From Paenisporosarcina sp. FSL H8-0542 (GTDB lineage Bacteria > Bacillota > Bacilli > Bacillales_A > Planococcaceae): 64,000 bases of DNA. The stretch is from NCBI RefSeq assembly GCF_038632915.1, contig NZ_CP152050.1:3471501-3535500 (forward strand), written 5' to 3'. Positions 1-64,000 of the stretch are shown piece after piece. The notes beneath the pieces were generated by a model. The model did not search any database and had not been told where the DNA came from. It saw only the letters and a program-made list of their open reading frames with translations. The position numbers and the translations under genes were made by a program. Each line of letters opens with the position of its first letter. The first letter of the stretch is position 1.

Positions 1-218
1 AATGTTTCACAAAATTGCTCTTTACAATCGATAAAAAAAATTCAAGCATAAATACTAATTCTGTGTTTAAACCAAATATCCAAATATTCACAATAACATT
101 GAGGTAATAAAACGGTTGTACACATTGTTTTAGTACCCATAATAATTCACAAAATTATGAAACTCTCGCCATTCCAAAACGTATGTATATTTAACGATAC
201 ATCAAAAGGGTGAAAAGG

Positions 219-614
219 ATGTTAATAGCTTTTTACAGTACTCTCATAATCTTTCTAATTTTATTTATTGTCACGTTAAGTTATTTGGTCAGTCTTGTAA
301 AGCGAAAAAAGGCAACAGGCGGCAATGTCCTAGCCTTATTCTTCCTGTTACTATTAACAGGAATTGTTTCAGGTATATATGGATTTGACTTTCTTAAATT
401 GCAAGCTGGAAAAGTACAAATAGCACAAGGCGATTGCTTTATTGAGTTTAATGATAATGGGAGAAGTATTGCAACTACTACAATTGAAATAGACGATAGA
501 GTCTATCAAATAAAAGGCGATACATACAACCATTTGCCAGATGGAACTTATCAATGTAAAGTTCATTATTTGCCAGTTACTAAAATTATTGAATCCCTTC
601 ACTTAGAAAAATAA
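219..614 (+). CDS. Small membrane protein of unknown function
   Basis: A 131-residue protein if translation starts at the ATG at 219; a GTG at 210 would add three residues. The ATG is preferred because AAAGGGTG lies about 8 bases before it. The first 60 residues form two hydrophobic segments (roughly 1-25 and 37-57) separated by a short basic loop with RKK, so the protein is probably a two-pass or N-terminally anchored membrane protein with a polar, mostly beta-like C-terminal half outside the membrane. I do not recognise a family. It converges on the gene at 680-1165, and the two stop codons are separated by a copy of the CTAACCTGCCCCGTTAG palindrome, which may end both transcripts. Confidence 0.6.
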   Translation: MLIAFYSTLIIFLILFIVTLSYLVSLVKRKKATGGNVLALFFLLLLTGIVSGIYGFDFLKLQAGKVQIAQGDCFIEFNDNGRSIATTTIEIDDRVYQIKGDTYNHLPDGTYQCKVHYLPVTKIIESLHLEK

Positions 615-656
615 TAGGAATCAGTCTGGAATTTGGCTGTTTCCTACTAATCCTTG

Positions 657-687
657 TTCAACTAACCTGCCCCGTTAGTTTAATAAG
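657..687. repeat. Dispersed palindrome, copy R1
   Basis: Arms ACTAAC and GTTAGT surround the core CTGCCCC. It lies between two convergent genes and could act as a bidirectional terminator. It is the same family as copies near 1235, 1684/3451, 5714, 11827, 12167, 12228, 18502 and 19510. Confidence 0.8.
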
Positions 688-1165
688 ACATACCAGCTTC
701 TCTAAAGGCATTTCGATAAATCTCAGTGTTTATTCTTTGAACATCAATCTGCAATAATTCTTTTCTAATGGTACTAAATAGGTCACTTGGAATATTAGGA
801 AATTTACCTTCAAGATCCTCTCTTTTATCTAAATGATTTAGCGTTTGAATAATAACAAAATAAATGTTTGGATATTGCTTTTTAATGTTGGAAGTATGTT
901 TTAGAAACTCTTTGAGGTACTTATCAAAATAGTGACGGTTGTATCCTTCTATACCTATATAGAATGGAAATCCACTTCGGTCTTCCCACTCTATCAAAAG
1001 ACCCCAAAAAGCAATAAGGGAACCCCCCCTATATCTCAAATTATCGTCGTTAAAGTGTTCATAATAAGGGTAAAACAATTTTACACACCAATCAAAGTCT
1101 ACTATCCCATTCACTTCTTTTATCATATTATGTAATAGGTCTAATTTTTCTTTGATCGAATTCAT
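680..1165 (-). CDS. Hypothetical protein, 161 residues
   Basis: The start at 1165 (protein begins MNSIKEKLDLL) is chosen because AGAGGGGG lies about 6 bases upstream; the open frame continues 36 bases further but without a ribosome binding site. The product has no signal peptide or membrane segment and is rich in aromatic residues and charged helices. I do not recognise the family. Its place among small unique genes separated by palindromic repeats suggests accessory cargo, and proteins of this size and composition are often immunity or phage-related proteins, but nothing in the sequence proves that. Confidence 0.55.
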   Translation of the reverse strand: MNSIKEKLDLLHNMIKEVNGIVDFDWCVKLFYPYYEHFNDDNLRYRGGSLIAFWGLLIEWEDRSGFPFYIGIEGYNRHYFDKYLKEFLKHTSNIKKQYPNIYFVIIQTLNHLDKREDLEGKFPNIPSDLFSTIRKELLQIDVQRINTEIYRNAFREAGMSY

Positions 1166-1234
1166 TTGAAACCCCCTCTGGAACGTAATTAAAATTAACA
1201 ATATCTCTTATACCTATTTTTATCGCTTTTCTTA

Positions 1235-1266
1235 TCGAACTAACCTGCCCCGTTAGTTGAATAACG
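1235..1266. repeat. Dispersed palindrome, copy R2
   Basis: Near-perfect copy with CTAACCTGCCCCGTTAG in the middle. It lies directly after the stop codon of the minus-strand gene 1282-1638, where it could work as that gene's terminator. Confidence 0.8.
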
Positions 1267-1281
1267 TTATTCTCATTATAT

Positions 1282-1638
1282 TTACATCTTTTTGTCTCTG
1301 TCTGGTTCCTTCATAAATATATTTTCATTCTCATCAAATCCTTCAGGTAGCCAGTAATCCTCTGGTAATCCTTTTTCCTCAAATAACTGTTCAATTGATT
1401 CGGACCACGTTAAAAAGACTTTGATAGAATATGGTGGTTGTCCTTCATCATTCCAAACTGCCCACTTTTTATTAGGGAGTTCTGTCGCATACCAACCTGC
1501 GTCTTCTCCTAGACGCCAAACATAAAACGTGTTTTCTTCAGCAACTTTCCAATCTTTGTAGCCCAAAACTTTCGCAAATTCATCGTAATTTTTATAGATG
1601 AGAGAGCGTAAAAACTTTTTCACTTGTTCCATTTTCAT
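1282..1638 (-). CDS. Hypothetical acidic protein, 118 residues
   Basis: A soluble protein with many Trp, Glu and Asp residues and no signal peptide or membrane segment. A GAGGAGAGG ribosome binding site precedes two in-frame ATG codons (1638 and 1632); either could be used. I do not recognise the family. The gene lies between palindrome copy R2 (after its stop) and the IS110 element (upstream). The element's left end lies only about 45 bases upstream of the start codon, so insertion may have replaced or altered the original promoter. Confidence 0.5.
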   Translation of the reverse strand: MKMEQVKKFLRSLIYKNYDEFAKVLGYKDWKVAEENTFYVWRLGEDAGWYATELPNKKWAVWNDEGQPPYSIKVFLTWSESIEQLFEEKGLPEDYWLPEGFDENENIFMKEPDRDKKM

Positions 1639-1694
1639 CCTCTCCTCCTCTTTTTCTTTACTAACAAAACTGCAACTTCTTATTGAACTAACCT

Positions 1695-2064
1695 CCCTCT
1701 ATAAACATTGATGTATCAACGGTTTACATCACTTCGTGATGTGAGGAAAAATATTTTTGACGGTTTCAATAAACATAGATTTGAATATATAGTTTTTATT
1801 ACCAACTTAAGAGTACGCTTCGCTAAAACTAATGGAAATCATTAGCTTTTCTTTGCCATTATGTGATGCACAATGGATCTCTGCGAAACTTATGATGACG
1901 GACCCTCCCATGTCTCTTAGCGTCAGTGCGCTTACATTCCTTCGTTTGGTCTATTCATAAGGCAGAGGCCTGCTAAGCTGCCCCGGGGACTCATGGTCTT
2001 AGTTTAGTTATGTTGCTGGCTTCTCCGTGTCATCCTTCTTGTCATAAATCGATCATCGAAATGT
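1695..2064 (-). ncRNA. Candidate bridge RNA region of the IS110 element
   Basis: This noncoding stretch lies 3' of the transposase, the position described for the bridge RNA of IS1111-type members of the family. At 1973-1986 it contains CTAAGCTGCCCCGG, matching the interrupted target CTAACCTGCCCCGT at 12 of 14 positions, followed at about 1999-2012 by a stretch resembling the right arm of the target. Short self-complementary segments (GGCAG/CTGCC) lie close by. Known biology: IS110 transposases are guided by a structured RNA with loops pairing to target and donor. That this segment is that RNA is inference; no expression or fold was calculated. Confidence 0.4.
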
Positions 2065-3342
2065 TTACGCTGCCTCTGAGAGGCAGTAAAGATCCTTCAT
2101 CATATACTGCTCATTAAAATGGACTTTCTTTTTACATATGCCATGTAATACTTTCAGTAATTTACCGCACAAGACCACCATTGATTGCTTACCCCGTAAG
2201 GGATTTTGTTTGCGTGTTGTGTAGTATTCATGAAGCTGTTTAAACGCCGCGTTATGACGTATGAGTGGAACTATTACTTTGAAGAGGATATATCTGAGTT
2301 TCTTTCGCCCTCTTTTCGAGATATGTTTTTGTCCCTTATGTTGACCAGACGAGTTTTCACGTAGTGTTAATCCCGCTAGTTTGATAAGTTGGCGTGGATT
2401 TTCATAAAGTGAAAAGCTCCCTACTTCAGAAAGTAAATCAACAATCGTCGCATCTCCTAAACCAGGAACGGAACTGAGTAACTCATATTCCATTGTTGTT
2501 TGTGCCATTTCGGCTAATTGATTATTTACAGAGGCAATTTCGGTTTCTAATAAGCGATACTGACGTAGGAGCGTGGCGATTTCATGTCGGGCCATCTTTT
2601 CTCCTTCTTTCAGGCCGATTGAGTTAGTCGAAGCTTCAATGAGAAGCTTTGCTTTCGGCAACTGTGGCGTTCTCATACCCTCTACCTCACGGTATAGAAA
2701 AACCAACTCCTCAGCTGTTTTCCCTTCAATATCCTGTGGAAATGGAGTCATTTCCAATGCCGCCAACGCCATCTTTCCAAAAGACGGAAAGACTTGAGTA
2801 AACTCTGGAAAATAGCGATCAAGCCAACGGACGATTCGATTTTTAATACTCGCTAAATCTTCCGTTAACTTTGAACGGAGAGTAGATCCGATACGAAGTT
2901 CAGCTTCTACCTCTTTTAACAAACGTGGATAACTAAAACGGCCATCCTTCAATAAGCGTGCGATGACCAACGCATCTTTTTTGTCGTTCTTTGTTTGTAA
3001 ATTATCGTCCAGTTCCTTCGAACGTTTGACGTGCATTGGATTTACCATGACGAGTGGAATGCCATAGTTACCTAAGAAATAAGCCAAGTTCATCCAATAG
3101 TGGCCTGTAGGCTCAATTCCAACGATAACGTCTGTTTTCTTAGCTTCCTTCATGGTTTGACGAATCTTTTCATACAAACTTTCAAAGCCTTCTTTTGATT
3201 GATTTACTGCAAAGGATTTTTCAATCACACGCCCTCGTTCATCGACAAAGCACGCATAATGAACACGCTTGGCAATATCCATACCGACAACGAGTGTATT
3301 TTCAGTCACTTGATTAATTTTTTCATTGCATTTAAACTGCAT
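2065..3342 (-). CDS. IS110-family transposase (DEDD recombinase)
   Basis: A 425-residue protein, normal length for the family. The N-terminal RuvC-like domain shows GMDIAKRVHYACF (first Asp), GIEPTGHYW (Glu) and NDKKDA (Asp residues), the DEDD catalytic set. The C-terminal half carries the Tnp20-type domain with SVPGLGDATIVDLL, a helix-hairpin-helix-like stretch, and the nucleophilic Ser region around LTLRENSSGQHKG followed by ISKRGRKKLR. The start at 3342 is preceded by AGGAGG at about 8 bases. The frame is intact, so the element may still be active. The enzyme would act with a bridge RNA to insert DNA without the usual terminal repeats. Confidence 0.95.
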   Translation of the reverse strand: MQFKCNEKINQVTENTLVVGMDIAKRVHYACFVDERGRVIEKSFAVNQSKEGFESLYEKIRQTMKEAKKTDVIVGIEPTGHYWMNLAYFLGNYGIPLVMVNPMHVKRSKELDDNLQTKNDKKDALVIARLLKDGRFSYPRLLKEVEAELRIGSTLRSKLTEDLASIKNRIVRWLDRYFPEFTQVFPSFGKMALAALEMTPFPQDIEGKTAEELVFLYREVEGMRTPQLPKAKLLIEASTNSIGLKEGEKMARHEIATLLRQYRLLETEIASVNNQLAEMAQTTMEYELLSSVPGLGDATIVDLLSEVGSFSLYENPRQLIKLAGLTLRENSSGQHKGQKHISKRGRKKLRYILFKVIVPLIRHNAAFKQLHEYYTTRKQNPLRGKQSMVVLCGKLLKVLHGICKKKVHFNEQYMMKDLYCLSEAA

Positions 3343-3450
3343 AGAGAAGTCCTCCTAGTTAGCTGATGGGTCAATGGTCGTTGACACTCACATCATACTA
3401 GAGGGCTTTTTTTCTTTCAAGATGGCACAAATCCTTCAAACAGGAATGCT

Positions 3451-3470
3451 GCCCCGTTAGTACAATAAGA
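3451..3470. repeat. Dispersed palindrome, right half of interrupted copy R3
   Basis: GCCCCGTTAGTACAATAAG continues the left half TTGAACTAACCT at 1683-1694. The two halves are separated by the IS110 element. A further right-arm-like piece, CAGTTAGTTGAAGAAG, follows at about 3483. Confidence 0.7.
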
Positions 3471-3545
3471 AAGATGATTTTCAGTTAGTTGAAGAAGAAA
3501 TGCGTTCAGTAACATATCTATTCTATCGCTGAACGAGTGTGCAGC

Positions 3546-3583
3546 ATGCACAACGTGTTGACATAACATCAGGATCAGGAAGT
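3546..3583. repeat. Dispersed repeat family A, copy 1
   Basis: About 38 bases containing GTGTTGACATAACATC and GGAAGT. Closely similar copies lie at 3908-3948 and, more diverged, at 11780-11820. No gene lies in 3471-4030; this stretch consists of short repeats and AT-rich DNA. Confidence 0.7.
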
Positions 3584-3630
3584 GATCATTTTTGGTCAAA
3601 AACCATTAGTCTTCCATGTTGGGGAAGCAT

Positions 3631-3873
3631 AAGCATTTTCTCTTAAGAATTTTACAAACATAAAAAGAAGTCGCCCAAAACAATACAGGTAATGAATTAG
3701 AAGCAAATGCATGTTCTCTTAAGAATCCTACAAACATAAAGTACCTCCTATATAAAAATATGCAAGAAAATCCGAGCTTATTTCCTTGAAGAAAAAAAGT
3801 TTCCTTAATGCAACTATAGAATAACATATGCATTTTCCCTTGAGAATTCTACAAACATAAAAATACTTCCTGC
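3631..3873. repeat. Three direct copies of a ~40-base repeat (family B)
   Basis: Units at 3631-3671, 3705-3747 and 3826-3873 share the order GCATTTTC..., CTTAAGAAT (or CTTGAGAAT) and TACAAACATAAA. Spacing is uneven (74 and 121 bases) and the spacers differ in sequence, so this is not a CRISPR array. Several overlapping reading frames cross it, but they are repetitive and lack ribosome binding sites, so I call no gene here. Confidence 0.65.
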
Positions 3874-3907
3874 AGGTAGTAAAAAAATGAACTGGCTTGT
3901 ATGGTGT

Positions 3908-3948
3908 ATGCACAACGTGTTGACATAACATCCGGATTGGGAAGTATT
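3908..3948. repeat. Dispersed repeat family A, copy 2
   Basis: About 41 bases, nearly identical to 3546-3583 over its first 30 bases (ACAACGTGTTGACATAACAT). It is followed by a short palindromic stretch CTGCCCTTTAAAGGCA. Confidence 0.7.
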
Positions 3949-4031
3949 CGACATTAATCCATAAAGAAAGCTGCCCTTTAAAGGCAACTGGCTTAACATT
4001 TGTATATAATCCAACTGACATAATGTTAAAT

Positions 4032-4065
4032 AAAAAAATCGTCCGTTCAATCGGACGATTTTTTC
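4032..4065. terminator. Bidirectional hairpin terminator
   Basis: AATCGTCCG and CGGACGATT form a perfect stem around a TTCAAT loop, with A-run and T-run on either side. The 330 bases between it and the next gene (4395) hold only degenerate hairpin pieces; no gene is seen. Confidence 0.8.
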
Positions 4066-4394
4066 TTATTGTGCTACTTCGCTGGCAATGCTTGATTCTG
4101 CTAAGCCAACTTCTCTTTCGGGAGAAAATTAATCAACTTCTGCTTTCTTATAAGTTCAAAAGAAAAAGAGCAGCCGCTACCGTTCATTGTTTAACTCAAT
4201 AAAGAAAGCGATCCCTGCTAAAGAATCGCTCCGGCTTGCGGAAGACTAAAAATGTATTTAAAGGGCTTAAGGGCATGTTTGCGCTTAGCTGGCTAAACAG
4301 AAATTTGTTCGGATTTTATATGGTTACTGAAAATAGACAGCCTTTTTTGATCGTGTCACTTGTTGGTAGTAACCCTCCAACCAATAAATCCATA

Positions 4395-5591
4395 TCAATA
4401 ATCTTTCAGCTCGATCCCGTTAGCAGCTTTGGCTATCATTTTTGAAATCATCTTAAATTGTACGATCATAATCGGGGGTATGTGCAACATTAAATTGCGT
4501 AGAAAGATTTTGAAGTTTGATTTTTCAATCATACTCCTGGCAGCCATTAGTCCTATTTTTTGATTCTTCTCAACAAACTTTCTCATTTTTTGTTCGTAGG
4601 CTACAAATGCACGGGCGAAATCGCCATCTGCAGCTTTAAGTTCACCAGCTAATACATAAGCCCCGACAAGCGCCAGGCTAGATCCTTGACCTGATAGAGG
4701 AGATGGACCATACGCCGCATCGCCTACCAATGTAATCCGCCCTTTTGACCATGTCGGCATGTGAATCTGGCAAACCTCGTCAAAATAAAAGTCTGTCGCA
4801 TCTTTCATGGTTTTGAGTAGATGCGAGGTTTCCCAACCTGAATCGCCTAAGAAGGCATTTTCTACTAGTTTCTTTTGAGATTCTGTAGCATTGCGGTCGT
4901 GCTTCAATGCCTCTGATTGAAACAAGAACATACCCCTTGCTTCGGTATTGTCACGAGCGCTATACATACCTACAGTTTTGCCTGGTATCGTATATAACAG
5001 TTGGCGGTGGTCGAGGTTGAGGTAATTCTCGAGAGTGAAAATCGAGATATAACAGCCAAGCGTCCGTTTAAACTGTGCTTCATCTCCAAAAGTTAAGGTT
5101 CGAACATTAGAATGAAGCCCGTCTGCACCGATGACAAGGTCAAATGTCTGTGGCTTGCCATGAATAAATTGAACTTCTGCACCAGCTTCAGTCTCATTTA
5201 TAGCGGTAATCGAATCGCCCCAAATGTAATCAACAGTATCCTTGGTTAAATCGTACAAAATGTTACTTAGATCGTCTCGCATGACTTCGATGTCCAGACC
5301 ATACTGGTTCCCCATACTTGCTTCGCTTATTTGACCTTGTATCTTGCTCTTGCTGTTCACAAAGTAAACACCAGTCATGTTCGTGTCAGCTGCACGAACT
5401 TGATCGAGTATACCCATCCCCTTAAGCACGGAAATGGCTGCACCACGGATATCAACCCCGAATCCACCCGCGCGCAATGCTGGAGCACGTTCAATTACAG
5501 TCACGTTGAATCCATGACGATGAAGCCAGTAAGCGAGTGCCGGACCGGCAATGCTTGCACCAGAAATAAGAACGCGCATCGTTTGTTTCAT
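4395..5591 (-). CDS. FAD-dependent monooxygenase (PHBH fold, TetX/UbiH-like)
   Basis: A 398-residue flavoprotein with the three class A monooxygenase signatures: a dinucleotide-binding GASIAGPALAYWL near residue 11 (Ser replacing the second Gly, as in the TetX-like branch), the DG motif DLVIGADGLHSNVR in the middle, and the GD motif GRITLVGDAAYGPSPLSGQG near residue 290. Such enzymes use NAD(P)H and oxygen to hydroxylate aromatic or polyketide substrates, including some antibiotics; the substrate here cannot be told. The start at 5591 gives MKQTMRVLISG; a weak AGGAGTG lies about 14 bases upstream, and the ATG four codons later is an alternative. It appears monocistronic, with palindrome R4 upstream. 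Confidence 0.85.
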   Translation of the reverse strand: MKQTMRVLISGASIAGPALAYWLHRHGFNVTVIERAPALRAGGFGVDIRGAAISVLKGMGILDQVRAADTNMTGVYFVNSKSKIQGQISEASMGNQYGLDIEVMRDDLSNILYDLTKDTVDYIWGDSITAINETEAGAEVQFIHGKPQTFDLVIGADGLHSNVRTLTFGDEAQFKRTLGCYISIFTLENYLNLDHRQLLYTIPGKTVGMYSARDNTEARGMFLFQSEALKHDRNATESQKKLVENAFLGDSGWETSHLLKTMKDATDFYFDEVCQIHMPTWSKGRITLVGDAAYGPSPLSGQGSSLALVGAYVLAGELKAADGDFARAFVAYEQKMRKFVEKNQKIGLMAARSMIEKSNFKIFLRNLMLHIPPIMIVQFKMISKMIAKAANGIELKDY

Positions 5592-5713
5592 TATTGCCTA
5601 TTCACTCCTATCCTAATTAAAGTCTTAACATACCCACAGTATATTTATGGACGATTTCACTTATTTAGGACAATAAAATAATAGGAATTTAATTTTAAAA
5701 GCTGAGACTAATG

Positions 5714-5740
5714 TTCAACTATCCTGCCCCGTTAGTTGAA
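5714..5740. repeat. Dispersed palindrome, copy R4
   Basis: TTCAACTA and TAGTTGAA arms around TCCTGCCCCGT. It lies upstream of the monooxygenase gene. The 5740-5950 stretch beyond it shows no gene. Confidence 0.8.
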
Positions 5741-5952
5741 CAAGTTCATTCTTTTACCCATTCTTTTTTCGCTTTTCTATATTCACTCCTTGATGTAAAG
5801 AATAGGAGTGACATACTTATCATTAAATATAATGGTTCCATATCGAGAACATCTTTTATTAAAAAATTACCCACAAAAGAAGAGCATCCACTAGGCTCTT
5901 ACCTCGACCGGACTATACCAGATAGTCGTGCCTGACTTGGTTAGACACGCAA

Positions 5953-5987
5953 TAAAAAAAAGAGCTAGCAAAAATACCGCTAACTCT
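5953..5987 (-). terminator. Rho-independent terminator of the HupE/UreJ-like gene
   Basis: Read on the minus strand, GAGTTAGC and GCTAGCTC pair (one mismatch) and are followed by a run of eight or more T. It sits 25 bases after the stop codon at 6012. Confidence 0.8.
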
Positions 5988-6011
5988 CGTATTGATCAAT
6001 AAATGGCCTAA

Positions 6012-7097
6012 TTACAATCTTTGAATCAACCAATAAAATGCCAGCACAAAAATAAGGCAAGACGTTGAGATCATCATTTTACGATACCATGGGAACCTTC
6101 GCAGCCATAGCAAGAAGGGAAGTAATAGGCATAGGAACATGATCTGGCCCGCTTCCACACCTAAATTAAACGTCAGGAGTGAGCCAATCAGATTGCTCTT
6201 TGGAAGTCCCGTTTCGGCCAAAGCCCCGGCGAAGCCCATGCCGTGAATCAGGCCAAATAAGGCCGTCAATAGCCACCGCCATTTCGCCTTTTGAACAAAC
6301 ATATTTTCCACTGCCACATAACAGATCGTCAGGGCAATCAAGGCTTCGACCCAATGCGAACTGACCTGAATACGGTCGGTGGCCACCAAGAATAGTGTTA
6401 TGCTGTGGCCGATTGTAAAAGCAGTAACAATTTTCAACGCATCCTTGAAGCGAGATGCGATTAATACTAAGGATAACAAAAACAGCAAATGATCGTACCC
6501 GGTCAAAATGTGTTCGATTCCAAGTACAAAGTATTTCCATAGGACGGATCCAATTTCAGGCTGGGGAAGTTCCTGAGGAAGGTCCTGGGGAGGGTCCTGG
6601 GGAAGGTTGATCAGAATATCTCTATTAGTGCTATCAATCATATCCTGCTGAAAATATTCCCCTGCATGGACCATGAGTACACTCGTATGAGCAGGCGCAT
6701 CGTCAAACACCAAATCGTAATGAAGATTAAATTGTTCGATTTCTTCATCGGCGATAAACGTCAGTTGAATTTCCATGCCTCTTACGGCACCCTTTTGCGC
6801 CATGTTCATCGAAACCAATTCCATCGTTAAGGGCTTCGAATCCGCATCTATGCGAAGACCTTTCTGTAGATAGGATTCAATTTTTTGCGAGGCCAGTTCA
6901 TCGTTCACCAGATTATCCAAGTCAGTACCGAATTGTGGAAACAAGTCTGTTTGTTCAATAAAAAGATCATAGAGAATCTCGTTCCCTTCAATGTTTAAAT
7001 CCGAGTAATTCATATCTATGGAATGCGCAAGTGAAGTTGTGGCAGTTCCAAAAAATAATAAGATGATAAACAATGACAGGAATGAACGTCGAATCAT
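6012..7097 (-). CDS. HupE/UreJ-family membrane protein with extracytoplasmic N-terminal domain
   Basis: A 361-residue protein. Residues 1-25 look like a signal peptide (RRSFLSLFIILLFFG, then SLAHS). Residues 26-164 form a polar, probably extracytoplasmic domain. A Pro/Gln/Leu linker with three PQ(D/E)(P/L)P units spans about 165-181. The C-terminal half has about six membrane segments and the family's histidine motifs: GIEHILTGYDHLLFLL (193-208), FTIGHSITL and LIHGMGFAGAL. HupE/UreJ proteins are associated with nickel or other metal movement for hydrogenase and urease, but neither enzyme is encoded nearby, so the ion is unknown. It is a single-gene unit with its own terminator. Confidence 0.8.
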   Translation of the reverse strand: MIRRSFLSLFIILLFFGTATTSLAHSIDMNYSDLNIEGNEILYDLFIEQTDLFPQFGTDLDNLVNDELASQKIESYLQKGLRIDADSKPLTMELVSMNMAQKGAVRGMEIQLTFIADEEIEQFNLHYDLVFDDAPAHTSVLMVHAGEYFQQDMIDSTNRDILINLPQDPPQDLPQELPQPEIGSVLWKYFVLGIEHILTGYDHLLFLLSLVLIASRFKDALKIVTAFTIGHSITLFLVATDRIQVSSHWVEALIALTICYVAVENMFVQKAKWRWLLTALFGLIHGMGFAGALAETGLPKSNLIGSLLTFNLGVEAGQIMFLCLLLPFLLWLRRFPWYRKMMISTSCLIFVLAFYWLIQRL

Positions 7098-7162
7098 AAT
7101 GGGACCTCATTTCATAGAAAGTGGAGAGAAAAGATTTACTTTTCTCTCCTTATTATCTGGTG

Positions 7163-7276
7163 CTATTGCAAAATCTTATTGGCGATCCAAACTAAATCTG
7201 CAAAATTAATCTTGTCGTTATGATTGATATCTGCATCTTTAACCATGTGCCAATCCTCACTTGTAATGGTCTTTCC
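7163..7276 (-). pseudogene. Remnant of a dockerin-like EF-hand repeat
   Basis: Downstream of the phosphoesterase stop codon and in a different frame, the minus strand reads DADINHNDKINFADLVWIA followed by NKILQ and a stop. This matches the calcium-loop-plus-helix pattern of a dockerin type I repeat (D-x-N-x-D-x-x-I-x-x-x-D). The piece has no ribosome binding site and an in-frame stop about 11 codons upstream of its only ATG. The simplest reading is that the large secreted protein upstream once ended in a dockerin-like module that was cut off by frameshift or deletion. Confidence 0.55.
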
Positions 7277-7323
7277 TTAATTCACCGTATCCAGCGTTCA
7301 ATAAATTCTCTTAAAGTTAGAAG

Positions 7324-10300
7324 CTAATTCTTTACAGTTTCTGTTTCAAGGACGCTAATCTCCGCGGCCGCTGCCCAGCCGTTAACACCCGCCGTTGCTT
7401 CGAGCTTGACATATGATGCATCTGTCGGATCAAAAGTTGCTACTTTCTCCGCATTGTCGTTTGCCCAAGTTCCGCTTGCAACTTTAGTAAAGGTCACTCC
7501 ATCTGTACTTACATAAACGTTATATCCTGTAATATTTCCGTTGCTGCCTGATGGCCTTGGTAAATACGCGACCTTATCGATTGGGTAAGTTCCTCCAAGA
7601 TTTAAGGTGATCGATTGAGGGAGAACATCAGATTTATCCCACTTTGTATGCCAAAAAGTTTGTGAATTTCCGTCAATCGCCATGGATGCTGAATTATTTT
7701 CACCAATCGTTTCCTGACTTGTCGCCGTTGCCGTCATTTGAGACTGAGTGATCTTATTAACCGTTACTTTAGTGCTTGTTGTCAAAGGGACGTTATTGGG
7801 ATTTTTCACCCCAGTTGGCAAAGTTACAGTTCCATTGACAGCGAAGGTTTGTGCAGTCTTTACAGTGGGATCATAGTTTGAAGCATCTACATTCCATGTC
7901 ACATTGGCTTCTCCCCTGCCTGCATCAGTATCCAAGGATACTGTCTTTGGCAATCCAAGGGCGTCCGCTGTCTTCGCCGTTCCGATTGTCAACCCTGTTA
8001 TGTCAGCAGGCGCAGTGATGCTGTTTAAATTAACACTTTGAGCCTCAATGTCAATGTCCTGCGACGAACGGTTATACATGGAATCGTCGGCAAATACCCT
8101 GAGTATATATGGAGTAGTCGGCGACAAATCTGTAAACTTATACTGTCTGTATTCATCGAATGGTTTGTCTAGCGGCAGTGAAAGGCTGTTAAACGATTTG
8201 TCCACTTTCCCGGTGAGCTTGTTGATAAGCTGAATATTGTATTCCAAAACGCGCACATTGTCATTTGCTTGCTTTATTGTAAAAGCAAGTTCGTTGTTTT
8301 TGTAGGAATCGACCGTAATACCCTCTTCAAACTGCGGAGCTATGAGTTCTCTTATATCGCTCCTGCTATAGGTAAAGGCATCTTTGCCTTCACCAACGAC
8401 TTTTACAGAAGGTATGCCTACATATTCATCTGTACTCAAATTATACTGTTTGATGATAATTTTTGAACCGTAAACCTCTATGAAATTCGCGATGCGAGGT
8501 GTGGTATGGTATTTGATATACGAGCCTTCTATATATCCTCCGTACGGACCGTTATCAATATAACTGGAATATGAACTCGCACCGCTGTCGAGATACGTAG
8601 CCGCACCTTGATAGTGAGAACGTTCGTCGGTCGGGTCGTATTGCGTATGACCTGACATATATACCACCTGTGAAAAATTATTGTCGGCAATATATTTACC
8701 TACATTATTACTTGCCGCGCTGCTCCATGCCGATCCCCACGCGGTTCCGCTTATAGGGTAGTGAGAAGATACAAATATGGGTTTGGTTGGATCGTAATCC
8801 TCTTCTTTTCTAATTTGGTCGAGGAAATTGGTGGCTTTTCCCACCGTTTTTTCGTTGTTATAATTTCCGTCAAAACCCACAAAATTATATCCTTTTACCT
8901 TTACCCTATAAGAATCGTTAAAGAAATTGTTATCGTATGAATTCGTTGACTCGTTCCACGCGCCCGCCGAACCGACAGGAATAAATTGTTCGGCTCCGCC
9001 CATATCATGGTTGCCTCTTACCATATAAAACTTCGTATTTTTTAACAAACCCTCATTTGTAAGTTTAGTATGTATGTCTGTCAGATTTTTCATCCATACA
9101 TATTCATTGGCATTGTTACCGCCGGTAACGTCGCCAGGAATAAAAAGTACGTCGGCCTGTGGGAATAGTCTCAGTTCTGTTCTGTAATCTTTTTCAATGC
9201 GCGCGTGTGTTGCGGGATTACCACTGATTTCCGGGTCGCTGTCCACAATCATATTTAAACCGGCGGGAGTTAATGTTTTATTGCTTTTTTGATAGATGAA
9301 TAGGGCGTTGTTTAGTTCACGTTCGTAATAATTGATGGTTTCCTGTGTATATAATTTTACTTTTTGCGTTCTTGCAACCGAAGTTGCAGTATTCAAAACC
9401 TTTTTCAAATGATCAAAATCGGTTTCGCTGAAGCCTTTGCCAAGTCCGTCTGCTATTAGTGTATTTGCTTCTGATATTGTGTCGTTAAGTGCGTTCATAT
9501 CTACTTTATTTACAGCGTAACTATTATAATTAGCTTGGACTACATCACTGCTAAATGCACCTTTCCAAACATTCAGATCAGCTATATCGAATGAATTACC
9601 GCCATGTTTGCCCAATCCGTCGCTACCTATATTTAATGGGTTCGATGTATCTAAAGATCCGATTCCCAGCGAAGTTTCAGTCATTTTGTAACCATCAATA
9701 TACAACGATCCGAGCATTTTATCTCTGTCTACAACAAATGTCACGTAACGCCAATCGGAAGCATTAAACGTGTCGCGCCCAAATTTTACTGATGTGGTCG
9801 GGAATCCTAAATTCATATTGACCGAATTGGCTGATGTATAAATCGCCCAGCCTTCATTAGAGCTCTTAGTAAAATCCTTGTTTGATAATATTACCTGATT
9901 ATTGTTAGTGTCACCCTTATACCAGAAGGATGTGGTATAACTGTCATTACCAAAATTCAAGCTATGCTTTGTACCGACATAATTGCCGTCTCCACTTTCT
10001 AAGTGCAGAGCTTTGGTCCCGGGTAATACACCGTCTACATAACTATAATTTCCTTTCCCTTCCAAGTTCTCTTGATTTGCATCGTCCTTTAAATTATTAT
10101 CGAATTTCATCGATGCAATAAGGGGATTGGCATTTAATACTGCGTTCGTGGGCAATGAAGTTTTTCTGTCACTATTTGATGGTAAACCAACTACAACACG
10201 CAATTTTTTACCAATATCATTTAACGTTACGGTGTAGCTTTTGGATGTACCACCCGATTTTACATTAATATATTTATCGCTTATACGTGAATCCTGTACT

Positions 10301-10488
10301 TGCCATTGAAATGTTAGATTTTTGCCCTTTGAACCTTTACCCTTGATCACACTGGCGGTAATCGTTTGACCGTAAATCGGCTGCATATTGTCGATTTTGA
10401 CGATTTTGTCGCCCGATGCGCCTGCGGTGGTCGTTAACATAACGAATATCATCGTTAATACGAGGGTAATGGATAAAATTCTTTTCAT
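7324..10488 (-). CDS. Secreted modular metallophosphoesterase (LamG-like, calcineurin-like, Ig-like and discoidin domains)
   Basis: The start at 10488 (MKRILSITLV) has GGAGG 8 bases upstream and opens a signal peptide; 1054 residues. Order of parts: signal peptide 1-25; a small beta domain about 30-110; a LamG/concanavalin-like domain about 120-315; a helical linker about 330-400; a calcineurin-like phosphoesterase about 410-630 with D-x-D near 416, GDV at 452-454, GNHD at 492-495, SSHYP (His 576) and SGHTQ (His 614); a fibronectin III-like domain; a bacterial Ig-like domain; and a C-terminal F5/8 type C domain. It should hydrolyse phosphate esters outside the cell, perhaps bound to glycans. 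The domain style is typical of clostridial and Paenibacillus secreted enzymes and suggests transfer. Substrate unknown. Confidence 0.85.
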   Translation of the reverse strand: MKRILSITLVLTMIFVMLTTTAGASGDKIVKIDNMQPIYGQTITASVIKGKGSKGKNLTFQWQVQDSRISDKYINVKSGGTSKSYTVTLNDIGKKLRVVVGLPSNSDRKTSLPTNAVLNANPLIASMKFDNNLKDDANQENLEGKGNYSYVDGVLPGTKALHLESGDGNYVGTKHSLNFGNDSYTTSFWYKGDTNNNQVILSNKDFTKSSNEGWAIYTSANSVNMNLGFPTTSVKFGRDTFNASDWRYVTFVVDRDKMLGSLYIDGYKMTETSLGIGSLDTSNPLNIGSDGLGKHGGNSFDIADLNVWKGAFSSDVVQANYNSYAVNKVDMNALNDTISEANTLIADGLGKGFSETDFDHLKKVLNTATSVARTQKVKLYTQETINYYERELNNALFIYQKSNKTLTPAGLNMIVDSDPEISGNPATHARIEKDYRTELRLFPQADVLFIPGDVTGGNNANEYVWMKNLTDIHTKLTNEGLLKNTKFYMVRGNHDMGGAEQFIPVGSAGAWNESTNSYDNNFFNDSYRVKVKGYNFVGFDGNYNNEKTVGKATNFLDQIRKEEDYDPTKPIFVSSHYPISGTAWGSAWSSAASNNVGKYIADNNFSQVVYMSGHTQYDPTDERSHYQGAATYLDSGASSYSSYIDNGPYGGYIEGSYIKYHTTPRIANFIEVYGSKIIIKQYNLSTDEYVGIPSVKVVGEGKDAFTYSRSDIRELIAPQFEEGITVDSYKNNELAFTIKQANDNVRVLEYNIQLINKLTGKVDKSFNSLSLPLDKPFDEYRQYKFTDLSPTTPYILRVFADDSMYNRSSQDIDIEAQSVNLNSITAPADITGLTIGTAKTADALGLPKTVSLDTDAGRGEANVTWNVDASNYDPTVKTAQTFAVNGTVTLPTGVKNPNNVPLTTSTKVTVNKITQSQMTATATSQETIGENNSASMAIDGNSQTFWHTKWDKSDVLPQSITLNLGGTYPIDKVAYLPRPSGSNGNITGYNVYVSTDGVTFTKVASGTWANDNAEKVATFDPTDASYVKLEATAGVNGWAAAAEISVLETETVKN

Positions 10489-10572
10489 TACAGAAAACCT
10501 CCATATTTTAAGTATTTTAAGAGTCTGTTCAAAAATCTTGAAAAATTGAGTAAAAAACAAAACCGTAGCGAA

Positions 10573-10705
10573 ACTTTGATGCGGAACTCATTGATTATAT
10601 CGAACATGTCGACGACTCCATTGTGATGGAGAAGGTCGCCCCTCTTTACAAGGATGGTGGGCATCCTCCAATCGATCAGGATGAGAGGAGATTTTTCGTC
10701 ACGGA
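10573..10705 (+). pseudogene. Possible transposase N-terminal fragment
   Basis: One frame reads FDAELIDYIEHVDDSIVMEK followed by VAPLYKDGGHPPIDQDERRF. The string LY-x-D-G-x-P-x-I-D resembles the N-terminal DUF772-type region of IS5/IS1182 transposases (Y..GRPSIDP). No start, no catalytic domain and no continuation are seen. The rest of 10706-11295 holds AT-rich DNA and one hairpin but no convincing gene. Confidence 0.35.
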
Positions 10706-11096
10706 AATCCCCCTTTCGTTTCCAATATTGGAACCTTGATTCTCTCCTTCTACTATTCTCATTAAACTGAAACGGTGCTTTAATCCTGGCACGCCGATAT
10801 TTTGAAGTTCACCTCCCAGAATAGGGGGAATACATAGACGCCACCTCAAAACAGCATAAAATAATGCACTCACACAAATTACCTATGTATAAAAAAATAA
10901 TACACAATCAATATTGATTTTCTGTAAATATCTTGTAAATTATTATTGTTTTTATGAAAAATTAGACAAAAACACATAAATAGCTGCTGGTGGATTTTAT
11001 TTTCCTGGCTGCAAAAAATAAAAGATTTACTTAGCTACTTGATTGAGGAGAGAAGCTGAATTGAGATAAACTGAGTTTAAAAAACTCATAAAAAAA

Positions 11097-11124
11097 AGGA
11101 AAGTAGACGGCTACTTTTCCTTCA
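11097..11124. terminator. Bidirectional hairpin
   Basis: AAGGAAAGTAG pairs with CTACTTTTCCTT around ACGG (one bulge), with an A-run on the left side. The gene it served is no longer recognisable. Confidence 0.6.
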
Positions 11125-11311
11125 AATTAATCTTATTCACAATTTCAATACCTTCTTTTTTATATTTCTTCAGTTTGACCCCTTCGTCCGAATTAGAAGA
11201 GGAAATGAAAAAAGTCCTCTCCATTAAAGGAGCCTGTTCCAATTTATCTCTGACTTAAAAGTCATTTGAAACATATCTTATTAGAAAAGCATGTTCGAAA
11301 GGTGACAAGAT

Positions 11312-11734
11312 TTGGAGAGTCAATTAAATTCATTTATTTACGGATTGCAACCTAGAACCCCCAAACAAGCTGCGGAATTATGGATATTGGGTGTAGAAAA
11401 TCGAAGTGGTGCTGTTCAATATGCTGTGCTATCACCATCTCTTCAAAAACTTACACAGAAACAGTTCGAAGAAAAAGGTTGGGTGACTGGACAATCAAGT
11501 CCGTGGGTTGCTAACGTTCATTTTGTAAAAGTAAATAAAATAAGTGATACAAAGTTACAATATACAATTTCATATGATTTACTAACTTCATATGAAAATT
11601 TCGGCAGAGGACATAAGGTTATTACTGTAGAAATGAATCCAGAGCCCTATAGAACAAACTGGTTTATTACTAAAATAATTACAACTTATTTTCAAAATGA
11701 AGGGGTTACTCCCGCCGAAACGGTAAGTAAATAA
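11312..11734 (+). CDS. Hypothetical soluble protein, 140 residues, possibly a truncated C-terminal domain
   Basis: The start is a TTG at 11312 with AAAGGTG 7 bases upstream. The sequence contains AELWILGVENRSGAVQYAVL and GWVTGQSSPWV, which resemble a small alpha/beta domain found at the C-termini of Bacillus membrane-anchored regulatory proteins and lipoproteins (recalled, not searched). There is no signal peptide or anchor here, so this may be the surviving C-terminal part of a longer ancestor. Family A repeat copy 3 and palindrome R5 follow its stop codon. Confidence 0.5.
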   Translation: MESQLNSFIYGLQPRTPKQAAELWILGVENRSGAVQYAVLSPSLQKLTQKQFEEKGWVTGQSSPWVANVHFVKVNKISDTKLQYTISYDLLTSYENFGRGHKVITVEMNPEPYRTNWFITKIITTYFQNEGVTPAETVSK

Positions 11735-11779
11735 AGGTAAATTACAAGTATATTATTCGTTAAACCTATTGTATAGGAC

Positions 11780-11820
11780 ATACACAGTATGCTGACATAA
11801 CACCCCGATTAGGAAGTATT
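11780..11820. repeat. Dispersed repeat family A, copy 3
   Basis: Contains GCTGACATAACACCCCGAT and AGGAAGTATT, aligning to the copies at 3546 and 3908. It is followed within 10 bases by palindrome R5. Confidence 0.6.
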
Positions 11821-11826
11821 CCTTTT

Positions 11827-11854
11827 CTTCAACTAAAGCACCCGTTAGTTCAAC
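11827..11854. repeat. Dispersed palindrome, copy R5 (variant core)
   Basis: TTCAACTAA and TTAGTTCAA arms with core AGCACCCG in place of CTGCCCCG. It lies between two convergent genes. Confidence 0.7.
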
Positions 11855-11894
11855 AACTTCTATATAGCCTAAATAATGGATACGTTATTCATCA

Positions 11895-12116
11895 TCAGAA
11901 AAGATTTACTTTAGTAAATAGGTTATAAAATGAAGATAAAAGGGCTAAGACCCCAACTATTTTACTGAAGTTTTTTTGCTTACTTTCTTTGTCCAATATA
12001 AAGAAAATACCTGTACAAAAGAATCCAATAAAAAACCCGATTTCATATTGTAAAAAGGCTAAAACAAACCCTAAAAGACCAATAGTTTGAAGTATTATTG
12101 GGAAGTTTTTTTTCAT
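11895..12116 (-). CDS. Small two-pass membrane protein
   Basis: The ATG at 12116 (MKKNFPIILQTIG) has AAGGAG 5 bases upstream; a GTG two codons earlier is less likely. The 73-residue product has three short hydrophobic stretches (about 5-22, 24-40 and 53-66) with a basic loop KESKQKN in between. No family recognised. It lies between palindrome copies R5 and R6. Confidence 0.5.
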   Translation of the reverse strand: MKKNFPIILQTIGLLGFVLAFLQYEIGFFIGFFCTGIFFILDKESKQKNFSKIVGVLALLSSFYNLFTKVNLF

Positions 12117-12166
12117 AACCACTCCTTATTTTTATTTCTTTTTTGAAATTTCAACAATTGAATCGT

Positions 12167-12200
12167 TCTTCAACTAACCTGCCCCGTAGTTAAATAAGAA
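12167..12200. repeat. Dispersed palindrome, copy R6
   Basis: CTAACCTGCCCCGTAGTTAA with one base missing in the right arm. A second hairpin (GAGCTGCCTAAGCAACTC) follows. Confidence 0.75.
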
Positions 12201-12227
12201 AAAAGAGCTGCCTAAGCAACTCCACGA

Positions 12228-12260
12228 TCTTTAACTAAAGCACCCGTTAGTAGAATAAGA
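12228..12260. repeat. Dispersed palindrome, copy R7 (variant core)
   Basis: AACTAAAGCACCCGTTAGT, the same variant core as copy R5, only about 60 bases from copy R6. Confidence 0.7.
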
Positions 12261-12375
12261 AAAAAACTTCTCACTGAATCAATGCCTTGTATAAATTTGT
12301 CATTTTTATATATAACCTTAATAAAGTAACAAAAGAGGCCACATTAATAGGGTAGCCCTTTGTTTTAATTAAGGA

Positions 12376-13191
12376 TTAGAAACATTGCAATGTAAATTGA
12401 ACTTTATCGAATTGCTTATTAGCTAGTGAGGTCTTATCTATACAGAAATAAATGATGCCTGAATCGCCCCACAGCAATTTTAAATCTTCTTCATCTGAAT
12501 CAATCTGTAGGAGAAGAACAGCTTCTTCTGGTTTTAAATCAAATTCATCAAAAACATCATTTTGAATGCTAAATGGATACCCTAACATATAATGAGCCGG
12601 TTCGTAGTTACCTTTCTCATCACTTGGCTGGATAAGTTCGTGCCTCATTTCAGAGTAGTTTTCTTCATCCTCATCACTAAACTCCATATCTTCTGGATAC
12701 TCCGGTAATGTCAGCTTGTTTGTGAATGTAACTTTAAAAACAGGTAAAGGGAAGTAGTCTTCTGTCTCTTCCGGGTATTCTGTCCTTTTTAACTCTTTTT
12801 CGTCTCCCTCAAAGTATAAAACCTTAAAACAACCCTCGTCTTCTTCAAAACCCCAGGGCTGTTCTACTACATCATAAAATATATAAAGGATCTCACTAAT
12901 CGGAAGATTATTTTCCGCGTTATATGGCTTTATTTCCTTTAAGTTAAATTGCCCTAAAAAAGAGAGCGAGCGATTGTTGTAGCTTGGAAACTCCCAATCT
13001 TCCGGCAAATCTGGTAGACCACCAATTTTAGAGGAACCTAACGGAATTTGCTCTTCCTTCACTTTATTTTCATCACAAATACATTTTTTTAATTCTTCCT
13101 TGTTATTTAGATTCTCTATGTGGAGACAACTGTGTACGTATCCTCTTAACGCGCTTAGCTTTAAATTAGGATTTTGGAATGATTTACACAT
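12376..13191 (-). CDS. DUF1963 (YwqG-like) protein fused behind a TPR fragment
   Basis: Residues from about 50 on match the DUF1963/YwqG family: SSKIGGLPDLPEDWEFP, LSFLGQFNL, a Tyr-Met-Leu-Gly-Tyr-Pro segment and LLLQIDSDEEDLKLLWGDSG near the end. The first ~45 residues (FQNPNLKLSALRGYVHSCLH and following) are not YwqG-like; they continue the tetratricopeptide repeat of the upstream regulator in the same reading frame, across a TAA at 13249-13251. No ribosome binding site precedes the ATG at 13191. The protein may therefore be made poorly or not at all. The YwqG family has no settled function. Confidence 0.6.
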   Translation of the reverse strand: MCKSFQNPNLKLSALRGYVHSCLHIENLNNKEELKKCICDENKVKEEQIPLGSSKIGGLPDLPEDWEFPSYNNRSLSFLGQFNLKEIKPYNAENNLPISEILYIFYDVVEQPWGFEEDEGCFKVLYFEGDEKELKRTEYPEETEDYFPLPVFKVTFTNKLTLPEYPEDMEFSDEDEENYSEMRHELIQPSDEKGNYEPAHYMLGYPFSIQNDVFDEFDLKPEEAVLLLQIDSDEEDLKLLWGDSGIIYFCIDKTSLANKQFDKVQFTLQCF

Positions 13192-13248
13192 TTCAAGTAC
13201 TTTTTTATATACGTCAACTGCTTCTTTGTAATATTCCTTTGAAAAGTA

Positions 13249-14058
13249 TTAAACTCCCAAATTGTGCCATACGTTGATTTCCTTTGCCTCTTCTTGATAA
13301 GTTCGGCAGCTTTTGATTAACGACTGATATTGCTGAACTGTATCTTCGAAATGATCAAGGTCGTTAGATGCCATTTGCGCTAACATTAGCATTTCTGAAT
13401 CCAGGATTCTTTTGAAATTATTCGTTTTTCGAAAATAAGTTAAGGCAAGATTTCCATAATAGTAGGACTTTACTTTAGCATTTGTGTAATGAGAAGCAGA
13501 CGCAAGATGAAAATAAAATTCATGGTTATTGTACTCCATCGGGTTAATATTCTTCAGATGATGAATTGCTTCTTTACTTTTATTTAAAGTAAGGTAATAG
13601 ATTCCCAATGTATGTTCCAACAAATTTTTTTCATAACGATCCAACTCATTCCAATGAGCTTGACAGCTCTTTAAAATGTCTTTTCCTTTTTCCACATCCC
13701 CTTTTATTAAGAAATAGCGTGCTACTAGGATACGATAAAAATGATGTGCTTCTGATATATGGACAAAAGTGTTGTCTTCGATTTCTTGTTTGAGAAGTTC
13801 TATATCTGCCATCTGTTGTTTGACCATTACTTCAAGCCATTCATTCAGCTTCTTTTTCAATCTATCATATTGTTCTAATTCTTTTTGTAAATCGATGTTA
13901 AGTCGCTCACAAATAAGATTGATAATTTCTTTTGAACATTGGGTTAGTCCACGTTCAATTTTACTTACATGAGTGACAGAACAAATCCCTTTTCCCAGTT
14001 GTGCTTGAGTCAAACCAGCTCGTTCACGATACAGTTTAATAATTAATCCTTCATCCAT
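13249..14058 (-). CDS. XRE-type HTH regulator with TPR domain, interrupted by a stop codon
   Basis: Residues 1-60 form an XRE helix-turn-helix (YRERAGLTQAQLGKGICSVT, then HVSKIERG). The rest is a run of TPR-like helices, as in RNPP-type peptide-responsive regulators (PlcR, NprR, Rap families), which are normally about 300-420 residues. Here the frame stops at 269 residues within a TPR (NVWHNLGV, stop, YFSKEYYKEAVDVYKKVLEM), and the reading frame continues without shift into the next gene. A nonsense mutation in a longer TPR-DUF1963 protein explains this. No linked peptide pheromone gene was seen. Confidence 0.7.
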   Translation of the reverse strand: MDEGLIIKLYRERAGLTQAQLGKGICSVTHVSKIERGLTQCSKEIINLICERLNIDLQKELEQYDRLKKKLNEWLEVMVKQQMADIELLKQEIEDNTFVHISEAHHFYRILVARYFLIKGDVEKGKDILKSCQAHWNELDRYEKNLLEHTLGIYYLTLNKSKEAIHHLKNINPMEYNNHEFYFHLASASHYTNAKVKSYYYGNLALTYFRKTNNFKRILDSEMLMLAQMASNDLDHFEDTVQQYQSLIKSCRTYQEEAKEINVWHNLGV

Positions 14059-14477
14059 GTACCATCAACTCCTTTATTCTTATTTACATGTAACATTTTT
14101 AGAAGAAATGGATATATCAGATGTCAGTTTTTCACATAAGGACTAGAAAGCTAGGAGGAACAATACTTTAATCCGACTAGCCCATTTGGAAAACTAGTAT
14201 TTGGGATAATTAATATGAAGAAAATGCTCTATCAATATATTATTTGTAAGAAGAAGTAAGTTTTAGAGGCGCTTTTATCTAGTGAAAATAATTATTTTAC
14301 ATAATTTAATTAAAATTTCATAAGTAAATCCCTATTTATTCCTAACTAATTACCCTCATTTACTTCCTATTAGGCGAATAATACAATTATATTGAAATAT
14401 TCTTAATTTTAAAACTATTAAAAAATTGAGAAGTAAGTATTTTTTGTTTCATTAAAAAAAAGGGGGAAGGGTAAAAA

Positions 14478-17400
14478 ATGAGAAGAAAATTTCCGTACAA
14501 GGTATTTGCAACGACGACTTTGGCTGCGATGTTGTTAACGACAACAGTGTTTGCGGAAGGGCCACAGAATAATTCGGTTTCCTCTCCAAATATAGAGGAG
14601 ATTGCGAAGCAAGGATTGCAAATTTTCCAAGATGAACAAAACCAAGCTGCTATAGAAGCAGCTGATAGGCTTGGATACAAGAATTTGAAAAAAGACGGCT
14701 TAGCTAAACCGTATAAGCCGGATGAAAAGGTGCGCTTGATTGTGGAGGTAGAGCAGCCAATAATATTGGAAAAATCTGTCCAAAACAAAAAGACGAAGTA
14801 TAAACAAAAACAAGATCAAGTAATTGCACAAATTTCTAAGGAAAATTCAGCTTCTAAAGTAAATCATCGATTCTATGAAAGCTTTAACGGCTTTAGTATG
14901 GAAACGGAGTTTAGTAATGTAAAAGAAATTCAGGCAACTCCAGGTGTTATAAACGTGCATATCGCAAGGACGTTCCAACCATCTATGGGGGCAAGCAAAG
15001 AATTGGTACAAGCACAAAAGGTATGGGAACAATACGGATATGAAGGAGAAGGATTGCTTGTTGCGATTGTCGACTCCGGACTAGACTATACTCATAAAGA
15101 TATGACGTTGACAAAAAAAGGAAAGGAAAAAGAGAAGTGGACGCAAGAGAACATTCAAGGGGAACTCGCAGAAACAGCAGTAAACGAAGTATGGTACAGC
15201 GACAAAGTTCCGACAGGTTATGACTGGGCTGATAAAGATACAGACGTAATTCCACGCGGTCAATATGGAAGTTCACATGGTATGCATGTTGCAGGAACTG
15301 TAGGAGCTAATGGTGATGAAGCAAACGATGGAGTACAAGGGGTTGCACCAGGTGTGCAGTTGTTGGCAGAAAAAGTTTTCTCCGATAATGGGGGTGGAGC
15401 TTATGAAGATGATATCATCGCAGGTATCGAGCACGCGGTAACATTAAGCGCCGATGTTATCAACATGAGCTTAGGTTCTGACGCGGGATTTGTTGGCGAA
15501 GAGAACGACCCAATTCAAAAAGCAATTCGTCAAGCAACTGAACAAGGCACGCTAGTTGTTGTAGCAGGTGGTAACGCTGCTTACAGCACAAAAAATAATC
15601 TCTTGCCTTCTTCCGAAAAACCATATGCTGAGAATCCGGATATTGGAACAGTTGGAGAACCAGGAGTAAGCCCCTATGCGTTATCTGTTGCTTCCTATGA
15701 AAACACAAAAATGCATAAAACCACGCTTGCAGAAGAAAACGGTTTACAGCTTCCGTACCAAGACCAAACGCAATTTAATTTTAAACTCTCCAGAGTACTA
15801 ACACCTACTGAGAGCTATGAAATGGTGTATGTAGGGGAAGGAAGAAAGGCAGACTTCGCTGGAAAAGACGTCGCAGGCAAAATAGTAGTTGCGAAACCGC
15901 AAGTACCCTATGCATTTTATTCTTATATTCAAGTGGAAGCAAAGAAGAATGGTGCGAAAGCAGTTATTCTAGTACCGCCAACCACAATGGCAGATTTCCC
16001 ATATCTAAATTTCAGCTATCTATCTACTCCAGCTGCTACAACAAGTAAGGTTGCAGGAGATGCGTTAATCACAAAGCTTACAAGTGGTCAAATTGTTAAG
16101 ATGAATATGACAAAGGGTATTTGGCTTGATAATCCTGATAATAATACCATTTCCGACTTTTCATCTGTCGGAACTCCGCATACGTTAGACTTTAAACCAG
16201 AGCTTTCAGCACCGGGTGGCAACATTTATTCAACTGTTGCGGGCAATGAATATGAGGTTATGAGTGGAACATCCATGGCAACTCCTCATGTTGCAGGTGG
16301 TTCGGCATTGTTAATGCAAGCATTATATGAAAAAGGATTATCTCATTCAAAGAATACAGCACTAACGGCAAAAATCGCATTGATGAATACAGCGCAGGTA
16401 GTACAAGATCCGCGCACAAATAATGAAGTACCGTACTCACCGCGTGTACAAGGATCCGGCTTAATGAAAATTCAAAATGCAATTAAAACACCTGTTATTG
16501 TGACAAGCAAGGATACTCCGTTAGAGCAAGCCGGAGCTGTAGCGTTAAAAGAGATTAATAAAAAAGGGACGAACTTCAAGTTGAATGTGGAAGCCTTAAA
16601 AAATGTAGATGTAAAAGATTTAGAATACATGATCTTTGTAGATGTTTTGACGGATGGAAAAGAAACAAAAGAATTTGACTTAGACGAAGACGGGAAATTG
16701 GATTCTAAAGAATATTTAACTTTAACAAGCAAGCATGTAAAAGGTGCTATTTCATCTATAAATGGCGAGAAAGTGACACATACACAAGGTGCGAAATTGA
16801 AGATTAAACCGGGTCAAGAAAAGAACCTAGACGTAAAACTTGTATTACCTGAAAGCTTGGAGGAAGGGACGTTTGTTGAAGGATTTGTTCGCCTAGTGCC
16901 CACAGGCAAAAACAGCAAGGCGGCAGTTCCGTTAACCGTTCCGTATATGGGCTACTATGGAGATTGGGATCAGCCGCAGAACATTGATCCTGTTGCATGG
17001 GATAAAGATGCATTCTTAGGATATACCGTGCTTTGGAACGATGAAGGAGCACAATTCCCGTTGGGATATGACCCGTATACGGGAACCTTTAATATGGACC
17101 GAATTGTCATTTCTCCAAACTTTGTCTTGCCAGGTGTATACCCAACATTTACAGCACTTCGCAACTTAAAGAAGACAGAAATGTACGTGGAGAATGATCA
17201 AGGAAAAATGGTTCAAGACCTAGGCGATTTTAGTGAATATACTGGGAAACCGTGGAAGTTCCGTAAAAATGTTATGGCATACGGTGATTATATGAATAGT
17301 GGTTATTTATGGGACGTAAAAGACCAGGCAGGACAAGCAGTCAAGGATGGCACATACAACTTTGTTATTAAAACAACACTAGATTACCCAAATGCGAAGC

Positions 17401-17987
17401 CACAAGAAGTGAAGCTTCCAATCCGTGTTGATTCTGTTGCCCCAGTTGTATCTGATATTCAAGTGCAGCCAAAAGAAGGACAATATGAAATTTCTTTCAA
17501 GGCAGTGGACAACGAGGGCGGTAGCGGATATAACGCAGCAATCATCTGGTATAACGGTAAGTATGAATCCTTACAGCCGGGACAAACTTCTGTACTAGTA
17601 AAAGAAGAGCCGAAGAGTGTGGTAGTGTTAGGTGCAGACCATGCTTTTAACCACAGCTATACGGTTTGGGGAGATCCTACTTATATTAATGAAGAAATGC
17701 TTGTAAGTTATTTCTCCGTGTATCCAAACAACAACGTAAACACAACCACCCCTGCCCAAATTAATGCGTTTGCCAGTAACCGTGTGAACTGGACAATAAA
17801 CGTTAAAGATGTAAACGGCAAGGTAGTGGACACGATTGTAGCTGAAAATGAGCATGAAATTCACTTGAAATGGACTCCAGAAGCGGATGTTCCAAGCGGT
17901 ACGTATACAGTTTCAGCAGAAGTAGTAAACAAGCAAGGCTTTAAAGTAACGACAAGTCCGCAAACAGTAACTGTATTGCAGCAATAA
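14478..17987 (+). CDS. Secreted subtilisin-like serine protease (S8 family, Vpr/lactocepin-like)
   Basis: An 1169-residue preproprotease. AGGGGGAAGGG precedes the ATG. Residues 1-26 are a signal peptide ending VFA. An I9-type inhibitor propeptide covers about 85-170. The catalytic triad is Asp199 (VDSGLDY), His267 (SSHGMHVAGT) and Ser599 (GTSMATPHVAG), with oxyanion Asn366 (GGNA). A protease-associated domain is inserted at about 435-550. The C-terminal ~550 residues contain fibronectin-like domains and a Ca-like DLDEDGKLDS motif. It should degrade proteins outside the cell. It is a single-gene unit closed by a strong terminator. The 420 bases upstream are AT-rich and without a gene; the promoter must be there but is not obvious. 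Confidence 0.93.
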   Translation: MRRKFPYKVFATTTLAAMLLTTTVFAEGPQNNSVSSPNIEEIAKQGLQIFQDEQNQAAIEAADRLGYKNLKKDGLAKPYKPDEKVRLIVEVEQPIILEKSVQNKKTKYKQKQDQVIAQISKENSASKVNHRFYESFNGFSMETEFSNVKEIQATPGVINVHIARTFQPSMGASKELVQAQKVWEQYGYEGEGLLVAIVDSGLDYTHKDMTLTKKGKEKEKWTQENIQGELAETAVNEVWYSDKVPTGYDWADKDTDVIPRGQYGSSHGMHVAGTVGANGDEANDGVQGVAPGVQLLAEKVFSDNGGGAYEDDIIAGIEHAVTLSADVINMSLGSDAGFVGEENDPIQKAIRQATEQGTLVVVAGGNAAYSTKNNLLPSSEKPYAENPDIGTVGEPGVSPYALSVASYENTKMHKTTLAEENGLQLPYQDQTQFNFKLSRVLTPTESYEMVYVGEGRKADFAGKDVAGKIVVAKPQVPYAFYSYIQVEAKKNGAKAVILVPPTTMADFPYLNFSYLSTPAATTSKVAGDALITKLTSGQIVKMNMTKGIWLDNPDNNTISDFSSVGTPHTLDFKPELSAPGGNIYSTVAGNEYEVMSGTSMATPHVAGGSALLMQALYEKGLSHSKNTALTAKIALMNTAQVVQDPRTNNEVPYSPRVQGSGLMKIQNAIKTPVIVTSKDTPLEQAGAVALKEINKKGTNFKLNVEALKNVDVKDLEYMIFVDVLTDGKETKEFDLDEDGKLDSKEYLTLTSKHVKGAISSINGEKVTHTQGAKLKIKPGQEKNLDVKLVLPESLEEGTFVEGFVRLVPTGKNSKAAVPLTVPYMGYYGDWDQPQNIDPVAWDKDAFLGYTVLWNDEGAQFPLGYDPYTGTFNMDRIVISPNFVLPGVYPTFTALRNLKKTEMYVENDQGKMVQDLGDFSEYTGKPWKFRKNVMAYGDYMNSGYLWDVKDQAGQAVKDGTYNFVIKTTLDYPNAKPQEVKLPIRVDSVAPVVSDIQVQPKEGQYEISFKAVDNEGGSGYNAAIIWYNGKYESLQPGQTSVLVKEEPKSVVVLGADHAFNHSYTVWGDPTYINEEMLVSYFSVYPNNNVNTTTPAQINAFASNRVNWTINVKDVNGKVVDTIVAENEHEIHLKWTPEADVPSGTYTVSAEVVNKQGFKVTTSPQTVTVLQQ

Positions 17988-18000
17988 TTAAAGATACGAA

Positions 18001-18042
18001 AAGAGCCGGCCTCACTATTACTATAGTGAGCCGGCTTTTTCT
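18001..18042 (+). terminator. Terminator of the S8 protease gene
   Basis: AGCCGGC-CTCACTAT pairs with ATAGTGAG-CCGGCT around TACT, followed by TTTTT; a long GC-capped stem with one bulged base. Confidence 0.92.
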
Positions 18043-18072
18043 GTAAAGTGATTCGAAAATTTTTTCTTAATT

Positions 18073-18267
18073 ATGGTACCCCAAGTACCCCAACTCTGGG
18101 TTTCATATGCTGTATTCGCAAATAATGCAGTTGATAACACACATCTTTTGGCGATTTTTAATGCACCCACTCCTCAAGTAATTTGGGGTTCTAACATTTT
18201 AAATTTTACACCTTCAAATATTATGTCGTATACCTATGGTATGAATGAAAATCTTGGAAACAGGTAA
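18073..18267 (+). pseudogene. Protein-like fragment of unknown origin
   Basis: A 64-codon frame whose translation (PQLWVSYAVFANNAVDNTHL, then LAIFNAPTP) looks like real protein rather than noise, but has no ribosome binding site and no neighbour in frame. It is probably the remnant of a lost gene. The remaining bases to 18500 show no gene. Confidence 0.25.
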
Positions 18268-18501
18268 CCGCATCTGTTAAACCTAACACTTATGTAGGAC
18301 CCACCTGATAATCTTGAAAGGATGTCCCATCTAGATATATACCAACACTCAATATCCAACCCCAGAGCTTTACTAAAAAAATAAATTCCTTGGGGGAAAT
18401 TATAACCACAAGGAGTTTTTATTTGTGTTTTTCTCGAAAGGAATTTGACCTCCTTATACTACTCTGCAAATCCTTATTAAAATACCTTTTAAGAAATCTC
18501 T

Positions 18502-18536
18502 CTTCTTCAACTAAACTGCCCCGTTAGTTGAAGAAG
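18502..18536. repeat. Dispersed palindrome, copy R8 (longest perfect arms)
   Basis: CTTCTTCAACTAA pairs with TTAGTTGAAGAAG around ACTGCCCCG. It lies 45 bases after the stop of the minus-strand phzF-like gene and could terminate it. Confidence 0.85.
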
Positions 18537-18579
18537 AAAAGCTATTACCTTTCAGTTGTTTTAGCTCTATATTAGAGAC

Positions 18580-19374
18580 TTAGATTAATAATTCACCCCA
18601 TAATATCCGTACCGCTGTACCTGCAATGGCAACATCTTTTTCTTTTGGTGTTACGTATAATAACCCACCTCGTTTTGAAAGCTGTTTGCTGACAATACTT
18701 TCTATTGATAACTTTTCACACCAGTAAGGTCCTAATGCACCGTGGGTAGAACCATTTACATGGTCTTCATCAATGCCCTGTGCTGGAGAAAAAAATCTAG
18801 AGACAATATCAATTCCCTCCTCATTAGACATGCTCGTGATACAAACACCACGTACAGGAAACTGTTTCATTGCAGAAAAATCAGGTTCAAAATCTGCAAT
18901 GTATTCTTCGTGACTTAGTTCCACTATATAATCCAAATCTGTTTTCCCTACATATTTCGGTTTCGTACCGAGCCATTCTTCAAGCTCTGAAGGACATTCA
19001 ATCTCTTCTAATTGGTACTTCTTAATTGTTATTTCTACCAGTTCATTACACCATCTTGCTTGCAGAGGACCGCTTAAAGTCTGGAATGTAATAGAAGAAT
19101 CTAAGGGTAAAATCGCTTGTTGCCAAACAATAAAAGCACTGGCTATTGTTCCATGTCCACAAATCGGAATTTCCATCTCTGGAGTAAACCATTTAAGAAA
19201 AAAATCATTCCCCTTTTTTTGGACAAAAGCTGTTGTTGGTACGGGTATCTCCTGAGCAATTTTTTGCATGGTCAACTCAGATATTGTTGAATCTAGTAAA
19301 CATACTGCCGCGGGATTTCCCTTGTAAAGATCTGTAGTAAATGCATTTACGATAAAATACGTGACTCTGTTCAA
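18580..19374 (-). CDS. PhzF-family isomerase-like protein
   Basis: About 264 residues, the usual length of the family. Motifs: YFIVNAFTTDLYKGNPAAV at the start, the catalytic-region Glu in KIAQEIPVPTTAFV, and CGHGTIASAFIVWQQ near residue 75, with the second-half partner ...VNGSTHGALGPYWCEKL. PhzF relatives have two mirrored alpha/beta domains and catalyse isomerisations; outside phenazine clusters their substrate is unknown, and no phenazine genes are present here. TTG at 19374 is preferred as start because AGGTGGGAG lies just upstream; a GTG at 19383 would place the start inside that site. Confidence 0.85.
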   Translation of the reverse strand: MNRVTYFIVNAFTTDLYKGNPAAVCLLDSTISELTMQKIAQEIPVPTTAFVQKKGNDFFLKWFTPEMEIPICGHGTIASAFIVWQQAILPLDSSITFQTLSGPLQARWCNELVEITIKKYQLEEIECPSELEEWLGTKPKYVGKTDLDYIVELSHEEYIADFEPDFSAMKQFPVRGVCITSMSNEEGIDIVSRFFSPAQGIDEDHVNGSTHGALGPYWCEKLSIESIVSKQLSKRGGLLYVTPKEKDVAIAGTAVRILWGELLI

Positions 19375-19484
19375 CTCTCCCACCTCATTCTTCGTTACTA
19401 ATATAAATTTATTTTCATTAACCTACCCCGATAGCCATCCATGCAACAAAAAACACTGTGCCATAGAGCCCAACCGTTAGTAAC

Positions 19485-20150
19485 TCACATCATTTTATCA
19501 TTGATTTTTATTGAACTAAACTGCCCTTTAGTTGTATCGCGGCAACTTAGAAGTGGTTTTATATGTATGATTCCTTTTTGAATTGATGTCTCTATGTATC
19601 CAATGATTTGCTCAAAAGTAAAAACGTTTAATTGTTGTTTACTGTGTGTATTTTCATAGTTCATATCTTCTAAAACATATGGAATAAAGTCATTAATGTC
19701 TTTTGAGGGTACTTCTTCAATTTCGATAACTGAACCATTACTATCGAAAATTTCTTTAATTCCATCTGCGACTCCATAATAATCCAATAACAACCCATTT
19801 AGAGTTTGAAAATCCCCATGATACAGATTTAAAATATTTTTATCGTTTTCCATTCTGTTTTTTAACCACGGTAAATAAAACCCCTTTAACCACAAGTCAT
19901 CTGCGATGAGATGTGAATAATACCCTAAAATAAATGAATTATTTTTAACAGAACTGTATTTTTCAATGAAATTTTCATAATCCACATTTCTTGAATAATC
20001 ATCTACTTCGCCTGAAAAGAAATGTGATAACTCTTTAGGAGACACCGCATCTGGTGCTATCCCTCCTAATAAAAATGAAGCTTTATCTGATATTGAAACT
20101 GATTCAGTAATCTTATAGGCTATAATACTATGCATAATTCTTGAACCCAT
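19485..20150 (-). CDS. Zinc-dependent phospholipase C-like protein with repeat-derived C-terminus
   Basis: A 221-residue protein of the Zn_dep_PLPC type: MHSIIAYKI with an early His, GGIAPDAV with Asp, ELSHFFSGE with His, and GYYSHLIADDLWLKGFY with His and Asp; these residues bind zinc in the family. No signal peptide, so a cytoplasmic hydrolase-like role is more likely than secretion. The last ~20 residues (from RDTTKGQFSSIKINDKMM) are encoded by palindrome copy R9, so the repeat landed at the 3' end and replaced the original C-terminus. The enzyme core is before this point and may still work. Confidence 0.7.
   Translation of the reverse strand: MGSRIMHSIIAYKITESVSISDKASFLLGGIAPDAVSPKELSHFFSGEVDDYSRNVDYENFIEKYSSVKNNSFILGYYSHLIADDLWLKGFYLPWLKNRMENDKNILNLYHGDFQTLNGLLLDYYGVADGIKEIFDSNGSVIEIEEVPSKDINDFIPYVLEDMNYENTHSKQQLNVFTFEQIIGYIETSIQKGIIHIKPLLSCRDTTKGQFSSIKINDKMM
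19510..19540. repeat. Dispersed palindrome, copy R9 (inside a coding sequence)
   Basis: AACTAAACTGCCCTTTAGTT, diverged in the core. It is the only copy found within a reading frame. Weaker, more decayed pieces lie at about 19415-19440 and 19465-19480. Confidence 0.65.
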
Positions 20151-20339
20151 AATAACCTTCCTTCACATTTTTTTAGTGATTTTCTTCTTACAAAAATGAA
20201 AACTTCTTGCCCACTCCTTTCTATTCTCCTCTGGAATTTCAATCTCCTTTAATATGGAAAAAGAAGGCATTTGGTTTTTAGATGACGAATACAATAATAA
20301 TTAAATCCTTTTCTTACGTGAATTAAGGAGGCATGAAGA

Positions 20340-20793
20340 ATGGAGGTTGACCATTCATTAGAGTTTATTGAGTTCCTCCATTTAAATGAGGATGAATTAC
20401 ATCCATATGAACCATTGGCAGGATCCTATGCAATCATTCAAATTAATCATAATGTGCTTTTTGCATTTAATCGATTTCGGAAACGGTGGGAGTTGCCGGC
20501 AGGTAAAAGAGAAATAAATGAAACTGCTAAAGAATGTGCCATCCGAGAATTGTTTGAAGAAACAGGACAAACGGTGCCGAATTTAAAATTTCAAGGATTA
20601 GCCAAAATCCGTAATCTGAACTCACAACATATAAAATACAACCCTATTTAAAGTTGCAAACTTAACTACTTTTATTCCGAATGACGAAATGGAATGTATC
20701 ACTCTATGGGATTTGTCTAGTGATATAGGACCTGTAGATGACGTAGATTTAAAAATTTGGATAGCGTTAAAACATAGTCTTTGTAGCAATTAG
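20340..20793 (+). pseudogene. NUDIX hydrolase, frameshifted
   Basis: The first frame gives 103 residues with a complete Nudix box (GKREINETAKECAIRELFEE followed by TGQ), then stops at 20651. The correct C-terminus continues in another frame (LFKVANLTTFIPNDEMECIT to WIALKHSLCSN) up to the stop at 20791-20793. A small deletion or insertion near 20640 therefore splits the gene. AAGGAGG lies about 11 bases before the ATG. The Nudix fold would be incomplete in the short product, so the gene is probably dead. Confidence 0.8.
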
Positions 20794-20798
20794 AGGAG

Positions 20799-20969
20799 AT
20801 GAAACAATCAGCAGGTCCCTTCATGGACCATACCGGTGGTTTGGTAATAGTGGATGTTAATGAATTGAAAGATGCAGAAGAAATTGCAAAGAATGATCCT
20901 GCTGTACTTGAGAATAAATTCACCTATGTCGTTCACCCTTTGGAACCTTTGGAAGGTATTTTCAGGTAA
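20799..20969 (+). pseudogene. YciI-family protein, C-terminal half only
   Basis: 56 codons reading SAGPFMDHTGGLVIVDVNEL, then DAEEIAKNDPAVLENKFTYV, which is the second half of a YciI-like protein (normally about 95 residues; the family has a ferredoxin-like fold and a conserved His-Asp pair in the N-terminal half). The N-terminal half is absent and the frame runs out of the preceding NUDIX remnant, so a deletion joined two dead genes. Confidence 0.75.
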
Positions 20970-21041
20970 ATACAAATTAATTACTTCAAATGACATCTAA
21001 TAGGATTATCAATACATTCTCTAGTAACGGAGGATTTTAAC

Positions 21042-21539
21042 ATGACAACGACCTATGTAAACTGGGGGAAGTCTCGAATAAAATTAACCTGGATATCGTC
21101 TTACACACTGCCTCAACCTGAATTAATAACAAGTGTGCATGCTTTTTGCTTTCATCAAGACAAATTGCTGTTAGTGGATATAAAAAACCGCGGATGGAAT
21201 TTTCCTGGTGGGCATATTGAACAAAATGAATCACCACTTGAATGCGTGAAACGTGAAGTGATGGAGGAAGCGTGTGTTGAGGGAGATTGCACGTACCTTG
21301 GCTATGTTGAAGTCAACCACAGTGAAAACCCAGCTTGGAATAGCAATAGTCCCTATCCTTTAATAGGATATCAAGCCATGTATCGAATGGATATTACTCG
21401 CATACTTCCGTTTGATGCCATTTACGAATCTGCTCAAAGGATTTTTATCCAGCCTTTTGAAGTTACCCTGCATTGTGAAGATTGGCATGAAGTTTATGCA
21501 GACATTCTGCGTAAAGCGTTGTCATTTGAAATTAAGTGA
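21042..21539 (+). CDS. NUDIX hydrolase
   Basis: A 165-residue protein with GGAGG 8 bases before the ATG. The Nudix box GGHIEQNESPLECVKREVME followed by EACVEG fits G-x5-E-x7-R-E-x2-E-E except that the final Gly is Cys. It should hydrolyse a nucleoside diphosphate linked to another moiety; the substrate is unknown. It is intact, unlike the NUDIX relative just upstream, and is followed by the membrane-protein gene at 21638 in the same direction with a 98-base gap, so the two may be co-transcribed. Confidence 0.85.
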   Translation: MTTTYVNWGKSRIKLTWISSYTLPQPELITSVHAFCFHQDKLLLVDIKNRGWNFPGGHIEQNESPLECVKREVMEEACVEGDCTYLGYVEVNHSENPAWNSNSPYPLIGYQAMYRMDITRILPFDAIYESAQRIFIQPFEVTLHCEDWHEVYADILRKALSFEIK

Positions 21540-21637
21540 ACTAATGAAGAGGCTTTAAAAGAAAGGCTGAGAATAATCATGTTAGATGGAAAGAGAAACG
21601 AACATATATAAAGAGGAATTGCAGACAGGAGGAGTCT

Positions 21638-22417
21638 ATGCAAAACGAAATCGGAAGCCTTATTTTCAGAAAGTTAGTAACAACGTTTGTCGCCACCACA
21701 ATTTCTTCTTTGTTGCTCGCTATTCTCAGCACACAAGGACCTATAGAAACCATATACAACCAAGGGGAACATTTCATCGGATGGTTTCTTATTTTCTTTA
21801 TGTACATCGGGGCTATCATTCTTATTTACGGGAATTTGGTTTCTGTAGGGATGGAGCATTTTCAGCGGAAATGGTTTAAACAACACGATTGGCTCTATGT
21901 GTTAATCCTTAGTCTTTTTGGCTTAGCGAACGGGTTGTTTTTTCAAGAAAGACAGTTTGCTCTAGCTGGGATGTTGGCTGCTTTGTTATATGCGGTGATA
22001 GACAAATGGTTTTATAAAAGAGTGGCAGAAAGTAAAAGTATTAAATGGTTTTTCCTCTTACCCCTTGCCTCCCTTCTGATAGTATGGGCATATTTCCATG
22101 TTACTTCGCCACTCTTGCCCCCTTTTACAAAAGGAGATGCCATAGAATTCGCAACTTCTGGAGATGGAACGATAATCGATCATTTTCCTAGAGAAGTTGG
22201 TCAGTGGGAAGGCAAGATTAATGGTTATCAAGTGACTAGAGAAAGTAATGCAAAGGAAATCGGAAAGGAAATTTATCTAGTTACCTTTACAGAACGTTGG
22301 CGTTGGAGTCAACGTGCTGGAGAAGGTATTTATACTATATCCTATAAAGTTGAACGAGGAAGTTTGACTGCACATAGTGAAAAAGGCCAATTGCCTCCTT
22401 ACTATAGTGGGAATTAG
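21638..22417 (+). CDS. Membrane protein of unknown function with C-terminal soluble domain
   Basis: 259 residues; CAGGAGGAG precedes the ATG. Five hydrophobic segments lie within the first ~155 residues (about 12-30, 46-66, 86-100, 110-125 and 137-155), and the last ~100 residues form a polar domain with repeated charged and aromatic residues (TFTERWRWSQRAGEGIYTIS). I do not recognise a named family. A terminator follows at 22480. Confidence 0.6.
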   Translation: MQNEIGSLIFRKLVTTFVATTISSLLLAILSTQGPIETIYNQGEHFIGWFLIFFMYIGAIILIYGNLVSVGMEHFQRKWFKQHDWLYVLILSLFGLANGLFFQERQFALAGMLAALLYAVIDKWFYKRVAESKSIKWFFLLPLASLLIVWAYFHVTSPLLPPFTKGDAIEFATSGDGTIIDHFPREVGQWEGKINGYQVTRESNAKEIGKEIYLVTFTERWRWSQRAGEGIYTISYKVERGSLTAHSEKGQLPPYYSGN

Positions 22418-22479
22418 TCGGTTCTTAAGTAAGATTAACACGCTACCGTGAAGTGAAAGCACCCTCAAGCATAAGTCAA

Positions 22480-22522
22480 AAAACAGGCGCCTTCTTACTA
22501 AAGAAAGCGTCCTGTTTGTTCT
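22480..22522 (+). terminator. Terminator after the 21638 membrane-protein gene
   Basis: AAACAGG and CCTGTTT pair as the base of a stem that includes CTTCTT/AGAAAG, followed by a T-rich tail. Confidence 0.7.
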
Positions 22523-22565
22523 TATTCAAGTATTCTAAAACTACTTTTGATTGCTCAAACGTTTT

Positions 22566-22658
22566 TTATCCTGTATAGCTAACTTTTCCAGTCTCAACTA
22601 ATTCCTTCAGTCCCATGAACATTAAATTCCAACCATGTTCAGCTTTCTTTTTTACTTT
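22566..22658 (-). pseudogene. SRPBCC/AHSA1-type protein, C-terminal fragment
   Basis: 30 codons on the minus strand read AEHGWNLMFMGLKELVETGK then VSYTG and stop. This is the characteristic C-terminal helix of Aha1/SRPBCC-domain proteins. A stop codon precedes it in frame and the rest of the domain is missing; the fosB gene now lies immediately upstream. Confidence 0.55.
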
Positions 22659-22677
22659 CTAAAACTCATTCTCAAGA

Positions 22678-23091
22678 TTAGCCATAAAACTCAATATGTT
22701 CTTTCTCGTTTTTGTAATACTCCAGTCGATCCTGCAATGTGCCCGTGTGAAATTCAAACTTATGTCCATCCAAGTCTTCAAAGTAAATGGACTTTTTATC
22801 CCGCTCATCCCGCTCCCTGCCAGGCAAAATCGAAACGTTCAATTGGTTCAGCCTGACTAGAGTTTCTTCATATTCTTCCTCGGTAATTGTGAAAGCCATA
22901 TGTGTGTAGGATTCCTTTATTTCATTTCGCGGAATGTCGGTTTCCTCGTTTAGTGCTAGCCATAATCCTTCCAAATCAAAATACGCTGTTTTTCTGCCTT
23001 TCATCATTAGCTTGGCTCCGAATACTTCCTCATAAAATCTAATAGAACTTTCCAAATCAGAAACGGAAAACAACAAATGGTTTATTTTCAT
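22678..23091 (-). CDS. fosB: FosB metallothiol transferase
   Basis: 137 residues, matching FosB of Bacillus along its whole length (from [20 protein letters not shown] through [16 protein letters not shown] to [15 protein letters not shown]). FosB is a vicinal-oxygen-chelate fold enzyme that adds a thiol, bacillithiol in Bacillus, to the epoxide of fosfomycin. The metal ligands are His5, His64 and Glu113. Its ATG overlaps the stop of the NIPSNAP-NUDIX gene (ATGA), so the two are translationally coupled. No defect is visible. Confidence 0.92.
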
Positions 23092-23855
23092 TCCTTACTA
23101 TCCACTCGTTCAAGCAAACGATAAGGTTTTGTTTCGTACGATTCGTATGCGACATTTCCAGGTTTCATGGCATCATGAATACGAGTAGCAAATTGCTCTC
23201 TTGTAACCCATTCGTTGATATTCGTTTCATTCAATTCAACAAACTGAACGTCTATCGTTTCGCCCGGTTGTGGTGTAGGTGTCCCTGCTACCGCCTTCCC
23301 TGCATATACAATACAAAAAACTCCGCTAGTGACATTTTGATAAACGCCGACCATGTCCCCAATTTTCGCATGGATTCCCGTTTCTTCAAATATTTCTCTT
23401 GCAACGGCTTTTTTTAAACTCTCACCCGGTTCAACTCGTCCCCCTGGCATTTCATATGTATCGGATCTGTGACCATTTCGAACCAACAATACTTCCCCCG
23501 CTTCATTTTGAATGAAAGCAGAGACCGCCACCACATATCGCGGAGTTGAATAATCACCTGTCCATTCCATAAAATCTTCAGAGCTTGTCTCAAATAATGG
23601 TGGTAATGTTTTTCGGAAGTTTTGTGCCGTTTCATGAAGTTCAGAAACCCGAATCTCCTGATCCACACGCTCAAAATCCTCGCGGTCACGGTAACCCCAC
23701 ATAGCCATAATTTCTGTTTTATCCACGTTCACCCAACGCCCTATTAAACGTGCACCATGCGTTAATTGATTCGGCAATAAATAGGTGTGGAAAAAGTGAT
23801 TAAACGTCTCCAGCATTTCAGGTTTAATGGTGTACATTTTTCTTCGAAATAGCAT
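23088..23855 (-). CDS. NIPSNAP-like / NUDIX fusion protein
   Basis: 255 residues. The first ~95 residues look like a NIPSNAP-type dimeric alpha-beta barrel ([35 protein letters not shown]). Residues from about 105 form a NUDIX domain with a complete box, [20 protein letters not shown] followed by ETGI. NUDIX proteins cleave nucleotide-linked compounds; the substrate is unknown. The stop overlaps the fosB start by four bases, which points to a shared transcript. Confidence 0.75.
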
Positions 23856-23879
23856 ACGATACCCGCTTTCAATTAAAGA

Positions 23880-24086
23880 TTAATCTTCTTTTTTAGGTTT
23901 GGTTTCTTCATATTCAATCTCATGCTTTGTATCGTGAAGCGATGACGCATTATTATCATCTTTCTTTCCTTCCATTGCATCATCAAATGGCATGTAATGA
24001 TTCATTGGTAAGCGACGTTTAGTTCCCAATCTCCAAAGTGTCCAAGCAATCACACCGATTAATATTGCTAAAAATATGTAGCCCAT
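23880..24086 (-). CDS. Small single-pass membrane protein
   Basis: 68 residues: an N-terminal membrane segment (YIFLAILIGVIAWTLWRLG), then a basic stretch (TKRR) and a highly charged tail rich in Asp, Glu and Lys. AAGGAGTGATACGGG precedes the ATG. No family recognised. It lies 24 bases upstream of the NIPSNAP-NUDIX gene and may head that operon. Confidence 0.55.
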   Translation of the reverse strand: MGYIFLAILIGVIAWTLWRLGTKRRLPMNHYMPFDDAMEGKKDDNNASSLHDTKHEIEYEETKPKKED

Positions 24087-24267
24087 CCCGTATCACTCCT
24101 TTTAGTTGATTGTACTTTATCCGTCTCTTATGAGTTAGGGTTAAATCTATTTCATAACTTTTCTACAAACACTAGGAAATCCCCTTTAATTCTCTTGCGC
24201 AGCATTTATTCCCTTTCAATTTGGTTTGTTCCTTTTCACGAGGGGTTTCTTCCCTTCCGGTCAATAC

Positions 24268-24315
24268 AAAAAAACCGCAATGCCTCAAGTTTTCACTCGA
24301 AACATAACGGTTTTC
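24268..24315 (-). terminator. Terminator of the aldehyde dehydrogenase/DUF779 operon
   Basis: On the minus strand, AAAACCG and CGGTTTTTTT close a stem containing internal loops. It starts 9 bases after the DUF779 stop codon. Confidence 0.65.
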
Positions 24316-24323
24316 AAAAACTA

Positions 24324-24689
24324 TTAATTTGAGCTTGCTTGAATTTCTTTATTCTCTTCAGCCGTGAACGCGCGAGATCTAGTCAGAAACCTTTTCCCTT
24401 CCACGCCTTCCAGTGAAAACATGCCGCCTCGACCGTCTACCACATCAATAATTAACTGAGTATGTTTCCAGTAGTCGTATTGGCTCTTATGCATATAGAA
24501 GGGACTGTCGCCGATTGAACCGAGTAGTACATCTTGATCTCCCACTATCAAATCACCTTCCGGGTAGCACATCGGTGCAGACCCATCACAGCAACCTCCC
24601 GATTGGTGGAACATGACGGGACCATGCTTGCTTTTCAACAACTCGATTAGTTCAAGCGTAGCGTCCGTTGCGATGACACGTTCAATCAT
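24324..24689 (-). CDS. DUF779 protein (aldehyde dehydrogenase partner)
   Basis: 121 residues with the family's HQSGGCCDGSAPMCYPEGDL segment, containing three cysteines, and GRGGMFSLEG near the end. DUF779 genes regularly follow acetaldehyde/acetoin-type aldehyde dehydrogenase genes; the biochemical role is not established. Here it begins 18 bases after the dehydrogenase stop, with a GAAAGGGGA ribosome binding site, and ends with a terminator, so the two form a two-gene operon. Confidence 0.88.
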   Translation of the reverse strand: MIERVIATDATLELIELLKSKHGPVMFHQSGGCCDGSAPMCYPEGDLIVGDQDVLLGSIGDSPFYMHKSQYDYWKHTQLIIDVVDGRGGMFSLEGVEGKRFLTRSRAFTAEENKEIQASSN

Positions 24690-24707
24690 TGGTCATTCCC
24701 CTTTCTA

Positions 24708-26228
24708 TCAAAAGAATCCTAATTTGTTTTCGTTGTAGCTAACTAACAAGTTTTTCGTTTGTTGGTAATGGTTTAACATCATCAAATGGTTTTCGCGTCC
24801 GATACCTGACATTTTGTAACCACCGAATGCAGCGTGTGCTGGGTACGCGTGGTAACAGTTTGTCCAAACTCGGCCCGCATGAATAGCACGGCCGAAACGG
24901 TATGCTGTGTTCATGTTACGAGACCATACGCCAGCACCTAGACCATATAAAGTATCGTTTGCAATTTCAAGTGCCTCTTCTTGCGTTTTGAACGTTGTTA
25001 CAGAAACAACCGGTCCAAAGATTTCTTCTTGGAAAATACGCATTTTGTTATTCCCTTTGAAGACAGTTGGCTTCACATAATAGCCACCAGCGAAATCACC
25101 TTCAATGTTATTACGCTCTCCACCGATTAAGCATACTGCGCCTTCTTGTTTCCCGATATCCAAATAAGACAAGATTTTTTCCAATTGTTCACTTGATGCT
25201 TGTGCACCCATCATCGTATTCGGATCAAGTGGGTTCCCTGTCTTGATTGCTTCAACACGAGCCAATACTTTTTCCATGAACTTATCATAGATAGATTCCT
25301 GGACTAGTGCACGTGAAGGACATGTACACACTTCCCCTTGGTTCAATGCGAATAATACAAAGCCTTCTACCGCTTTATCAAGGAAAGCATCGTCTTGGTC
25401 CATAATATCTTCGAAGAAAATGTTCGGTGACTTTCCGCCAAGTTCCAATGTTACCGGAATCAAGTTTTGTGAAGCGTATTGCATGATCATACGGCCTGTA
25501 GTTGTTTCACCAGTGAAAGCAACTTTGCCAATACGTGGATTCGATGCAAGTGGCTTACCAGCTTCCAAACCGAAACCATTTACAATGTTCATAACACCTG
25601 GTGGTAATAAATCGCCCACTAGTTCAGCAAAGACTAGAATACTAGCTGGTGTTTGCTCAGCTGGTTTCAACACAACACAGTTTCCTGCAGCAAGTGCCGG
25701 AGCAAGCTTCCAAACTGCCATTAACAATGGGAAGTTCCAAGGAATGATTTGTCCAACCACACCGATTGGCTCATGGAAATGATACGCTACTGTATCGTTA
25801 TCGATTTGGCTTAAAGATCCTTCTTGCGCACGAATGGCACCAGCGAAATAACGGAAATGATCGATCGCAAGTGGTAAGTCAGCATTCAATGTTTCACGTA
25901 CTGCTTTTCCGTTATCCCAAGTCTCTGCGACAGCCAGCACTTCTAAATTTTCTTCCATGCGATCCGCAATTTTATTTAAAATATTTGCACGTTCAGCTAC
26001 AGACGTTTTCCCCCAAGCGTCTTTTGCTGCATGTGCTGCGTCTAATGCTAGTTCAATGTCTTCAGATGTTGAGCGAGCAACTTGAGTGAAACTTTTACCC
26101 GTAACTGGTGTCACGTTATCAAAATATTCACCTTTAACAGGAGCAGTCCATTGCCCGTTAATATAGTTATCATATTTCTCTTTAAAAGTAACAATTGAAC
26201 CCTCAGTGTTTGGAAATGCATATACCAT
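24708..26228 (-). CDS. NAD(P)-dependent aldehyde dehydrogenase (ExaC/AldB-like)
   Basis: A 506-residue class 3-like aldehyde dehydrogenase. The ATG at 26228 has AGGGGG 9 bases upstream; a TTG two codons earlier is also open. Motifs: [33 protein letters not shown] (cofactor binding), [12 protein letters not shown] (general base Glu) and [15 protein letters not shown] (nucleophilic Cys), with [20 protein letters not shown] near the C-terminus. It oxidises acetaldehyde or related short aldehydes to acids. The DUF779 gene behind it supports the acetaldehyde-type branch. I see no sigma-54 promoter in the 400 bases upstream. Confidence 0.93.
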
Positions 26229-26608
26229 TCTCAAGTTCCCCCTTTAATTTGGCCGACTCATTATTTGTATGCGCTTTTATAATCTAGTATTCAAACAAAT
26301 TAAGAAGTCCGTACATCTATTATTGTCAGATAACATCGAATTTTACAACATATTTGTTTATGAAATATGGCCAAGACTATTCATACTATATTAATCTTCT
26401 AAAGAAATTAAAGGCGTGACATTTATTTCGGACGATTAGAGAAGTTCCCTTCCATTCCTACTCTTTTTTTCATCAACTCTTAACAAACACCGGTAATTAT
26501 ATAGATAGAAACCCTCAAGTAATCTTCTCGAATTTTGAATTAGAGTAGACACCCTGATAGTTTGAAATCTTTATTAATAGTCTGCCTATCTCTCATGCCA
26601 ATGGCGCA

Positions 26609-26617
26609 CATATTATA
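26609..26617 (+). promoter_or_regulatory. Possible sigma-K/E-type -10 element
   Basis: CATATTATA fits CATAnnnTA, the -10 of mother-cell sporulation sigma factors, 30 bases before the collagen gene start. No clear -35 AC was found at the expected distance. Confidence 0.3.
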
Positions 26618-26646
26618 AACTATCTTGCAAGAAAGGAGGTGAACTA

Positions 26647-29600
26647 ATGAATAATTATAGAAAAAGAAGAAATTACAAAAGTATTCATCATAAAAATGAA
26701 ATTGATAGAAATTTGAGGCATACACATAATCATAGTGAACATCAACATCATCATCATCATCATCAAGTACATGCTGAAAGCAACTATCATCATTCCGAAA
26801 ATATTGATAAAGAAAAAGAATATAGCCATTCCAATGAATATAAATGGGATAGGGGGCCACAGGGACCTAGAGGACCTGCGGGACCGATGGGACCTGTTGG
26901 GCCTGCTGGGCCTGCTGCAATTGGACTTTCTGGAATTGACGGAGCTACTGGACCAATTGGACCTGCTGGGCCTCCTGGAACTGACGGAGCTACTGGACCG
27001 ATGGGACCTGCTGGGCCTGCTGGAACCGACGGAGCTACTGGACCGATAGGACCTGCTGGCACTGACGGGGCTACTGGACCGATGGGACCTGCTGGGCCTG
27101 CTGGATCTGACGGAGCTACTGGACCGATCGGACCTGCTGGATCTGACGGAACTACTGGACCAATGGGACCTGCTGGATCTGACGGGGCTACTGGACCGAT
27201 GGGACCTGCTGGATCTGACGGGGCTACTGGACCGATGGGACCTGCTGGATCTGACGGGGCTACTGGACCGATTGGACCTAGAGGACCTGCTGGAACTAGA
27301 GGACCTGCGGGACCTAGAGGACCGATTGGGCGTACTGGGGCTACTGGACCTGCTGGCGCTGCTGCAATTGGACGTGCTGGAACTGACGGAGCTACTGGAC
27401 CAATGGGACCTGCTGGACCTGCTGGGCCTGCTGGAACTGACGGAGCTACTGGACCGATGGGACCTACTGGATCTGACGGGGCTACTGGACCAATGGGACC
27501 TGCTGGATCTGATGGAGCTACTGGACCAATGGGACCTACTGGATCTGACGGGGCTACTGGACCAATGGGACCTGCTGGATCTGACGGAGCTACTGGACCA
27601 ATGGGACCTGCTGGATCTGACGGGGCTACTGGACCAATGGGACCTGCTGGACCTGCTGGATCTGACGGAGCTACTGGACCGATGGGACCTGCTGGATCTG
27701 ACGGGGCTACTGGACCAATGGGATCTGACGGAGCTACTGGACCGATGGGACCTGCTGGATCTGACGGGGCTACTGGATCGATGGGACCTGCCGGGCCTGC
27801 TGGATCTGACGGAGCTACTGGACCGATGGGACCTGCTGGATCTGACGGGGCTACTGGACCGATGGGACCTACTGGGCCTAACGGCGCTACTGGGCCGATG
27901 GGACCTACTGGGGCTAACGGGGCTACTGGACCGATGGGACCTACTGGGGCTACCGGTGCTACTGGACTGATGGGACCTGCTGGATCAACAGGGCTAACTG
28001 GACCAATGGGGCCCGCTGGCGCTACTGGACCTGCTGGACCTGCTGGTGCTGATGGTGTAGATGGGGCTACTGGGCCAATGGGGGCTACTGGGGCTACCGG
28101 ACCGATGGGACCTGCTGGCGCTGACGGGGCTATTGGAGCCAATGGGGCTACTGGACCAATGGGACCTGCTGGTGCTGACGGAGCCACTGGACCGATCGGA
28201 CCTACTGGACCCGCTGGTGCTGACGGAGCCACTGGACCTACTGGACCTACTGGACCTGCCGGTGCTGACGGAGCCACTGGACCTACTGGAACTACTGGAC
28301 CTGCCGGTGCTGATGGAGCTACTGGACCAATTGGACCTGCTGGACCTGCCGGTGCTGACGGAGCCACTGGAGCTACTGGACCTGCTGGTGCTGACGGAGC
28401 TACTGGACCAATTGGACCTGCTGGTGCTGATGGAGCCACTGGGGCTACTGGACCTGCTGGACCTGCCGGTGCTGACGGAGCCACTGGGGCTACTGGACCT
28501 GCTGGTGCTGACGGAGCTACTGGACCAATTGGACCTGCTGGACCTGCTGGTGCTGACGGAGCCACTGGGGCTACTGGACCTGCTGGTGCTGACGGAGCTA
28601 CTGGACCTGCTGGACCTGCCGGTGCCGACGGAGCCACTGGGGCTACTGGACCTGCTGGTGATGACGGAGCTACTGGACCTGCTGGACCTGCCGGTGCTGA
28701 CGGAGCCACTGGGGCTACTGGACCTGCTGGTGCTGACGGAGTCACTGGACCGATTGGACCTGCTGGTGCTGACGGGGCTACTGGACCGATTGGACCTTCA
28801 GGCGCTGACGGGGCTAATGGAGCTAATGGAGCTACTGGACCTGCTGGACCTGCCGGCGCTGACGGCGCTACTGGACCGATCGGACCTACTGGACCTGCTG
28901 GTGCTGACGGAGCCACTGGACCGATCGGACCTACTGGACCTGCTGGTGCTGACGGAGCCACTGGACCGATCGGACCTACTGGACCTGCCGGTGCTGACGG
29001 AGCCACTGGGCCGATCGGACCTACTGGACCTGCTGGCGCTGACGGAGCCACTGGACCTACTGGACCTGCCGGTGCTGACGGAGCCATTGGACCGATCGGA
29101 CCTACTGGACCTGCTGGTGCTGACGGAGCCACTGGACCGATCGGACCTACTGGACCTGCCGGTGCTGACGGAGCTACTGGGCCGATCGGACCTACTGGAC
29201 CTGCCGGTGCTGACGGTGCTAATGGGGCTACTGGAGCTACTGGACCTGCTGGACCTGCCGGCGCTGACGGCGCTACTGGACCTACTGGACCTACTGGTGC
29301 TACCGGTGCTACTGGACCTACTGGGCCTACTGGGCCTACTGGACCGGCCGGACCTACTGGGGCTACTGGGCCTGCTGGAACAGGAGGCATACTAGACTTT
29401 GCAGATTTTTATGCTTTGATGCCTGGTGATAATGCTACAACAGTTGGTGCAGGTGAAGATGTTGATTTCCCTCAAAATGGACCTACCTTAGCTGGATCAA
29501 GGATTACTCGTATCAGCGGTGATTCATTTAATTTGTCAGCTATTGGAACTTATCAAGTTTTATTTCAAGTGAGCATAACAGAAGCTGGGCAACTAGTTTT

Positions 29601-29826
29601 AACTCTTGATTCGGGATCGGGATCCACTGAATTACCTTATACTGTAGTCGGTCGTGCAACCGGCACTACTCAGATAGTAGGGATGGCATTAGTGCAAACA
29701 AATGTCACTAATTCAATCATCACCGTACGAAATCCTCAAAGTGCATCCACTGCACTGACAATTACTCCTACCGCTGGAGGATCAGAGCCTGTATCAGCTC
29801 ATCTTGTTATTACACAAATTGGATAA
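26647..29826 (+). CDS. Collagen-like spore-surface protein (BclA-like) with His-rich N-terminus
   Basis: 1059 residues behind an ideal AGAAAGGAGGTGA site. Residues 1-69 are hydrophilic and His-rich, including six consecutive His in the 33-41 region. Residues 70-912 are about 281 Gly-X-Y triplets, mostly [18 protein letters not shown] and GPTGPAG units, with Thr abundant at Y or X (sites for O-glycosylation in BclA). Residues 913-1059 form a globular C-terminal domain with a C1q/TNF-like beta pattern as in BclA ([12 protein letters not shown]..., then [19 protein letters not shown]). It should trimerise into filaments on the spore surface. The usual exosporium leader motif is missing. The repeats invite length variation. 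Confidence 0.88.
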
Positions 29827-29849
29827 TGAGAAAAAATTCTAGACTTTCA

Positions 29850-29881
29850 AAAAAAGCTTCCATCCCGGGAGCTTTTTTTAT
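29850..29881 (+). terminator. Terminator of the collagen-like gene
   Basis: AAAAAAGCT and AGCTTTTTT pair around a GC-rich loop, 24 bases after the stop. The following ~260 bases show no gene. Confidence 0.75.
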
Positions 29882-30141
29882 TGTTTATTAACGCAAGAAG
29901 CTACACTTTTTTAATCATAAGGAGCCCTGTTTCTGTTTCTGCATAGCTACTCTAGCTTCGAAACATGATTAAAAAATCAACAGTAAAAGTAGACAGAGTC
30001 AATCGTAAAAACATGAAACTAGTAATAGATTTCACGATTCAATGTTTATAATATCCAGTTCATTTTTAACTTGCTCTTTTCTAAAAATACTTTTTGTTAG
30101 TCATCAATAGGACAAAGTTACATATCATTGTCCGACAAATT

Positions 30142-30179
30142 AAAAAAAGGTTTGCGGCGAACTCTTTCGCTACAAACCT
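30142..30179 (-). terminator. Terminator of the ba3 oxidase operon
   Basis: AGGTTTG...GCGAA pairs with TTCGC...CAAACCT around CTCT; on the minus strand a T-run follows. It lies just past the 27-residue reading frame. Confidence 0.75.
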
Positions 30180-30189
30180 CATTTTAACC

Positions 30190-30273
30190 TTATTCTTCTA
30201 TTTCATTAACTTCCACTAACATTCCGACCACTAAAGTAATTACAACAAAGAAACATATCAGCATTAAGACCAT
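30190..30273 (-). CDS. 27-residue membrane peptide at the end of the oxidase operon
   Basis: The peptide is almost one membrane helix (MVLMLICFFVVITLVVGMLV) with an acidic tail EVNEIEE. GTAGGAG lies 9 bases before the ATG, and the frame fills the gap between the subunit I stop and the operon terminator. Small single-helix subunits are common in haem-copper oxidases, so it could be a structural subunit; this is inference from position and size. Too short for default gene callers. Confidence 0.5.
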   Translation of the reverse strand: MVLMLICFFVVITLVVGMLVEVNEIEE

Positions 30274-30285
30274 TTCATTCAACTC

Positions 30286-31938
30286 CTACCATGTTTTGAA
30301 TCCTTCTGAACCAGGAGGTGCATGGTGAATCATGCCAGTTAGCGGTATAGCATAGGCGATAATGATTAATGCGAATGCGATGCCAATCCAAATCCACCAG
30401 TTTTCCAAAAATTTCGGTGTGTTTTCTTTGTCACTTTCCGCCATTGGAAACTCGACAAAGTCTTCTTCACGTACAGCTTTTGGTGATAAAAACATCGACA
30501 TCACGACGATATAAATCATGATCATGGCAGATAGGAATAAAATGCTACCTCCAATTGCCATCGTTACATGATTCGTAATTATCCCATCAAACCATTCCAT
30601 TGCGGAAGGATGATTATTGTAATTGGAATATGCAGTGCGTCTCGGTGCTCCCAGAAGACCTAAAATATGTTGCGAAGTGGACATTAAGAGCATACCGATA
30701 GTCCATGTAATAATTTGAATGAATCCTAGCTTTTGCATAGACTTTGAGAATTTACGTCCTGTTAAGTATGGAATTAACCAAAATGTCAGCCCCATAAAAG
30801 TCATCGCTACAGGTGTCCCAACAGTAATGTGGAAATGTCCGACGATCCATAATGTGTTGTGGACGACTTCGTTTAATTGGAAACTTGCGTTGATGATTCC
30901 GCCCGCTCCACCAGGAATAAAGAAAGCCATTGCTATAAAAATTGATGTAAAGCGAACGTCTTTCCAAGGAAGTTTCGTGAACCAGCCGAATAATCCTTTC
31001 CCTCCTTTTTTACGTCCTGAAATCTCGAATGTCGCAAACATAGAAAACGCCGTCATTAAAGATGGAATAATAACCATGAATGTCAACACGACTTGAAGGA
31101 ACTTCCAGAAGTTCGAAATCCCTGGTTCCGTTAATTGGTGATGGAACCCTACTGGAATAGAGAAAAGAATGAATAATACAAATGACAAACGAGCCAATGA
31201 ATCACTGAAAACTTTCGTTCCAATTAGTTTCGGAACTATTACATACCACGCCATATAAGCTGGCAACAACCAGAAATACACAAGCGGATGACCGAAATAC
31301 CAGAACAAAGAGCGACTTAGTTCCACGTTAATCGTATCTACCCAGCCAAACGCCCAAGGGATGTATTGAAATAGAACTGTGGCTACCACACCTAGACAAG
31401 CGATGATCCACAGGATGATTGTCGTAATGGTCATGAAAGCAAATAGTGGACTTAATTGTCCTTTATGTTTTTTTCTCCAGACGAGATAATGTCCTACCAA
31501 TGCAAAACTATTAATCCATGTACCTACTACAAACAATGCCAATCCTACATAATACCAACCACTTGCTTTCAACGGAGCATAGAACGTATATAGAACTGAA
31601 GCTTCCCCAGAAATAATCATAGCTGTTGCTAAAATAGTGCCGATTGTTGTGACTGCAAAACCAATCCAGGAAACGCGTCGAACTTTTGGACCGAAGCTTC
31701 CAAGGCTTTTACTCATACCAGTAATAAAGAAACCGAAAATGAAATAAGTAGTAAATATAAGTGCAAGCAATACGCCATGTGCCGTTAATATTTGATAATA
31801 ATCCAACCAACTAGGTAATTGGAGAGCATCGTTTCGTATGAAAACTTGTAATAATCCGCATAATGTTCCAATCAGAAATGCGATGTATGCAACTCCGATA
31901 TTCCATAAAGCCAACTTACGATCTTGTGCAGCAATCAT
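30286..31938 (-). CDS. ba3-type cytochrome c oxidase subunit I
   Basis: 550 residues, about 13 membrane helices. Haem-copper ligands are visible: TAHGVLL (low-spin haem His), FGHPLVYFWLLP (CuB His with the cross-linked Tyr), VGFHHQL (two CuB His) and GHFHITVG (high- and low-spin haem His). The HPLVY form and the short length are typical of B-type (ba3) oxidases, which keep a high oxygen affinity and use one proton channel. It forms a complex with subunits II and IIa encoded just upstream (one-base spacing to subunit II). It reduces oxygen to water with electrons from cytochrome c. Confidence 0.95.
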   Translation of the reverse strand: MIAAQDRKLALWNIGVAYIAFLIGTLCGLLQVFIRNDALQLPSWLDYYQILTAHGVLLALIFTTYFIFGFFITGMSKSLGSFGPKVRRVSWIGFAVTTIGTILATAMIISGEASVLYTFYAPLKASGWYYVGLALFVVGTWINSFALVGHYLVWRKKHKGQLSPLFAFMTITTIILWIIACLGVVATVLFQYIPWAFGWVDTINVELSRSLFWYFGHPLVYFWLLPAYMAWYVIVPKLIGTKVFSDSLARLSFVLFILFSIPVGFHHQLTEPGISNFWKFLQVVLTFMVIIPSLMTAFSMFATFEISGRKKGGKGLFGWFTKLPWKDVRFTSIFIAMAFFIPGGAGGIINASFQLNEVVHNTLWIVGHFHITVGTPVAMTFMGLTFWLIPYLTGRKFSKSMQKLGFIQIITWTIGMLLMSTSQHILGLLGAPRRTAYSNYNNHPSAMEWFDGIITNHVTMAIGGSILFLSAMIMIYIVVMSMFLSPKAVREEDFVEFPMAESDKENTPKFLENWWIWIGIAFALIIIAYAIPLTGMIHHAPPGSEGFKTW

Positions 31939-31939
31939 C

Positions 31940-32407
31940 TTAATACACCTCTATTTCTGTGGACATCATGTGGTGACCGGCACCACAGTATTCATTACAA
32001 AGAATTAAATATTTACCTGGTTTATCGAATGTATAAGATTTTGTTGTAATCCGACCTGGAACCACCATCATATTTACTTTCGTATTATCAATCGTAAAAC
32101 TATGAACTACGTCTGTACTAGTTAATTTAAAAATGATTTCTTTTCCTGCAGGTACCTTAAGTTCCGGAGCATTGTATCCGAACGCCAATGCCACAATTGC
32201 AACCTGGTACGTATCGTCATCTATCTGAGTAACGCCAGGGTGATCAAATGGCGCAGTTTCATTTACTTTTTTAGGATCAATTGTATCCATTCCTCCCGAT
32301 GGTGTGTGGCCGTGAGAGAATGCGCTTACTCCGACTATACTTAAAAACACGATTAATGAGACTAGGCCAAATACAAGCCAAATCTTTTCATATTTATGAA
32401 AATGCAT
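31940..32407 (-). CDS. ba3-type cytochrome c oxidase subunit II (CuA)
   Basis: 155 residues: one N-terminal membrane anchor (about 9-30) and a cupredoxin domain outside the membrane. The CuA ligands are all present: His102, Cys137, Cys141, His145 and Met148, in the string CNEYCGAGHHMM, with Glu139 between the cysteines. It receives electrons from cytochrome c. The small size (one helix only) is the ba3 pattern, where the second helix is supplied by subunit IIa. Confidence 0.95.
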   Translation of the reverse strand: MHFHKYEKIWLVFGLVSLIVFLSIVGVSAFSHGHTPSGGMDTIDPKKVNETAPFDHPGVTQIDDDTYQVAIVALAFGYNAPELKVPAGKEIIFKLTSTDVVHSFTIDNTKVNMMVVPGRITTKSYTFDKPGKYLILCNEYCGAGHHMMSTEIEVY

Positions 32408-32423
32408 TTAAATCTACTCCTTT

Positions 32424-32546
32424 TCATCTTGCTACATACATGAAATAAACGACAAACCACATGACGATAATAATGATGCCGACTGAAAATACACTGATCA
32501 GCGTTCCTTTTAAGTTCAACTCTGGCGATTGATTTTTTTTACTCAA
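32424..32546 (-). CDS. Cytochrome c oxidase subunit IIa
   Basis: 40 residues: a polar start (SKKNQSPELNLKG) and one membrane helix (LISVFSVGIIIIVMWFVVYF). This is the subunit IIa of ba3 oxidases, which fills the place of the missing first helix of subunit II. The order IIa-II-I matches the Thermus ba3 operon. TTG at 32546 is chosen because AGAGGTG lies 7 bases upstream; an in-frame ATG two codons earlier is almost touching that site. Too short for default gene callers. Confidence 0.85.
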   Translation of the reverse strand: MSKKNQSPELNLKGTLISVFSVGIIIIVMWFVVYFMYVAR

Positions 32547-32610
32547 TCTCATTCACCTCTTTACGTTTTTATAACTTATATTCAGCGTAGGCCATTCATG
32601 GTTTAGGGAC

Positions 32611-32626
32611 TGTGATATAAGTCACA
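32611..32626. promoter_or_regulatory. CRP/FNR-type operator upstream of the oxidase operon
   Basis: TGTGATATAAGTCACA is a perfect TGTGA-N6-TCACA palindrome, the site bound by Bacillus Fnr and ArcR. It lies 65 bases upstream of the subunit IIa start and next to an Fnr gene. It probably places the oxidase under oxygen-dependent control. Confidence 0.8.
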
Positions 32627-32706
32627 CTCGAAGGATTATTTACAGTGAGTGTCGATAATTTGTCAAAATTGGAATAGGGCTATGGAGTAAATCGAGGGTG
32701 ATTGAA

Positions 32707-32769
32707 TTTAATCGGAATGGAACTCAGTTTAATCGGCATCAAACCCGTCTTAATCGGTTTCGCCCATTT
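32707..32769. repeat. Three 21-base direct repeats
   Basis: Units begin at 32707, 32728 and 32749 with TTTAATCGG, TTTAATCGG and CTTAATCGG; the exact 21-base period puts them on one face of the helix. They lie between the Fnr terminator and the oxidase promoter region. Confidence 0.7.
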
Positions 32770-32777
32770 TGTCCCAC

Positions 32778-32812
32778 AAAAAAAGCGATTTACCTTTGAG
32801 GTAAATCACTTC
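32778..32812 (-). terminator. Terminator of the fnr gene
   Basis: GATTTACC and GGTAAATC pair around a short loop; on the minus strand GCTTTTTTT follows. It begins at the stop codon. Confidence 0.85.
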
Positions 32813-32813
32813 T

Positions 32814-33509
32814 TTAATCAATTTTACAAAAAGCAATTGGGCAGTTTTCGCAATTGATTTCTTCTTTTAAATAATCAAGGTCGTGTATCAGCATCTTTCC
32901 ATCCACCGTGGAAAGTATGTTTTGCTTTTTTAAGTCACTCAGCAGTCTATTCACCACTTCACGTGTCATGCCGCAAAAATTAGCAAGTTCTTGATTGGTA
33001 AGCGTCATGTCGATCATGATGCCCTTTTCGTTAGGTACTCCATAGCTATTCGTCATGCGAATCAACGTTGAGTAAAGCGCTCCTTTTTTCCCATGCAATA
33101 GGAGATCACGGAATTTCGTCTGTGTTTTTTGGTGATTGATACCCATCCACTTCATAAAGGAAACGGCAAGCTTGGCATTATGGGTCAGCTCTTCTTCCAG
33201 ATCGTCGACACTTATCTTGATGCATTCTACATCTTCCATGACCTTGGCATCCAACATATATTTGGCTGATTCGGCAAAGAGCGTAAATTCCCCAACGAAC
33301 TGATTGCGTCCACAAATCCTTAACGTCAATTCTCGACCTTCAGGTGTAACTTTCCCAATTTGAACTTTTCCGGTTCGGATGAAGTATATCCCTTTGATGG
33401 GGTCGCCCTCTTGGAACAAATAAGAGTCTTTATTATACGTTTTCACAATGTGTCGTATGGAAAGCAACTCTTTCAGTTCAACGGACGTATCAACCATCCC
33501 TTTTTTCAA
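32814..33509 (-). CDS. fnr: Fnr-type oxygen-sensing regulator (Crp/Fnr family)
   Basis: 231 residues: an N-terminal cyclic-nucleotide-binding-like beta roll, a long dimer helix and a C-terminal winged helix with the recognition segment LTNQELANFCGMTREVVNRL. The C-terminus ends INCENCPIAFCKID, placing Cys220, Cys223 and Cys228 in the C-x2-C-x4-C pattern that holds the [4Fe-4S] cluster of Bacillus subtilis Fnr; ArcR-type relatives lack it. It should bind TGTGA-N6-TCACA when oxygen is low. Such a site lies just downstream before the ba3 oxidase operon. AAGGAGTG lies upstream of the start. Confidence 0.88.
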   Translation of the reverse strand: MKKGMVDTSVELKELLSIRHIVKTYNKDSYLFQEGDPIKGIYFIRTGKVQIGKVTPEGRELTLRICGRNQFVGEFTLFAESAKYMLDAKVMEDVECIKISVDDLEEELTHNAKLAVSFMKWMGINHQKTQTKFRDLLLHGKKGALYSTLIRMTNSYGVPNEKGIMIDMTLTNQELANFCGMTREVVNRLLSDLKKQNILSTVDGKMLIHDLDYLKEEINCENCPIAFCKID

Positions 33510-33665
33510 TCAAAACACTCCTTTCTTCGTTTTCTCTTGGGTAAAGAGTACCATAGAACCTTTTCTATTGGATAGTACCATCTGCACGATTGAGATTCCC
33601 CTTCCATCTCATATAGGAGTTCATTATGGGGTATAATTAACATACTAAATGAAGCAGGTGATGAT

Positions 33666-34370
33666 ATGCGCATAAATAAATTTTTAAGTGAAGCTGGTAT
33701 TGTCTCAAGACGCGGTGCTGATAAATGGATAGAAGACGGACGCATTACGATCAATGGGAAAAAAGCTGAACTTGGGAGCAAAGTAGAGCCTGGAGACGAT
33801 GTGCGTGCCGATGGCAAACCGGTAAAACATGAAGAGCCCTATGTCTACATCGCTCTTAATAAACCCGTAGGCATTACTAGCACAACGGAACGACATATTA
33901 AAGGAAATATCGTTGATTTCGTCAATCATCCTTTACGTATTTTTCATATCGGCCGACTCGATAAAGATTCACATGGATTGATTTTATTGACCAACGATGG
34001 AGATATTGTAAACGAAATATTGCGGGCTGAAAATGAGCATGAAAAAGAATACATCGTTAAAGTGGACAAACCTGTTACACAGGATTTTGTTAAACAAATG
34101 TCTGAAGGCGTAGAGATTTTAGACACCAAAACATTACCTTGTAAAGTAGAAAAACTCTCTTCTCAAATGTTTAAAATTACGCTAACACAAGGATTGAACC
34201 GTCAAATCCGCCGCATGTGTACAGCACTGGGTTACGAAGTCAAAGGTTTGCAACGTATTCGAATCATGAATATTCATGTGGACGGTCTTACGGTCGGTGA
34301 ATGGCGTGATTTAACGAAAGTGGAATTGGAAGAACTATTCAGTACGCTTAACTATTCACCAAAAAGGTAA
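33666..34370 (+). CDS. rluF: 23S rRNA pseudouridine synthase, RluF-type
   Basis: 234 residues. An S4 RNA-binding domain occupies 1-50 (INKFLSEAGIVSRRGADKWI), followed by the RluB/E/F catalytic domain with GRLDKDSHGLILLTNDG; catalytic Asp is Asp99. The LNRQIRRMCTALGYEVKGLQ block is typical of RluF. It converts uridine to pseudouridine in 23S rRNA helix 80-type sites (known family role). GCAGGTGATG precedes the ATG and TATAAT at 33632-33637 is a likely -10. A small frame and a terminator follow. Confidence 0.88.
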   Translation: MRINKFLSEAGIVSRRGADKWIEDGRITINGKKAELGSKVEPGDDVRADGKPVKHEEPYVYIALNKPVGITSTTERHIKGNIVDFVNHPLRIFHIGRLDKDSHGLILLTNDGDIVNEILRAENEHEKEYIVKVDKPVTQDFVKQMSEGVEILDTKTLPCKVEKLSSQMFKITLTQGLNRQIRRMCTALGYEVKGLQRIRIMNIHVDGLTVGEWRDLTKVELEELFSTLNYSPKR

Positions 34371-34392
34371 TAGAGTAGTAGGAGGCGATGCA

Positions 34393-34488
34393 ATGCTATC
34401 ATTAACTCATACACTTAATATAACCGGTGACCTAATACGCGGAGACTTTGGGGACTTAAAAGAAGTCAGTCAGGCACTTTCCGGCTAA
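34393..34488 (+). CDS. Possible 31-residue peptide after rluF
   Basis: A TAGGAGGCGATGCA ribosome binding site precedes the ATG, 22 bases after the rluF stop. The product contains THTLNITGDLIRGDFGDLKE. It ends 20 bases before a terminator, so it would be the last gene of the rluF transcript. It is unfamiliar; it may be a truncated gene start or a real small protein. Confidence 0.4.
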   Translation: MLSLTHTLNITGDLIRGDFGDLKEVSQALSG

Positions 34489-34507
34489 TTTTACCCAAAA
34501 TAATGAA

Positions 34508-34538
34508 AAAAAGCGGTCCTATTCTTTAGGATCGCTTT
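34508..34538 (+). terminator. Terminator of the rluF transcript
   Basis: AAAAGCG-TCCTA pairs with TAGGA-CGCTTTT around TTCTT with one bulged base. Confidence 0.8.
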
Positions 34539-34673
34539 TCTTCATCATCATGACATCTTCAGTTTACTCCGTAAAACCTAATTTCTTTAGTCGTGAATTA
34601 CTTGATAGTCGTGCGAAAGAATTAAAAAGATATACCTGGTAAAACCCAAGGATACCCTACACAAAGTTCACAA

Positions 34674-34838
34674 TTATAAGCAAAACATCATGATTGCGAA
34701 TTGTTGTTGTTTCATGAATTGATCCGGGGACAATGTCGGCTTCCATGCAAAAGGAAGTAGTTTCGTACAAGCATTCCAAAATTCAATTTGCCGATGTAAA
34801 TCTTGAGGCCCTTCATAAAAACGATATGTGATTGTCAC
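34674..34838 (-). pseudogene. Truncated gene coupled to the cupin gene
   Basis: 54 codons starting at a GTG that overlaps the cupin stop (GTGA). The product begins TITYRFYEGPQDLHRQIEFW and continues ACTKLLPFAWKPTLSPDQF, which looks like the start of a longer enzyme, then ends early. Another protein-like end (RLSSNSRLKKLGFTE) lies further downstream near 34570-34630. It is plausibly a broken GNAT-like acetyltransferase, but I cannot confirm that family. Confidence 0.4.
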
Positions 34839-35356
34839 GTGTAATTGCCATCCACTATTTTTTTATATGCCATTCTGTTAATGACCTCTTCTTGTTGAGG
34901 ATATAATTCTAGTAATTCTTTTTGCGTAAAGAGCTCGAAATCATCGAAATCAAAACCAGGCGACACCATACAACCGACTAAAGAAAATGTGGATTCAAGA
35001 TCAACTGAGGAACCGAATATTGCTCCTTTAGGTACGAGTACCTGTGGCTTTTCCCCGTTATTAAAGTCCAACCCTAATTTCTGAGCTGTATATTCACCAT
35101 CCGGGTGTATCACGTGGACAGTGAGTGGACTTCCGTCATGGAAAAACCATAATTCGTCCGATTGAAGTCGGTGTAAGTGGGATACTTCGCCACTCTTTAA
35201 GCAAAAGTAAATTGTCGTGTAGAGATTTCTTGTTTTGCTATCCGACGTTTCCATTTTTTCTTCCGAGTAGAAACTCCGTGTATAGTGTCCCCCTTCTGGG
35301 TGCGCTTCCATGTTTAAATGTTCTATGTAATAGGATGCATTTCGTTTTGTCATCAT
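34835..35356 (-). CDS. Cupin-domain protein of the DUF985 (Cupin_5) family
   Basis: About 173 residues from the ATG at 35356, which follows GGGGGAGGGAGAG; the open frame starts ten codons earlier without a site. The double-stranded beta-helix motifs of Cupin_5 are clear: MEAHPEGGHYTRSFYS, SHLHRLQSDELWFFHDG, VLVPKGAIFGS and LVGCMVSPGFDFDDFEL. Family members are small metal-binding beta barrels of unknown or sugar-related function. It is translationally coupled to a truncated downstream frame. Confidence 0.85.
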   Translation of the reverse strand: MMTKRNASYYIEHLNMEAHPEGGHYTRSFYSEEKMETSDSKTRNLYTTIYFCLKSGEVSHLHRLQSDELWFFHDGSPLTVHVIHPDGEYTAQKLGLDFNNGEKPQVLVPKGAIFGSSVDLESTFSLVGCMVSPGFDFDDFELFTQKELLELYPQQEEVINRMAYKKIVDGNYT

Positions 35357-35445
35357 TTCTCTCCCTCCCCCTAATACATTCATCATCCGCTATAAAAGAA
35401 ATGGATTCAATGCCTTTCGACAAAATGTGCCACGTGGAACATTTT

Positions 35446-35732
35446 TTAAAGTGTTTTTATCGACATTTTAGTCAGGAAATCTTCTGGATGATGAGTGTAT
35501 CGATTTGTGATAGACAACCATTCAATCATTAAAGTTGATAATTTTTTTCCGTTATTAAGTTTCTCTGGATTTTCCCATGCATCCCAAAAGACTCCGCGTA
35601 CAATTTGCTCACTGATAGCTTCATCAGCATTGATATTTTCCATAACAGCCGAGAGTAGCGATCATATAGTTCAATCAAAGACTGTTGTTCCTTGTTAGAA
35701 AATCCGATGTTCAAACACTCTTCAGTATTCAT
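35446..35732 (-). pseudogene. ECF-type sigma factor remnant (region 2 only)
   Basis: The first frame gives KEQQSLIELYDRYSRLLW; a one-base shift near 35635 leads to NADEAISEQIVRGVFWDAWE then NPEKLNNGKKLSTLMIEWLS, the region 2 of an ECF sigma factor. The protein ends after region 2; region 4, which binds the -35 element, is missing. With a frameshift and half the protein lost, it cannot work as a sigma factor. Confidence 0.7.
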
Positions 35733-35822
35733 CTAGTCACACCCTTTAAATCCTCACTCCCCCACACGCGTTTTGTAAAACATTTCAATGTGCTGAATTT
35801 AGAGTAATTTACTTCAAAATAA

Positions 35823-35857
35823 AAAGCACATGAAGTGATAGACACTTCATGTGCTTA
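35823..35857 (-). terminator. Terminator of the MFS transporter gene
   Basis: AAGCACATGAAGTG pairs perfectly with CACTTCATGTGCTT; on the minus strand a T-run follows. It lies 6 bases after the stop. Confidence 0.9.
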
Positions 35858-35862
35858 AATGA

Positions 35863-37038
35863 TTAGGCGTAATAGAATGTTTTTCTCTGCTTAATTGTAA
35901 ACAATCCTGAAACTACCATTACAACTGTGGAAAGATAAAATGCGTGATTTATTCCAAACCATTCGGCTATCAAACCGAAAATAAAAGTCGCGATTCCAAA
36001 TGCATCAGTCACCAAAACAGATTGAACTGAAAATACATGACCAAGTTGATCCGTATCTGTATGCGTTTGCAATGCAGTCAATTGGGCAATCAGCTGTAAT
36101 TGACCAAAGACGCCAAGGAACAGTGAAATGACCAGCGCCATCGATGCATAAAATGGAAACAGAAACCACACTGTTAATAGGCTTGTAAGAAAACAACCAA
36201 CTCCTATCATCAGATGTGCAGGAATCTTCATTAATTTGGCAAACAAATACCCACCAATCAAAAAGCCACCTGAATAAAATGCGTTTATATACCCCCACCA
36301 CGCAGTGCTTTTCTCAATTACTTCGTCAACATAAACATACAGAATGGCGGAAATCCAGACCGCTCCTGCAAATGCTGTCAATGTATCTAGCAGCAGTATA
36401 TTACGAATAGGCTTTATGGAAAAGCTATACTTCCATCCTCCAGAAAGTTGTTGAAATACAGATTGTACATCCTTCTTGATATGGGGAATCGCTTTAATTC
36501 CGTATGTGAGCATCCATGCGAACATATATAACCCGATGGAAACAAGTAAAAGAGTTCCCCCACTATAAAGAGCGACAAAAAATGCGCCAATCGGCCAACT
36601 TACCAGATTGATTGTGTTATAGGAAATGGCTACTAAACTATTAGCCTTAGGCAATTCCGATTTCCCGACCAATTCAGGCAGCATGGCTTGTCGGATCGGC
36701 GTTGCCCACCCATCCAGGAAGGCGATGACACTGACCAAAATAAGAATCCATAGGATACTTTCTTCTTTACATAAAAAAACGCCACTTAAGACAATGATTT
36801 TCCCGACCATCGAAAAAAGTAATATTTGACGTAAAGGAAACCGATGCAAAAGAAGTGGGGTTAGATAACTCCCAACCAGCCGTGAAAAAGTAATGGTTAA
36901 TGGAATAAGTGTCAGTGTTAATACAGAACCACTCGAGACATAAACCAGTTGTATCAGTCCCACAATATAAAGAACATCCCCACCATTGGACATCATCTGA
37001 CTTACCCATAGAAAATAAAAAGAACGACGGTCGTTCAC
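35863..37038 (-). CDS. Major facilitator superfamily exporter
   Basis: 391 residues with twelve predicted membrane helices, of the MFS_3/enterobactin-exporter-like group (start NDRRSFYFLWVSQMMSNGGD; FLDGWATPIRQAMLPELVGK in the first half). A GAAGGAGAG site precedes the ATG. Members pump out drugs, siderophores or other small molecules, with no substrate clue here. It stands alone between a dead sigma factor gene and cotD. Confidence 0.85.
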   Translation of the reverse strand: MNDRRSFYFLWVSQMMSNGGDVLYIVGLIQLVYVSSGSVLTLTLIPLTITFSRLVGSYLTPLLLHRFPLRQILLFSMVGKIIVLSGVFLCKEESILWILILVSVIAFLDGWATPIRQAMLPELVGKSELPKANSLVAISYNTINLVSWPIGAFFVALYSGGTLLLVSIGLYMFAWMLTYGIKAIPHIKKDVQSVFQQLSGGWKYSFSIKPIRNILLLDTLTAFAGAVWISAILYVYVDEVIEKSTAWWGYINAFYSGGFLIGGYLFAKLMKIPAHLMIGVGCFLTSLLTVWFLFPFYASMALVISLFLGVFGQLQLIAQLTALQTHTDTDQLGHVFSVQSVLVTDAFGIATFIFGLIAEWFGINHAFYLSTVVMVVSGLFTIKQRKTFYYA

Positions 37039-37236
37039 ATGAATCTCTCCTTCACTCTATTCAGTTTATTAGATTGAAAGAAGAAGTCTTACACTCGTCG
37101 CACCCTTTCCCGATTCATACTATTTCCAATAATTTTACAGAAATAAAAATCTCTCTGCAAGAAATGTTTTGAACGCCGTTTCCAAAAGGAACAAAATTGC
37201 ATCTATTAAAAGAGATAGAATGGAGGTGAATTCATT

Positions 37237-37650
37237 ATGAATCGCAATATGCCAGGATCAAACTATGGACCAGGATCAAACTATGGGCCACGAGGTGTTC
37301 AAGGTGTTCAACAAGGCGCACAACCAGGTTATCAACCAGGTGTTCAACCAATTGTATGTCCGCCTTTATGCCGCTATACGGACTCTTACGTAAAACGTGA
37401 AGTTCCTTATATTCAACCATTAATTAATATCAACAGACAGCACATCGTTGACGTTCCTAGAACTTACTACCGGGAGATTAATCAGAACGTTGTTGTTTCT
37501 CCAAGCCAATCGCCTTACGGTGGAAACCCTTACGGAGGAAACCCTAATGGTGGAATGAACCCATACGGTGGAAACCCTTATGGTGGAATGAACCCATACG
37601 GTGGACGCCGATGTGGTTGCGGTGGAAACCCATGTGGTTGTCGCCGATAA
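37237..37650 (+). CDS. cotD: Spore coat protein, CotD family
   Basis: 137 residues; AATGGAGGTGAATT precedes the ATG. The centre (CPPLCRYTDSYVKREVPYIQ, then RQHIVDVPRTYYREINQNVV) matches the CotD family. The N-terminus has three NYGP/GVQ-type short repeats. The C-terminus is made of five PYGG units and ends in a Cys-rich CGCGGNPCGCRR, suggesting disulphide cross-linking in the inner coat. It is expected to be made late in the mother cell. CATCTATTA upstream is a one-mismatch sigma-K -10, but no clear -35 was found. Confidence 0.82.
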   Translation: MNRNMPGSNYGPGSNYGPRGVQGVQQGAQPGYQPGVQPIVCPPLCRYTDSYVKREVPYIQPLININRQHIVDVPRTYYREINQNVVVSPSQSPYGGNPYGGNPNGGMNPYGGNPYGGMNPYGGRRCGCGGNPCGCRR

Positions 37651-37745
37651 TTCAAAAGTTTTATTCGTTCTGATGTAAAGTCCAATAGTGGGGTCGACAG
37701 TCAGACGAATTACTGTACAGAATACTCCTCTTTTTTTCCCCACAC

Positions 37746-37786
37746 AAAAACCCCGATGGTCAGTTTATGCTGACCATCGGGGTTTC
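37746..37786 (-). terminator. Strong terminator of the ABC ATPase gene
   Basis: AACCCCGATGGTCAG pairs perfectly with CTGACCATCGGGGTT around a four-base loop, with A/T runs on both sides so it may serve cotD as well. Confidence 0.92.
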
Positions 37787-37790
37787 CCTT

Positions 37791-38513
37791 TTAATCGACT
37801 AGTTGAATAAATTGTTTCGTACGTTCATGACTTGGATTTTCAAAGAAAGTAACTGGATCCGCAGACTCAATAATTCGGCCTTCATCCAGCATGATGACAC
37901 GGTCTGCAACTTCACGTGCAAACTTCATTTCATGTGTCACCACAACCATCGTCATACCTTCTTGTGCGAGTTGCTGCATAACGCTCAGCACTTCTCCAAC
38001 AAGCTCCGGATCAAGTGCAGAAGTTGGTTCATCAAACAGAAGAACTTTCGGTTCCATTGCAAGTGAACGTGCTATTGCGACACGTTGCTTTTGTCCACCG
38101 GATAATTTGCTCGGATAGACATCTGCCTTGTCAGCCAAGCCTACTTTTTCAAGTAAGCCCTTTGCCAAAGTAACCGCATTTTCTTTTTTCAACTTCTTCA
38201 CAATCATTGGTGCTTCAATGATATTTTCAAGCACCGTCATATGCGGGAAGAGGTTGAAATGTTGGAATACCATGCCTACTTCTGCACGGATATTTGATAA
38301 TTTATGTTTCTTGGGATCCACCACTTGTCCATCCACCTCGATGGTCCCTTTATTAATTCGTTCTAAAAAATTGAAGCAACGTAAAAGCGTACTTTTACCG
38401 GATCCACTGACCCCGACCAGGACGACCACTTCCGAAGGAGCGACTTCCAGATCAATGCCCTTCAACACTTCCAAATCGCCGAACGATTTATGGATATTTG
38501 TTCCCTTTAACAT
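37791..38513 (-). CDS. Polar amino-acid ABC transporter ATP-binding protein (GlnQ-like)
   Basis: 240 residues with Walker [11 protein letters not shown]-loop, signature [14 protein letters not shown], Walker [15 protein letters not shown] and the H-loop VVVTHEM. This is a complete ATPase of the GlnQ/ArtM/TcyN group that powers amino-acid uptake. Its partner permease upstream is reduced to a C-terminal fragment and no solute-binding protein is present, so it either serves permeases encoded elsewhere or is an orphan. Confidence 0.92.
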
Positions 38514-38528
38514 TTAATCCACTCCTTC

Positions 38529-38762
38529 TTATTTGTCGACATTCAGTTTATTTTCATACAGTTTTAGTAAATAAGTGATGATCATAACCAACACTAGGTA
38601 GTATACCCCAACCACTAAAAAGGTTTCCAGAGATTGATAGGACTGCACCGCTCCTCGGTTAGCCATGGCGAACAGTTCTGGCACACTGATAATATAGACC
38701 AATGAAGAGTCTTTCAAGGTGATGATGAACTGATTTCCAAGAGGTGGAATGGAGCGTTTCAA
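38529..38762 (-). pseudogene. Amino-acid ABC permease, C-terminal fragment
   Basis: 77 codons (RSIPPLGNQFIITLKDSSLV and following) encode only the last third of a HisM/GlnP-type permease, including the end of the EAA loop region and the last two membrane helices. It directly abuts the terminator of the LysM-3D gene, so a deletion removed the first two thirds of the permease and any binding-protein gene. The only possible start is a TTG without ribosome binding site. Confidence 0.85.
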
Positions 38763-38763
38763 A

Positions 38764-38797
38764 AAAGCTCACCTGCCGTAATTGGCAAGTGAGCTTT
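38764..38797 (-). terminator. Terminator of the LysM-3D gene
   Basis: AAAGCTCAC-TGCC pairs with GGCA-GTGAGCTTT; the T-run on the minus strand runs into the permease fragment. Confidence 0.88.
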
Positions 38798-38807
38798 AAT
38801 GCTAAGG

Positions 38808-39365
38808 TTATTTTAGAATTTTGATTTTGACTGTTTTACGTCCCCATTTTAATGCACTTGTCTGGTTAGGCATAAACAAATCAATCTTATTTCCTTTTAT
38901 TGCACTTCCTGTATCGCCTGCGACAGCGTATCCGTAGCCTTCTACGTATACTTTTGTTCCAAGCTTGATGACGTGTGGATCAACAGAAATTACTTTTAAG
39001 TTTGGATTCTTTTTCAAATTAATTCCCGTCGCTGTTATGCCCGAACATCCTCGACAATTTGCTGTGTAGGCAGTTGTCGATACCATAAATTCTTTTACCA
39101 CATTGGCATTCGATCGAGATGGTGTAGATTTTTTAGCAGCAGTTTTAGTGCCGGTTAATTTAAGTTTTTGATTCGGTTTAATCATGTCGGACTTTAAACC
39201 ATTTAAGGATTTGATGGTAGAAACTTTAACATTATAATGTTTGGAAATTTTATATAATGTGTCACCTTTTTTAACCATGTGCGAAGAAGCAGCTGCTTCT
39301 GAATCATTGGCAAATGTGAAGAGGAACATTAGTACAAAACTTATCACGAAACTAAATTTTTTCAA
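38808..39365 (-). CDS. LysM and 3D-domain cell-wall protein (YocH-like)
   Basis: 185 residues starting at TTG with AAGGAG 7 bases upstream. Residues 1-25 are a signal peptide ending SEA. One LysM domain follows (MVKKGDTLYKISKHYNVKVS), then a Lys/Ser/Thr linker, then a 3D domain with ATGINLKKNPNLKVISVDPH, VYVEGYGYAVAGDTGSAIKG and NKIDLFM, which carries the three Asp that name it. Such proteins bind and probably cleave peptidoglycan during growth. YocH is WalR-controlled in B. subtilis; upstream TGTAAT and TGTTAT half-sites exist here but are 7 rather than 5 bases apart. Confidence 0.88.
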   Translation of the reverse strand: MKKFSFVISFVLMFLFTFANDSEAAASSHMVKKGDTLYKISKHYNVKVSTIKSLNGLKSDMIKPNQKLKLTGTKTAAKKSTPSRSNANVVKEFMVSTTAYTANCRGCSGITATGINLKKNPNLKVISVDPHVIKLGTKVYVEGYGYAVAGDTGSAIKGNKIDLFMPNQTSALKWGRKTVKIKILK

Positions 39366-39550
39366 GTTGTTTCTCCTTTATTTCTCGTTTGTAGAAATAA
39401 AAATAACATTTAAACATTACAGATTCATGACAAAACATAGGATGTTTCTTTACAATTTGAGGGTGTTTATATTACTAATGCGAAACAAAAGAATTTTCAA
39501 AACCAAAAATAAGTAGGTATATTTGTCTATTCCCATCGAAAAATGACGTG

Positions 39551-39586
39551 AAAAAACACTCCAGTCATAAGTCTTCAGGAGTGCTA
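39551..39586 (-). terminator. Terminator overlapping the flavin reductase stop
   Basis: AGCACTCC pairs with GGAGTGTT around a 15-base loop; on the minus strand TTTTTT follows. Confidence 0.65.
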
Positions 39587-40500
39587 AAATCTTCTTTTGT
39601 ACTTCCTAATATTCCTTCATGAATTAATTCCACATTGACCGCCATTGCAGCCTCGGCACCACTTGCAGCGGCTATGATCAATTGGGCAGGATAGACATTT
39701 GAAGCTTCTCCTGCCACAAATAAACCGTGCACTTTAGTTTTTCCTACCTCGTCCGAATGATGGCCTCCTGTATTGTTTAACTTAACACCTAGACGAGTTC
39801 CTAATTCACATGCTTGCACAAGCTCCGGTGTCACAAATCCACCCATTCGTGCTATGACTCGTCCATTTTCAAGCTCGATTTTTTGGAGCTTTCCTTCTAT
39901 TCCAATAAGAAGTCGGATAGGACTTGTTTCTACTTGGAGCTCAGTCTTTTTAATTTCATTCAATTGACTCTTCGTCAATTCTTGACCATTCGTAAATATC
40001 ACAAGATTTTGAGACCAATTGCGTAATATTTCAGCTGTGTGAAGGGTGTAGTCAATTATGCCAAATAATGCGAGTGGTTGATCTCGCAATTCCCAACCAT
40101 CACAATATGGGCAGTTGAAGATACTTTTACCATAAAAATTCCGGAGGTTTGGGATGTTCGGAAACTTCTCTTTTACACCAGTAGCCAGAATGACTTTTCG
40201 TGTCTTCCACTGTTTCTTCATTTCAGTTTTAACTAAAAACCCATCCTTCTCTTTCGCAATTTCAACAACTTTGTCTCTCAATGTCTGGATAGTCGGGTAG
40301 TGACTGAACTCCTGATGGGCAAGTGCTCTGAATTCTGCCGGTTTTACGCCGTCTCTTGTTATGAAGCCATGCGAGGCGTCCGTTACTTTATTGCGTGCCT
40401 CATCACTGTCAACCAACACTACATTTCTTCTAGCCCTTCCTAACACCAAAGTGGCATTTAAACCCGCTGGACCTCCCCCAACTACTGTGCAATCTATCAT
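39565..40500 (-). CDS. Thioredoxin reductase-like flavoprotein
   Basis: 311 residues with two dinucleotide-binding regions: VVGGGPAGLNATLVLGRARR at the N-terminus for FAD, and a reduced second Gly motif around LALFGIIDYTLHTAEIL for NAD(P)H. The redox pair is Cys-Pro-Tyr-Cys in FNCPYCDGWE, and the C-terminal FAD motif is GLFVAGEAS. Enzymes of this group reduce thioredoxin-like proteins or other disulphides. The second nucleotide site is atypical (GIIDY instead of GGGDS), so the electron donor or direction may differ. It is divergent from the cupin gene at 40665. Confidence 0.82.
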   Translation of the reverse strand: MIDCTVVGGGPAGLNATLVLGRARRNVVLVDSDEARNKVTDASHGFITRDGVKPAEFRALAHQEFSHYPTIQTLRDKVVEIAKEKDGFLVKTEMKKQWKTRKVILATGVKEKFPNIPNLRNFYGKSIFNCPYCDGWELRDQPLALFGIIDYTLHTAEILRNWSQNLVIFTNGQELTKSQLNEIKKTELQVETSPIRLLIGIEGKLQKIELENGRVIARMGGFVTPELVQACELGTRLGVKLNNTGGHHSDEVGKTKVHGLFVAGEASNVYPAQLIIAAASGAEAAMAVNVELIHEGILGSTKEDFSTPEDL

Positions 40501-40664
40501 TCTATTTCTTTCCTCCTAACAAATCTTGTTTAAAGGTCCATTTATTTGTAAACTTCCATTAATAACATTAATCTTTCCTTCTTTTGGTTTAATCAAACCG
40601 AAAGATTACTTTTTATCTAAACGGGTACTTATCCTATTAACAGCAAACTAAGGGAGGGGTATGT

Positions 40665-41171
40665 GTGATTAATTCTACTTATCAATTATTTACGTTTGAA
40701 GATGATGGCACGATTCCAAATAATCCACAATTACCGGTTATTTTATATCCCGGTGTATTCAAGCATCATCCAAATGAAATCGAACCTACATTTAGATTGA
40801 ATAATTGGGGAAACAGCTGGATTGATGGTGTCTTTGACTATCATCATTATCATAGCAATGCTCATGAAGTATTAGGAGTTCGCGCTGGTTCGGCAACATT
40901 AAGAATAGGAGGAAAATATGGGGAAACGGTTGAAGTCAGAACCGGTGATGTCCTCGTTTTGCCCGCGGGTACAGGACATAAAAAGTTAAAGGGTAGTACA
41001 GATTTTGAAGTTGTCGGTGCTTACGCAGATGGCAACGAATACAACCTTAAAACCGGTGAACACAATGAAAGACCTCGAGTCTTAGAAGAAATTAAGCAAG
41101 TTAAAGCCCCTTCCATGGATCCCGTGTACGGGAGTCGTGGGCCAGTACTTGATCGATGGATACAAGAATAG
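40665..41171 (+). CDS. Cupin protein, YjlB-like
   Basis: 168 residues starting at GTG, with GGGAGGGG 7 bases upstream. The opening (YQLFTFEDDGTIPNNPQLPV) matches the YjlB family. The metal-binding cupin motifs are HHYHSNAHEVLGVRAGSATL and GDVLVLPAGTGHKKL. The substrate is unknown. A terminator follows the stop codon. Confidence 0.82.
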   Translation: MINSTYQLFTFEDDGTIPNNPQLPVILYPGVFKHHPNEIEPTFRLNNWGNSWIDGVFDYHHYHSNAHEVLGVRAGSATLRIGGKYGETVEVRTGDVLVLPAGTGHKKLKGSTDFEVVGAYADGNEYNLKTGEHNERPRVLEEIKQVKAPSMDPVYGSRGPVLDRWIQE

Positions 41172-41191
41172 CTAAGAACTTGGAGCAACCT

Positions 41192-41235
41192 AAAAAAGCA
41201 TTCATCACGCGAAATTCATGTGATGAATGCTTTTA
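41192..41235. terminator. Bidirectional terminator between the cupin and kimA genes
   Basis: AAAGCATTCATCAC pairs with GTGATGAATGCTTTT. It serves the convergent cupin gene (+) and kimA (-). Confidence 0.88.
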
Positions 41236-41254
41236 TTCGTAGTAGTTATCTATA

Positions 41255-43090
41255 TTACTTTTTAAAACGATAAGGAACAGTCGTTACAACTACATCTCTT
41301 CGGTAAAGCAAGATGGATCTGATTAGTAAACTTGACTGATTGTGAAGGATATTATGCCACCCTTTTTTCGGAATAAATTGTGGAATCAAGACGGTTACAC
41401 GATGGTTTGATTCATTTGCTTTATATTCCACCGTACTAATAAATTTCGCCAATGGTTGAGTTATGCTTCTATATTGAGAATGCAAAGTCACAAGCCGAAC
41501 ATCAGGCTGGAATTTTTTCCACTTCTCTTGGAAAATGTGTTCATCTTTTCTCTCAAAAGATACATATACGGCAATGATTTGTGTTGGATTAAGTGATTTG
41601 GCATAGTTTAATGAGTTTTCAACTACATGCGTGATTCCTGCAACCGGCACAATAATGACATTTCCTTCTATTGGCATTGCAGGTTCACAAGTAGAAATAC
41701 TTAACTGTTCGCCAACAGAAAGATAATGTTGTTTTATCTTATGGAAGACAAAAACGAGCAGAGGCAAAAAGATTAGAACCGCCCAAACCTGTCCGAATTT
41801 GGTGATGAAGAAAATCATCATGACCGCAAAACTGATAAATGCTCCGACAAAGTTAGTGATTAGTTTGACCATCCAACCCTTTGGCTTTTCCCTCATCCAT
41901 TTAACAAGCATCCCTGTCTGGGATAACGTAAATGGAATAAATACTCCGACTGCATAAAGCGGGATAAGTTGTTCCGTTTGTCCTTGGAAAACAATGATGA
42001 GAAGGATTGAAGTGATTCCTAGTGTGATAATCCCATTGGAATAGCCCAAGCGATCGCCTCTCATTTTGAACATGCTTGGAATGTATTTATCATTCGACAG
42101 GCTGAATGCCAAAAGCGGAAAAGCTGAATATCCTGTATTAGCTGCCAGTACAAGAATCAAGGCCGTCGTTCCCTGAACGAAATAATACATATAGTTTCGC
42201 CCAAAAATCTCGGAAGCCATTTGTGAAATCACAGTTTCCTCCACCTTGGGTGAAATTCCATAGAAATAAGCCAGAAAGACGATTCCGGTGAATAACAAAG
42301 CGAGCAATGAACCCATCATCACTAGGGTTTTTGCTGCGTTTTTTGCAGCAGGGTTTTTAAAGTTTGGAATTGAGTTCGAAATGGCTTCAACCCCGGTTAA
42401 TGCAGAACTTCCGGATGCGAATGCTCTGAGCAATAGGAATAAAGTGAGACCCGCAACAGGTGTACCGAGCGGTGTATGCAAATCAGGTGACACATTCCCT
42501 GTGATAATGTTGAAAAGACCTACTCCAATCAGAACAAACAAAGCAATAACAAACAAATAGACTGGATACGCTAGAATGGACGCCGATTCTGTAATACCTC
42601 TTAAATTCAAGATGGTAACAAAGATAACGAGTACACTGGCAATGGCCACATTATGATCGTGAAGGCTTGGGATTGCGGAAGTAATGGCATCGGTGCCTGC
42701 CGAAACACTAACTGCTACCGTCAGGATATAATCCACCAACAGCGAGCCGCCCGCAATTAACCCTGCATTTTCACCAAGATTCTCTTTCGCCACAACATAT
42801 GCGCCACCACCACGTGGATAAGCAAAAATAATCTGTCTATATGATAAAATAAGTGCCATTAACAGAACAAGGACACCTACTGCAATTGGAATCGAATACC
42901 AAAACGCGATTGCCCCTACCGAAGCCAATACAATCAAAATCTGTTCCGGTCCATATGCTACAGAAGATAATGCGTCTGAAGAAAGGATGGCTAAAGCTTT
43001 TGTTTTGTTAAGCTTTTGTTCACCTAACTCCGATGATTTTAATGGACGACCGATTAAAAATCTTTTTACTGCCGACAACATGTTTTCCAC
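41255..43090 (-). CDS. kimA: High-affinity potassium importer KimA (formerly YdaO)
   Basis: 611 residues: about twelve membrane helices of the APC fold (LAILSSDALSSVAYGPEQIL, AYPRGGGAYVVAKENLGENA), then a soluble C-terminal domain of about 150 residues with a UspA-like pattern (GNVIIVPVAGITHVV). B. subtilis KimA is about the same length. It brings in K+ with protons and is switched off by c-di-AMP both at the protein and at the RNA level. The riboswitch upstream confirms the assignment. Product complete. Confidence 0.93.
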   Translation of the reverse strand: MENMLSAVKRFLIGRPLKSSELGEQKLNKTKALAILSSDALSSVAYGPEQILIVLASVGAIAFWYSIPIAVGVLVLLMALILSYRQIIFAYPRGGGAYVVAKENLGENAGLIAGGSLLVDYILTVAVSVSAGTDAITSAIPSLHDHNVAIASVLVIFVTILNLRGITESASILAYPVYLFVIALFVLIGVGLFNIITGNVSPDLHTPLGTPVAGLTLFLLLRAFASGSSALTGVEAISNSIPNFKNPAAKNAAKTLVMMGSLLALLFTGIVFLAYFYGISPKVEETVISQMASEIFGRNYMYYFVQGTTALILVLAANTGYSAFPLLAFSLSNDKYIPSMFKMRGDRLGYSNGIITLGITSILLIIVFQGQTEQLIPLYAVGVFIPFTLSQTGMLVKWMREKPKGWMVKLITNFVGAFISFAVMMIFFITKFGQVWAVLIFLPLLVFVFHKIKQHYLSVGEQLSISTCEPAMPIEGNVIIVPVAGITHVVENSLNYAKSLNPTQIIAVYVSFERKDEHIFQEKWKKFQPDVRLVTLHSQYRSITQPLAKFISTVEYKANESNHRVTVLIPQFIPKKGWHNILHNQSSLLIRSILLYRRDVVVTTVPYRFKK

Positions 43091-43157
43091 TTCTTTCTTT
43101 GATGAGCCGCCGTTTGGACAGCCTTAGATGCACTGCGAATTCCTGTAAAAGAACAAC

Positions 43158-43199
43158 AAAAAAGCCCGCTAGGCATAGGGAAAGAGCCTAGTGGGCTTA
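43158..43199 (-). terminator. Riboswitch-controlled terminator before kimA
   Basis: AAGCCCACTAGGCTC pairs with the GCCTAGCGGGCTT side, followed by TTTTTT on the minus strand. It is the expression platform of the c-di-AMP riboswitch. Confidence 0.9.
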
Positions 43200-43221
43200 A
43201 TAACATTCTCACTAGTTCGTA

Positions 43222-43363
43222 TTTCTCTCTCATAACGCTTACGGAGTTAGCTGTCGGGTTTGGGCTAAAGAGTAGCCCTACCTACAATAGTAGGATTCAC
43301 CCCAAGCGGCAAAGAGAAGCCACAAATAATGGGTTCCCCGTTCCAAATGGATTAAGCGATTTA
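43222..43363 (-). ncRNA. c-di-AMP riboswitch (ydaO-yuaA class)
   Basis: The minus strand carries the conserved blocks of this class in order: ATCGCTTAATC, GGGGAACCC, TTGGGGTGAATCC, a GGTAGGGCTAC stem, AACCCGACAGCTAACTCCG and TAAGCG, which pairs with the first block, then GAGAGAG. High c-di-AMP lets the downstream terminator form and so shuts off kimA. A TATAAT (43381-43386, minus) lies at the right distance upstream to start this leader. Confidence 0.93.
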
Positions 43364-43380
43364 GAAATATGAAACTGAAG

Positions 43381-43386
43381 ATTATA
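43381..43386 (-). promoter_or_regulatory. -10 element of the kimA leader promoter
   Basis: Perfect TATAAT on the minus strand, about 18 bases before the first conserved riboswitch block. No ideal TTGACA lies at 17 bases; TTTACA is at 20. Confidence 0.55.
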
Positions 43387-43553
43387 GTACTCCCATATAA
43401 ACAACTTGTAAATATAAATTTTATATCTTTTTAAAATGTCTTAATTTTGTTAGTTTATGCGTTAAGAAAATATACTCATGCAACAATCGTCCATTATTAC
43501 TTTAAATAACAATATTTTATTGGCCATTATGTTTTAACAGACCCAATAATAAA

Positions 43554-43582
43554 AGGACCAGATACTTTGATCTGGTCCATCT
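43554..43582 (-). terminator. Terminator of the cotF gene
   Basis: GGACCAGAT pairs perfectly with ATCTGGTCC around ACTTTG; a T-rich tail follows on the minus strand. Confidence 0.85.
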
Positions 43583-43593
43583 TTTTAATCTTA

Positions 43594-44220
43594 TTAATGA
43601 GTTCCCGCGTGTTGGATAGACGATGGTGCATACGAATTCACAATGGCCATCGTGTCTTGTTGTGCAAGTTGTGGCACTTGGTAATAATGGTGTTTGTTTT
43701 GATAAATGGAAACTTCATATGCCATTTCAATACAGTTTGGCACCGAGTCTGCAAGTACTCGACGAACTACGGGGTTAGTGGTTTCTAAGGCAGACATTGC
43801 TTTTAAAGAGGCACTTGATTTGTGCACACCCAGCATGAAGCCTGAAATAATTTCATCTGTCAACTCTGCACCAGATTGAATCGGTTTCTTCGGTTGTGAA
43901 GGTTTTAAACCAAAAATGAAATCATTATCTTGCTTCATCATGTATTTTTGAGTTGTTTTAGACGGGTCCCTACCTGTTTTAAAACATTCTGCTGTAATGT
44001 TGTATTCCTCTTGCATGAAGCTGAATTGTCTATCCAACATCGTTAATAATTCCTGATCTTGAATATGAGGGCGTAATAAAGTGTATTGGTTTAATCCCGA
44101 AACAGAAGCAGATAATACTTCATGAACATCAAACAGTTCGTGACCACCATGATTCATTTGTGGCGGCACTGGACCTGTATGCATATTTTCGTGCATTTGA
44201 CCTTGTGGATTTTGAGTCAT
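43594..44220 (-). CDS. cotF: Spore coat protein, CotF family
   Basis: 208 residues. The first ~30 are rich in His, Met, Pro and Asn; the rest is a helical ferritin-like bundle with LFDVHEVLSASVSGLNQYTL and EIISGFMLGVHKSSASLKAM, typical of CotF. Family members form part of the spore coat. An AAGGAGG site lies upstream. It is a single-gene unit. Confidence 0.85.
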   Translation of the reverse strand: MTQNPQGQMHENMHTGPVPPQMNHGGHELFDVHEVLSASVSGLNQYTLLRPHIQDQELLTMLDRQFSFMQEEYNITAECFKTGRDPSKTTQKYMMKQDNDFIFGLKPSQPKKPIQSGAELTDEIISGFMLGVHKSSASLKAMSALETTNPVVRRVLADSVPNCIEMAYEVSIYQNKHHYYQVPQLAQQDTMAIVNSYAPSSIQHAGTH

Positions 44221-44348
44221 TTATCAATTTCCTCCTTGTTTCATTTAATGTGCATCAGAACTAGTGTGCATCGAAATGGAGTTTTTATTCAAAATGAGCG
44301 GACTTTACTATGACACATAAAAACTGAGTTTTTTCGAATACTGTAATA

Positions 44349-44388
44349 AAAAACGTGCGGAAGGATTAATTAATCCACTGCACGTTTT
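44349..44388 (-). terminator. Terminator of the RND transporter gene
   Basis: AAAACGTGC and GCACGTTTT pair, with an inner palindrome GGATTAATTAATCC. Confidence 0.85.
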
Positions 44389-44401
44389 CGATCTATATTT
44401 T

Positions 44402-47400
44402 TTACTCTTCTTCGACTAGTTTTCTTTTACGGAACTTCCCTAAGAATTCATAAACTACAGGTACAATAATTAACGTCAATAAAGTTGAACTGGTAAGACC
44501 GCCAATAACCGTTACACCCAATCCTTTGGAAATCAACCCGCTACCTTCAGCTCCAATCGCCAATGGAATCAATGCGCCGATAGTTGCAATTGCCGTCATC
44601 AGAATTGGTCGTAATCTCGTTACGCCGGCTTCCAAAATAGCATCGCGTGTACTCAAGCCTTCTTTTTCTTTATGAATAACCCGATCAATCAATACAATTG
44701 CATTCGTTACAACGATACCAATGAGCATAAGAGCTCCAATCATCGTGGAAATACTGATTGTTTCGCCTGCGATTAGCAAGGCAATTAAAGCTCCACTGAT
44801 TGTGAATGGTAACGAGAACAAGATAGCAAACGGTGCAACCGCTCCGCCAAATGTGATAACCAGAATAAGATACACGATGGCAATTGCCGCCAACATAGCC
44901 AAACCAAGCTGCGTAAACGACTCTTGCATATCAGCTGTTACTCCTGCTGTTTCAATACTCACATTCGCTGGAAGGTCTAGTTGATCGACTTTCTCTTGAA
45001 CCTCTTTTGATGCTTTTGAGACATCATCGGTCGTTATTTTACCTTTCACACTTGCATAAATCTGTCCATCTCTTCTTGTAACAGTATCAGATGTTTTACC
45101 TTCATTCACTGTCACAACGTCTTTAACAGGTACTTGCATGCCAAGTGGAGAAGGAATTGTTCTATTTAATAACTCTTCCAATGACTCCGGTTTTTCTTTT
45201 GTAGAATCAATGAACACTTCAAACTTCTCGCCATCTTGTTCAATCGTTGCCAGCACTTCACGCTGTACATTTGGATTGAGCGCCATCCCTACTTGAGCGG
45301 TCGTTAATCCGAATTGAGCAAGTTTCGCTTGGTCTGCCACTAAAGTATGTTCTTCATAAGACTCTGCAAGCGTTGACCCTACGTTGTTTATATTTTTACC
45401 TTCATTTAAAATTTCTTCTATGTCACGAATAACAGGTTCAATCGTTTTCAAATCTTTACCGTATACATAGTAGCTGATTTCATTACTACTGCCACTTGTT
45501 GCAAAGTCTTGAGATTTCCATTCCCCTGCAAAGTTGAAATTTTGAACTTCTTTCATTGCTTCTTCTTTTTCTAATGAAAACTCTGGTGTGTCATTATCAT
45601 AAATAACATACATTAATGCCCCATTATTTTGTCCAGGCATCATTGGATTTTCCCCACCGATTGAAACTTGAACACTTTCTACATCTTTACGATCAATGAA
45701 GAAATCCTCGATTTCTGTAACTGTTTCATCTACATCTTCTCTCGTTTCACCCGGTTTAGGAGTATACGTAATATACATCATTTTTTCATCTTCTTCAGGC
45801 ATGAAACTTGTTCCGACTAATGGAACTAAAGCTAAGCTGCCGACGAAAAGTACAACTGCCAGTACTGTGGTAATCAGTTTATGATTAAGTGTCCAATTAA
45901 GAATTGAACGATAAACACCAGCTATTTTTCCTGGTTTCTCAGGATCATGTGTATGTTTGTCGCCTAATCCTTTTTTAAATAGCGAATGGGATAACATCGG
46001 TACGAGCGTAATGGCAACTAATAGTGAAGCCAGTAACGCAAATACAATTGTTAATGCGAATGGTAAGAATAATTCGCCCACCATTCCTCCTACCAAACCA
46101 ATTGGTAAAAATACGGCAATTGTTACAAGTGTAGACGATAGGATTGGCACAAACATTTCTTTTGTTGCTTCTCGAATTAAAGCCTTCCCTTTTAACTGCT
46201 CTGTCGGGGATGCCATTCTTCGATAAATGTTTTCGACGACAACGATTGAATCATCAATTACACGCCCAATAGCGACGGTTAGAGCTCCTAGAGTCATCAT
46301 GTTTAATGTGATATCCATTTGTTTAATCAGTAATACTGCGATTAACAATGATAATGGAATGGATATAATTGCGATTAGGGTTGAACGGATATTTCTAAGG
46401 AATAGCAAAATGATCAATACAGCAAAACCAGCACCAAATAATGCCTTGCTCAGCATCGTTTCTACTGATTTCTCGATTGGTTCCCCTTGGTCAAATGTAA
46501 AAATGATTTCGGAGTCAGCATTTTCCTTTTCAAACGCCTTTACTTCTTCTTTCATTAAATTGACAACATCAACCGTATTTGCCCCTTGAGACTTTACAAC
46601 TTGAACAGCAATCGAATCTTGACCATTGGTACGAGAAATTGATTCCGCTTTTCCAACGAGTTCTATCTCCGCCACTTCGCCTAATGCCACCATTGAAGGT
46701 TTAGAAGAGGCTGTATCTGGACTGGTTGGGACAACCGGAATTTGAATTTTTTTCAGGTCATCAATCGTAGTAATATCTCCGTCAACAACGACAGATTGTT
46801 CTTTTCCTTCAAATGGGAATAACCCTAAAGGGAATGTAACGTCAGAGCCTTTTACGATCCCTTTTACCATCTCTTCAGTCAGTCCATATTGAACTAACTT
46901 ATCTTGATTGAATCTAAAGCTGACTTCATTTAGGTGCTGACCGGTGACAGCGACGGAAGACACACCTTCAATTCCTTCGAGTGTAGGCACGAGATTCGTT
47001 TCTACATTCTCCGTAAGTTCAGCAAGTGTATCTTGTTCACTTGAAACACTGATCGCAGCGATAGGAAATGCATTGATGCTTATACGCGCGACTTTAGGCT
47101 CTTGTGCACCTGTCGGAAGTGGAATATTTTTAAGAGCCGCAGCTACTTCTGCTTCTGCTTCCTTCATATCTGTTCCAAATTCAAACTCAATTTGGAGAGA
47201 GGATGCATTCTGATAAGAAGAAGACATGACCATCTTAACGCCTTCTAAATTTCGGACAGCTTTTTCATACGGTTCTGACAGTTCATTGACTACCTGGTCA
47301 GGAGTCGCACCTGGATAAATAGTCGTTGCCGTAACTACAGGAACCGTGATATCCGGAATTGTTTCTAATTTCATTTGTAAACCTGCTGTTAAGCCGGCTA

Positions 47401-47470
47401 CTATTATAACAATGGTCATTAACCATACTGCAAATTTGTTCTTCAACACAAAATTAATGATGTGGTTCAT
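44402..47470 (-). CDS. swrC: RND-family efflux transporter SwrC (YerP)-like
   Basis: 1022 residues with the twelve-helix, two-large-loop RND layout. The proton-relay aspartates are in helix 4 (ALTVAIGRVIDDSIVVVENI), and the GXXXGXXP-like segments are in LRPILMTAIATIGALIPLAI. Gram-positive RND pumps of this branch export surfactin and other lipopeptides or drugs (SwrC in B. subtilis). The adjacent divergent TetR gene matches the yerO-yerP arrangement. Product complete; no adaptor or outer-membrane partner is expected in a Gram-positive cell. Confidence 0.9.
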   Translation of the reverse strand: MNHIINFVLKNKFAVWLMTIVIIVAGLTAGLQMKLETIPDITVPVVTATTIYPGATPDQVVNELSEPYEKAVRNLEGVKMVMSSSYQNASSLQIEFEFGTDMKEAEAEVAAALKNIPLPTGAQEPKVARISINAFPIAAISVSSEQDTLAELTENVETNLVPTLEGIEGVSSVAVTGQHLNEVSFRFNQDKLVQYGLTEEMVKGIVKGSDVTFPLGLFPFEGKEQSVVVDGDITTIDDLKKIQIPVVPTSPDTASSKPSMVALGEVAEIELVGKAESISRTNGQDSIAVQVVKSQGANTVDVVNLMKEEVKAFEKENADSEIIFTFDQGEPIEKSVETMLSKALFGAGFAVLIILLFLRNIRSTLIAIISIPLSLLIAVLLIKQMDITLNMMTLGALTVAIGRVIDDSIVVVENIYRRMASPTEQLKGKALIREATKEMFVPILSSTLVTIAVFLPIGLVGGMVGELFLPFALTIVFALLASLLVAITLVPMLSHSLFKKGLGDKHTHDPEKPGKIAGVYRSILNWTLNHKLITTVLAVVLFVGSLALVPLVGTSFMPEEDEKMMYITYTPKPGETREDVDETVTEIEDFFIDRKDVESVQVSIGGENPMMPGQNNGALMYVIYDNDTPEFSLEKEEAMKEVQNFNFAGEWKSQDFATSGSSNEISYYVYGKDLKTIEPVIRDIEEILNEGKNINNVGSTLAESYEEHTLVADQAKLAQFGLTTAQVGMALNPNVQREVLATIEQDGEKFEVFIDSTKEKPESLEELLNRTIPSPLGMQVPVKDVVTVNEGKTSDTVTRRDGQIYASVKGKITTDDVSKASKEVQEKVDQLDLPANVSIETAGVTADMQESFTQLGLAMLAAIAIVYLILVITFGGAVAPFAILFSLPFTISGALIALLIAGETISISTMIGALMLIGIVVTNAIVLIDRVIHKEKEGLSTRDAILEAGVTRLRPILMTAIATIGALIPLAIGAEGSGLISKGLGVTVIGGLTSSTLLTLIIVPVVYEFLGKFRKRKLVEEE

Positions 47471-47500
47471 TGTGTCAGTTCACTTCCACCCTGCTTTATT

Positions 47501-47543
47501 TGACCAACTGGTCATAATCAATCATAATAATACTGACTGGTCA
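47501..47543. promoter_or_regulatory. TetR-type operator between swrC and yerO
   Basis: TGACCAACTGGTCA (47501-47514) is a perfect palindrome; a second TGACTGGTCA lies at 47534-47543. Both are in the divergent promoter region, the usual place for a TetR regulator to control itself and the pump. Confidence 0.65.
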
Positions 47544-47603
47544 TTCAAAGGTCAACTATTAACCTATAATTTTACATCGTTTTTTCGGAAAAGGAGCTTA
47601 AAT

Positions 47604-48467
47604 ATGACAAATAAGAAACAATTAATCATTGAAAAGGCTCTTCACTTATTCGCCTCAAAAGGATTTGAATCAACATCCATTCAAGAAATTACCGATGCTT
47701 GCGGCATCTCCAAAGGTTCTTTTTACCTATCTTTTAAATCCAAAGATGAATTGCTTGTTTCGATTTTTGAATATTTTTTCAGTAAAATATCGAAAAGATT
47801 TACAGAGCTTGACACCATACAACGAGTATCTCCCAAAGAAAAATTCCATCAGTTATTAGTCATACAATTTGAAGAAATTGAACGCCATGCGGACTTTATC
47901 TTGATGCAAATTCGAGAACAGACAAATCCTTTGAACAAAGATATGACAGAGCTGTTAGCTTCCATGCAGGAACATCATCATACGATTTTGCACAAAATTT
48001 TTGTGGATACTTATGGTAAAGATGTTCAACCGTATGTTGCCGATCTGATCGTCATGGTAAAAGGGCTCATTCATGGCTATATCGAAATCATCCTGACTCA
48101 TCGTCAACAATTGGATACCAATGAATTATCAGTTTTTATCATGGAACGAATAGATGATCTAGTGTTGTCCCTATTATCCAAACAACCACACCCTTTTTTA
48201 AGCCTTTCTATGTTAGATAAGAGTTTATTGCAAAATGCAGCTCATAGTTCGCCCAGTCAAGTCCTCCTTCAGGAAGTCCTTGATTGCAGGAACAGCACAA
48301 TCGATAACGATATACTCGTCACGCTAGATGTAATTGCTGAAGAACTAAAAAAGGACAAGCCCCGAACCCCTGTCATTAAAGGAATGTTAGCTAATTTGGT
48401 AGAGGATAAGGATATGCTTGCATTGCAGCAAAAGTTGATGACTTACGTAACGAATCAAACTGATTGA
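47604..48467 (+). CDS. yerO: TetR-family regulator, YerO-like
   Basis: 287 residues starting at the ATG at 47604, which has AAGGAGC 9 bases upstream; the open frame extends 86 codons further upstream, but this overlaps swrC and has no start signal. The N-terminal HTH is typical (ALHLFASKGFESTSIQEITD, then ISKGSFYLSFKSKDELL). The C-terminal ligand domain is unusually long for TetR, as in B. subtilis YerO. It is divergent from the RND pump, with two palindromes in between, and most likely represses it. Confidence 0.85.
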   Translation: MTNKKQLIIEKALHLFASKGFESTSIQEITDACGISKGSFYLSFKSKDELLVSIFEYFFSKISKRFTELDTIQRVSPKEKFHQLLVIQFEEIERHADFILMQIREQTNPLNKDMTELLASMQEHHHTILHKIFVDTYGKDVQPYVADLIVMVKGLIHGYIEIILTHRQQLDTNELSVFIMERIDDLVLSLLSKQPHPFLSLSMLDKSLLQNAAHSSPSQVLLQEVLDCRNSTIDNDILVTLDVIAEELKKDKPRTPVIKGMLANLVEDKDMLALQQKLMTYVTNQTD

Positions 48468-48518
48468 AAATTCAACACCCTATCACTCTATGCTTCTAAT
48501 ACATGCGAAGAACAAAAA

Positions 48519-48542
48519 AGACTTGTCGTTTATGACAAGTCT
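48519..48542. terminator. Bidirectional terminator
   Basis: AGACTTGTC pairs with GACAAGTCT around GTTTAT; A-run on the left and T-rich right side. It lies between the converging yerO and HD-GYP genes. Confidence 0.8.
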
Positions 48543-48592
48543 GATTTGTTACCTCTATAGATTGATGGCTAGCTATACATACACATCATTTT

Positions 48593-49498
48593 TTATACAA
48601 TGCCATCTTCTTTTAACACCTGTTCAAATTTATCTACTACTTCTTTATCATAGTGAGTGACCGATAGTTTTTTCAATTCTTCCAAAGCGTATTGAGCACT
48701 GAACGCTTTACGATACGCACGGTCTTCCGTCATTGCATCGAATGTATCACTGACAGCAATAATGCGAGCTTCGAGGAGTATTTCATCATCTTTCAATCCT
48801 TTTGGATAGCCGCTTCCGTTTAAACGTTCATGGTGCTGCTCAATAATAGGCGCAATATCTTCGTAAACGCTGCCTTTTATCATCTCTGCCCCATCGGATG
48901 GATGTTTTTTTATCACTTCATATTCTTCAGAAGTCAGTTTATCGGGTTTATTCAATATATCTTTTGGAATATGAATTTTTCCAATGTCATGTAAAAAAGA
49001 GGCCGTTGCAAGATTCTCCAATTGTTCTTCATTTAATTTAAATTTTCTAGCTATTTTTAATGCATAAGTAGCAACTCGATCACTATGCATATATGTATGT
49101 CGATCCATTAATTCAACCTGTTTGACAATCTCCATTAAAGAAGATATTTCTTTACTTAAATGCACAAAAGTTGGCTCCGTTATTACCCATAAGAAGGTAA
49201 CGTCAGATAAGGCTGTAAAATGAATAGGCTCAGTTATTCCTTTAACTGTGAAGGAATCATGAGGGCCGAGTACAACTCTTTCGCCATCCTGTTCACAGAT
49301 AACTTCTCCAGATAAGATTAAATAAAATTCCATAACTTCTGGATTTTCAGCCGGGTAAATGTAGAACAATCTGTCCTTCTCAATAGATTGAAGCAATACT
49401 TCAACCCCGTCTCCATCTGCTACTAAGCTTATTTCATTTTTGTCATATTCAACTTTATCTAGGAACGTGCCTCTTTTCCCAATACTAAAACCTTTCAT
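48593..49498 (-). CDS. Cupin / HD-GYP domain protein (likely c-di-GMP phosphodiesterase)
   Basis: 301 residues from the ATG at 49498, which has AGAGGAG 9 bases upstream; the longer open frame into 49639 lacks a site. Residues 1-110 form a cupin-like beta barrel (EVMEFYLILSGEVICEQDGE). Residues 120-300 are a full HD-GYP domain with HSDRVATYALKIA, LHDIGKIHIP (His170-Asp171) and HHERLNGSGYPKGL (222-235). HD-GYP enzymes linearise c-di-GMP using two or three metals. The cupin may sense a ligand. All catalytic residues are present. Confidence 0.85.
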   Translation of the reverse strand: MKGFSIGKRGTFLDKVEYDKNEISLVADGDGVEVLLQSIEKDRLFYIYPAENPEVMEFYLILSGEVICEQDGERVVLGPHDSFTVKGITEPIHFTALSDVTFLWVITEPTFVHLSKEISSLMEIVKQVELMDRHTYMHSDRVATYALKIARKFKLNEEQLENLATASFLHDIGKIHIPKDILNKPDKLTSEEYEVIKKHPSDGAEMIKGSVYEDIAPIIEQHHERLNGSGYPKGLKDDEILLEARIIAVSDTFDAMTEDRAYRKAFSAQYALEELKKLSVTHYDKEVVDKFEQVLKEDGIV

Positions 49499-49619
49499 AC
49501 CAAAATCTCCTCTATGCAAACTTATCAAAAAAATGAGCTCTATAAAAGAACTCATTTTTCTAATTATACCAATATTTAAATAAATGAATAGAGATTTATT
49601 AAATAATAATTGCGATGTT

Positions 49620-50048
49620 TTAGTGCCCACCAATTCCAATTACGCGAATCGGATCAATCCAAACCAAACGGTGTGCAAAGCGTACCAGTACCCAAGAACA
49701 TTCTGCTTCTATTCCAGCTTCAGCAGATAGTTCAATAGTATCTGCAGACATTTTAAGTGTTTCATTATATACATCGTCAATAATCACATCAAGGTTAGCA
49801 TTATATGCTTTTGTTAATTGAAGGAATTCAGATGCACTTTTACTTTTTCGAATGTCCTTCAAGTATTGAGTTTGTAGCTCATCTGCTGCTTTAACACCTT
49901 CTTCAATCTTTACATCGATTGCGTTGTTTGTGGATTCGATAAGCTCAAGTGCTTTCAAAACAGAATTATCATATTCTGCTGCAGAAGCATTTGTTCCTAA
50001 GCTAAAGAATAATGATACCGCAAATAAAATTGCCAACAGTTTTCTCAT
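49620..50048 (-). CDS. Secreted hypothetical protein
   Basis: 142 residues: a signal peptide (RKLLAILFAVSLFFSLGTNA, cleavage near SAA), then a long helical, acidic region, then a short C-terminal stretch with SWVLVRFAHRLVWIDPIRV. GGGAGAG precedes the ATG. Family not recognised. It is 120 bases upstream of the cupin/HD-GYP gene in the same direction. Confidence 0.6.
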   Translation of the reverse strand: MRKLLAILFAVSLFFSLGTNASAAEYDNSVLKALELIESTNNAIDVKIEEGVKAADELQTQYLKDIRKSKSASEFLQLTKAYNANLDVIIDDVYNETLKMSADTIELSAEAGIEAECSWVLVRFAHRLVWIDPIRVIGIGGH

Positions 50049-50249
50049 GTCTTATTCTCTCCCCAAAACTATGTTTTTTGTGGTATACACATAATACAAT
50101 TGGTAAAATGTTTACCTATGTAACAATGTCAAACTAATTGGAATCTTTTCATTAGTATAACTCTACAAAACTTATCTGACTACAGTTTTTGTAATTTTTT
50201 GTAATATCCGCCCGCTTTTTGCAGTAAAACAACTGCATGATGCTCACAT

Positions 50250-50645
50250 TCAGAACATAAATCCGTGCAATGCACCCAATAAGGTGAAAATCACTAAATG
50301 ATCTCCAATAGCTACCATCAAAGATTGATTCGTCATAAGTCCAAACAATCTATTTTTTATGTATACCAGTGTGATGATAAGCCCCACCATAAACCCTACG
50401 AGTATCCCTGGTCCAAATCCTTCAGCACCTGTTGCTTGTACAAAGATAGCGATGATGAATGAGCTAATGAAAGCTACAATCCCCGAAAAGATATACTTCA
50501 TTGGACCTTCAATTTCATTGTGTTTCTTCTCAGGATGTTTATCTCCACCCAATCTAATGGAGTAGTAAACACCTCCATACACCATATACAATAAACCACC
50601 AATAATAATTGCGAGTACATTCAATTCGTTCCAATCAATCAACAT
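50250..50645 (-). CDS. DUF1761-like membrane protein
   Basis: 131 residues with four hydrophobic helices. The opening NVLAIIIGGLLYMVYGGVYY and a charged cytoplasmic loop (GGDKHPEKKHNEIEG) resemble DUF1761 proteins. No function is known. AAAGGGGG precedes the ATG. Confidence 0.6.
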   Translation of the reverse strand: MLIDWNELNVLAIIIGGLLYMVYGGVYYSIRLGGDKHPEKKHNEIEGPMKYIFSGIVAFISSFIIAIFVQATGAEGFGPGILVGFMVGLIITLVYIKNRLFGLMTNQSLMVAIGDHLVIFTLLGALHGFMF

Positions 50646-50760
50646 AAAAAGCCCCCTTTAACAACTAAATTCAATTTTTTCTAATATAATTCCTGCATGC
50701 TCTCATCTTTTGCATCCATTATTTTCATCTTACCTCATGGAATAATTGGTATCCATCTAT

Positions 50761-51146
50761 TCAGTAGGCAGCATTCACATCTTCCACATAATCTTTAGGG
50801 ATATTATATAGAAGAAACCCTCTTGTTCCCGCAATATCTTCGGCTAAAGAATAAGCTTGTCTTTCTTTCTCCTGCGTTTGTTCCAACAACAAAAAAACCT
50901 TCAAATGAAATTTTTTCTGAAGGAAGGTTAAGTGTTGAATCATATGAACTGTCCAAGCGTGCTTTCAGCCAATGAAAAAGGTGGATTTCCCCAACAAATT
51001 CCGTCGATATAGGGCCGGCTCTAAATAAACCGACACCAACCCATTATTTTGAACTTTCTTTATTAAAGTGCACACCACGTACTCACTCCGCCTTCATGAA
51101 GAGGATACGTACCTTCTGTTGTGAGCAATACGGTTAGATTTTTCAT
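50761..51146 (-). pseudogene. Glycosyltransferase (PelF-like GT4) remnant
   Basis: The ATG at 51146 begins KNLTVLLTTEGTYPLHEGGV then STWCAL, the signature start of PelF-like GT4 enzymes (TEGTYP..GGVS.W), but stop codons follow at 51063. Further pieces of the same enzyme appear in other frames down to the 60-codon frame at 50761-50943 (RQAYSLAEDIAGTRGFLLYN). Large internal deletions and stops make it clearly dead. It follows the epimerase gene with 24 bases between, so both belonged to a surface-polysaccharide operon. Confidence 0.65.
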
Positions 51147-51170
51147 TTCACCAGTTTCTTTACACAAAAT

Positions 51171-52094
51171 TTATTTGGGAACTTGATTTTGATAATAGGC
51201 TACTGTTTCTTTCAAACCAATTTCAAAACTAGTTCGAGGTTCCCATTGCAGGAACTCCCTTGCCTTGTCGAAGGATAAAGAACTGTCCTTAATATCCCCG
51301 GCTCTAGAATCTGTGTAAGTGATGTCTAATGGCCGATGAATCGATTCTTGCAAAATGGCAAGCAGTTTATTTAACGAAATGGGCTGGTTCGTACTGATAT
51401 TAAACGCTCCACTCCCGCCAAATGCTACTGCCTGTATGTTTGCCTTTGCCACGTCCTTCACAAAAATGAAATCCCTTGTCTGGCTACCGTCACCGTAAAC
51501 GGTGACCCCTGTATTACGAATGGCTTGATTAATAAAAATACTCACAACACCTGCTTCGCCAAGCATATTCTGTCTCATACCATAGACATTGCTATAGCGA
51601 AGGATCGTGTAAGGCAATCCGTACAGTTGATGGAATAAGTGAATGTACTGCTCGGCAGAATATTTGGACTGTCCATAAAAAGAAATGGGCAAAATACGAT
51701 GTTCTTCTTTCAACGGCATCTCTTTTGCCGATCCATATACCGCTGCTGATGAAGCATATACTAGTTTGGAAACCTTGTATTTTGCGCAAAGCTTCAATAT
51801 ATTTAACGTTCCTAACGTATTAATCTCGCAATCTGTCAAAGGTTGTTGTGTTGAAAACTCCACAGACACTTGTGCCGCTTGATGTATGACGACTTCTGGA
51901 TTGTGCATGCGAAAAACCTGTTCCAAGGTATCGGAACGAATATCGATATTGTAAAAAGGCACACTTTTCGGCACAAAGCTCAAATTGCCTGTGCTCAAGT
52001 CATCGACTACAATGGGCTCCCATCCGATATTCATTACTTCTTCTACAATAAAAGAACCTATAAAGCCCGCACCACCGGTTACCAATACTTTCAT
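51171..52094 (-). CDS. NAD-dependent sugar-nucleotide epimerase (UDP-glucose 4-epimerase-like)
   Basis: 307 residues of the extended SDR type. Cofactor motif VTGGAGFIGSFIVEEV at the N-terminus; catalytic Ser in VYASSAAVYG and Tyr-x3-Lys in SFYGQSKYSAEQY; sugar-binding part in RYSNVYGMRQ and GDGSQTRDFIFVKDVAKANI. Such enzymes invert the C4 (or similar) hydroxyl of UDP-sugars for cell-surface polysaccharide. The linked glycosyltransferase is decayed, so the enzyme may now serve another pathway. The ~390 bases upstream (52095-52480) show no gene. Confidence 0.88.
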   Translation of the reverse strand: MKVLVTGGAGFIGSFIVEEVMNIGWEPIVVDDLSTGNLSFVPKSVPFYNIDIRSDTLEQVFRMHNPEVVIHQAAQVSVEFSTQQPLTDCEINTLGTLNILKLCAKYKVSKLVYASSAAVYGSAKEMPLKEEHRILPISFYGQSKYSAEQYIHLFHQLYGLPYTILRYSNVYGMRQNMLGEAGVVSIFINQAIRNTGVTVYGDGSQTRDFIFVKDVAKANIQAVAFGGSGAFNISTNQPISLNKLLAILQESIHRPLDITYTDSRAGDIKDSSLSFDKAREFLQWEPRTSFEIGLKETVAYYQNQVPK

Positions 52095-52481
52095 AACATC
52101 ACCATTTCTTTTTGTGTTTGGTTTTATCCTATGCCACTTATAGTAGTCACATTCCAGTTACGATAAGAAATCTAGTAGTTTTATATGTTTTAACAAAACA
52201 ATTAAAATTACAGAAAAAGACTGCTTCTTGAATAGACAGTAGAACGGCTCCTTATATGGTAAAACTATCCAACTAAACATAACGATGTTATGATAAAACG
52301 AATAAAAATTAATATATTGGTAAGGGATCAATGAAGTGTAGGAATATCTTATTGCAAGACTGACTGTGCTAATTACTTTTGGTTTTGGAACATTACTGAT
52401 TAATTGTTGGCTAATGCGGGACATGCGGTAAGCTCAAATGCACGATAAAGAATTGTATAAGTTACCTATAAACTCTTCTTA

Positions 52482-52521
52482 AAAAAAGCCTGTCTCCCAT
52501 TAAATTGGAGGACAGGCTTTA
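52482..52521 (-). terminator. Terminator of the methyltransferase gene
   Basis: AAAGCCTGTC-CC pairs with GG-GACAGGCTTT around an AT loop, with a T-run on the minus strand. Confidence 0.85.
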
Positions 52522-52531
52522 TTAATTCAAG

Positions 52532-53506
52532 TTACTGGCACACTAAAATTTCTCTGGAAAATATGCCTTTTTTGGCTACGCATCTGTCGATGATGTGAAA
52601 ACCCGCTTCTTCAATCATGTGATCGATTGTGTCAATCGTAACGACCACGAGCTTCTTAGAAAAAGGCCGTGCATGCTTGAGGATGGATAGTTGATCCTCA
52701 GGTGTGGCATGTGTGTAGAGATTGTATGGCATATCAATAATGGTGGCATCATAGTTAGACGTCACTTCCGCGATTGGGCCAAGGTCAACATCCCCTGTTA
52801 ATCCGAAATGCGCAATGTTTTCACGTGATCCTAGAACGACCAACGGATTAATATCGCGGCCGACTATATCGATTCCCATTGAAAGTGCTTCTACCAGGAC
52901 AGTACCGATTCCACAGCACGGATCGATTGCTTTCACATCATCTGGTTTTGGAACGGCAATATTTGCCACCGCACGGGCCACTCGTGTGCTAAGTGCTGTT
53001 GAATACTCACGCGGTTTTTTTAAATGGTGCAACCAAACAGCTTCACTTTTTAGGTACTCCCCAAAATACCAACGTCCATCGAATGGCACTAATCCAAATG
53101 TCATATCGGGGTGATGAACATCTGCTTCCCCTTCAATGATCATTCCAATTTCACGTTCGATTTCTCGCTTTTGTTGGTAGTCCACTTTTTCCGTTAGAGC
53201 CAAGTCATTGATTTTGACAAAAATGACTTTAAAAGTGGATTCCATCATATTTACGACTTCCACTTGCTTCAAAATATCCGAGAGCTCATCACCTTCAAAA
53301 ATTACTTCTATTCGTTCTTTCATAAATGGACTTCTGCTCGGATTTATTTCATTCGAGCTTTTGATTATTTTAGTATGTGTATCCATATCAAAAAATGAAC
53401 GCATTTCCAAATGACATAAAGATTCTTCGTCATTGGTGTATGCGTATGTATAAATAAATTCACCTGTTCGTTCTAGTTGATTCAAGTTATTCCCATCCTT
53501 TTTCAT
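52532..53506 (-). CDS. SAM-dependent RNA methyltransferase, TRM11-like
   Basis: 324 residues. The N-terminal half resembles a THUMP-like domain; the C-terminal half is a Rossmann methyltransferase with VKAIDPCCGIGTVLVEALSM (SAM loop), GRDINPLVVLGSRENI (acidic loop) and DATIIDMPYN as the catalytic D-x-P-Y motif (Asp-Met-Pro-Tyr, normally DPPY). TRM11-type enzymes methylate guanine in tRNA. AAGGATGGG lies near the start. It stands alone and ends with a terminator. Confidence 0.75.
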   Translation of the reverse strand: MKKDGNNLNQLERTGEFIYTYAYTNDEESLCHLEMRSFFDMDTHTKIIKSSNEINPSRSPFMKERIEVIFEGDELSDILKQVEVVNMMESTFKVIFVKINDLALTEKVDYQQKREIEREIGMIIEGEADVHHPDMTFGLVPFDGRWYFGEYLKSEAVWLHHLKKPREYSTALSTRVARAVANIAVPKPDDVKAIDPCCGIGTVLVEALSMGIDIVGRDINPLVVLGSRENIAHFGLTGDVDLGPIAEVTSNYDATIIDMPYNLYTHATPEDQLSILKHARPFSKKLVVVTIDTIDHMIEEAGFHIIDRCVAKKGIFSREILVCQ

Positions 53507-53752
53507 GCCCCTTTACTTCGTGAAGAGCAGTACCTTGTTAGTATAACAACTGGTGAATATTTATGCCGGAAATGTGATGAATAATTGCAAACTTGTTTTT
53601 CTATTCATCTTTATTTTTATCGATAATTTAATAAAAAATAAATAATTTTTATCGATAAAATTATTTCAGAAAAATTTTATGACCATACATGAAGAAATAC
53701 ATTTTAAGCCATACTTACTATGTACGGCCAACTTGAAAGGAGACATGATCAA

Positions 53753-53956
53753 ATGCCAAAAAACAATCAGAATTCTTCAGGTAACTCTTCAGGTAACAAC
53801 AACCGAAACAAAACGAAAACACCACCAAAAACTGGGCAAACAAATGGTGCTCTAACAGGGCGAGAAGAATTCTCTCGTGAATTGACTGAAATCATTAATA
53901 AAGCCACACAATCAGGGCAAAGCCAAACTGCTCAAAAACGAAAAAATAACAAATAG
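53753..53956 (+). CDS. Gamma-type small acid-soluble spore protein (SspE-like)
   Basis: 67 residues starting at the ATG at 53753, with AAAGGAGA about 10 bases upstream; an ATG at 53720 is open but has no site. Composition is Asn, Gln, Ser, Thr and Lys with no Cys or Trp. The single GPR-protease-like segment is TGREEFSRELTEI. Gamma SASPs do not bind DNA; they are an amino-acid store broken down at germination. CATACTTA about 45 bases before the start (53710) resembles a sigma-G -10 and is conserved in front of a dead paralogue at 57113. Confidence 0.78.
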   Translation: MPKNNQNSSGNSSGNNNRNKTKTPPKTGQTNGALTGREEFSRELTEIINKATQSGQSQTAQKRKNNK

Positions 53957-53978
53957 TTTTTTCTCAACTCACATGAAA

Positions 53979-54014
53979 AGAAGCAGGATTCCTAAGGGGA
54001 TGCCTGCTTCTTTT
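53979..54014 (+). terminator. Terminator of the SASP gene
   Basis: AGAAGCAGG pairs with CCTGCTTCT around a 15-base loop, followed by TTTTT. Confidence 0.8.
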
Positions 54015-54042
54015 TCTATATAAAAGGCACAAATGCCTGTTT

Positions 54043-54708
54043 TTATTTTCCTTCATGCATTGACTTGAGATGGGTCATATTCAAATAAATGGTTTTCCCA
54101 TTCCCTGTAACCAACTCCACCAAAACAGGATCGACTTGGTTTAAAATCCCTATTTTTCCGGAATCTTTTCCTAAATCAAATAGCACTATTTTCCCGATAT
54201 GCATTTTTATTTGCTCTTTAAACGTGTGAGCGAATGATTCGTCAGAAGAATTAAGTTGTTGACCTATCTTAATTTGATAAGGGGTTTGGTTGATATAGGG
54301 GATTAGCCATTTAAGATGGACGATTGGAATGTAAATCGTTTTAAATGCTGGCGAATCGAACACAATATAGTCTTCTTTGACATATCGGATATAACCATGT
54401 ACTGTATGACTTCCGGTTAAAAAAAGTTCTACAAATTTACCAGACGCGTTCGTTAATATCTGTTTCATGGATAGCTGCTTTTCCTCTTTTTCAAACGGTG
54501 ACATATCATTATTAATGTATTCTTCAGTATACGTTGTTTCCACTTTTTTTACGGAGATAAGATGCACGACTGGCAAATACACATAATGTTGACCGTTAAA
54601 GAGGACAATAATATCCGAACCTACTTCCAGAAGCTTTCCTATGATTGATTTTTTGGAGGATACTTCAACATCTATTATTTGACCTATATAAGAATCGAGA
54701 CTATTCAT
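54043..54708 (-). CDS. CotB-like coat protein with three LSm-like repeats
   Basis: 221 residues made of three similar beta units starting near 7, 88 and 170 (IGQIIDVEVSSKKSIIGKLL; SGKFVELFLTGSHTVHGYIR; IGKIVLFDLGKDSGKIGILN), each ending in (I/L)YxPxxHLK-like segments. The same unit occurs in CotB and DUF2642/YuzF proteins. Unlike CotB it lacks a Lys/Ser-rich tail. Together with cotB nearby, this suggests a coat gene cluster. Its function is inferred from similarity only. Confidence 0.65.
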   Translation of the reverse strand: MNSLDSYIGQIIDVEVSSKKSIIGKLLEVGSDIIVLFNGQHYVYLPVVHLISVKKVETTYTEEYINNDMSPFEKEEKQLSMKQILTNASGKFVELFLTGSHTVHGYIRYVKEDYIVFDSPAFKTIYIPIVHLKWLIPYINQTPYQIKIGQQLNSSDESFAHTFKEQIKMHIGKIVLFDLGKDSGKIGILNQVDPVLVELVTGNGKTIYLNMTHLKSMHEGK

Positions 54709-54730
54709 TTATTCAACTCCTTTACTTATA

Positions 54731-55438
54731 AAATGAAGAGAAGCCACAAATTAAATATAACTAACGTGACGAAAAGAGTCGCTGGAATAACCAATAATGC
54801 TGGTCTTCGGTATTTCTTTCTTAAAAAGAAGATCGATAAGTAAATTAAGCGTCGCAATTCCAATCATGGAAGGAACGAAAGCGAAATGTCTATAGGAAAT
54901 CAAATCTAAACCAACCATTTTTAAACCAATTAGATTTGCTATATTACTCTCTCACCGATTGGCAAACTGGCAGACGTCGCAATAAATACTCCTGCGAATA
55001 AATTAGGCAATTTTTGATGTGTTTCAACCGAGACATGCTTACGATATGTAGGATGATTGGAGTGGTAATCAGAATACTTCCGTCATTATTGAAGAAGATG
55101 GTCATTAAAAACACAATCATACAGGAATAGTTTTAGTCCAGATCCTTTGCTTAATTAGCCAGATTAACCGCAACCCCCCAGAAAACTCCTTTACTTTCCA
55201 AAACAATACAAATGACAATTGTCGAAATGATCGTGATGGATGGTCCGCTTACCAGCTTAAATATTTCAAGAACATCACTAAATTGCACCACACCTGCAAC
55301 AATAAGTAGAAGTGCTCCACAAAGTGCAGGGATGGATTCATTTATTCCCTGGGGTCTCCAAAGGATGAACAAAGTTGTGAGTGCAAAAATTGTAAATGTA
55401 TTAACAAGTTCATATTTATGCATTTGGATTAATCCCAT
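54731..55438 (-). pseudogene. ArsB/NhaD-type anion permease, decayed
   Basis: The first frame (55438-55151) gives LFILWRPQGINESIPALCGA then LLLIVAGVVQFSDV, the start of an ArsB-type permease (normally ~430 residues). After a stop, other frames still read NNDGSILITTPIILHIVSM, TSASLPIGE and YRHFAFVPSMIGIATLNLLI up to about 54731. Stops, frameshifts and internal deletions are all present. It separates the two CotB-like genes and is out of place there. Confidence 0.75.
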
Positions 55439-55575
55439 TAAAACGGAATTTCATTTTTTTCTTATTATTACGTTCAATTTGTATTGACTGCGACTCTATT
55501 GAGAGTGGATGGTAAAGACGACTGTGACTGCAGTTTGTTCAACTACAGGTCTTTCATCCTTTTTTTGTAGGATGA

Positions 55576-56637
55576 TTACTTTTTCCTTTTTTGTGCTTTT
55601 CTCTTCATGCGTTTATTTCTTCGCATCATCGCAAGATACAATTCTTCTTCATACGTTAATCTTGTATAGGTTGAACTTGTATAGGTTGATGATTCTTGGT
55701 TTCCATCTGATTGCTTGCCATTTTTTGACGAGTTTTTTGATGTTTCTTGGTCTCCGTCTGATTCCTTGCCTTTTTTTGACGAGTTTTTTGATGTTTCTTG
55801 GTCTCCGTCTGATTCCTTGCCTTTTTTTGACTTTGTTTGTTGGGCATTTTCTTCTTCAGTTTGTTTGGCATTTTCTTCTTCAGTTTTTTTCTCTTCTGAT
55901 TTATTAATATTTAGACTGAAATTTTTCACATGATAGTTAGCAATTCGGAAGATTTCGTTGTTAACAACCATTACTAGGTATTCATCATTGGCTTCGGTTA
56001 ATAGACCTTCTATACTTTCCGGACCTTTTCTATTTATTTTAATCCAAGAGTATGTCAGATTTTTCAATAAACCATTGGTATTGTCTGCAGTAATTTGATC
56101 ATAAACATCTTTTATTTCGTTCATTTTTAAGATTGCTTCATCTTCAGTAGCTTCGTCCGTTAACGTTTCCTCTACCTTTACTTCCTCATCTTTTACATCG
56201 ACGTTATTGGTCGTGGGTATAGCGTGACTAAAACTTTTGATATGTTGTTCTTTGTAAAAAATTAATCCGTCCTGCTCAGTATGAAGAACAAAGAAGTCGT
56301 CCTTTACATCAATCAGTGTCCCAAACTTGGATTCTGGACCTTTCCCATTAATCTGGATAATTTGATCTTTGAAATGACCCGCAACTTCATTAAACTTGGC
56401 TGCTTTAACTAGGTAATTGGAATCATACACTCTTAAAATAGAATTAAATCGAATCTGGGAATTTTCTTTAATACTTTTAATGTGAGCGGTTTTGTAATAA
56501 ATAATTTCGCCATCTTCTTTTTGTAGGGTTAAATAATCATCGTTGACATCCAGTAAAACGCCTACATTTGAATCGGGACCACCTTTGTAAACTTGAACTG
56601 ACCTTCCAACTAATGAGATTAAATACTCATCTTTCAT
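55576..56637 (-). CDS. cotB: Spore coat protein CotB
   Basis: 353 residues from the ATG at 56637 (AAAGGGGA upstream; the open frame starts ten codons earlier). Three LSm-like units carry the CotB signature GGPDSNVGVLLDVNDDYLTL, GKGPESKFGTLIDVKDDFFV and RKGPESIEGLLTEANDEYLV, each followed by a HIKS-type string. Then comes a Glu/Lys stretch and a tail of about two and a half repeats of KKGKESDGDQETSKNSS, and a basic end (RRNKRMKRKAQKRKK). In B. subtilis CotB is an outer-coat protein with a Ser/Lys/Arg tail phosphorylated by CotH. A cotH/cotG pair is not in this window. Confidence 0.88.
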   Translation of the reverse strand: MKDEYLISLVGRSVQVYKGGPDSNVGVLLDVNDDYLTLQKEDGEIIYYKTAHIKSIKENSQIRFNSILRVYDSNYLVKAAKFNEVAGHFKDQIIQINGKGPESKFGTLIDVKDDFFVLHTEQDGLIFYKEQHIKSFSHAIPTTNNVDVKDEEVKVEETLTDEATEDEAILKMNEIKDVYDQITADNTNGLLKNLTYSWIKINRKGPESIEGLLTEANDEYLVMVVNNEIFRIANYHVKNFSLNINKSEEKKTEEENAKQTEEENAQQTKSKKGKESDGDQETSKNSSKKGKESDGDQETSKNSSKNGKQSDGNQESSTYTSSTYTRLTYEEELYLAMMRRNKRMKRKAQKRKK

Positions 56638-56856
56638 CCCGTTTTCCCCTTTCTTCTGTCTTGTCATTGCAAAACAAATAAAAATGCCTCATTAATTTTA
56701 TTTAGGGCAAATTATTAAGTTTATGATTATGTATATGTCTATGACTTCCATTGTGCATAGGTGAATTAATCAATTATTATCGTGCTGTTTTTGATTGCTT
56801 TCCTAATTCAAAGAAATTGGTGACTAAATTGTAGAATATATACTGGAGGTTTCGCA

Positions 56857-57059
56857 GTGGGAAAAATGCAATTTTTATATCAACTGAAATTAATTCCTTC
56901 ATTACTTGAAGAATCAAATTGGACTGATAAAGAAAATAATATGTTCAGCATCACTCCGAAGAAGAAGCAAATACTTTGATGGAAAACGACCCCGCAATAA
57001 AAGAAGGCATAATGGAGGCTAAGTTGTTTCCCTATCGCGTAGCGTTAATAAAAGATTAA
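56857..57059 (+). pseudogene. YciI-family protein with internal deletion
   Basis: AGGAGG precedes a GTG start. The first part reads MQFLYQLKLIPSLLEESNWT and stops in frame; the C-terminal part (HHSEEEANTLMENDPAIKEG then IMEAKLFPYRVALIKD) follows in a second frame to the stop at 57057. The middle of the protein is missing and the halves are out of frame. This is the second dead YciI-like gene in the window (see 20799). Confidence 0.7.
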
Positions 57060-57112
57060 TAGGATATTTTTCAGTTACATCAAAATCCCTTTTTTAAGCC
57101 ATACTTTCTTAT

Positions 57113-57292
57113 ATGGGGAGAGACAACATCAAGCAACAATAAAAATTCGTTGCACAAACACCGAAAGCTTTGAAACAAAAACTCCAGCATAAGCAAGAAG
57201 AGTTTTCTCGCGAATTCCCTAACTCGGCAATAAAACTGGAAAGCAAGATGGGAAATCAGCAACTCAAGGGAATAGAAACAAAAGCTAATTAA
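57113..57292 (+). pseudogene. Gamma-SASP paralogue with premature stop
   Basis: In one frame: MGRDNIKQQ, stop, then KFVAQTPKALKQKLQHKQEE and FSREFPNSAIKLESKMGNQQ to the stop at 57290. The EEFSRE block is identical to that of the intact SASP at 53753. The upstream DNA (TTTTAAGCCATACTTNCT) is also conserved between the two, so both promoter and gene were duplicated and this copy died by a nonsense mutation. Confidence 0.7.
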
Positions 57293-57318
57293 GCGATACC
57301 CAATTGGAGTGAATACCG

Positions 57319-57507
57319 ATGAGCAGTAATCGTGAAAAAGAGATTTTTTCTGACCCTGCCAATACGATTGTCAGTGTAAACGGCGTTCAAGTTTTTCTTG
57401 ATAATAAGTTTGAAGATGAAACGTTGAATGAGGAAATCGAAAAAGAGTACCATGTGGAAAATGAAGGAAAATCCATTATCAAGCAGCCAAAAAAGAAACA
57501 GCATTAA
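57319..57507 (+). CDS. Small hypothetical protein, 62 residues
   Basis: A TTGGAGTGAAT site precedes the ATG. The product is acidic in the middle (DNKFEDETLNEEIEKEYHVE) and basic at the end (KQPKKKQH). No membrane segment or signal. Family not recognised. It lies after a dead SASP gene and before rnj, and has its own terminator. Confidence 0.55.
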   Translation: MSSNREKEIFSDPANTIVSVNGVQVFLDNKFEDETLNEEIEKEYHVENEGKSIIKQPKKKQH

Positions 57508-57509
57508 TC

Positions 57510-57550
57510 AAACGAACCATCTTTTATTCGTGTAAAAGGTGGTTCGTTTC
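57510..57550 (+). terminator. Terminator of the 57319 gene
   Basis: AAACGAACCA pairs with TGGTTCGTTT, with inner CTTTTA/TAAAAG; a T-rich tail follows. Confidence 0.85.
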
Positions 57551-57725
57551 ATTTTGTTTTCTATCTATACATCCAATGTCTCTTAATAGGATTTGTGCGT
57601 TGTTTTCAGTCGCTACATGATATTCGTTGTCCTTTTTTGATACAGAAACTTTTCCCTAATCCTCATAAAAAGAAAGGCGCGTGGGAATACTTCTTATAGC
57701 GATTTAAAATAGGAGGATATTTAAT

Positions 57726-59399
57726 TTGGAAACGATAGAAAACTCATTATCCATTTTCGCCCTTGGCGGCGTAAATGAAATCGGAAAAAACATGTATGTC
57801 CTGCAAGTTGAAAACGATATCGTAGTCATCGACTGCGGATCTAAATTTCCAGATGAAAGCTTACTTGGCATAGATTTAATCATTCAAGATATTTCCTATT
57901 TACAGGAAAACAAGGAAAAGGTTCGAGCTTTAATTGTTACCCATGGTCATGAAGATCATATTGGGGGCATCCCATACTTATTAAAACAATTGAATATGCC
58001 GATTTATGCCACAAGAATGACGTTGGGATTAATTGAAATCAAGTTGAAAGAACACGGACTATTACGACAAACTGAAATGAATTTGATTGATTCCAAGTCA
58101 AAAATCAACTTCAATGCCATTACATGTACCTTCTTTAAAACAAACCACAGCATCCCAGATTGTTTAGGAATTGCCTTTCACACACCTGAAGGTACGGTTG
58201 TTCATACCGGGGACTTTAAATTCGATTTAACTCCAGTGAATAATGAATATGCGGACATTCATGAAATGGCTGAAATCGGCAAGAATGGTGTTCTTGTATT
58301 ATTATCAGAAAGTACAAATGCGGAACGTCCTGGATTTACTCCATCAGAATCTTTAGTTGGCGGACACATTGAAGATGCCTTCCGCAAAGCGAACAGGAAA
58401 GTATTTATTTCAACATTTGCATCCAATGTTCATCGAGTTCAACAAGTCGTGGATGCCGCCCAAAAAACAAACCGAAAACTTGTCCTACTCGGACGCAGTA
58501 TGGTGAATGTGGTTTCTGTTGCTATGGAGAAGGGCTATTTAAATGTTCCCGAGGGCATGATTATTGACCCGCATGATATCAAGCGAATGGCTCCAGAAAA
58601 CGTAGCTATTCTTTGTACAGGAAGCCAAGGGGAAACCATGGCGGCTTTATCGCGCTTAGCAAGCTCCAACTATCGTCAAGTAGAAATCCTGCCTGAAGAT
58701 ACTGTGATTTTCGCTTCGTCACCTATACCTGGAAATGAACGGAATGTTTCACGAGTTATCGATAATTTGTATCGGTTAAGAGCAAAAGTCATTTATGGTT
58801 CTGGTAGTGCTACAGGGATGCATGTTTCCGGACATGCCTGCCAAGAAGAATTGAAACTGATGCTGACGTTGATGAAACCGAAATATTTTATCCCAATTCA
58901 CGGAGAGCTCAGAATGCTACATCAGCATCGGTTATTAGCCGAATCAGTTGGTGTGGAAAGAGAAAATGTCTTTATCATCAGCAATGGAGACGTAGTAGAC
59001 GTAAACAACTCCATTGCACGCCAAACGCGAAAGGTCCCTTCCGGCAACATTTTTGTCGACGGATTAGGGATTGGGGATGTAGGAAACATTGTGTTGCGGG
59101 ATCGCAAGCTTCTATCTGAAGACGGGATGATTGTCATCGTCATTACTCTCAGTAAGTCCGATGGTCAAATTATTTCCGGACCTGATACCATTTCCCGGGG
59201 CTTCGTCTATGCACGTGATGCTGAAGAACTGATGAAGGAAGTGGATCGATTAGTGTTGACTACCATCCAAACAACTGAATCAGCGAATGGACGTCAGCGT
59301 AACGTACTGAAGCAAAGCATTAAAGCTACCTTAGGGAAGTTTATATTTGTAAAAACGAAAAGAAAGCCGATGATTCTACCTATCATTATCGAGATTTAA
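57726..59399 (+). CDS. Ribonuclease J
   Basis: 557 residues starting at TTG with AGGAGG 9 bases upstream. Metallo-beta-lactamase core with HGHEDHIGG (His73, His75, Asp77, His78), the beta-CASP domain with STFASNVHRVQQVVDAAQKT and GSQGE, and MKPKYFIPIHGELRMLHQH, then the C-terminal domain. RNase J is a 5'-3' exo- and endoribonuclease in mRNA decay and rRNA maturation. The window alone cannot say whether it is J1 or J2; a Bacillus normally has both. Terminators follow at 59419 and 59563. Confidence 0.93.
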   Translation: METIENSLSIFALGGVNEIGKNMYVLQVENDIVVIDCGSKFPDESLLGIDLIIQDISYLQENKEKVRALIVTHGHEDHIGGIPYLLKQLNMPIYATRMTLGLIEIKLKEHGLLRQTEMNLIDSKSKINFNAITCTFFKTNHSIPDCLGIAFHTPEGTVVHTGDFKFDLTPVNNEYADIHEMAEIGKNGVLVLLSESTNAERPGFTPSESLVGGHIEDAFRKANRKVFISTFASNVHRVQQVVDAAQKTNRKLVLLGRSMVNVVSVAMEKGYLNVPEGMIIDPHDIKRMAPENVAILCTGSQGETMAALSRLASSNYRQVEILPEDTVIFASSPIPGNERNVSRVIDNLYRLRAKVIYGSGSATGMHVSGHACQEELKLMLTLMKPKYFIPIHGELRMLHQHRLLAESVGVERENVFIISNGDVVDVNNSIARQTRKVPSGNIFVDGLGIGDVGNIVLRDRKLLSEDGMIVIVITLSKSDGQIISGPDTISRGFVYARDAEELMKEVDRLVLTTIQTTESANGRQRNVLKQSIKATLGKFIFVKTKRKPMILPIIIEI

Positions 59400-59418
59400 C
59401 TTGATTGCATACATGAAT

Positions 59419-59457
59419 AAAAGCGAACTCCATAAATTAAAGGAGTTCGCTTTTTTA
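59419..59457 (+). terminator. Terminator of the RNase J gene
   Basis: AAAGCGAACTCC pairs with GGAGTTCGCTTT, followed by TTTT. Confidence 0.88.
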
Positions 59458-59562
59458 AATTTATATACTGGTATGTCATTTAAAAAAGGTTTCGTCATTT
59501 TCCAATTCGATATGATAACGATTCATACCCTTGAGGAGAAGGTCACGAACATAGTCGATTGC

Positions 59563-59597
59563 AAACACCCATCTTCGAAAACAGAAGATGGGTGTTT
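59563..59597. terminator. Second hairpin between rnj and the ger operon
   Basis: AACACCCATCTTC pairs with GAAGATGGGTGTT around AAAACA. It may serve as a backup terminator for rnj or for the opposite-strand operon. The 155 bases beyond it show no gene. Confidence 0.7.
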
Positions 59598-59751
59598 AGT
59601 GGACAATATATAAAATTATTATAAGTTATTCCATTTACTTTTTACTCACACCCAAATGCATCATACTAAAATTCCTCTTCAAGAGTTCCCAGGTTTCAGT
59701 TACTGAGTAGATCATGCATTGTCGAATAAGCTTTGACGATATTAATGATGT

Positions 59752-60858
59752 TCAGGATTCTTTTTTTAATTGGTTTTTGCGTAACGCATATATAACTACT
59801 AACAAAAGAGGTAAAAATAATCCTATTGATAATGAATATGAAACAAGCGTTGTACTGTCCCAATTTTTTTGGTAGATAACGTTTGGATAAACCACAAGAG
59901 AAAGGGCAATGGCAATCATGCCTAACGGTATAGTTAAGGGACGATAATCTTTTAAATTTAAAATTTGTGCAATCCCTAAAACGGAAGCGTAAAAATAAAG
60001 GGTCGCCTTAAAGTAGAGCGCAATAATCCAAAAGGCGGCCATTAACGCCTCGATACGCTGTACAAAATCCCCGATATTTATCCTTTTAGCCAATTCATAG
60101 CCAGGATATAACTGTCTTGTAGTATTCTCGGCACCTAATACCGCAACACACAAAAATGTAATGATGATGGTGACGATTCCACCTATTAAGTTTCCAATTA
60201 AAAAGGATTTTTTTCCTTGTCTAGCTTTGTTTATAAATGCAGGAAAAATCATTACCAAAATAACAGCATTGACAGAAGAGTAAACCACTAAATTCAGGGA
60301 TGATTGAACAATTTTTTTTGTTCCTGCCTCATATACAGGTTGTATGTTTTCAAACTTGATTTCTGGTGAAATAAACACCACTAAAATGAGAAATAGGAAG
60401 AAGAAAACAACAATTAAGATTTCGGCCGACCTAGCGATTGTCTCTAACCCAAGACGAACACCCATCATGATAATCATTCCCATAAGTGTATTTAGCGCTA
60501 CCATTGGAGTAGTTGGCAGCACATGGATATTTAGAAAAGTTCCAGAATGAGCTAGAAGATTAGTGGTATAAAGAAAAGAAAGCGACACAAATAAAAGAGA
60601 AAATATTGTCCCTATCCATTTCCCAAAGAGTTTATTATTGATTTCAATAAAAGTGAGATTTGGAAACCATTTCCCTATTGTGCAAAATAGCCAAATGACT
60701 AGTAACCCAATCCCCATCCCGAATATCGCGGCAATCCAAGCGTCTTGCTTCGCATTTTGAGCTAAGCCTGATGGTACAAGCAAGATGCTCGAACCAATCG
60801 TAAATAGGGTGACTAGAACAAGAAATTGGTACGAATTTATTTTTACATCCTTCATCAT
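59752..60858 (-). CDS. Germinant receptor subunit B (GerAB family), second copy
   Basis: 368 residues with about ten membrane helices of the APC-like fold (INSYQFLVLVTLFTIGSSIL at the start). GerAB proteins bind the germinant and form the core of the spore's inner-membrane receptor. It is highly similar along its whole length to the neighbour at 60951-62066, and the DNA just upstream of both starts shares 29 identical bases. This is a tandem duplicate. It would be the last gene of the operon. Confidence 0.9.
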   Translation of the reverse strand: MMKDVKINSYQFLVLVTLFTIGSSILLVPSGLAQNAKQDAWIAAIFGMGIGLLVIWLFCTIGKWFPNLTFIEINNKLFGKWIGTIFSLLFVSLSFLYTTNLLAHSGTFLNIHVLPTTPMVALNTLMGMIIMMGVRLGLETIARSAEILIVVFFFLFLILVVFISPEIKFENIQPVYEAGTKKIVQSSLNLVVYSSVNAVILVMIFPAFINKARQGKKSFLIGNLIGGIVTIIITFLCVAVLGAENTTRQLYPGYELAKRINIGDFVQRIEALMAAFWIIALYFKATLYFYASVLGIAQILNLKDYRPLTIPLGMIAIALSLVVYPNVIYQKNWDSTTLVSYSLSIGLFLPLLLVVIYALRKNQLKKES

Positions 60859-60950
60859 TTCATATCATACCTTCCGCTCCAATAGGACTCCCGGGTACCT
60901 GTCACTGAGTTGGCAATACATTTCCAACTTGGCTTTTAGCAAATTTTTTC

Positions 60951-62066
60951 CTAAGGATTTCTGGCCTCTTTTTTTAATTTCTTTTTTCGTAACCCATATA
61001 TAACTACCAGCAAAAGAGGTAAAAAAAATCCGTATGACAATGATAAGGAATTACCCGTTGTACTGTCCCATTTTTGTTGGTAAATGACGTTAGGATAAAT
61101 CACGAGAGAAAGGACAACAGCAATCATGCCTAAGGGGAGTGTTAAAGGGCGGTAATCTTTCAAATTTAGAATTTGTGCCGTACCTAAAACGGAAGCATAA
61201 AAATAAAGTACTGTCTTAAAGTAGAGCGCAATAATCCAAAGTGTAGCCATTAACCCCTCGATACGCTGTACAAAATCCCCAACATTTATCCTTTTAGCCA
61301 ATTCATAGCTAGGAAAAGACTGTCTTGCAGTATTCTCATAACCTAATACAGCAACACTCAAAAATGTAATAATAATAATGACGATGCCACCTATTAAGTT
61401 TCCGAATAAAAAGGATTTTTTACCTTGTTTCATTTTGTTAATAAAGGAAGGAAAAATCATTAATAAAATAACGGCATTAACTGAAGATACTACGAAATAA
61501 AATAAGGATGATTGAACGATCTTTTTCGTACCCACCTCAAATACAGGCTGTATGTTTTCAAACTTGATTTCAGGTGAAATAAACACCACTAAAATGAAAA
61601 AAAGGACGAAGAAAACGGCAATTAAGATTTCTGCAGAACGAGCGATGGTTTCCAATCCAAGACGGACTCCCATCACCACTACCCCCACCATAAGAATACT
61701 AAGGACTACCATTGGAGTACTTGGCAGCGCATGGATGTTTAGGAATGTCCCACAATAAAACAAAAGTTCTGAAGTATAAAGTAAAGTCGTGAGTACAAAA
61801 AAAACAGAAAAGGCTTTACCTATCCATTTTCCAAATACTTTTTCATTGATTTGGATAATGGTGAGGTGAGGGAACCAAAGAGCTATAGTGATGAATAGCC
61901 ATATGAACAATAACCCGATTCCCGTACCAATTATAGCGGCAATCCAAGCGTCTTGTTTCGCGTCGGCTGCTAATACTGATGGTACAGTTAAGAGACTTGT
62001 ACCAATCGTAAAAAAAATAACTAAAATTAGAAATTGGTACGAGTTTATTTTAACGTCTTGCATCAT
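60951..62066 (-). CDS. Germinant receptor subunit B (GerAB family), first copy
   Basis: 371 residues, about ten membrane helices. Matching blocks with the second copy include VRLGLETIARSAEILI, FISPEIKFENIQPV and YELAKRIN-GDFVQRIE. It follows the small membrane gene 62100-62333 with a short gap. Differences are concentrated in helices 3 and 4 and in several loops, the parts expected to contact ligand, so the two copies may recognise different germinants. Confidence 0.9.
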   Translation of the reverse strand: MMQDVKINSYQFLILVIFFTIGTSLLTVPSVLAADAKQDAWIAAIIGTGIGLLFIWLFITIALWFPHLTIIQINEKVFGKWIGKAFSVFFVLTTLLYTSELLFYCGTFLNIHALPSTPMVVLSILMVGVVVMGVRLGLETIARSAEILIAVFFVLFFILVVFISPEIKFENIQPVFEVGTKKIVQSSLFYFVVSSVNAVILLMIFPSFINKMKQGKKSFLFGNLIGGIVIIIITFLSVAVLGYENTARQSFPSYELAKRINVGDFVQRIEGLMATLWIIALYFKTVLYFYASVLGTAQILNLKDYRPLTLPLGMIAVVLSLVIYPNVIYQQKWDSTTGNSLSLSYGFFLPLLLVVIYGLRKKKLKKEARNP

Positions 62067-62099
62067 TTCATATCATACCTTCCGCTCCACACTGTTCTT

Positions 62100-62333
62100 T
62101 TACTTTAACAAATGAGCAATAACATCATTAAGAGGTTTGAACACAAAAGTGAGTAAATCTAATGGAGTTGGAATAGATTTTCCAACTCCTAGTGTAATAC
62201 TTATTCCTACGGCAATAGCAAGAAGTATAGCAAACACAAGCAACTCTTTTTTATACTTTTTTTCCAATAGAGGAGGAACTTCAATCCACAGAATGGTAAC
62301 AGCAATCAGGAGTATTCCTATACTTTTCAACAT
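62100..62333 (-). CDS. Small membrane protein, likely GerD-type (D) subunit of the receptor
   Basis: 77 residues with two membrane helices (IGILLIAVTILWIEVPPLL and ELLVFAILLAIAVGISITLG) separated by KKYKKE. Small two-helix D subunits are found inside several ger operons (for example with GerK and GerU-type receptors) and modulate germination rate. Its position between the C and B genes, with a two-base gap after the C gene stop, supports that role. Confidence 0.7.
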   Translation of the reverse strand: MLKSIGILLIAVTILWIEVPPLLEKKYKKELLVFAILLAIAVGISITLGVGKSIPTPLDLLTFVFKPLNDVIAHLLK

Positions 62334-62335
62334 GA

Positions 62336-63532
62336 TTATTTAATTTCCTTTACATCTTCTAGGTAGGAATTAGTTACTGTACCCGTATGCTGAAGTTTCA
62401 CATCAACTTTAACGTTCGCTGACAACTCAGAAAATCCTTCATCCCTCCACTGCCTTTTAATCTTTTTCCATTCTTTCGGATTGGATCGATGAATGGCTTC
62501 ACCAAATCCAAATATGTCTGATTCATATTGTTTTTGTACCGATTCAATGGTCTGATTAATGGTATCTTCCATTTTTTTTTCCGTAATTTTCTCTAGCTCA
62601 GCAAATGTTTTTGGTTCACTAAGATTAATTGGACATTCTACATCCCCTACATTTCCTTTTACTTTAATATTGACGTCTACTTCGGGTTTTCCTTTATTCA
62701 TTTTACCTTTAACGTCAGATTTTAACTGAATGATTTCTATAGAAATTTTTCCTTCTTTAGGACAAGATATTACACTTACTGTATTTTTCACTGAGTTGGT
62801 GATGTCATTATATCCTCTGCTTTCCTCTTCAGTTAACCAGCCCAACAGTTTATCTTTTTTAAACACAGCTAATTCATCATATATAATTCGCGCTTCAGGA
62901 GTAATTGATTCTACATTCTGTTTGCTTGTTCCTATTTCTTGGTTCCCTGTTACTAGAATCCCCGTTAATACCGCTTCTTTTCCTTCATTTGTTAGATCTG
63001 TTATCAGCTCATCTAATATAATGCCGTTCGTTGCGGCCCAGGCAGTTTCTGACGTTTTAAGCGTGTTAAACATTTTATTAGCGGGTATGGCTTCAAGAGT
63101 TGTTGTGACATTTAGTATCTCTTCCGCGGTCACATCCTTAGCAATAACAACATAAAAATCAGATCGAAGTTCCCAATCTCTTGACAGTAACTCTAAGGAT
63201 TCGCCTATACCTTCTTCAGCTAAATCCTCACCGATCACAAGCATTCGAAGATGACCAGGATATATTTTTCGTGGCGAGTTCTTTGTCATTTTTCGAAGAG
63301 CTTCATATACCGTTTCCCCTTTCGCCTGAAACAGGGTTACCGGTGAACGCCCAGTACTTGCTTTCGCTGATATTTCAGAAGGTACAACCACTTGAGCAGT
63401 TACTTGGTATTCATCTTCTACTTTATCGATGCCTAATGCTAATGTAATGCCAAGCTCATTTAATTCCCTCCGGTCCCAACACCCCGTAAGAAAGAGGCTG
63501 AGAATCAGCAGTACAAACATGCACTTTTTCAT
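62336..63532 (-). CDS. Germinant receptor subunit C lipoprotein (GerAC family)
   Basis: 398 residues. The signal peptide ends with lipobox LTGC (Cys18), followed by WDRRELNELGITLALGIDKV, the classic GerAC start. The rest is the three-domain GerAC fold with SPRKIYPGHLRMLVIGEDLA and GFGEAIHRSNPKEWKKIKRQ. The protein is lipid-anchored in the spore inner membrane and pairs with subunits A and B. It follows the A gene by three bases. Confidence 0.93.
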   Translation of the reverse strand: MKKCMFVLLILSLFLTGCWDRRELNELGITLALGIDKVEDEYQVTAQVVVPSEISAKASTGRSPVTLFQAKGETVYEALRKMTKNSPRKIYPGHLRMLVIGEDLAEEGIGESLELLSRDWELRSDFYVVIAKDVTAEEILNVTTTLEAIPANKMFNTLKTSETAWAATNGIILDELITDLTNEGKEAVLTGILVTGNQEIGTSKQNVESITPEARIIYDELAVFKKDKLLGWLTEEESRGYNDITNSVKNTVSVISCPKEGKISIEIIQLKSDVKGKMNKGKPEVDVNIKVKGNVGDVECPINLSEPKTFAELEKITEKKMEDTINQTIESVQKQYESDIFGFGEAIHRSNPKEWKKIKRQWRDEGFSELSANVKVDVKLQHTGTVTNSYLEDVKEIK

Positions 63533-63535
63533 CGT

Positions 63536-64000
63536 TTACTCCCTTTCATACTCCTCATTTTTTGTTGGTTGTGGTTTTGCAGAGGCGGAATCTTTTTGAC
63601 GAGTCATATTTTGTTGATTGATTAGGCGAGGTCGAGTAAACATTTTCCATTTAGGCAAACGAATAAACGTGTCCTTTTGATCGGAAATATTAAATGGAGC
63701 TAATGGAGACATATATGGTATGCCAAAAGAACGTAAACTGCATAAATGCAGAATAAGAGCAATTAAACCTATCGTAATTCCAAACAAACCGAACGATGCT
63801 GCGATTGCCATAAATACAAAGCGCAACATCCTGACAGCGATAGCCAAGTCATAAGTAGGGGAAACAAAACTTGAAATGGCTGTTATTGAAACTACGATGA
63901 CCATCGCAGCAGAAATTATGCCTGCTTCAACGGCTGCTGTTCCAATAACAAATGCCCCTACTATAGACATGGCTGCACCGATGTTTCTAGGCATTCTTAT
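63536..64000 (-). CDS. Germinant receptor subunit A (GerAA family), C-terminal part
   Basis: The reading frame is open to the window edge, so the start is missing. The visible ~155 residues contain the last membrane helices (RNIGAAMSIVGAFVIGTAAV; LRFVFMAIAASFGLFGITIG) and the conserved RSFGIPYMSPLAP before a basic, Pro/Gln-rich tail. GerAA is the integral subunit that forms the receptor's ion channel-like core. First gene seen of the A-C-D-B-B operon. Confidence 0.92.
   Translation of the reverse strand: MRMPRNIGAAMSIVGAFVIGTAAVEAGIISAAMVIVVSITAISSFVSPTYDLAIAVRMLRFVFMAIAASFGLFGITIGLIALILHLCSLRSFGIPYMSPLAPFNISDQKDTFIRLPKWKMFTRPRLINQQNMTRQKDSASAKPQPTKNEEYERE

What the first reader, a model, noticed from the sequence alone, without database searches (positions are those of the whole stretch)
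1683..3470. IS110-family element sits inside a dispersed palindrome and carries a look-alike of its target in its own noncoding end
Left flank TTGAACTAACCT and right flank GCCCCGTTAGTACAATAAG rejoin into an ordinary copy of the local palindrome, so the target is recognisable. The element's 370-base noncoding side, 3' of an intact DEDD transposase, contains CTAAGCTGCCCCGG (1973-1986), 12 of 14 matches to the target core, and a right-arm-like stretch just after. Known: IS110 transposases use a bridge RNA with target- and donor-specific loops and often choose REP-like repeats. Inferred: this element encodes a bridge RNA tuned to this palindrome, and the repeat family acts as its landing site.
Basis: partly seen in the sequence, partly recalled or inferred. 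Interest (0 to 1): 0.78.

Follow-up and report, generated by a model that had tools for sequence, protein, structure and literature searches.

The report
RNA-guided jumping element in repeat palindromes
A small mobile DNA element in a bacterium very probably carries its own guide RNA that steers it into one family of repeated palindromes, and in its relatives the guide changes along with the target; the mechanism is known from related elements, but this is a clear natural series of it.

Summary
The element (window 1693-3450) is an IS110-family insertion sequence. Its genome has seven letter-identical copies, all in one orientation at the same CT of one dispersed palindrome. A same-species genome with only a 67-residue transposase fragment has the uninterrupted palindrome at 5 of 7 of these sites. 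The 3' noncoding side encodes a conserved two-loop RNA with changes on both sides in 15 of 35 pairs. The guide heptamer in the target loop follows the target flank in relatives: 69 of 93 copies exact, own mean 6.71 of 7 against 4.52 shuffled. The donor loop follows the element ends in a 45%-identical relative. Relatives use the same RNA scaffold with other guides at Shine-Dalgarno sites, a second repeat family and a TTTATGAG repeat. In genome G240, 3 of 5 copies sit at guide-like sites that are not palindromes, which speaks for linear pairing. Bridge RNAs and REP targeting are known; this is a new member with a good natural reprogramming series. No RNA or transposition data.

The parts
1693..3450 (-). 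IS110-family element including the core CT at both junctions (1693-1694 and 3449-3450; either CT can be counted as target)
   Evidence: 7 letter-identical copies in the genome; empty sites in a same-species genome
1683..1694 (+). left half of the interrupted palindrome, TTGAACTAAC + core CT
3451..3469 (+). right half of the interrupted palindrome, GCCCCGTTAGTACAATAAG
2065..3342 (-). transposase, 425 aa, DEDD_Tnp_IS110 (PF01548) + Transposase_20 (PF02371); NF033542 IS110 family RNA-guided transposase, 230.6 bits over cut-off 140
   Evidence: PDB relatives IS621 (5.1e-11) and ISCro4 (1.9e-9) transposases
3392..3420 (-). sigma-70-type promoter-like site for the transposase inside the left end: TTGAAA-17-TATGAT
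   Evidence: 10 of 12 matches; the scan finds 6 sites against 4.6 in shuffles, so weak by itself
3347..3356 (-). likely ribosome binding site of the transposase, AGGAGGACTT
   Evidence: sequence
1875..2035 (-). conserved part of the bridge RNA / seekRNA gene in the 3' noncoding side
   Evidence: alignment of 20 sequences; compensatory pairs
2001..2009 (-). target loop, 5' guide (RNA AACUAAACU; 8 of 9 to target arm + core AACTAACCT on the + strand)
   Evidence: covariation between target classes but not within the palindrome class
1988..1998 (-). hairpin GAC..GUC that separates the two target guides; two of its three pairs change together in 3 relatives
   Evidence: helix 3
1978..1986 (-). target loop, 3' guide (RNA CCGGGGCAG; pairs with CTGCCCCG of the target including core CT)
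   Evidence: heptamer covaries with the target flank
1935..1943 (-). donor loop, 5' guide (RNA GAAGGAAUG; GGAAUG is complementary to left-end CATTCC)
   Evidence: becomes GGACTG where the end is CAGTCC (L069/L078)
1920..1931 (-). hairpin GCGC..GACGC between the two donor guides
   Evidence: helix 10
1903..1911 (-). donor loop, 3' guide (RNA AUGGGAGGG; GGGAG equals the last three bases of right end GAGGG + core AG)
   Evidence: becomes GAGAG where the right end is GAGAG (L069/L078)
3443..3448 (-). donor sequence at the left end, CATTCC next to core AG
1695..1699 (-). donor sequence at the right end, GAGGG next to core AG
1825..1845 (-). A/U-rich hairpin just 3' of the conserved RNA (possible RNA end)
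   Evidence: fold -8.7 kcal/mol, z -3.86; not called as a terminator
1237..1260 (+). uninterrupted copy of the palindrome, between ORFs 680-1201 and 1282-1638
659..682 (+). uninterrupted copy of the palindrome, between ORFs 210-614 and 680-1201 (overlaps the latter's stop codon)
5716..5739 (+). uninterrupted copy of the palindrome
18508..18531 (+). uninterrupted copy of the palindrome, between ORFs 14478-17987 and 18580-19383

Best explanation
An IS110-family insertion sequence moves as a circle joined at core AG (CT on the + strand). Its transposase is loaded with a bridge RNA made from the 3' noncoding side. The RNA has two internal loops. The target loop carries AACUAAACU on its 5' side and CCGGGGCAG on its 3' side; these pair with the two strands of CTAACCTGCCCCG in a dispersed palindrome. 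The donor loop carries GGAAUG and GGGAG, which pair with the element's own two ends. Strand exchange at the CT inserts the element in one orientation without duplicating the target. There are about 150 such palindromes, and the four uninterrupted ones in the window lie between genes, so they can serve as plentiful, mostly harmless landing sites. Over evolution the guides change on a conserved scaffold, which redirects the element to other repeated sites. Shown here: boundaries, single target and orientation, no duplication, RNA scaffold conservation, guide-target and guide-donor covariation. Inferred from the family: transcription of the RNA, its binding to the transposase, the circle, and strand exchange.
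For: 7 of 7 copies in one genome at the same base and orientation of the palindrome. Empty site in a same-species genome at 5 of 7 loci; three alignments cover most of both flanks and two end about 20 nt past the junction. RNA: 98.0% of cells paired, 15 pairs with double changes against 4.4 in shuffles, covariation 0.198 against 0.093 (0 of 500 shuffles) and at most 0.082 when slid. Guide heptamer against target heptamer: 130 of 133 positions in 19 elements, 0 of 200,000 shuffles as good; in the larger set of 44 guide sets and 93 copies, own mean 6.71 against 4.52, p 1e-5, and also within the palindrome class alone (6.92 against 6.02, p 1e-5). In genome G194, the four copies with guide GGAGCAG sit at GGAGCAG palindromes and the two with guide GGGGCAG at GGGGCAG palindromes, 6 of 6. 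Donor guides change with both ends in L069/L078.
Against: No transcript, RNA-protein or transposition data. Folding the single sequence gives nothing more stable than shuffles (z -0.50 for the noncoding side; z +1.63 for the core). One of five structure measures is weak: further pair types, reached by 29 of 500 shuffles. The 5' guide does not covary within the palindrome class (own 5.94, shuffled 6.2, p 0.88), where the arms hardly vary; its support comes from comparison between classes. In all 7 own-genome copies the 5' guide has one mismatch next to the core. L048 has guide GCAGCAG at a GGAGCAG site. In the Shine-Dalgarno class only 22 of 44 copies match all 7 bases. Donor covariation rests on one genome (L069 and L078 are both from G056); L071 has left end ATATTCC with an unchanged GGAATG guide, and L070's right end reads GAGGGAAG, so the rule is not without exceptions.
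Confidence: 0.94

Rival explanations
1. The transposase alone recognises the palindrome as a hairpin or cruciform; the noncoding look-alike is incidental.
For: The target is palindromic, and 7 of 7 own-genome copies lie in it. Structure-specific targeting of REPs was an older idea for such elements (recalled).
Against: A second repeat family that starts with the same CTAACGGG but has another loop has 116 places in this genome, and none of the 7 copies lies in it. In G240, 3 of 5 copies are at sites that are not palindromes: two match the guide heptamer exactly, one at 6 of 7. Relatives at Shine-Dalgarno sites show a different kind of target. The guide heptamer covaries with the target.
Confidence: 0.03
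2. The look-alike is a scar or capture of target sequence from earlier insertions, without guiding function.
For: The guide equals the flank in most copies, which capture would also give.
Against: The match lies about 280 bases inside the element at a fixed position of a conserved RNA scaffold and comes in two pieces of opposite strand on the two sides of a conserved hairpin; donor guides match the element ends in the same arrangement. In G194 copies with the same guide sit at different palindromes with the same loop.
Confidence: 0.02
3. Ordinary site preference plus copy spread by homologous recombination between palindromes: the copies did not each arise by guided transposition.
For: The 7 elements are letter-identical, which gene conversion between copies could also keep.
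Against: The wider flanks differ between the 7 loci, and a same-species genome has near-identical flanks with an intact palindrome at three of them, as expected from recent insertion into separate pre-existing sites.
Confidence: 0.01

Closest known systems
ISPa11 (IS1111 group) and other REP-targeting insertion sequences (ISPsy8, ISPpu9, ISPpu10, ISRm19, ISRm22; PMC1525189, abstract seen; families of the latter five not checked here)
   Same: Insertion into a dispersed extragenic palindrome; for ISPa11 a seekRNA from the 3' noncoding region was shown experimentally (PMC11187229, first 3 of 9 parts and passages seen)
   Different: Other palindromes; IS1111 members have subterminal inverted repeats, not found here at 10 nt or longer
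IS621 (bridge RNA; PMC11208160, passages seen; PDB 8wt6)
   Same: Transposase relative (5.1e-11), core CT, REP target, two-loop RNA whose loops pair with target and donor
   Different: In the IS110 group with IS621 the RNA lies in the left end, upstream of the gene; here it is downstream and the gene runs in the opposite direction relative to core CT; transposase 425 aa here, 328 residues in the IS621 PDB chain
IS1111-type elements with seekRNA (ISEc11, ISKpn4; PMC11187229)
   Same: RNA downstream of the gene; complement of the top strand precedes the bottom-strand match
   Different: No long subterminal inverted repeats found here; PMC11187229 mentions a subgroup of IS110-type elements with a downstream noncoding region, which this resembles
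IS900 (targets translation initiation signals; Doran et al. 1997, only its title seen in the reference list of PMC8141618)
   Same: Targeting of translation starts, as in the Shine-Dalgarno lineages related to this element
   Different: Mycobacterial; no guide RNA is mentioned in the passages of PMC8141618 that I saw. The element of this window targets a palindrome instead

Membership tests
IS110 family (broad) | DEDD RuvC-like N-terminal domain and PF02371 C-terminal domain | tested here: met
   PF01548 126.6 bits (cut-off 29), PF02371 74 bits (cut-off 21.3); NF033542 over cut-off. Single catalytic residues were not checked.
IS110 family (broad) | One specific target and orientation | tested here: met
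   7 of 7 copies
IS110 family (broad) | No target duplication beyond the shared core | tested here: met
   empty-site comparison at 5 of 7 sites; CT at both junctions
IS110 family (broad) | Structured noncoding RNA whose two loops match target and donor | tested here: met
   (in silico only)
IS110 family (broad) | Circular intermediate; RNA bound to the transposase | not testable with these tools
   needs experiment
IS1111 group | Subterminal inverted repeats of about 11-13 bp | tested here: not met
   no inverted pair joining the two ends among the pairs of 10 nt or longer
IS1111 group | Long noncoding region downstream of the gene | tested here: met
   370 nt at 1695-2064
IS1111 group | Order of guides: top-strand complement, then bottom-strand match | tested here: met
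IS110 group (narrow) | RNA upstream of the gene | tested here: not met
   the RNA found is downstream
REP-targeting insertion sequence | Copies lie in a dispersed extragenic palindrome | tested here: met
   that palindromes lie between genes was checked only for the four uninterrupted ones in the window

The most novel reading that the evidence does not exclude
One lineage of RNA-guided elements in this bacterial family has switched, through guide changes on a conserved RNA scaffold, from Shine-Dalgarno sites (the commonest class in the tree) to at least three other repeated features: this palindrome family, a second GC-rich repeat family, and a TTTATGAG repeat. Within the palindrome clade the guide keeps step with loop variants of the host's repeats, because an element must match its own flanks to leave and match free copies to land. 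Host repeat families and transposon guides would then evolve together, and RNA guidance would explain why some IS110 elements, IS900 included, sit at translation starts.
Probability: 0.5. Interest if true: 0.62.

Novelty: new member of a known kind. Interest (0 to 1): 0.47.

Why it matters
It gives a natural, replicated test of bridge-RNA guiding in Bacillales: the same scaffold with matching guides at several unrelated repeated targets, and with two guides side by side in one genome. It offers 425-aa recombinases with a downstream RNA as candidates for programmable insertion, and it suggests an RNA explanation for IS110 elements that sit at Shine-Dalgarno sites.

Tried and rejected
Single-sequence folding did not support the RNA (z -0.50 and +1.63); only the alignment did. 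The Rfam gathering scan listed no family at the element. RAYT/Y1 transposase as the source of the palindromes: no PF01797 match in this genome. The whole 14-mer as guide: rejected, since its CTTAGC half belongs to the scaffold. Requirement for the palindrome fold: made unlikely by G240. The claim that both guides covary within the palindrome class: rejected for the 5' guide (p 0.88). Preference for GGGGCAG palindromes in this genome is only suggestive: 56 of 90 have it, so 7 of 7 has chance 0.036. Host repeat loops against guides in other genomes: the guide of L045 (GCGGCAG) is only the third commonest loop of its host (7 of 50), and in the host of L046-L048 the commonest is GCAGCAG (9 of 30), the guide of L048 alone; so the guide tracks the occupied site more clearly than the host's commonest loop. 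Literature: searches on Shine-Dalgarno targets and IS110 or bridge RNA and on REP targets or the repeat listed no paper whose title or shown abstract describes this element or RNA-guided Shine-Dalgarno targeting; most listed papers were not opened. ISfinder was not available, so the element may already have a name there.

Rows and drops: one search used 93 copies in 44 guide sets. Four sets were entered by hand with one copy each (G234 1 of 3, G266 1 of 4, the L123 group 1 of 4, the L148/L149 group 1 of 2). Two unused G266 copies miss the guide heptamer by one base each (L193, L195), so of the 16 copies of the 'other' classes fetched are exact. Copies with a missing flank (L067, L071, L072, L084, L087) and L070 were not; L070, L071 and L072 were. 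The sixth G194 copy (L211) came. In one search the 16 copies of G234, G263, G177, G266 and G246 are counted under non-REP (60), which leaves 44 Shine-Dalgarno copies; these are not the same 44 as. The tree left out L072 (too short).

Full report
What was checked. The window holds an insertion sequence at 1693-3450 whose transposase gene runs on the minus strand (3342-2065, 425 aa). Pfam and NCBIfam place it in the IS110 family over the curated cut-offs, and the two solved structures matched are the IS621 and ISCro4 transposases.

Copies and target. The host genome is one 3,629,232-base contig, unnamed; relatives of the element come from named Sporosarcina, Viridibacillus, Psychrobacillus, Solibacillus, Lysinibacillus, Domibacillus and other records. 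It holds seven full copies. Between the flanks the seven are letter-identical, and every one sits between ...CTAA(C/T)CT and GCCCC(G/A)T(T/C)AGT in the same orientation, with CT at both junctions. The palindrome occurs at 147 places with up to 3 mismatches (control 0). Of 90 places that match ACTAANNNNNCAGNTTAGT exactly, 56 carry the loop GGGGCAG.

Empty sites. A same-species genome, G123, has no full transposase: with the window's transposase as query its one match at E <= 1e-5 is a 67-residue fragment at 76%. Seven left flanks of 200 nt were searched in it. Five found their locus, and there the palindrome is uninterrupted and the two flanks of the filled site rejoin without gain or loss at CT|GCCCC. 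For three sites (L001, L003, L007) the junction-spanning alignment covers 631 to 800 of the 800 joined bases; for two (L002, L005) similarity stops about 20 nt past the junction. The flanks of L004 and L006 gave no convincing locus (for L004 one 104-nt match at 79%).

The RNA. In relatives the 3' noncoding side contains a block of about 160 nt that is conserved across the 20 aligned sequences. A consensus structure of 35 pairs has 15 with changes on both sides; 98.0% of cells pair; no shuffle of 500 and no slid control reaches its covariation score, though 29 of 500 shuffles reach its number of pair types. It contains two internal loops, each with a guide on either side of a small hairpin. Single-sequence folding does not stand out from shuffles, so the case rests on covariation.

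Guide against target. In the target loop the 3' guide ends in a heptamer that equals the target heptamer including the core: GGGGCAG (window), GGTGCAG (L043, L047), GAAGCAG (L044), GCGGCAG (L045), GGAGCAG (L046), each at a target with that same heptamer. Over 19 elements 130 of 133 positions match and 16 of 19 are exact; none of 200,000 shuffles did as well. With 80 more loci fetched, 44 guide sets and 93 copies give a mean of 6.71 of 7 against 4.52 shuffled; 69 of 93 are exact: 36 of 38 in the palindrome class, 22 of 44 at Shine-Dalgarno sites, 11 of 11 in the other classes (drops and duplicates are told in Tried and rejected; with the dropped copies of the other classes it is 14 of 16). The 5' guide follows the other half-site across classes (4.58 against 3.48, p 1e-5), weakly within the Shine-Dalgarno and other classes (p 0.043 and 0.034), and not within the palindrome class (p 0.88), where the arm hardly varies. 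Genome G194 is a natural control: all six copies listed were read, four with guide GGAGCAG lie at GGAGCAG palindromes and two with guide GGGGCAG at GGGGCAG palindromes.

Guide against donor. The donor loop carries GGAAUG and GGGAG, matching left end CATTCC and right end GAGGG plus core AG. In L069/L078 (one genome, transposase 45% identical) the ends are CAGTCC and GAGAG, and the RNA reads GGACUG and GAGAG. Both donor guides have moved with the ends. L071 (ATATTCC with an unchanged guide) and L070 (right end GAGGGAAG) are not explained by this rule.

Linear pairing, not the hairpin. In G240 the guide is UGGGGCAG; 2 of 5 copies are in palindromes, 2 of 5 at GGGGCAG and 1 of 5 at GGAGCAG outside palindromes. 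A second repeat family in the host, starting with the same CTAACGGG, has 116 places and none of the seven copies.

Other target classes. Relatives with guides such as AAAGGAG sit at AAAGGAG-like sites just upstream of start codons. Of the 44 Shine-Dalgarno-class copies among the loci have a start codon 4-14 nt past the core that opens at least 40 codons, against 0 of 20 palindrome-class copies and 280 of 4000 random positions. The element's right end itself ends in GAGGGAG, so it would bring a Shine-Dalgarno-like sequence to the interrupted gene (inference). G234, G177 and G266 sit in another GC-rich repeat with matching guides; G263 sits in a TTTATGAGCGGAA repeat with guide CUUAUGAG. In a transposase tree with one row for each of 47 guide sets the palindrome class is one clade (SH-aLRT 99), and the tree needs 4 changes of class against 17.3 in shuffles; Shine-Dalgarno targets occur in the outgroup and several basal branches, so that class may be the older one (quick method, and the tool warns of long branches).

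Geometry. Read on the + strand with core CT, the 5' guide has the sense of the left arm and the 3' guide is complementary to the right side, as described for IS621 (PMC11208160, passages). Read in gene orientation the order is that reported for IS1111 elements (PMC11187229, first three parts). The element combines a downstream RNA with no long subterminal inverted repeats, so it fits neither the narrow IS110 group nor IS1111; PMC11187229 mentions a downstream subgroup without naming members in the text that I saw.

Verdict. The kind of system is known: bridge RNA or seekRNA, with REP targets for ISPa11 and IS621. What this adds is a Bacillales lineage in which the same scaffold has been naturally reprogrammed among several repeated targets, with guides that follow the loop variant of the palindrome occupied. 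All of it is sequence evidence; expression, RNA binding and transposition are inferred.

Noticed in passing
G000 whole genome; window 659, 1237, 5716, 18508: The palindromes are oriented with replication: 88 of 90 (37 of 38 and 51 of 52 by genome half, dnaA at 331) have the GGGGCAG strand leading, taking the genome midpoint as terminus. All seven transposase genes are co-directional with the fork on the same assumption.
   Followed up: partly
window 11828-11848 and 12230-12250; 116 places in G000: A second palindrome-like repeat, CTAACGGGTGCTTTA(C/G)TT(C/G)AA, lies 42-60 bases from the first in the same orientation in at least 14 places of the listed (capped) hits, like a two-part BIME. No Y1/RAYT transposase was found in the genome, so what spreads these repeats is unknown.
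   Followed up: partly
L065-L073 and 44 of the loci L122-L201: Related lineages insert at Shine-Dalgarno sites with a matching guide and carry GAGGGAG at their own right end, which may keep the downstream gene translated.
   Followed up: partly
G000:C1:2550867-2551095 (L008) and 2121662-2121791; G123:C1:1418480-1418680 (L210): Degenerate fragments of older related elements (76-82% identity); the one at 2121662 runs to the end of the query, i.e. into the palindrome flank.
   Followed up: no
window 43220-43368, minus strand: c-di-AMP riboswitch (RF00379, 103 bits).
   Followed up: no
window 1683-3470, all 7 copies: All seven own-genome copies are at palindromes with G or A, never T, next to the core AG, although 26 of 90 palindromes have T there and T would pair fully with the 5' guide; chance 0.09, so possibly nothing.
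   Followed up: no
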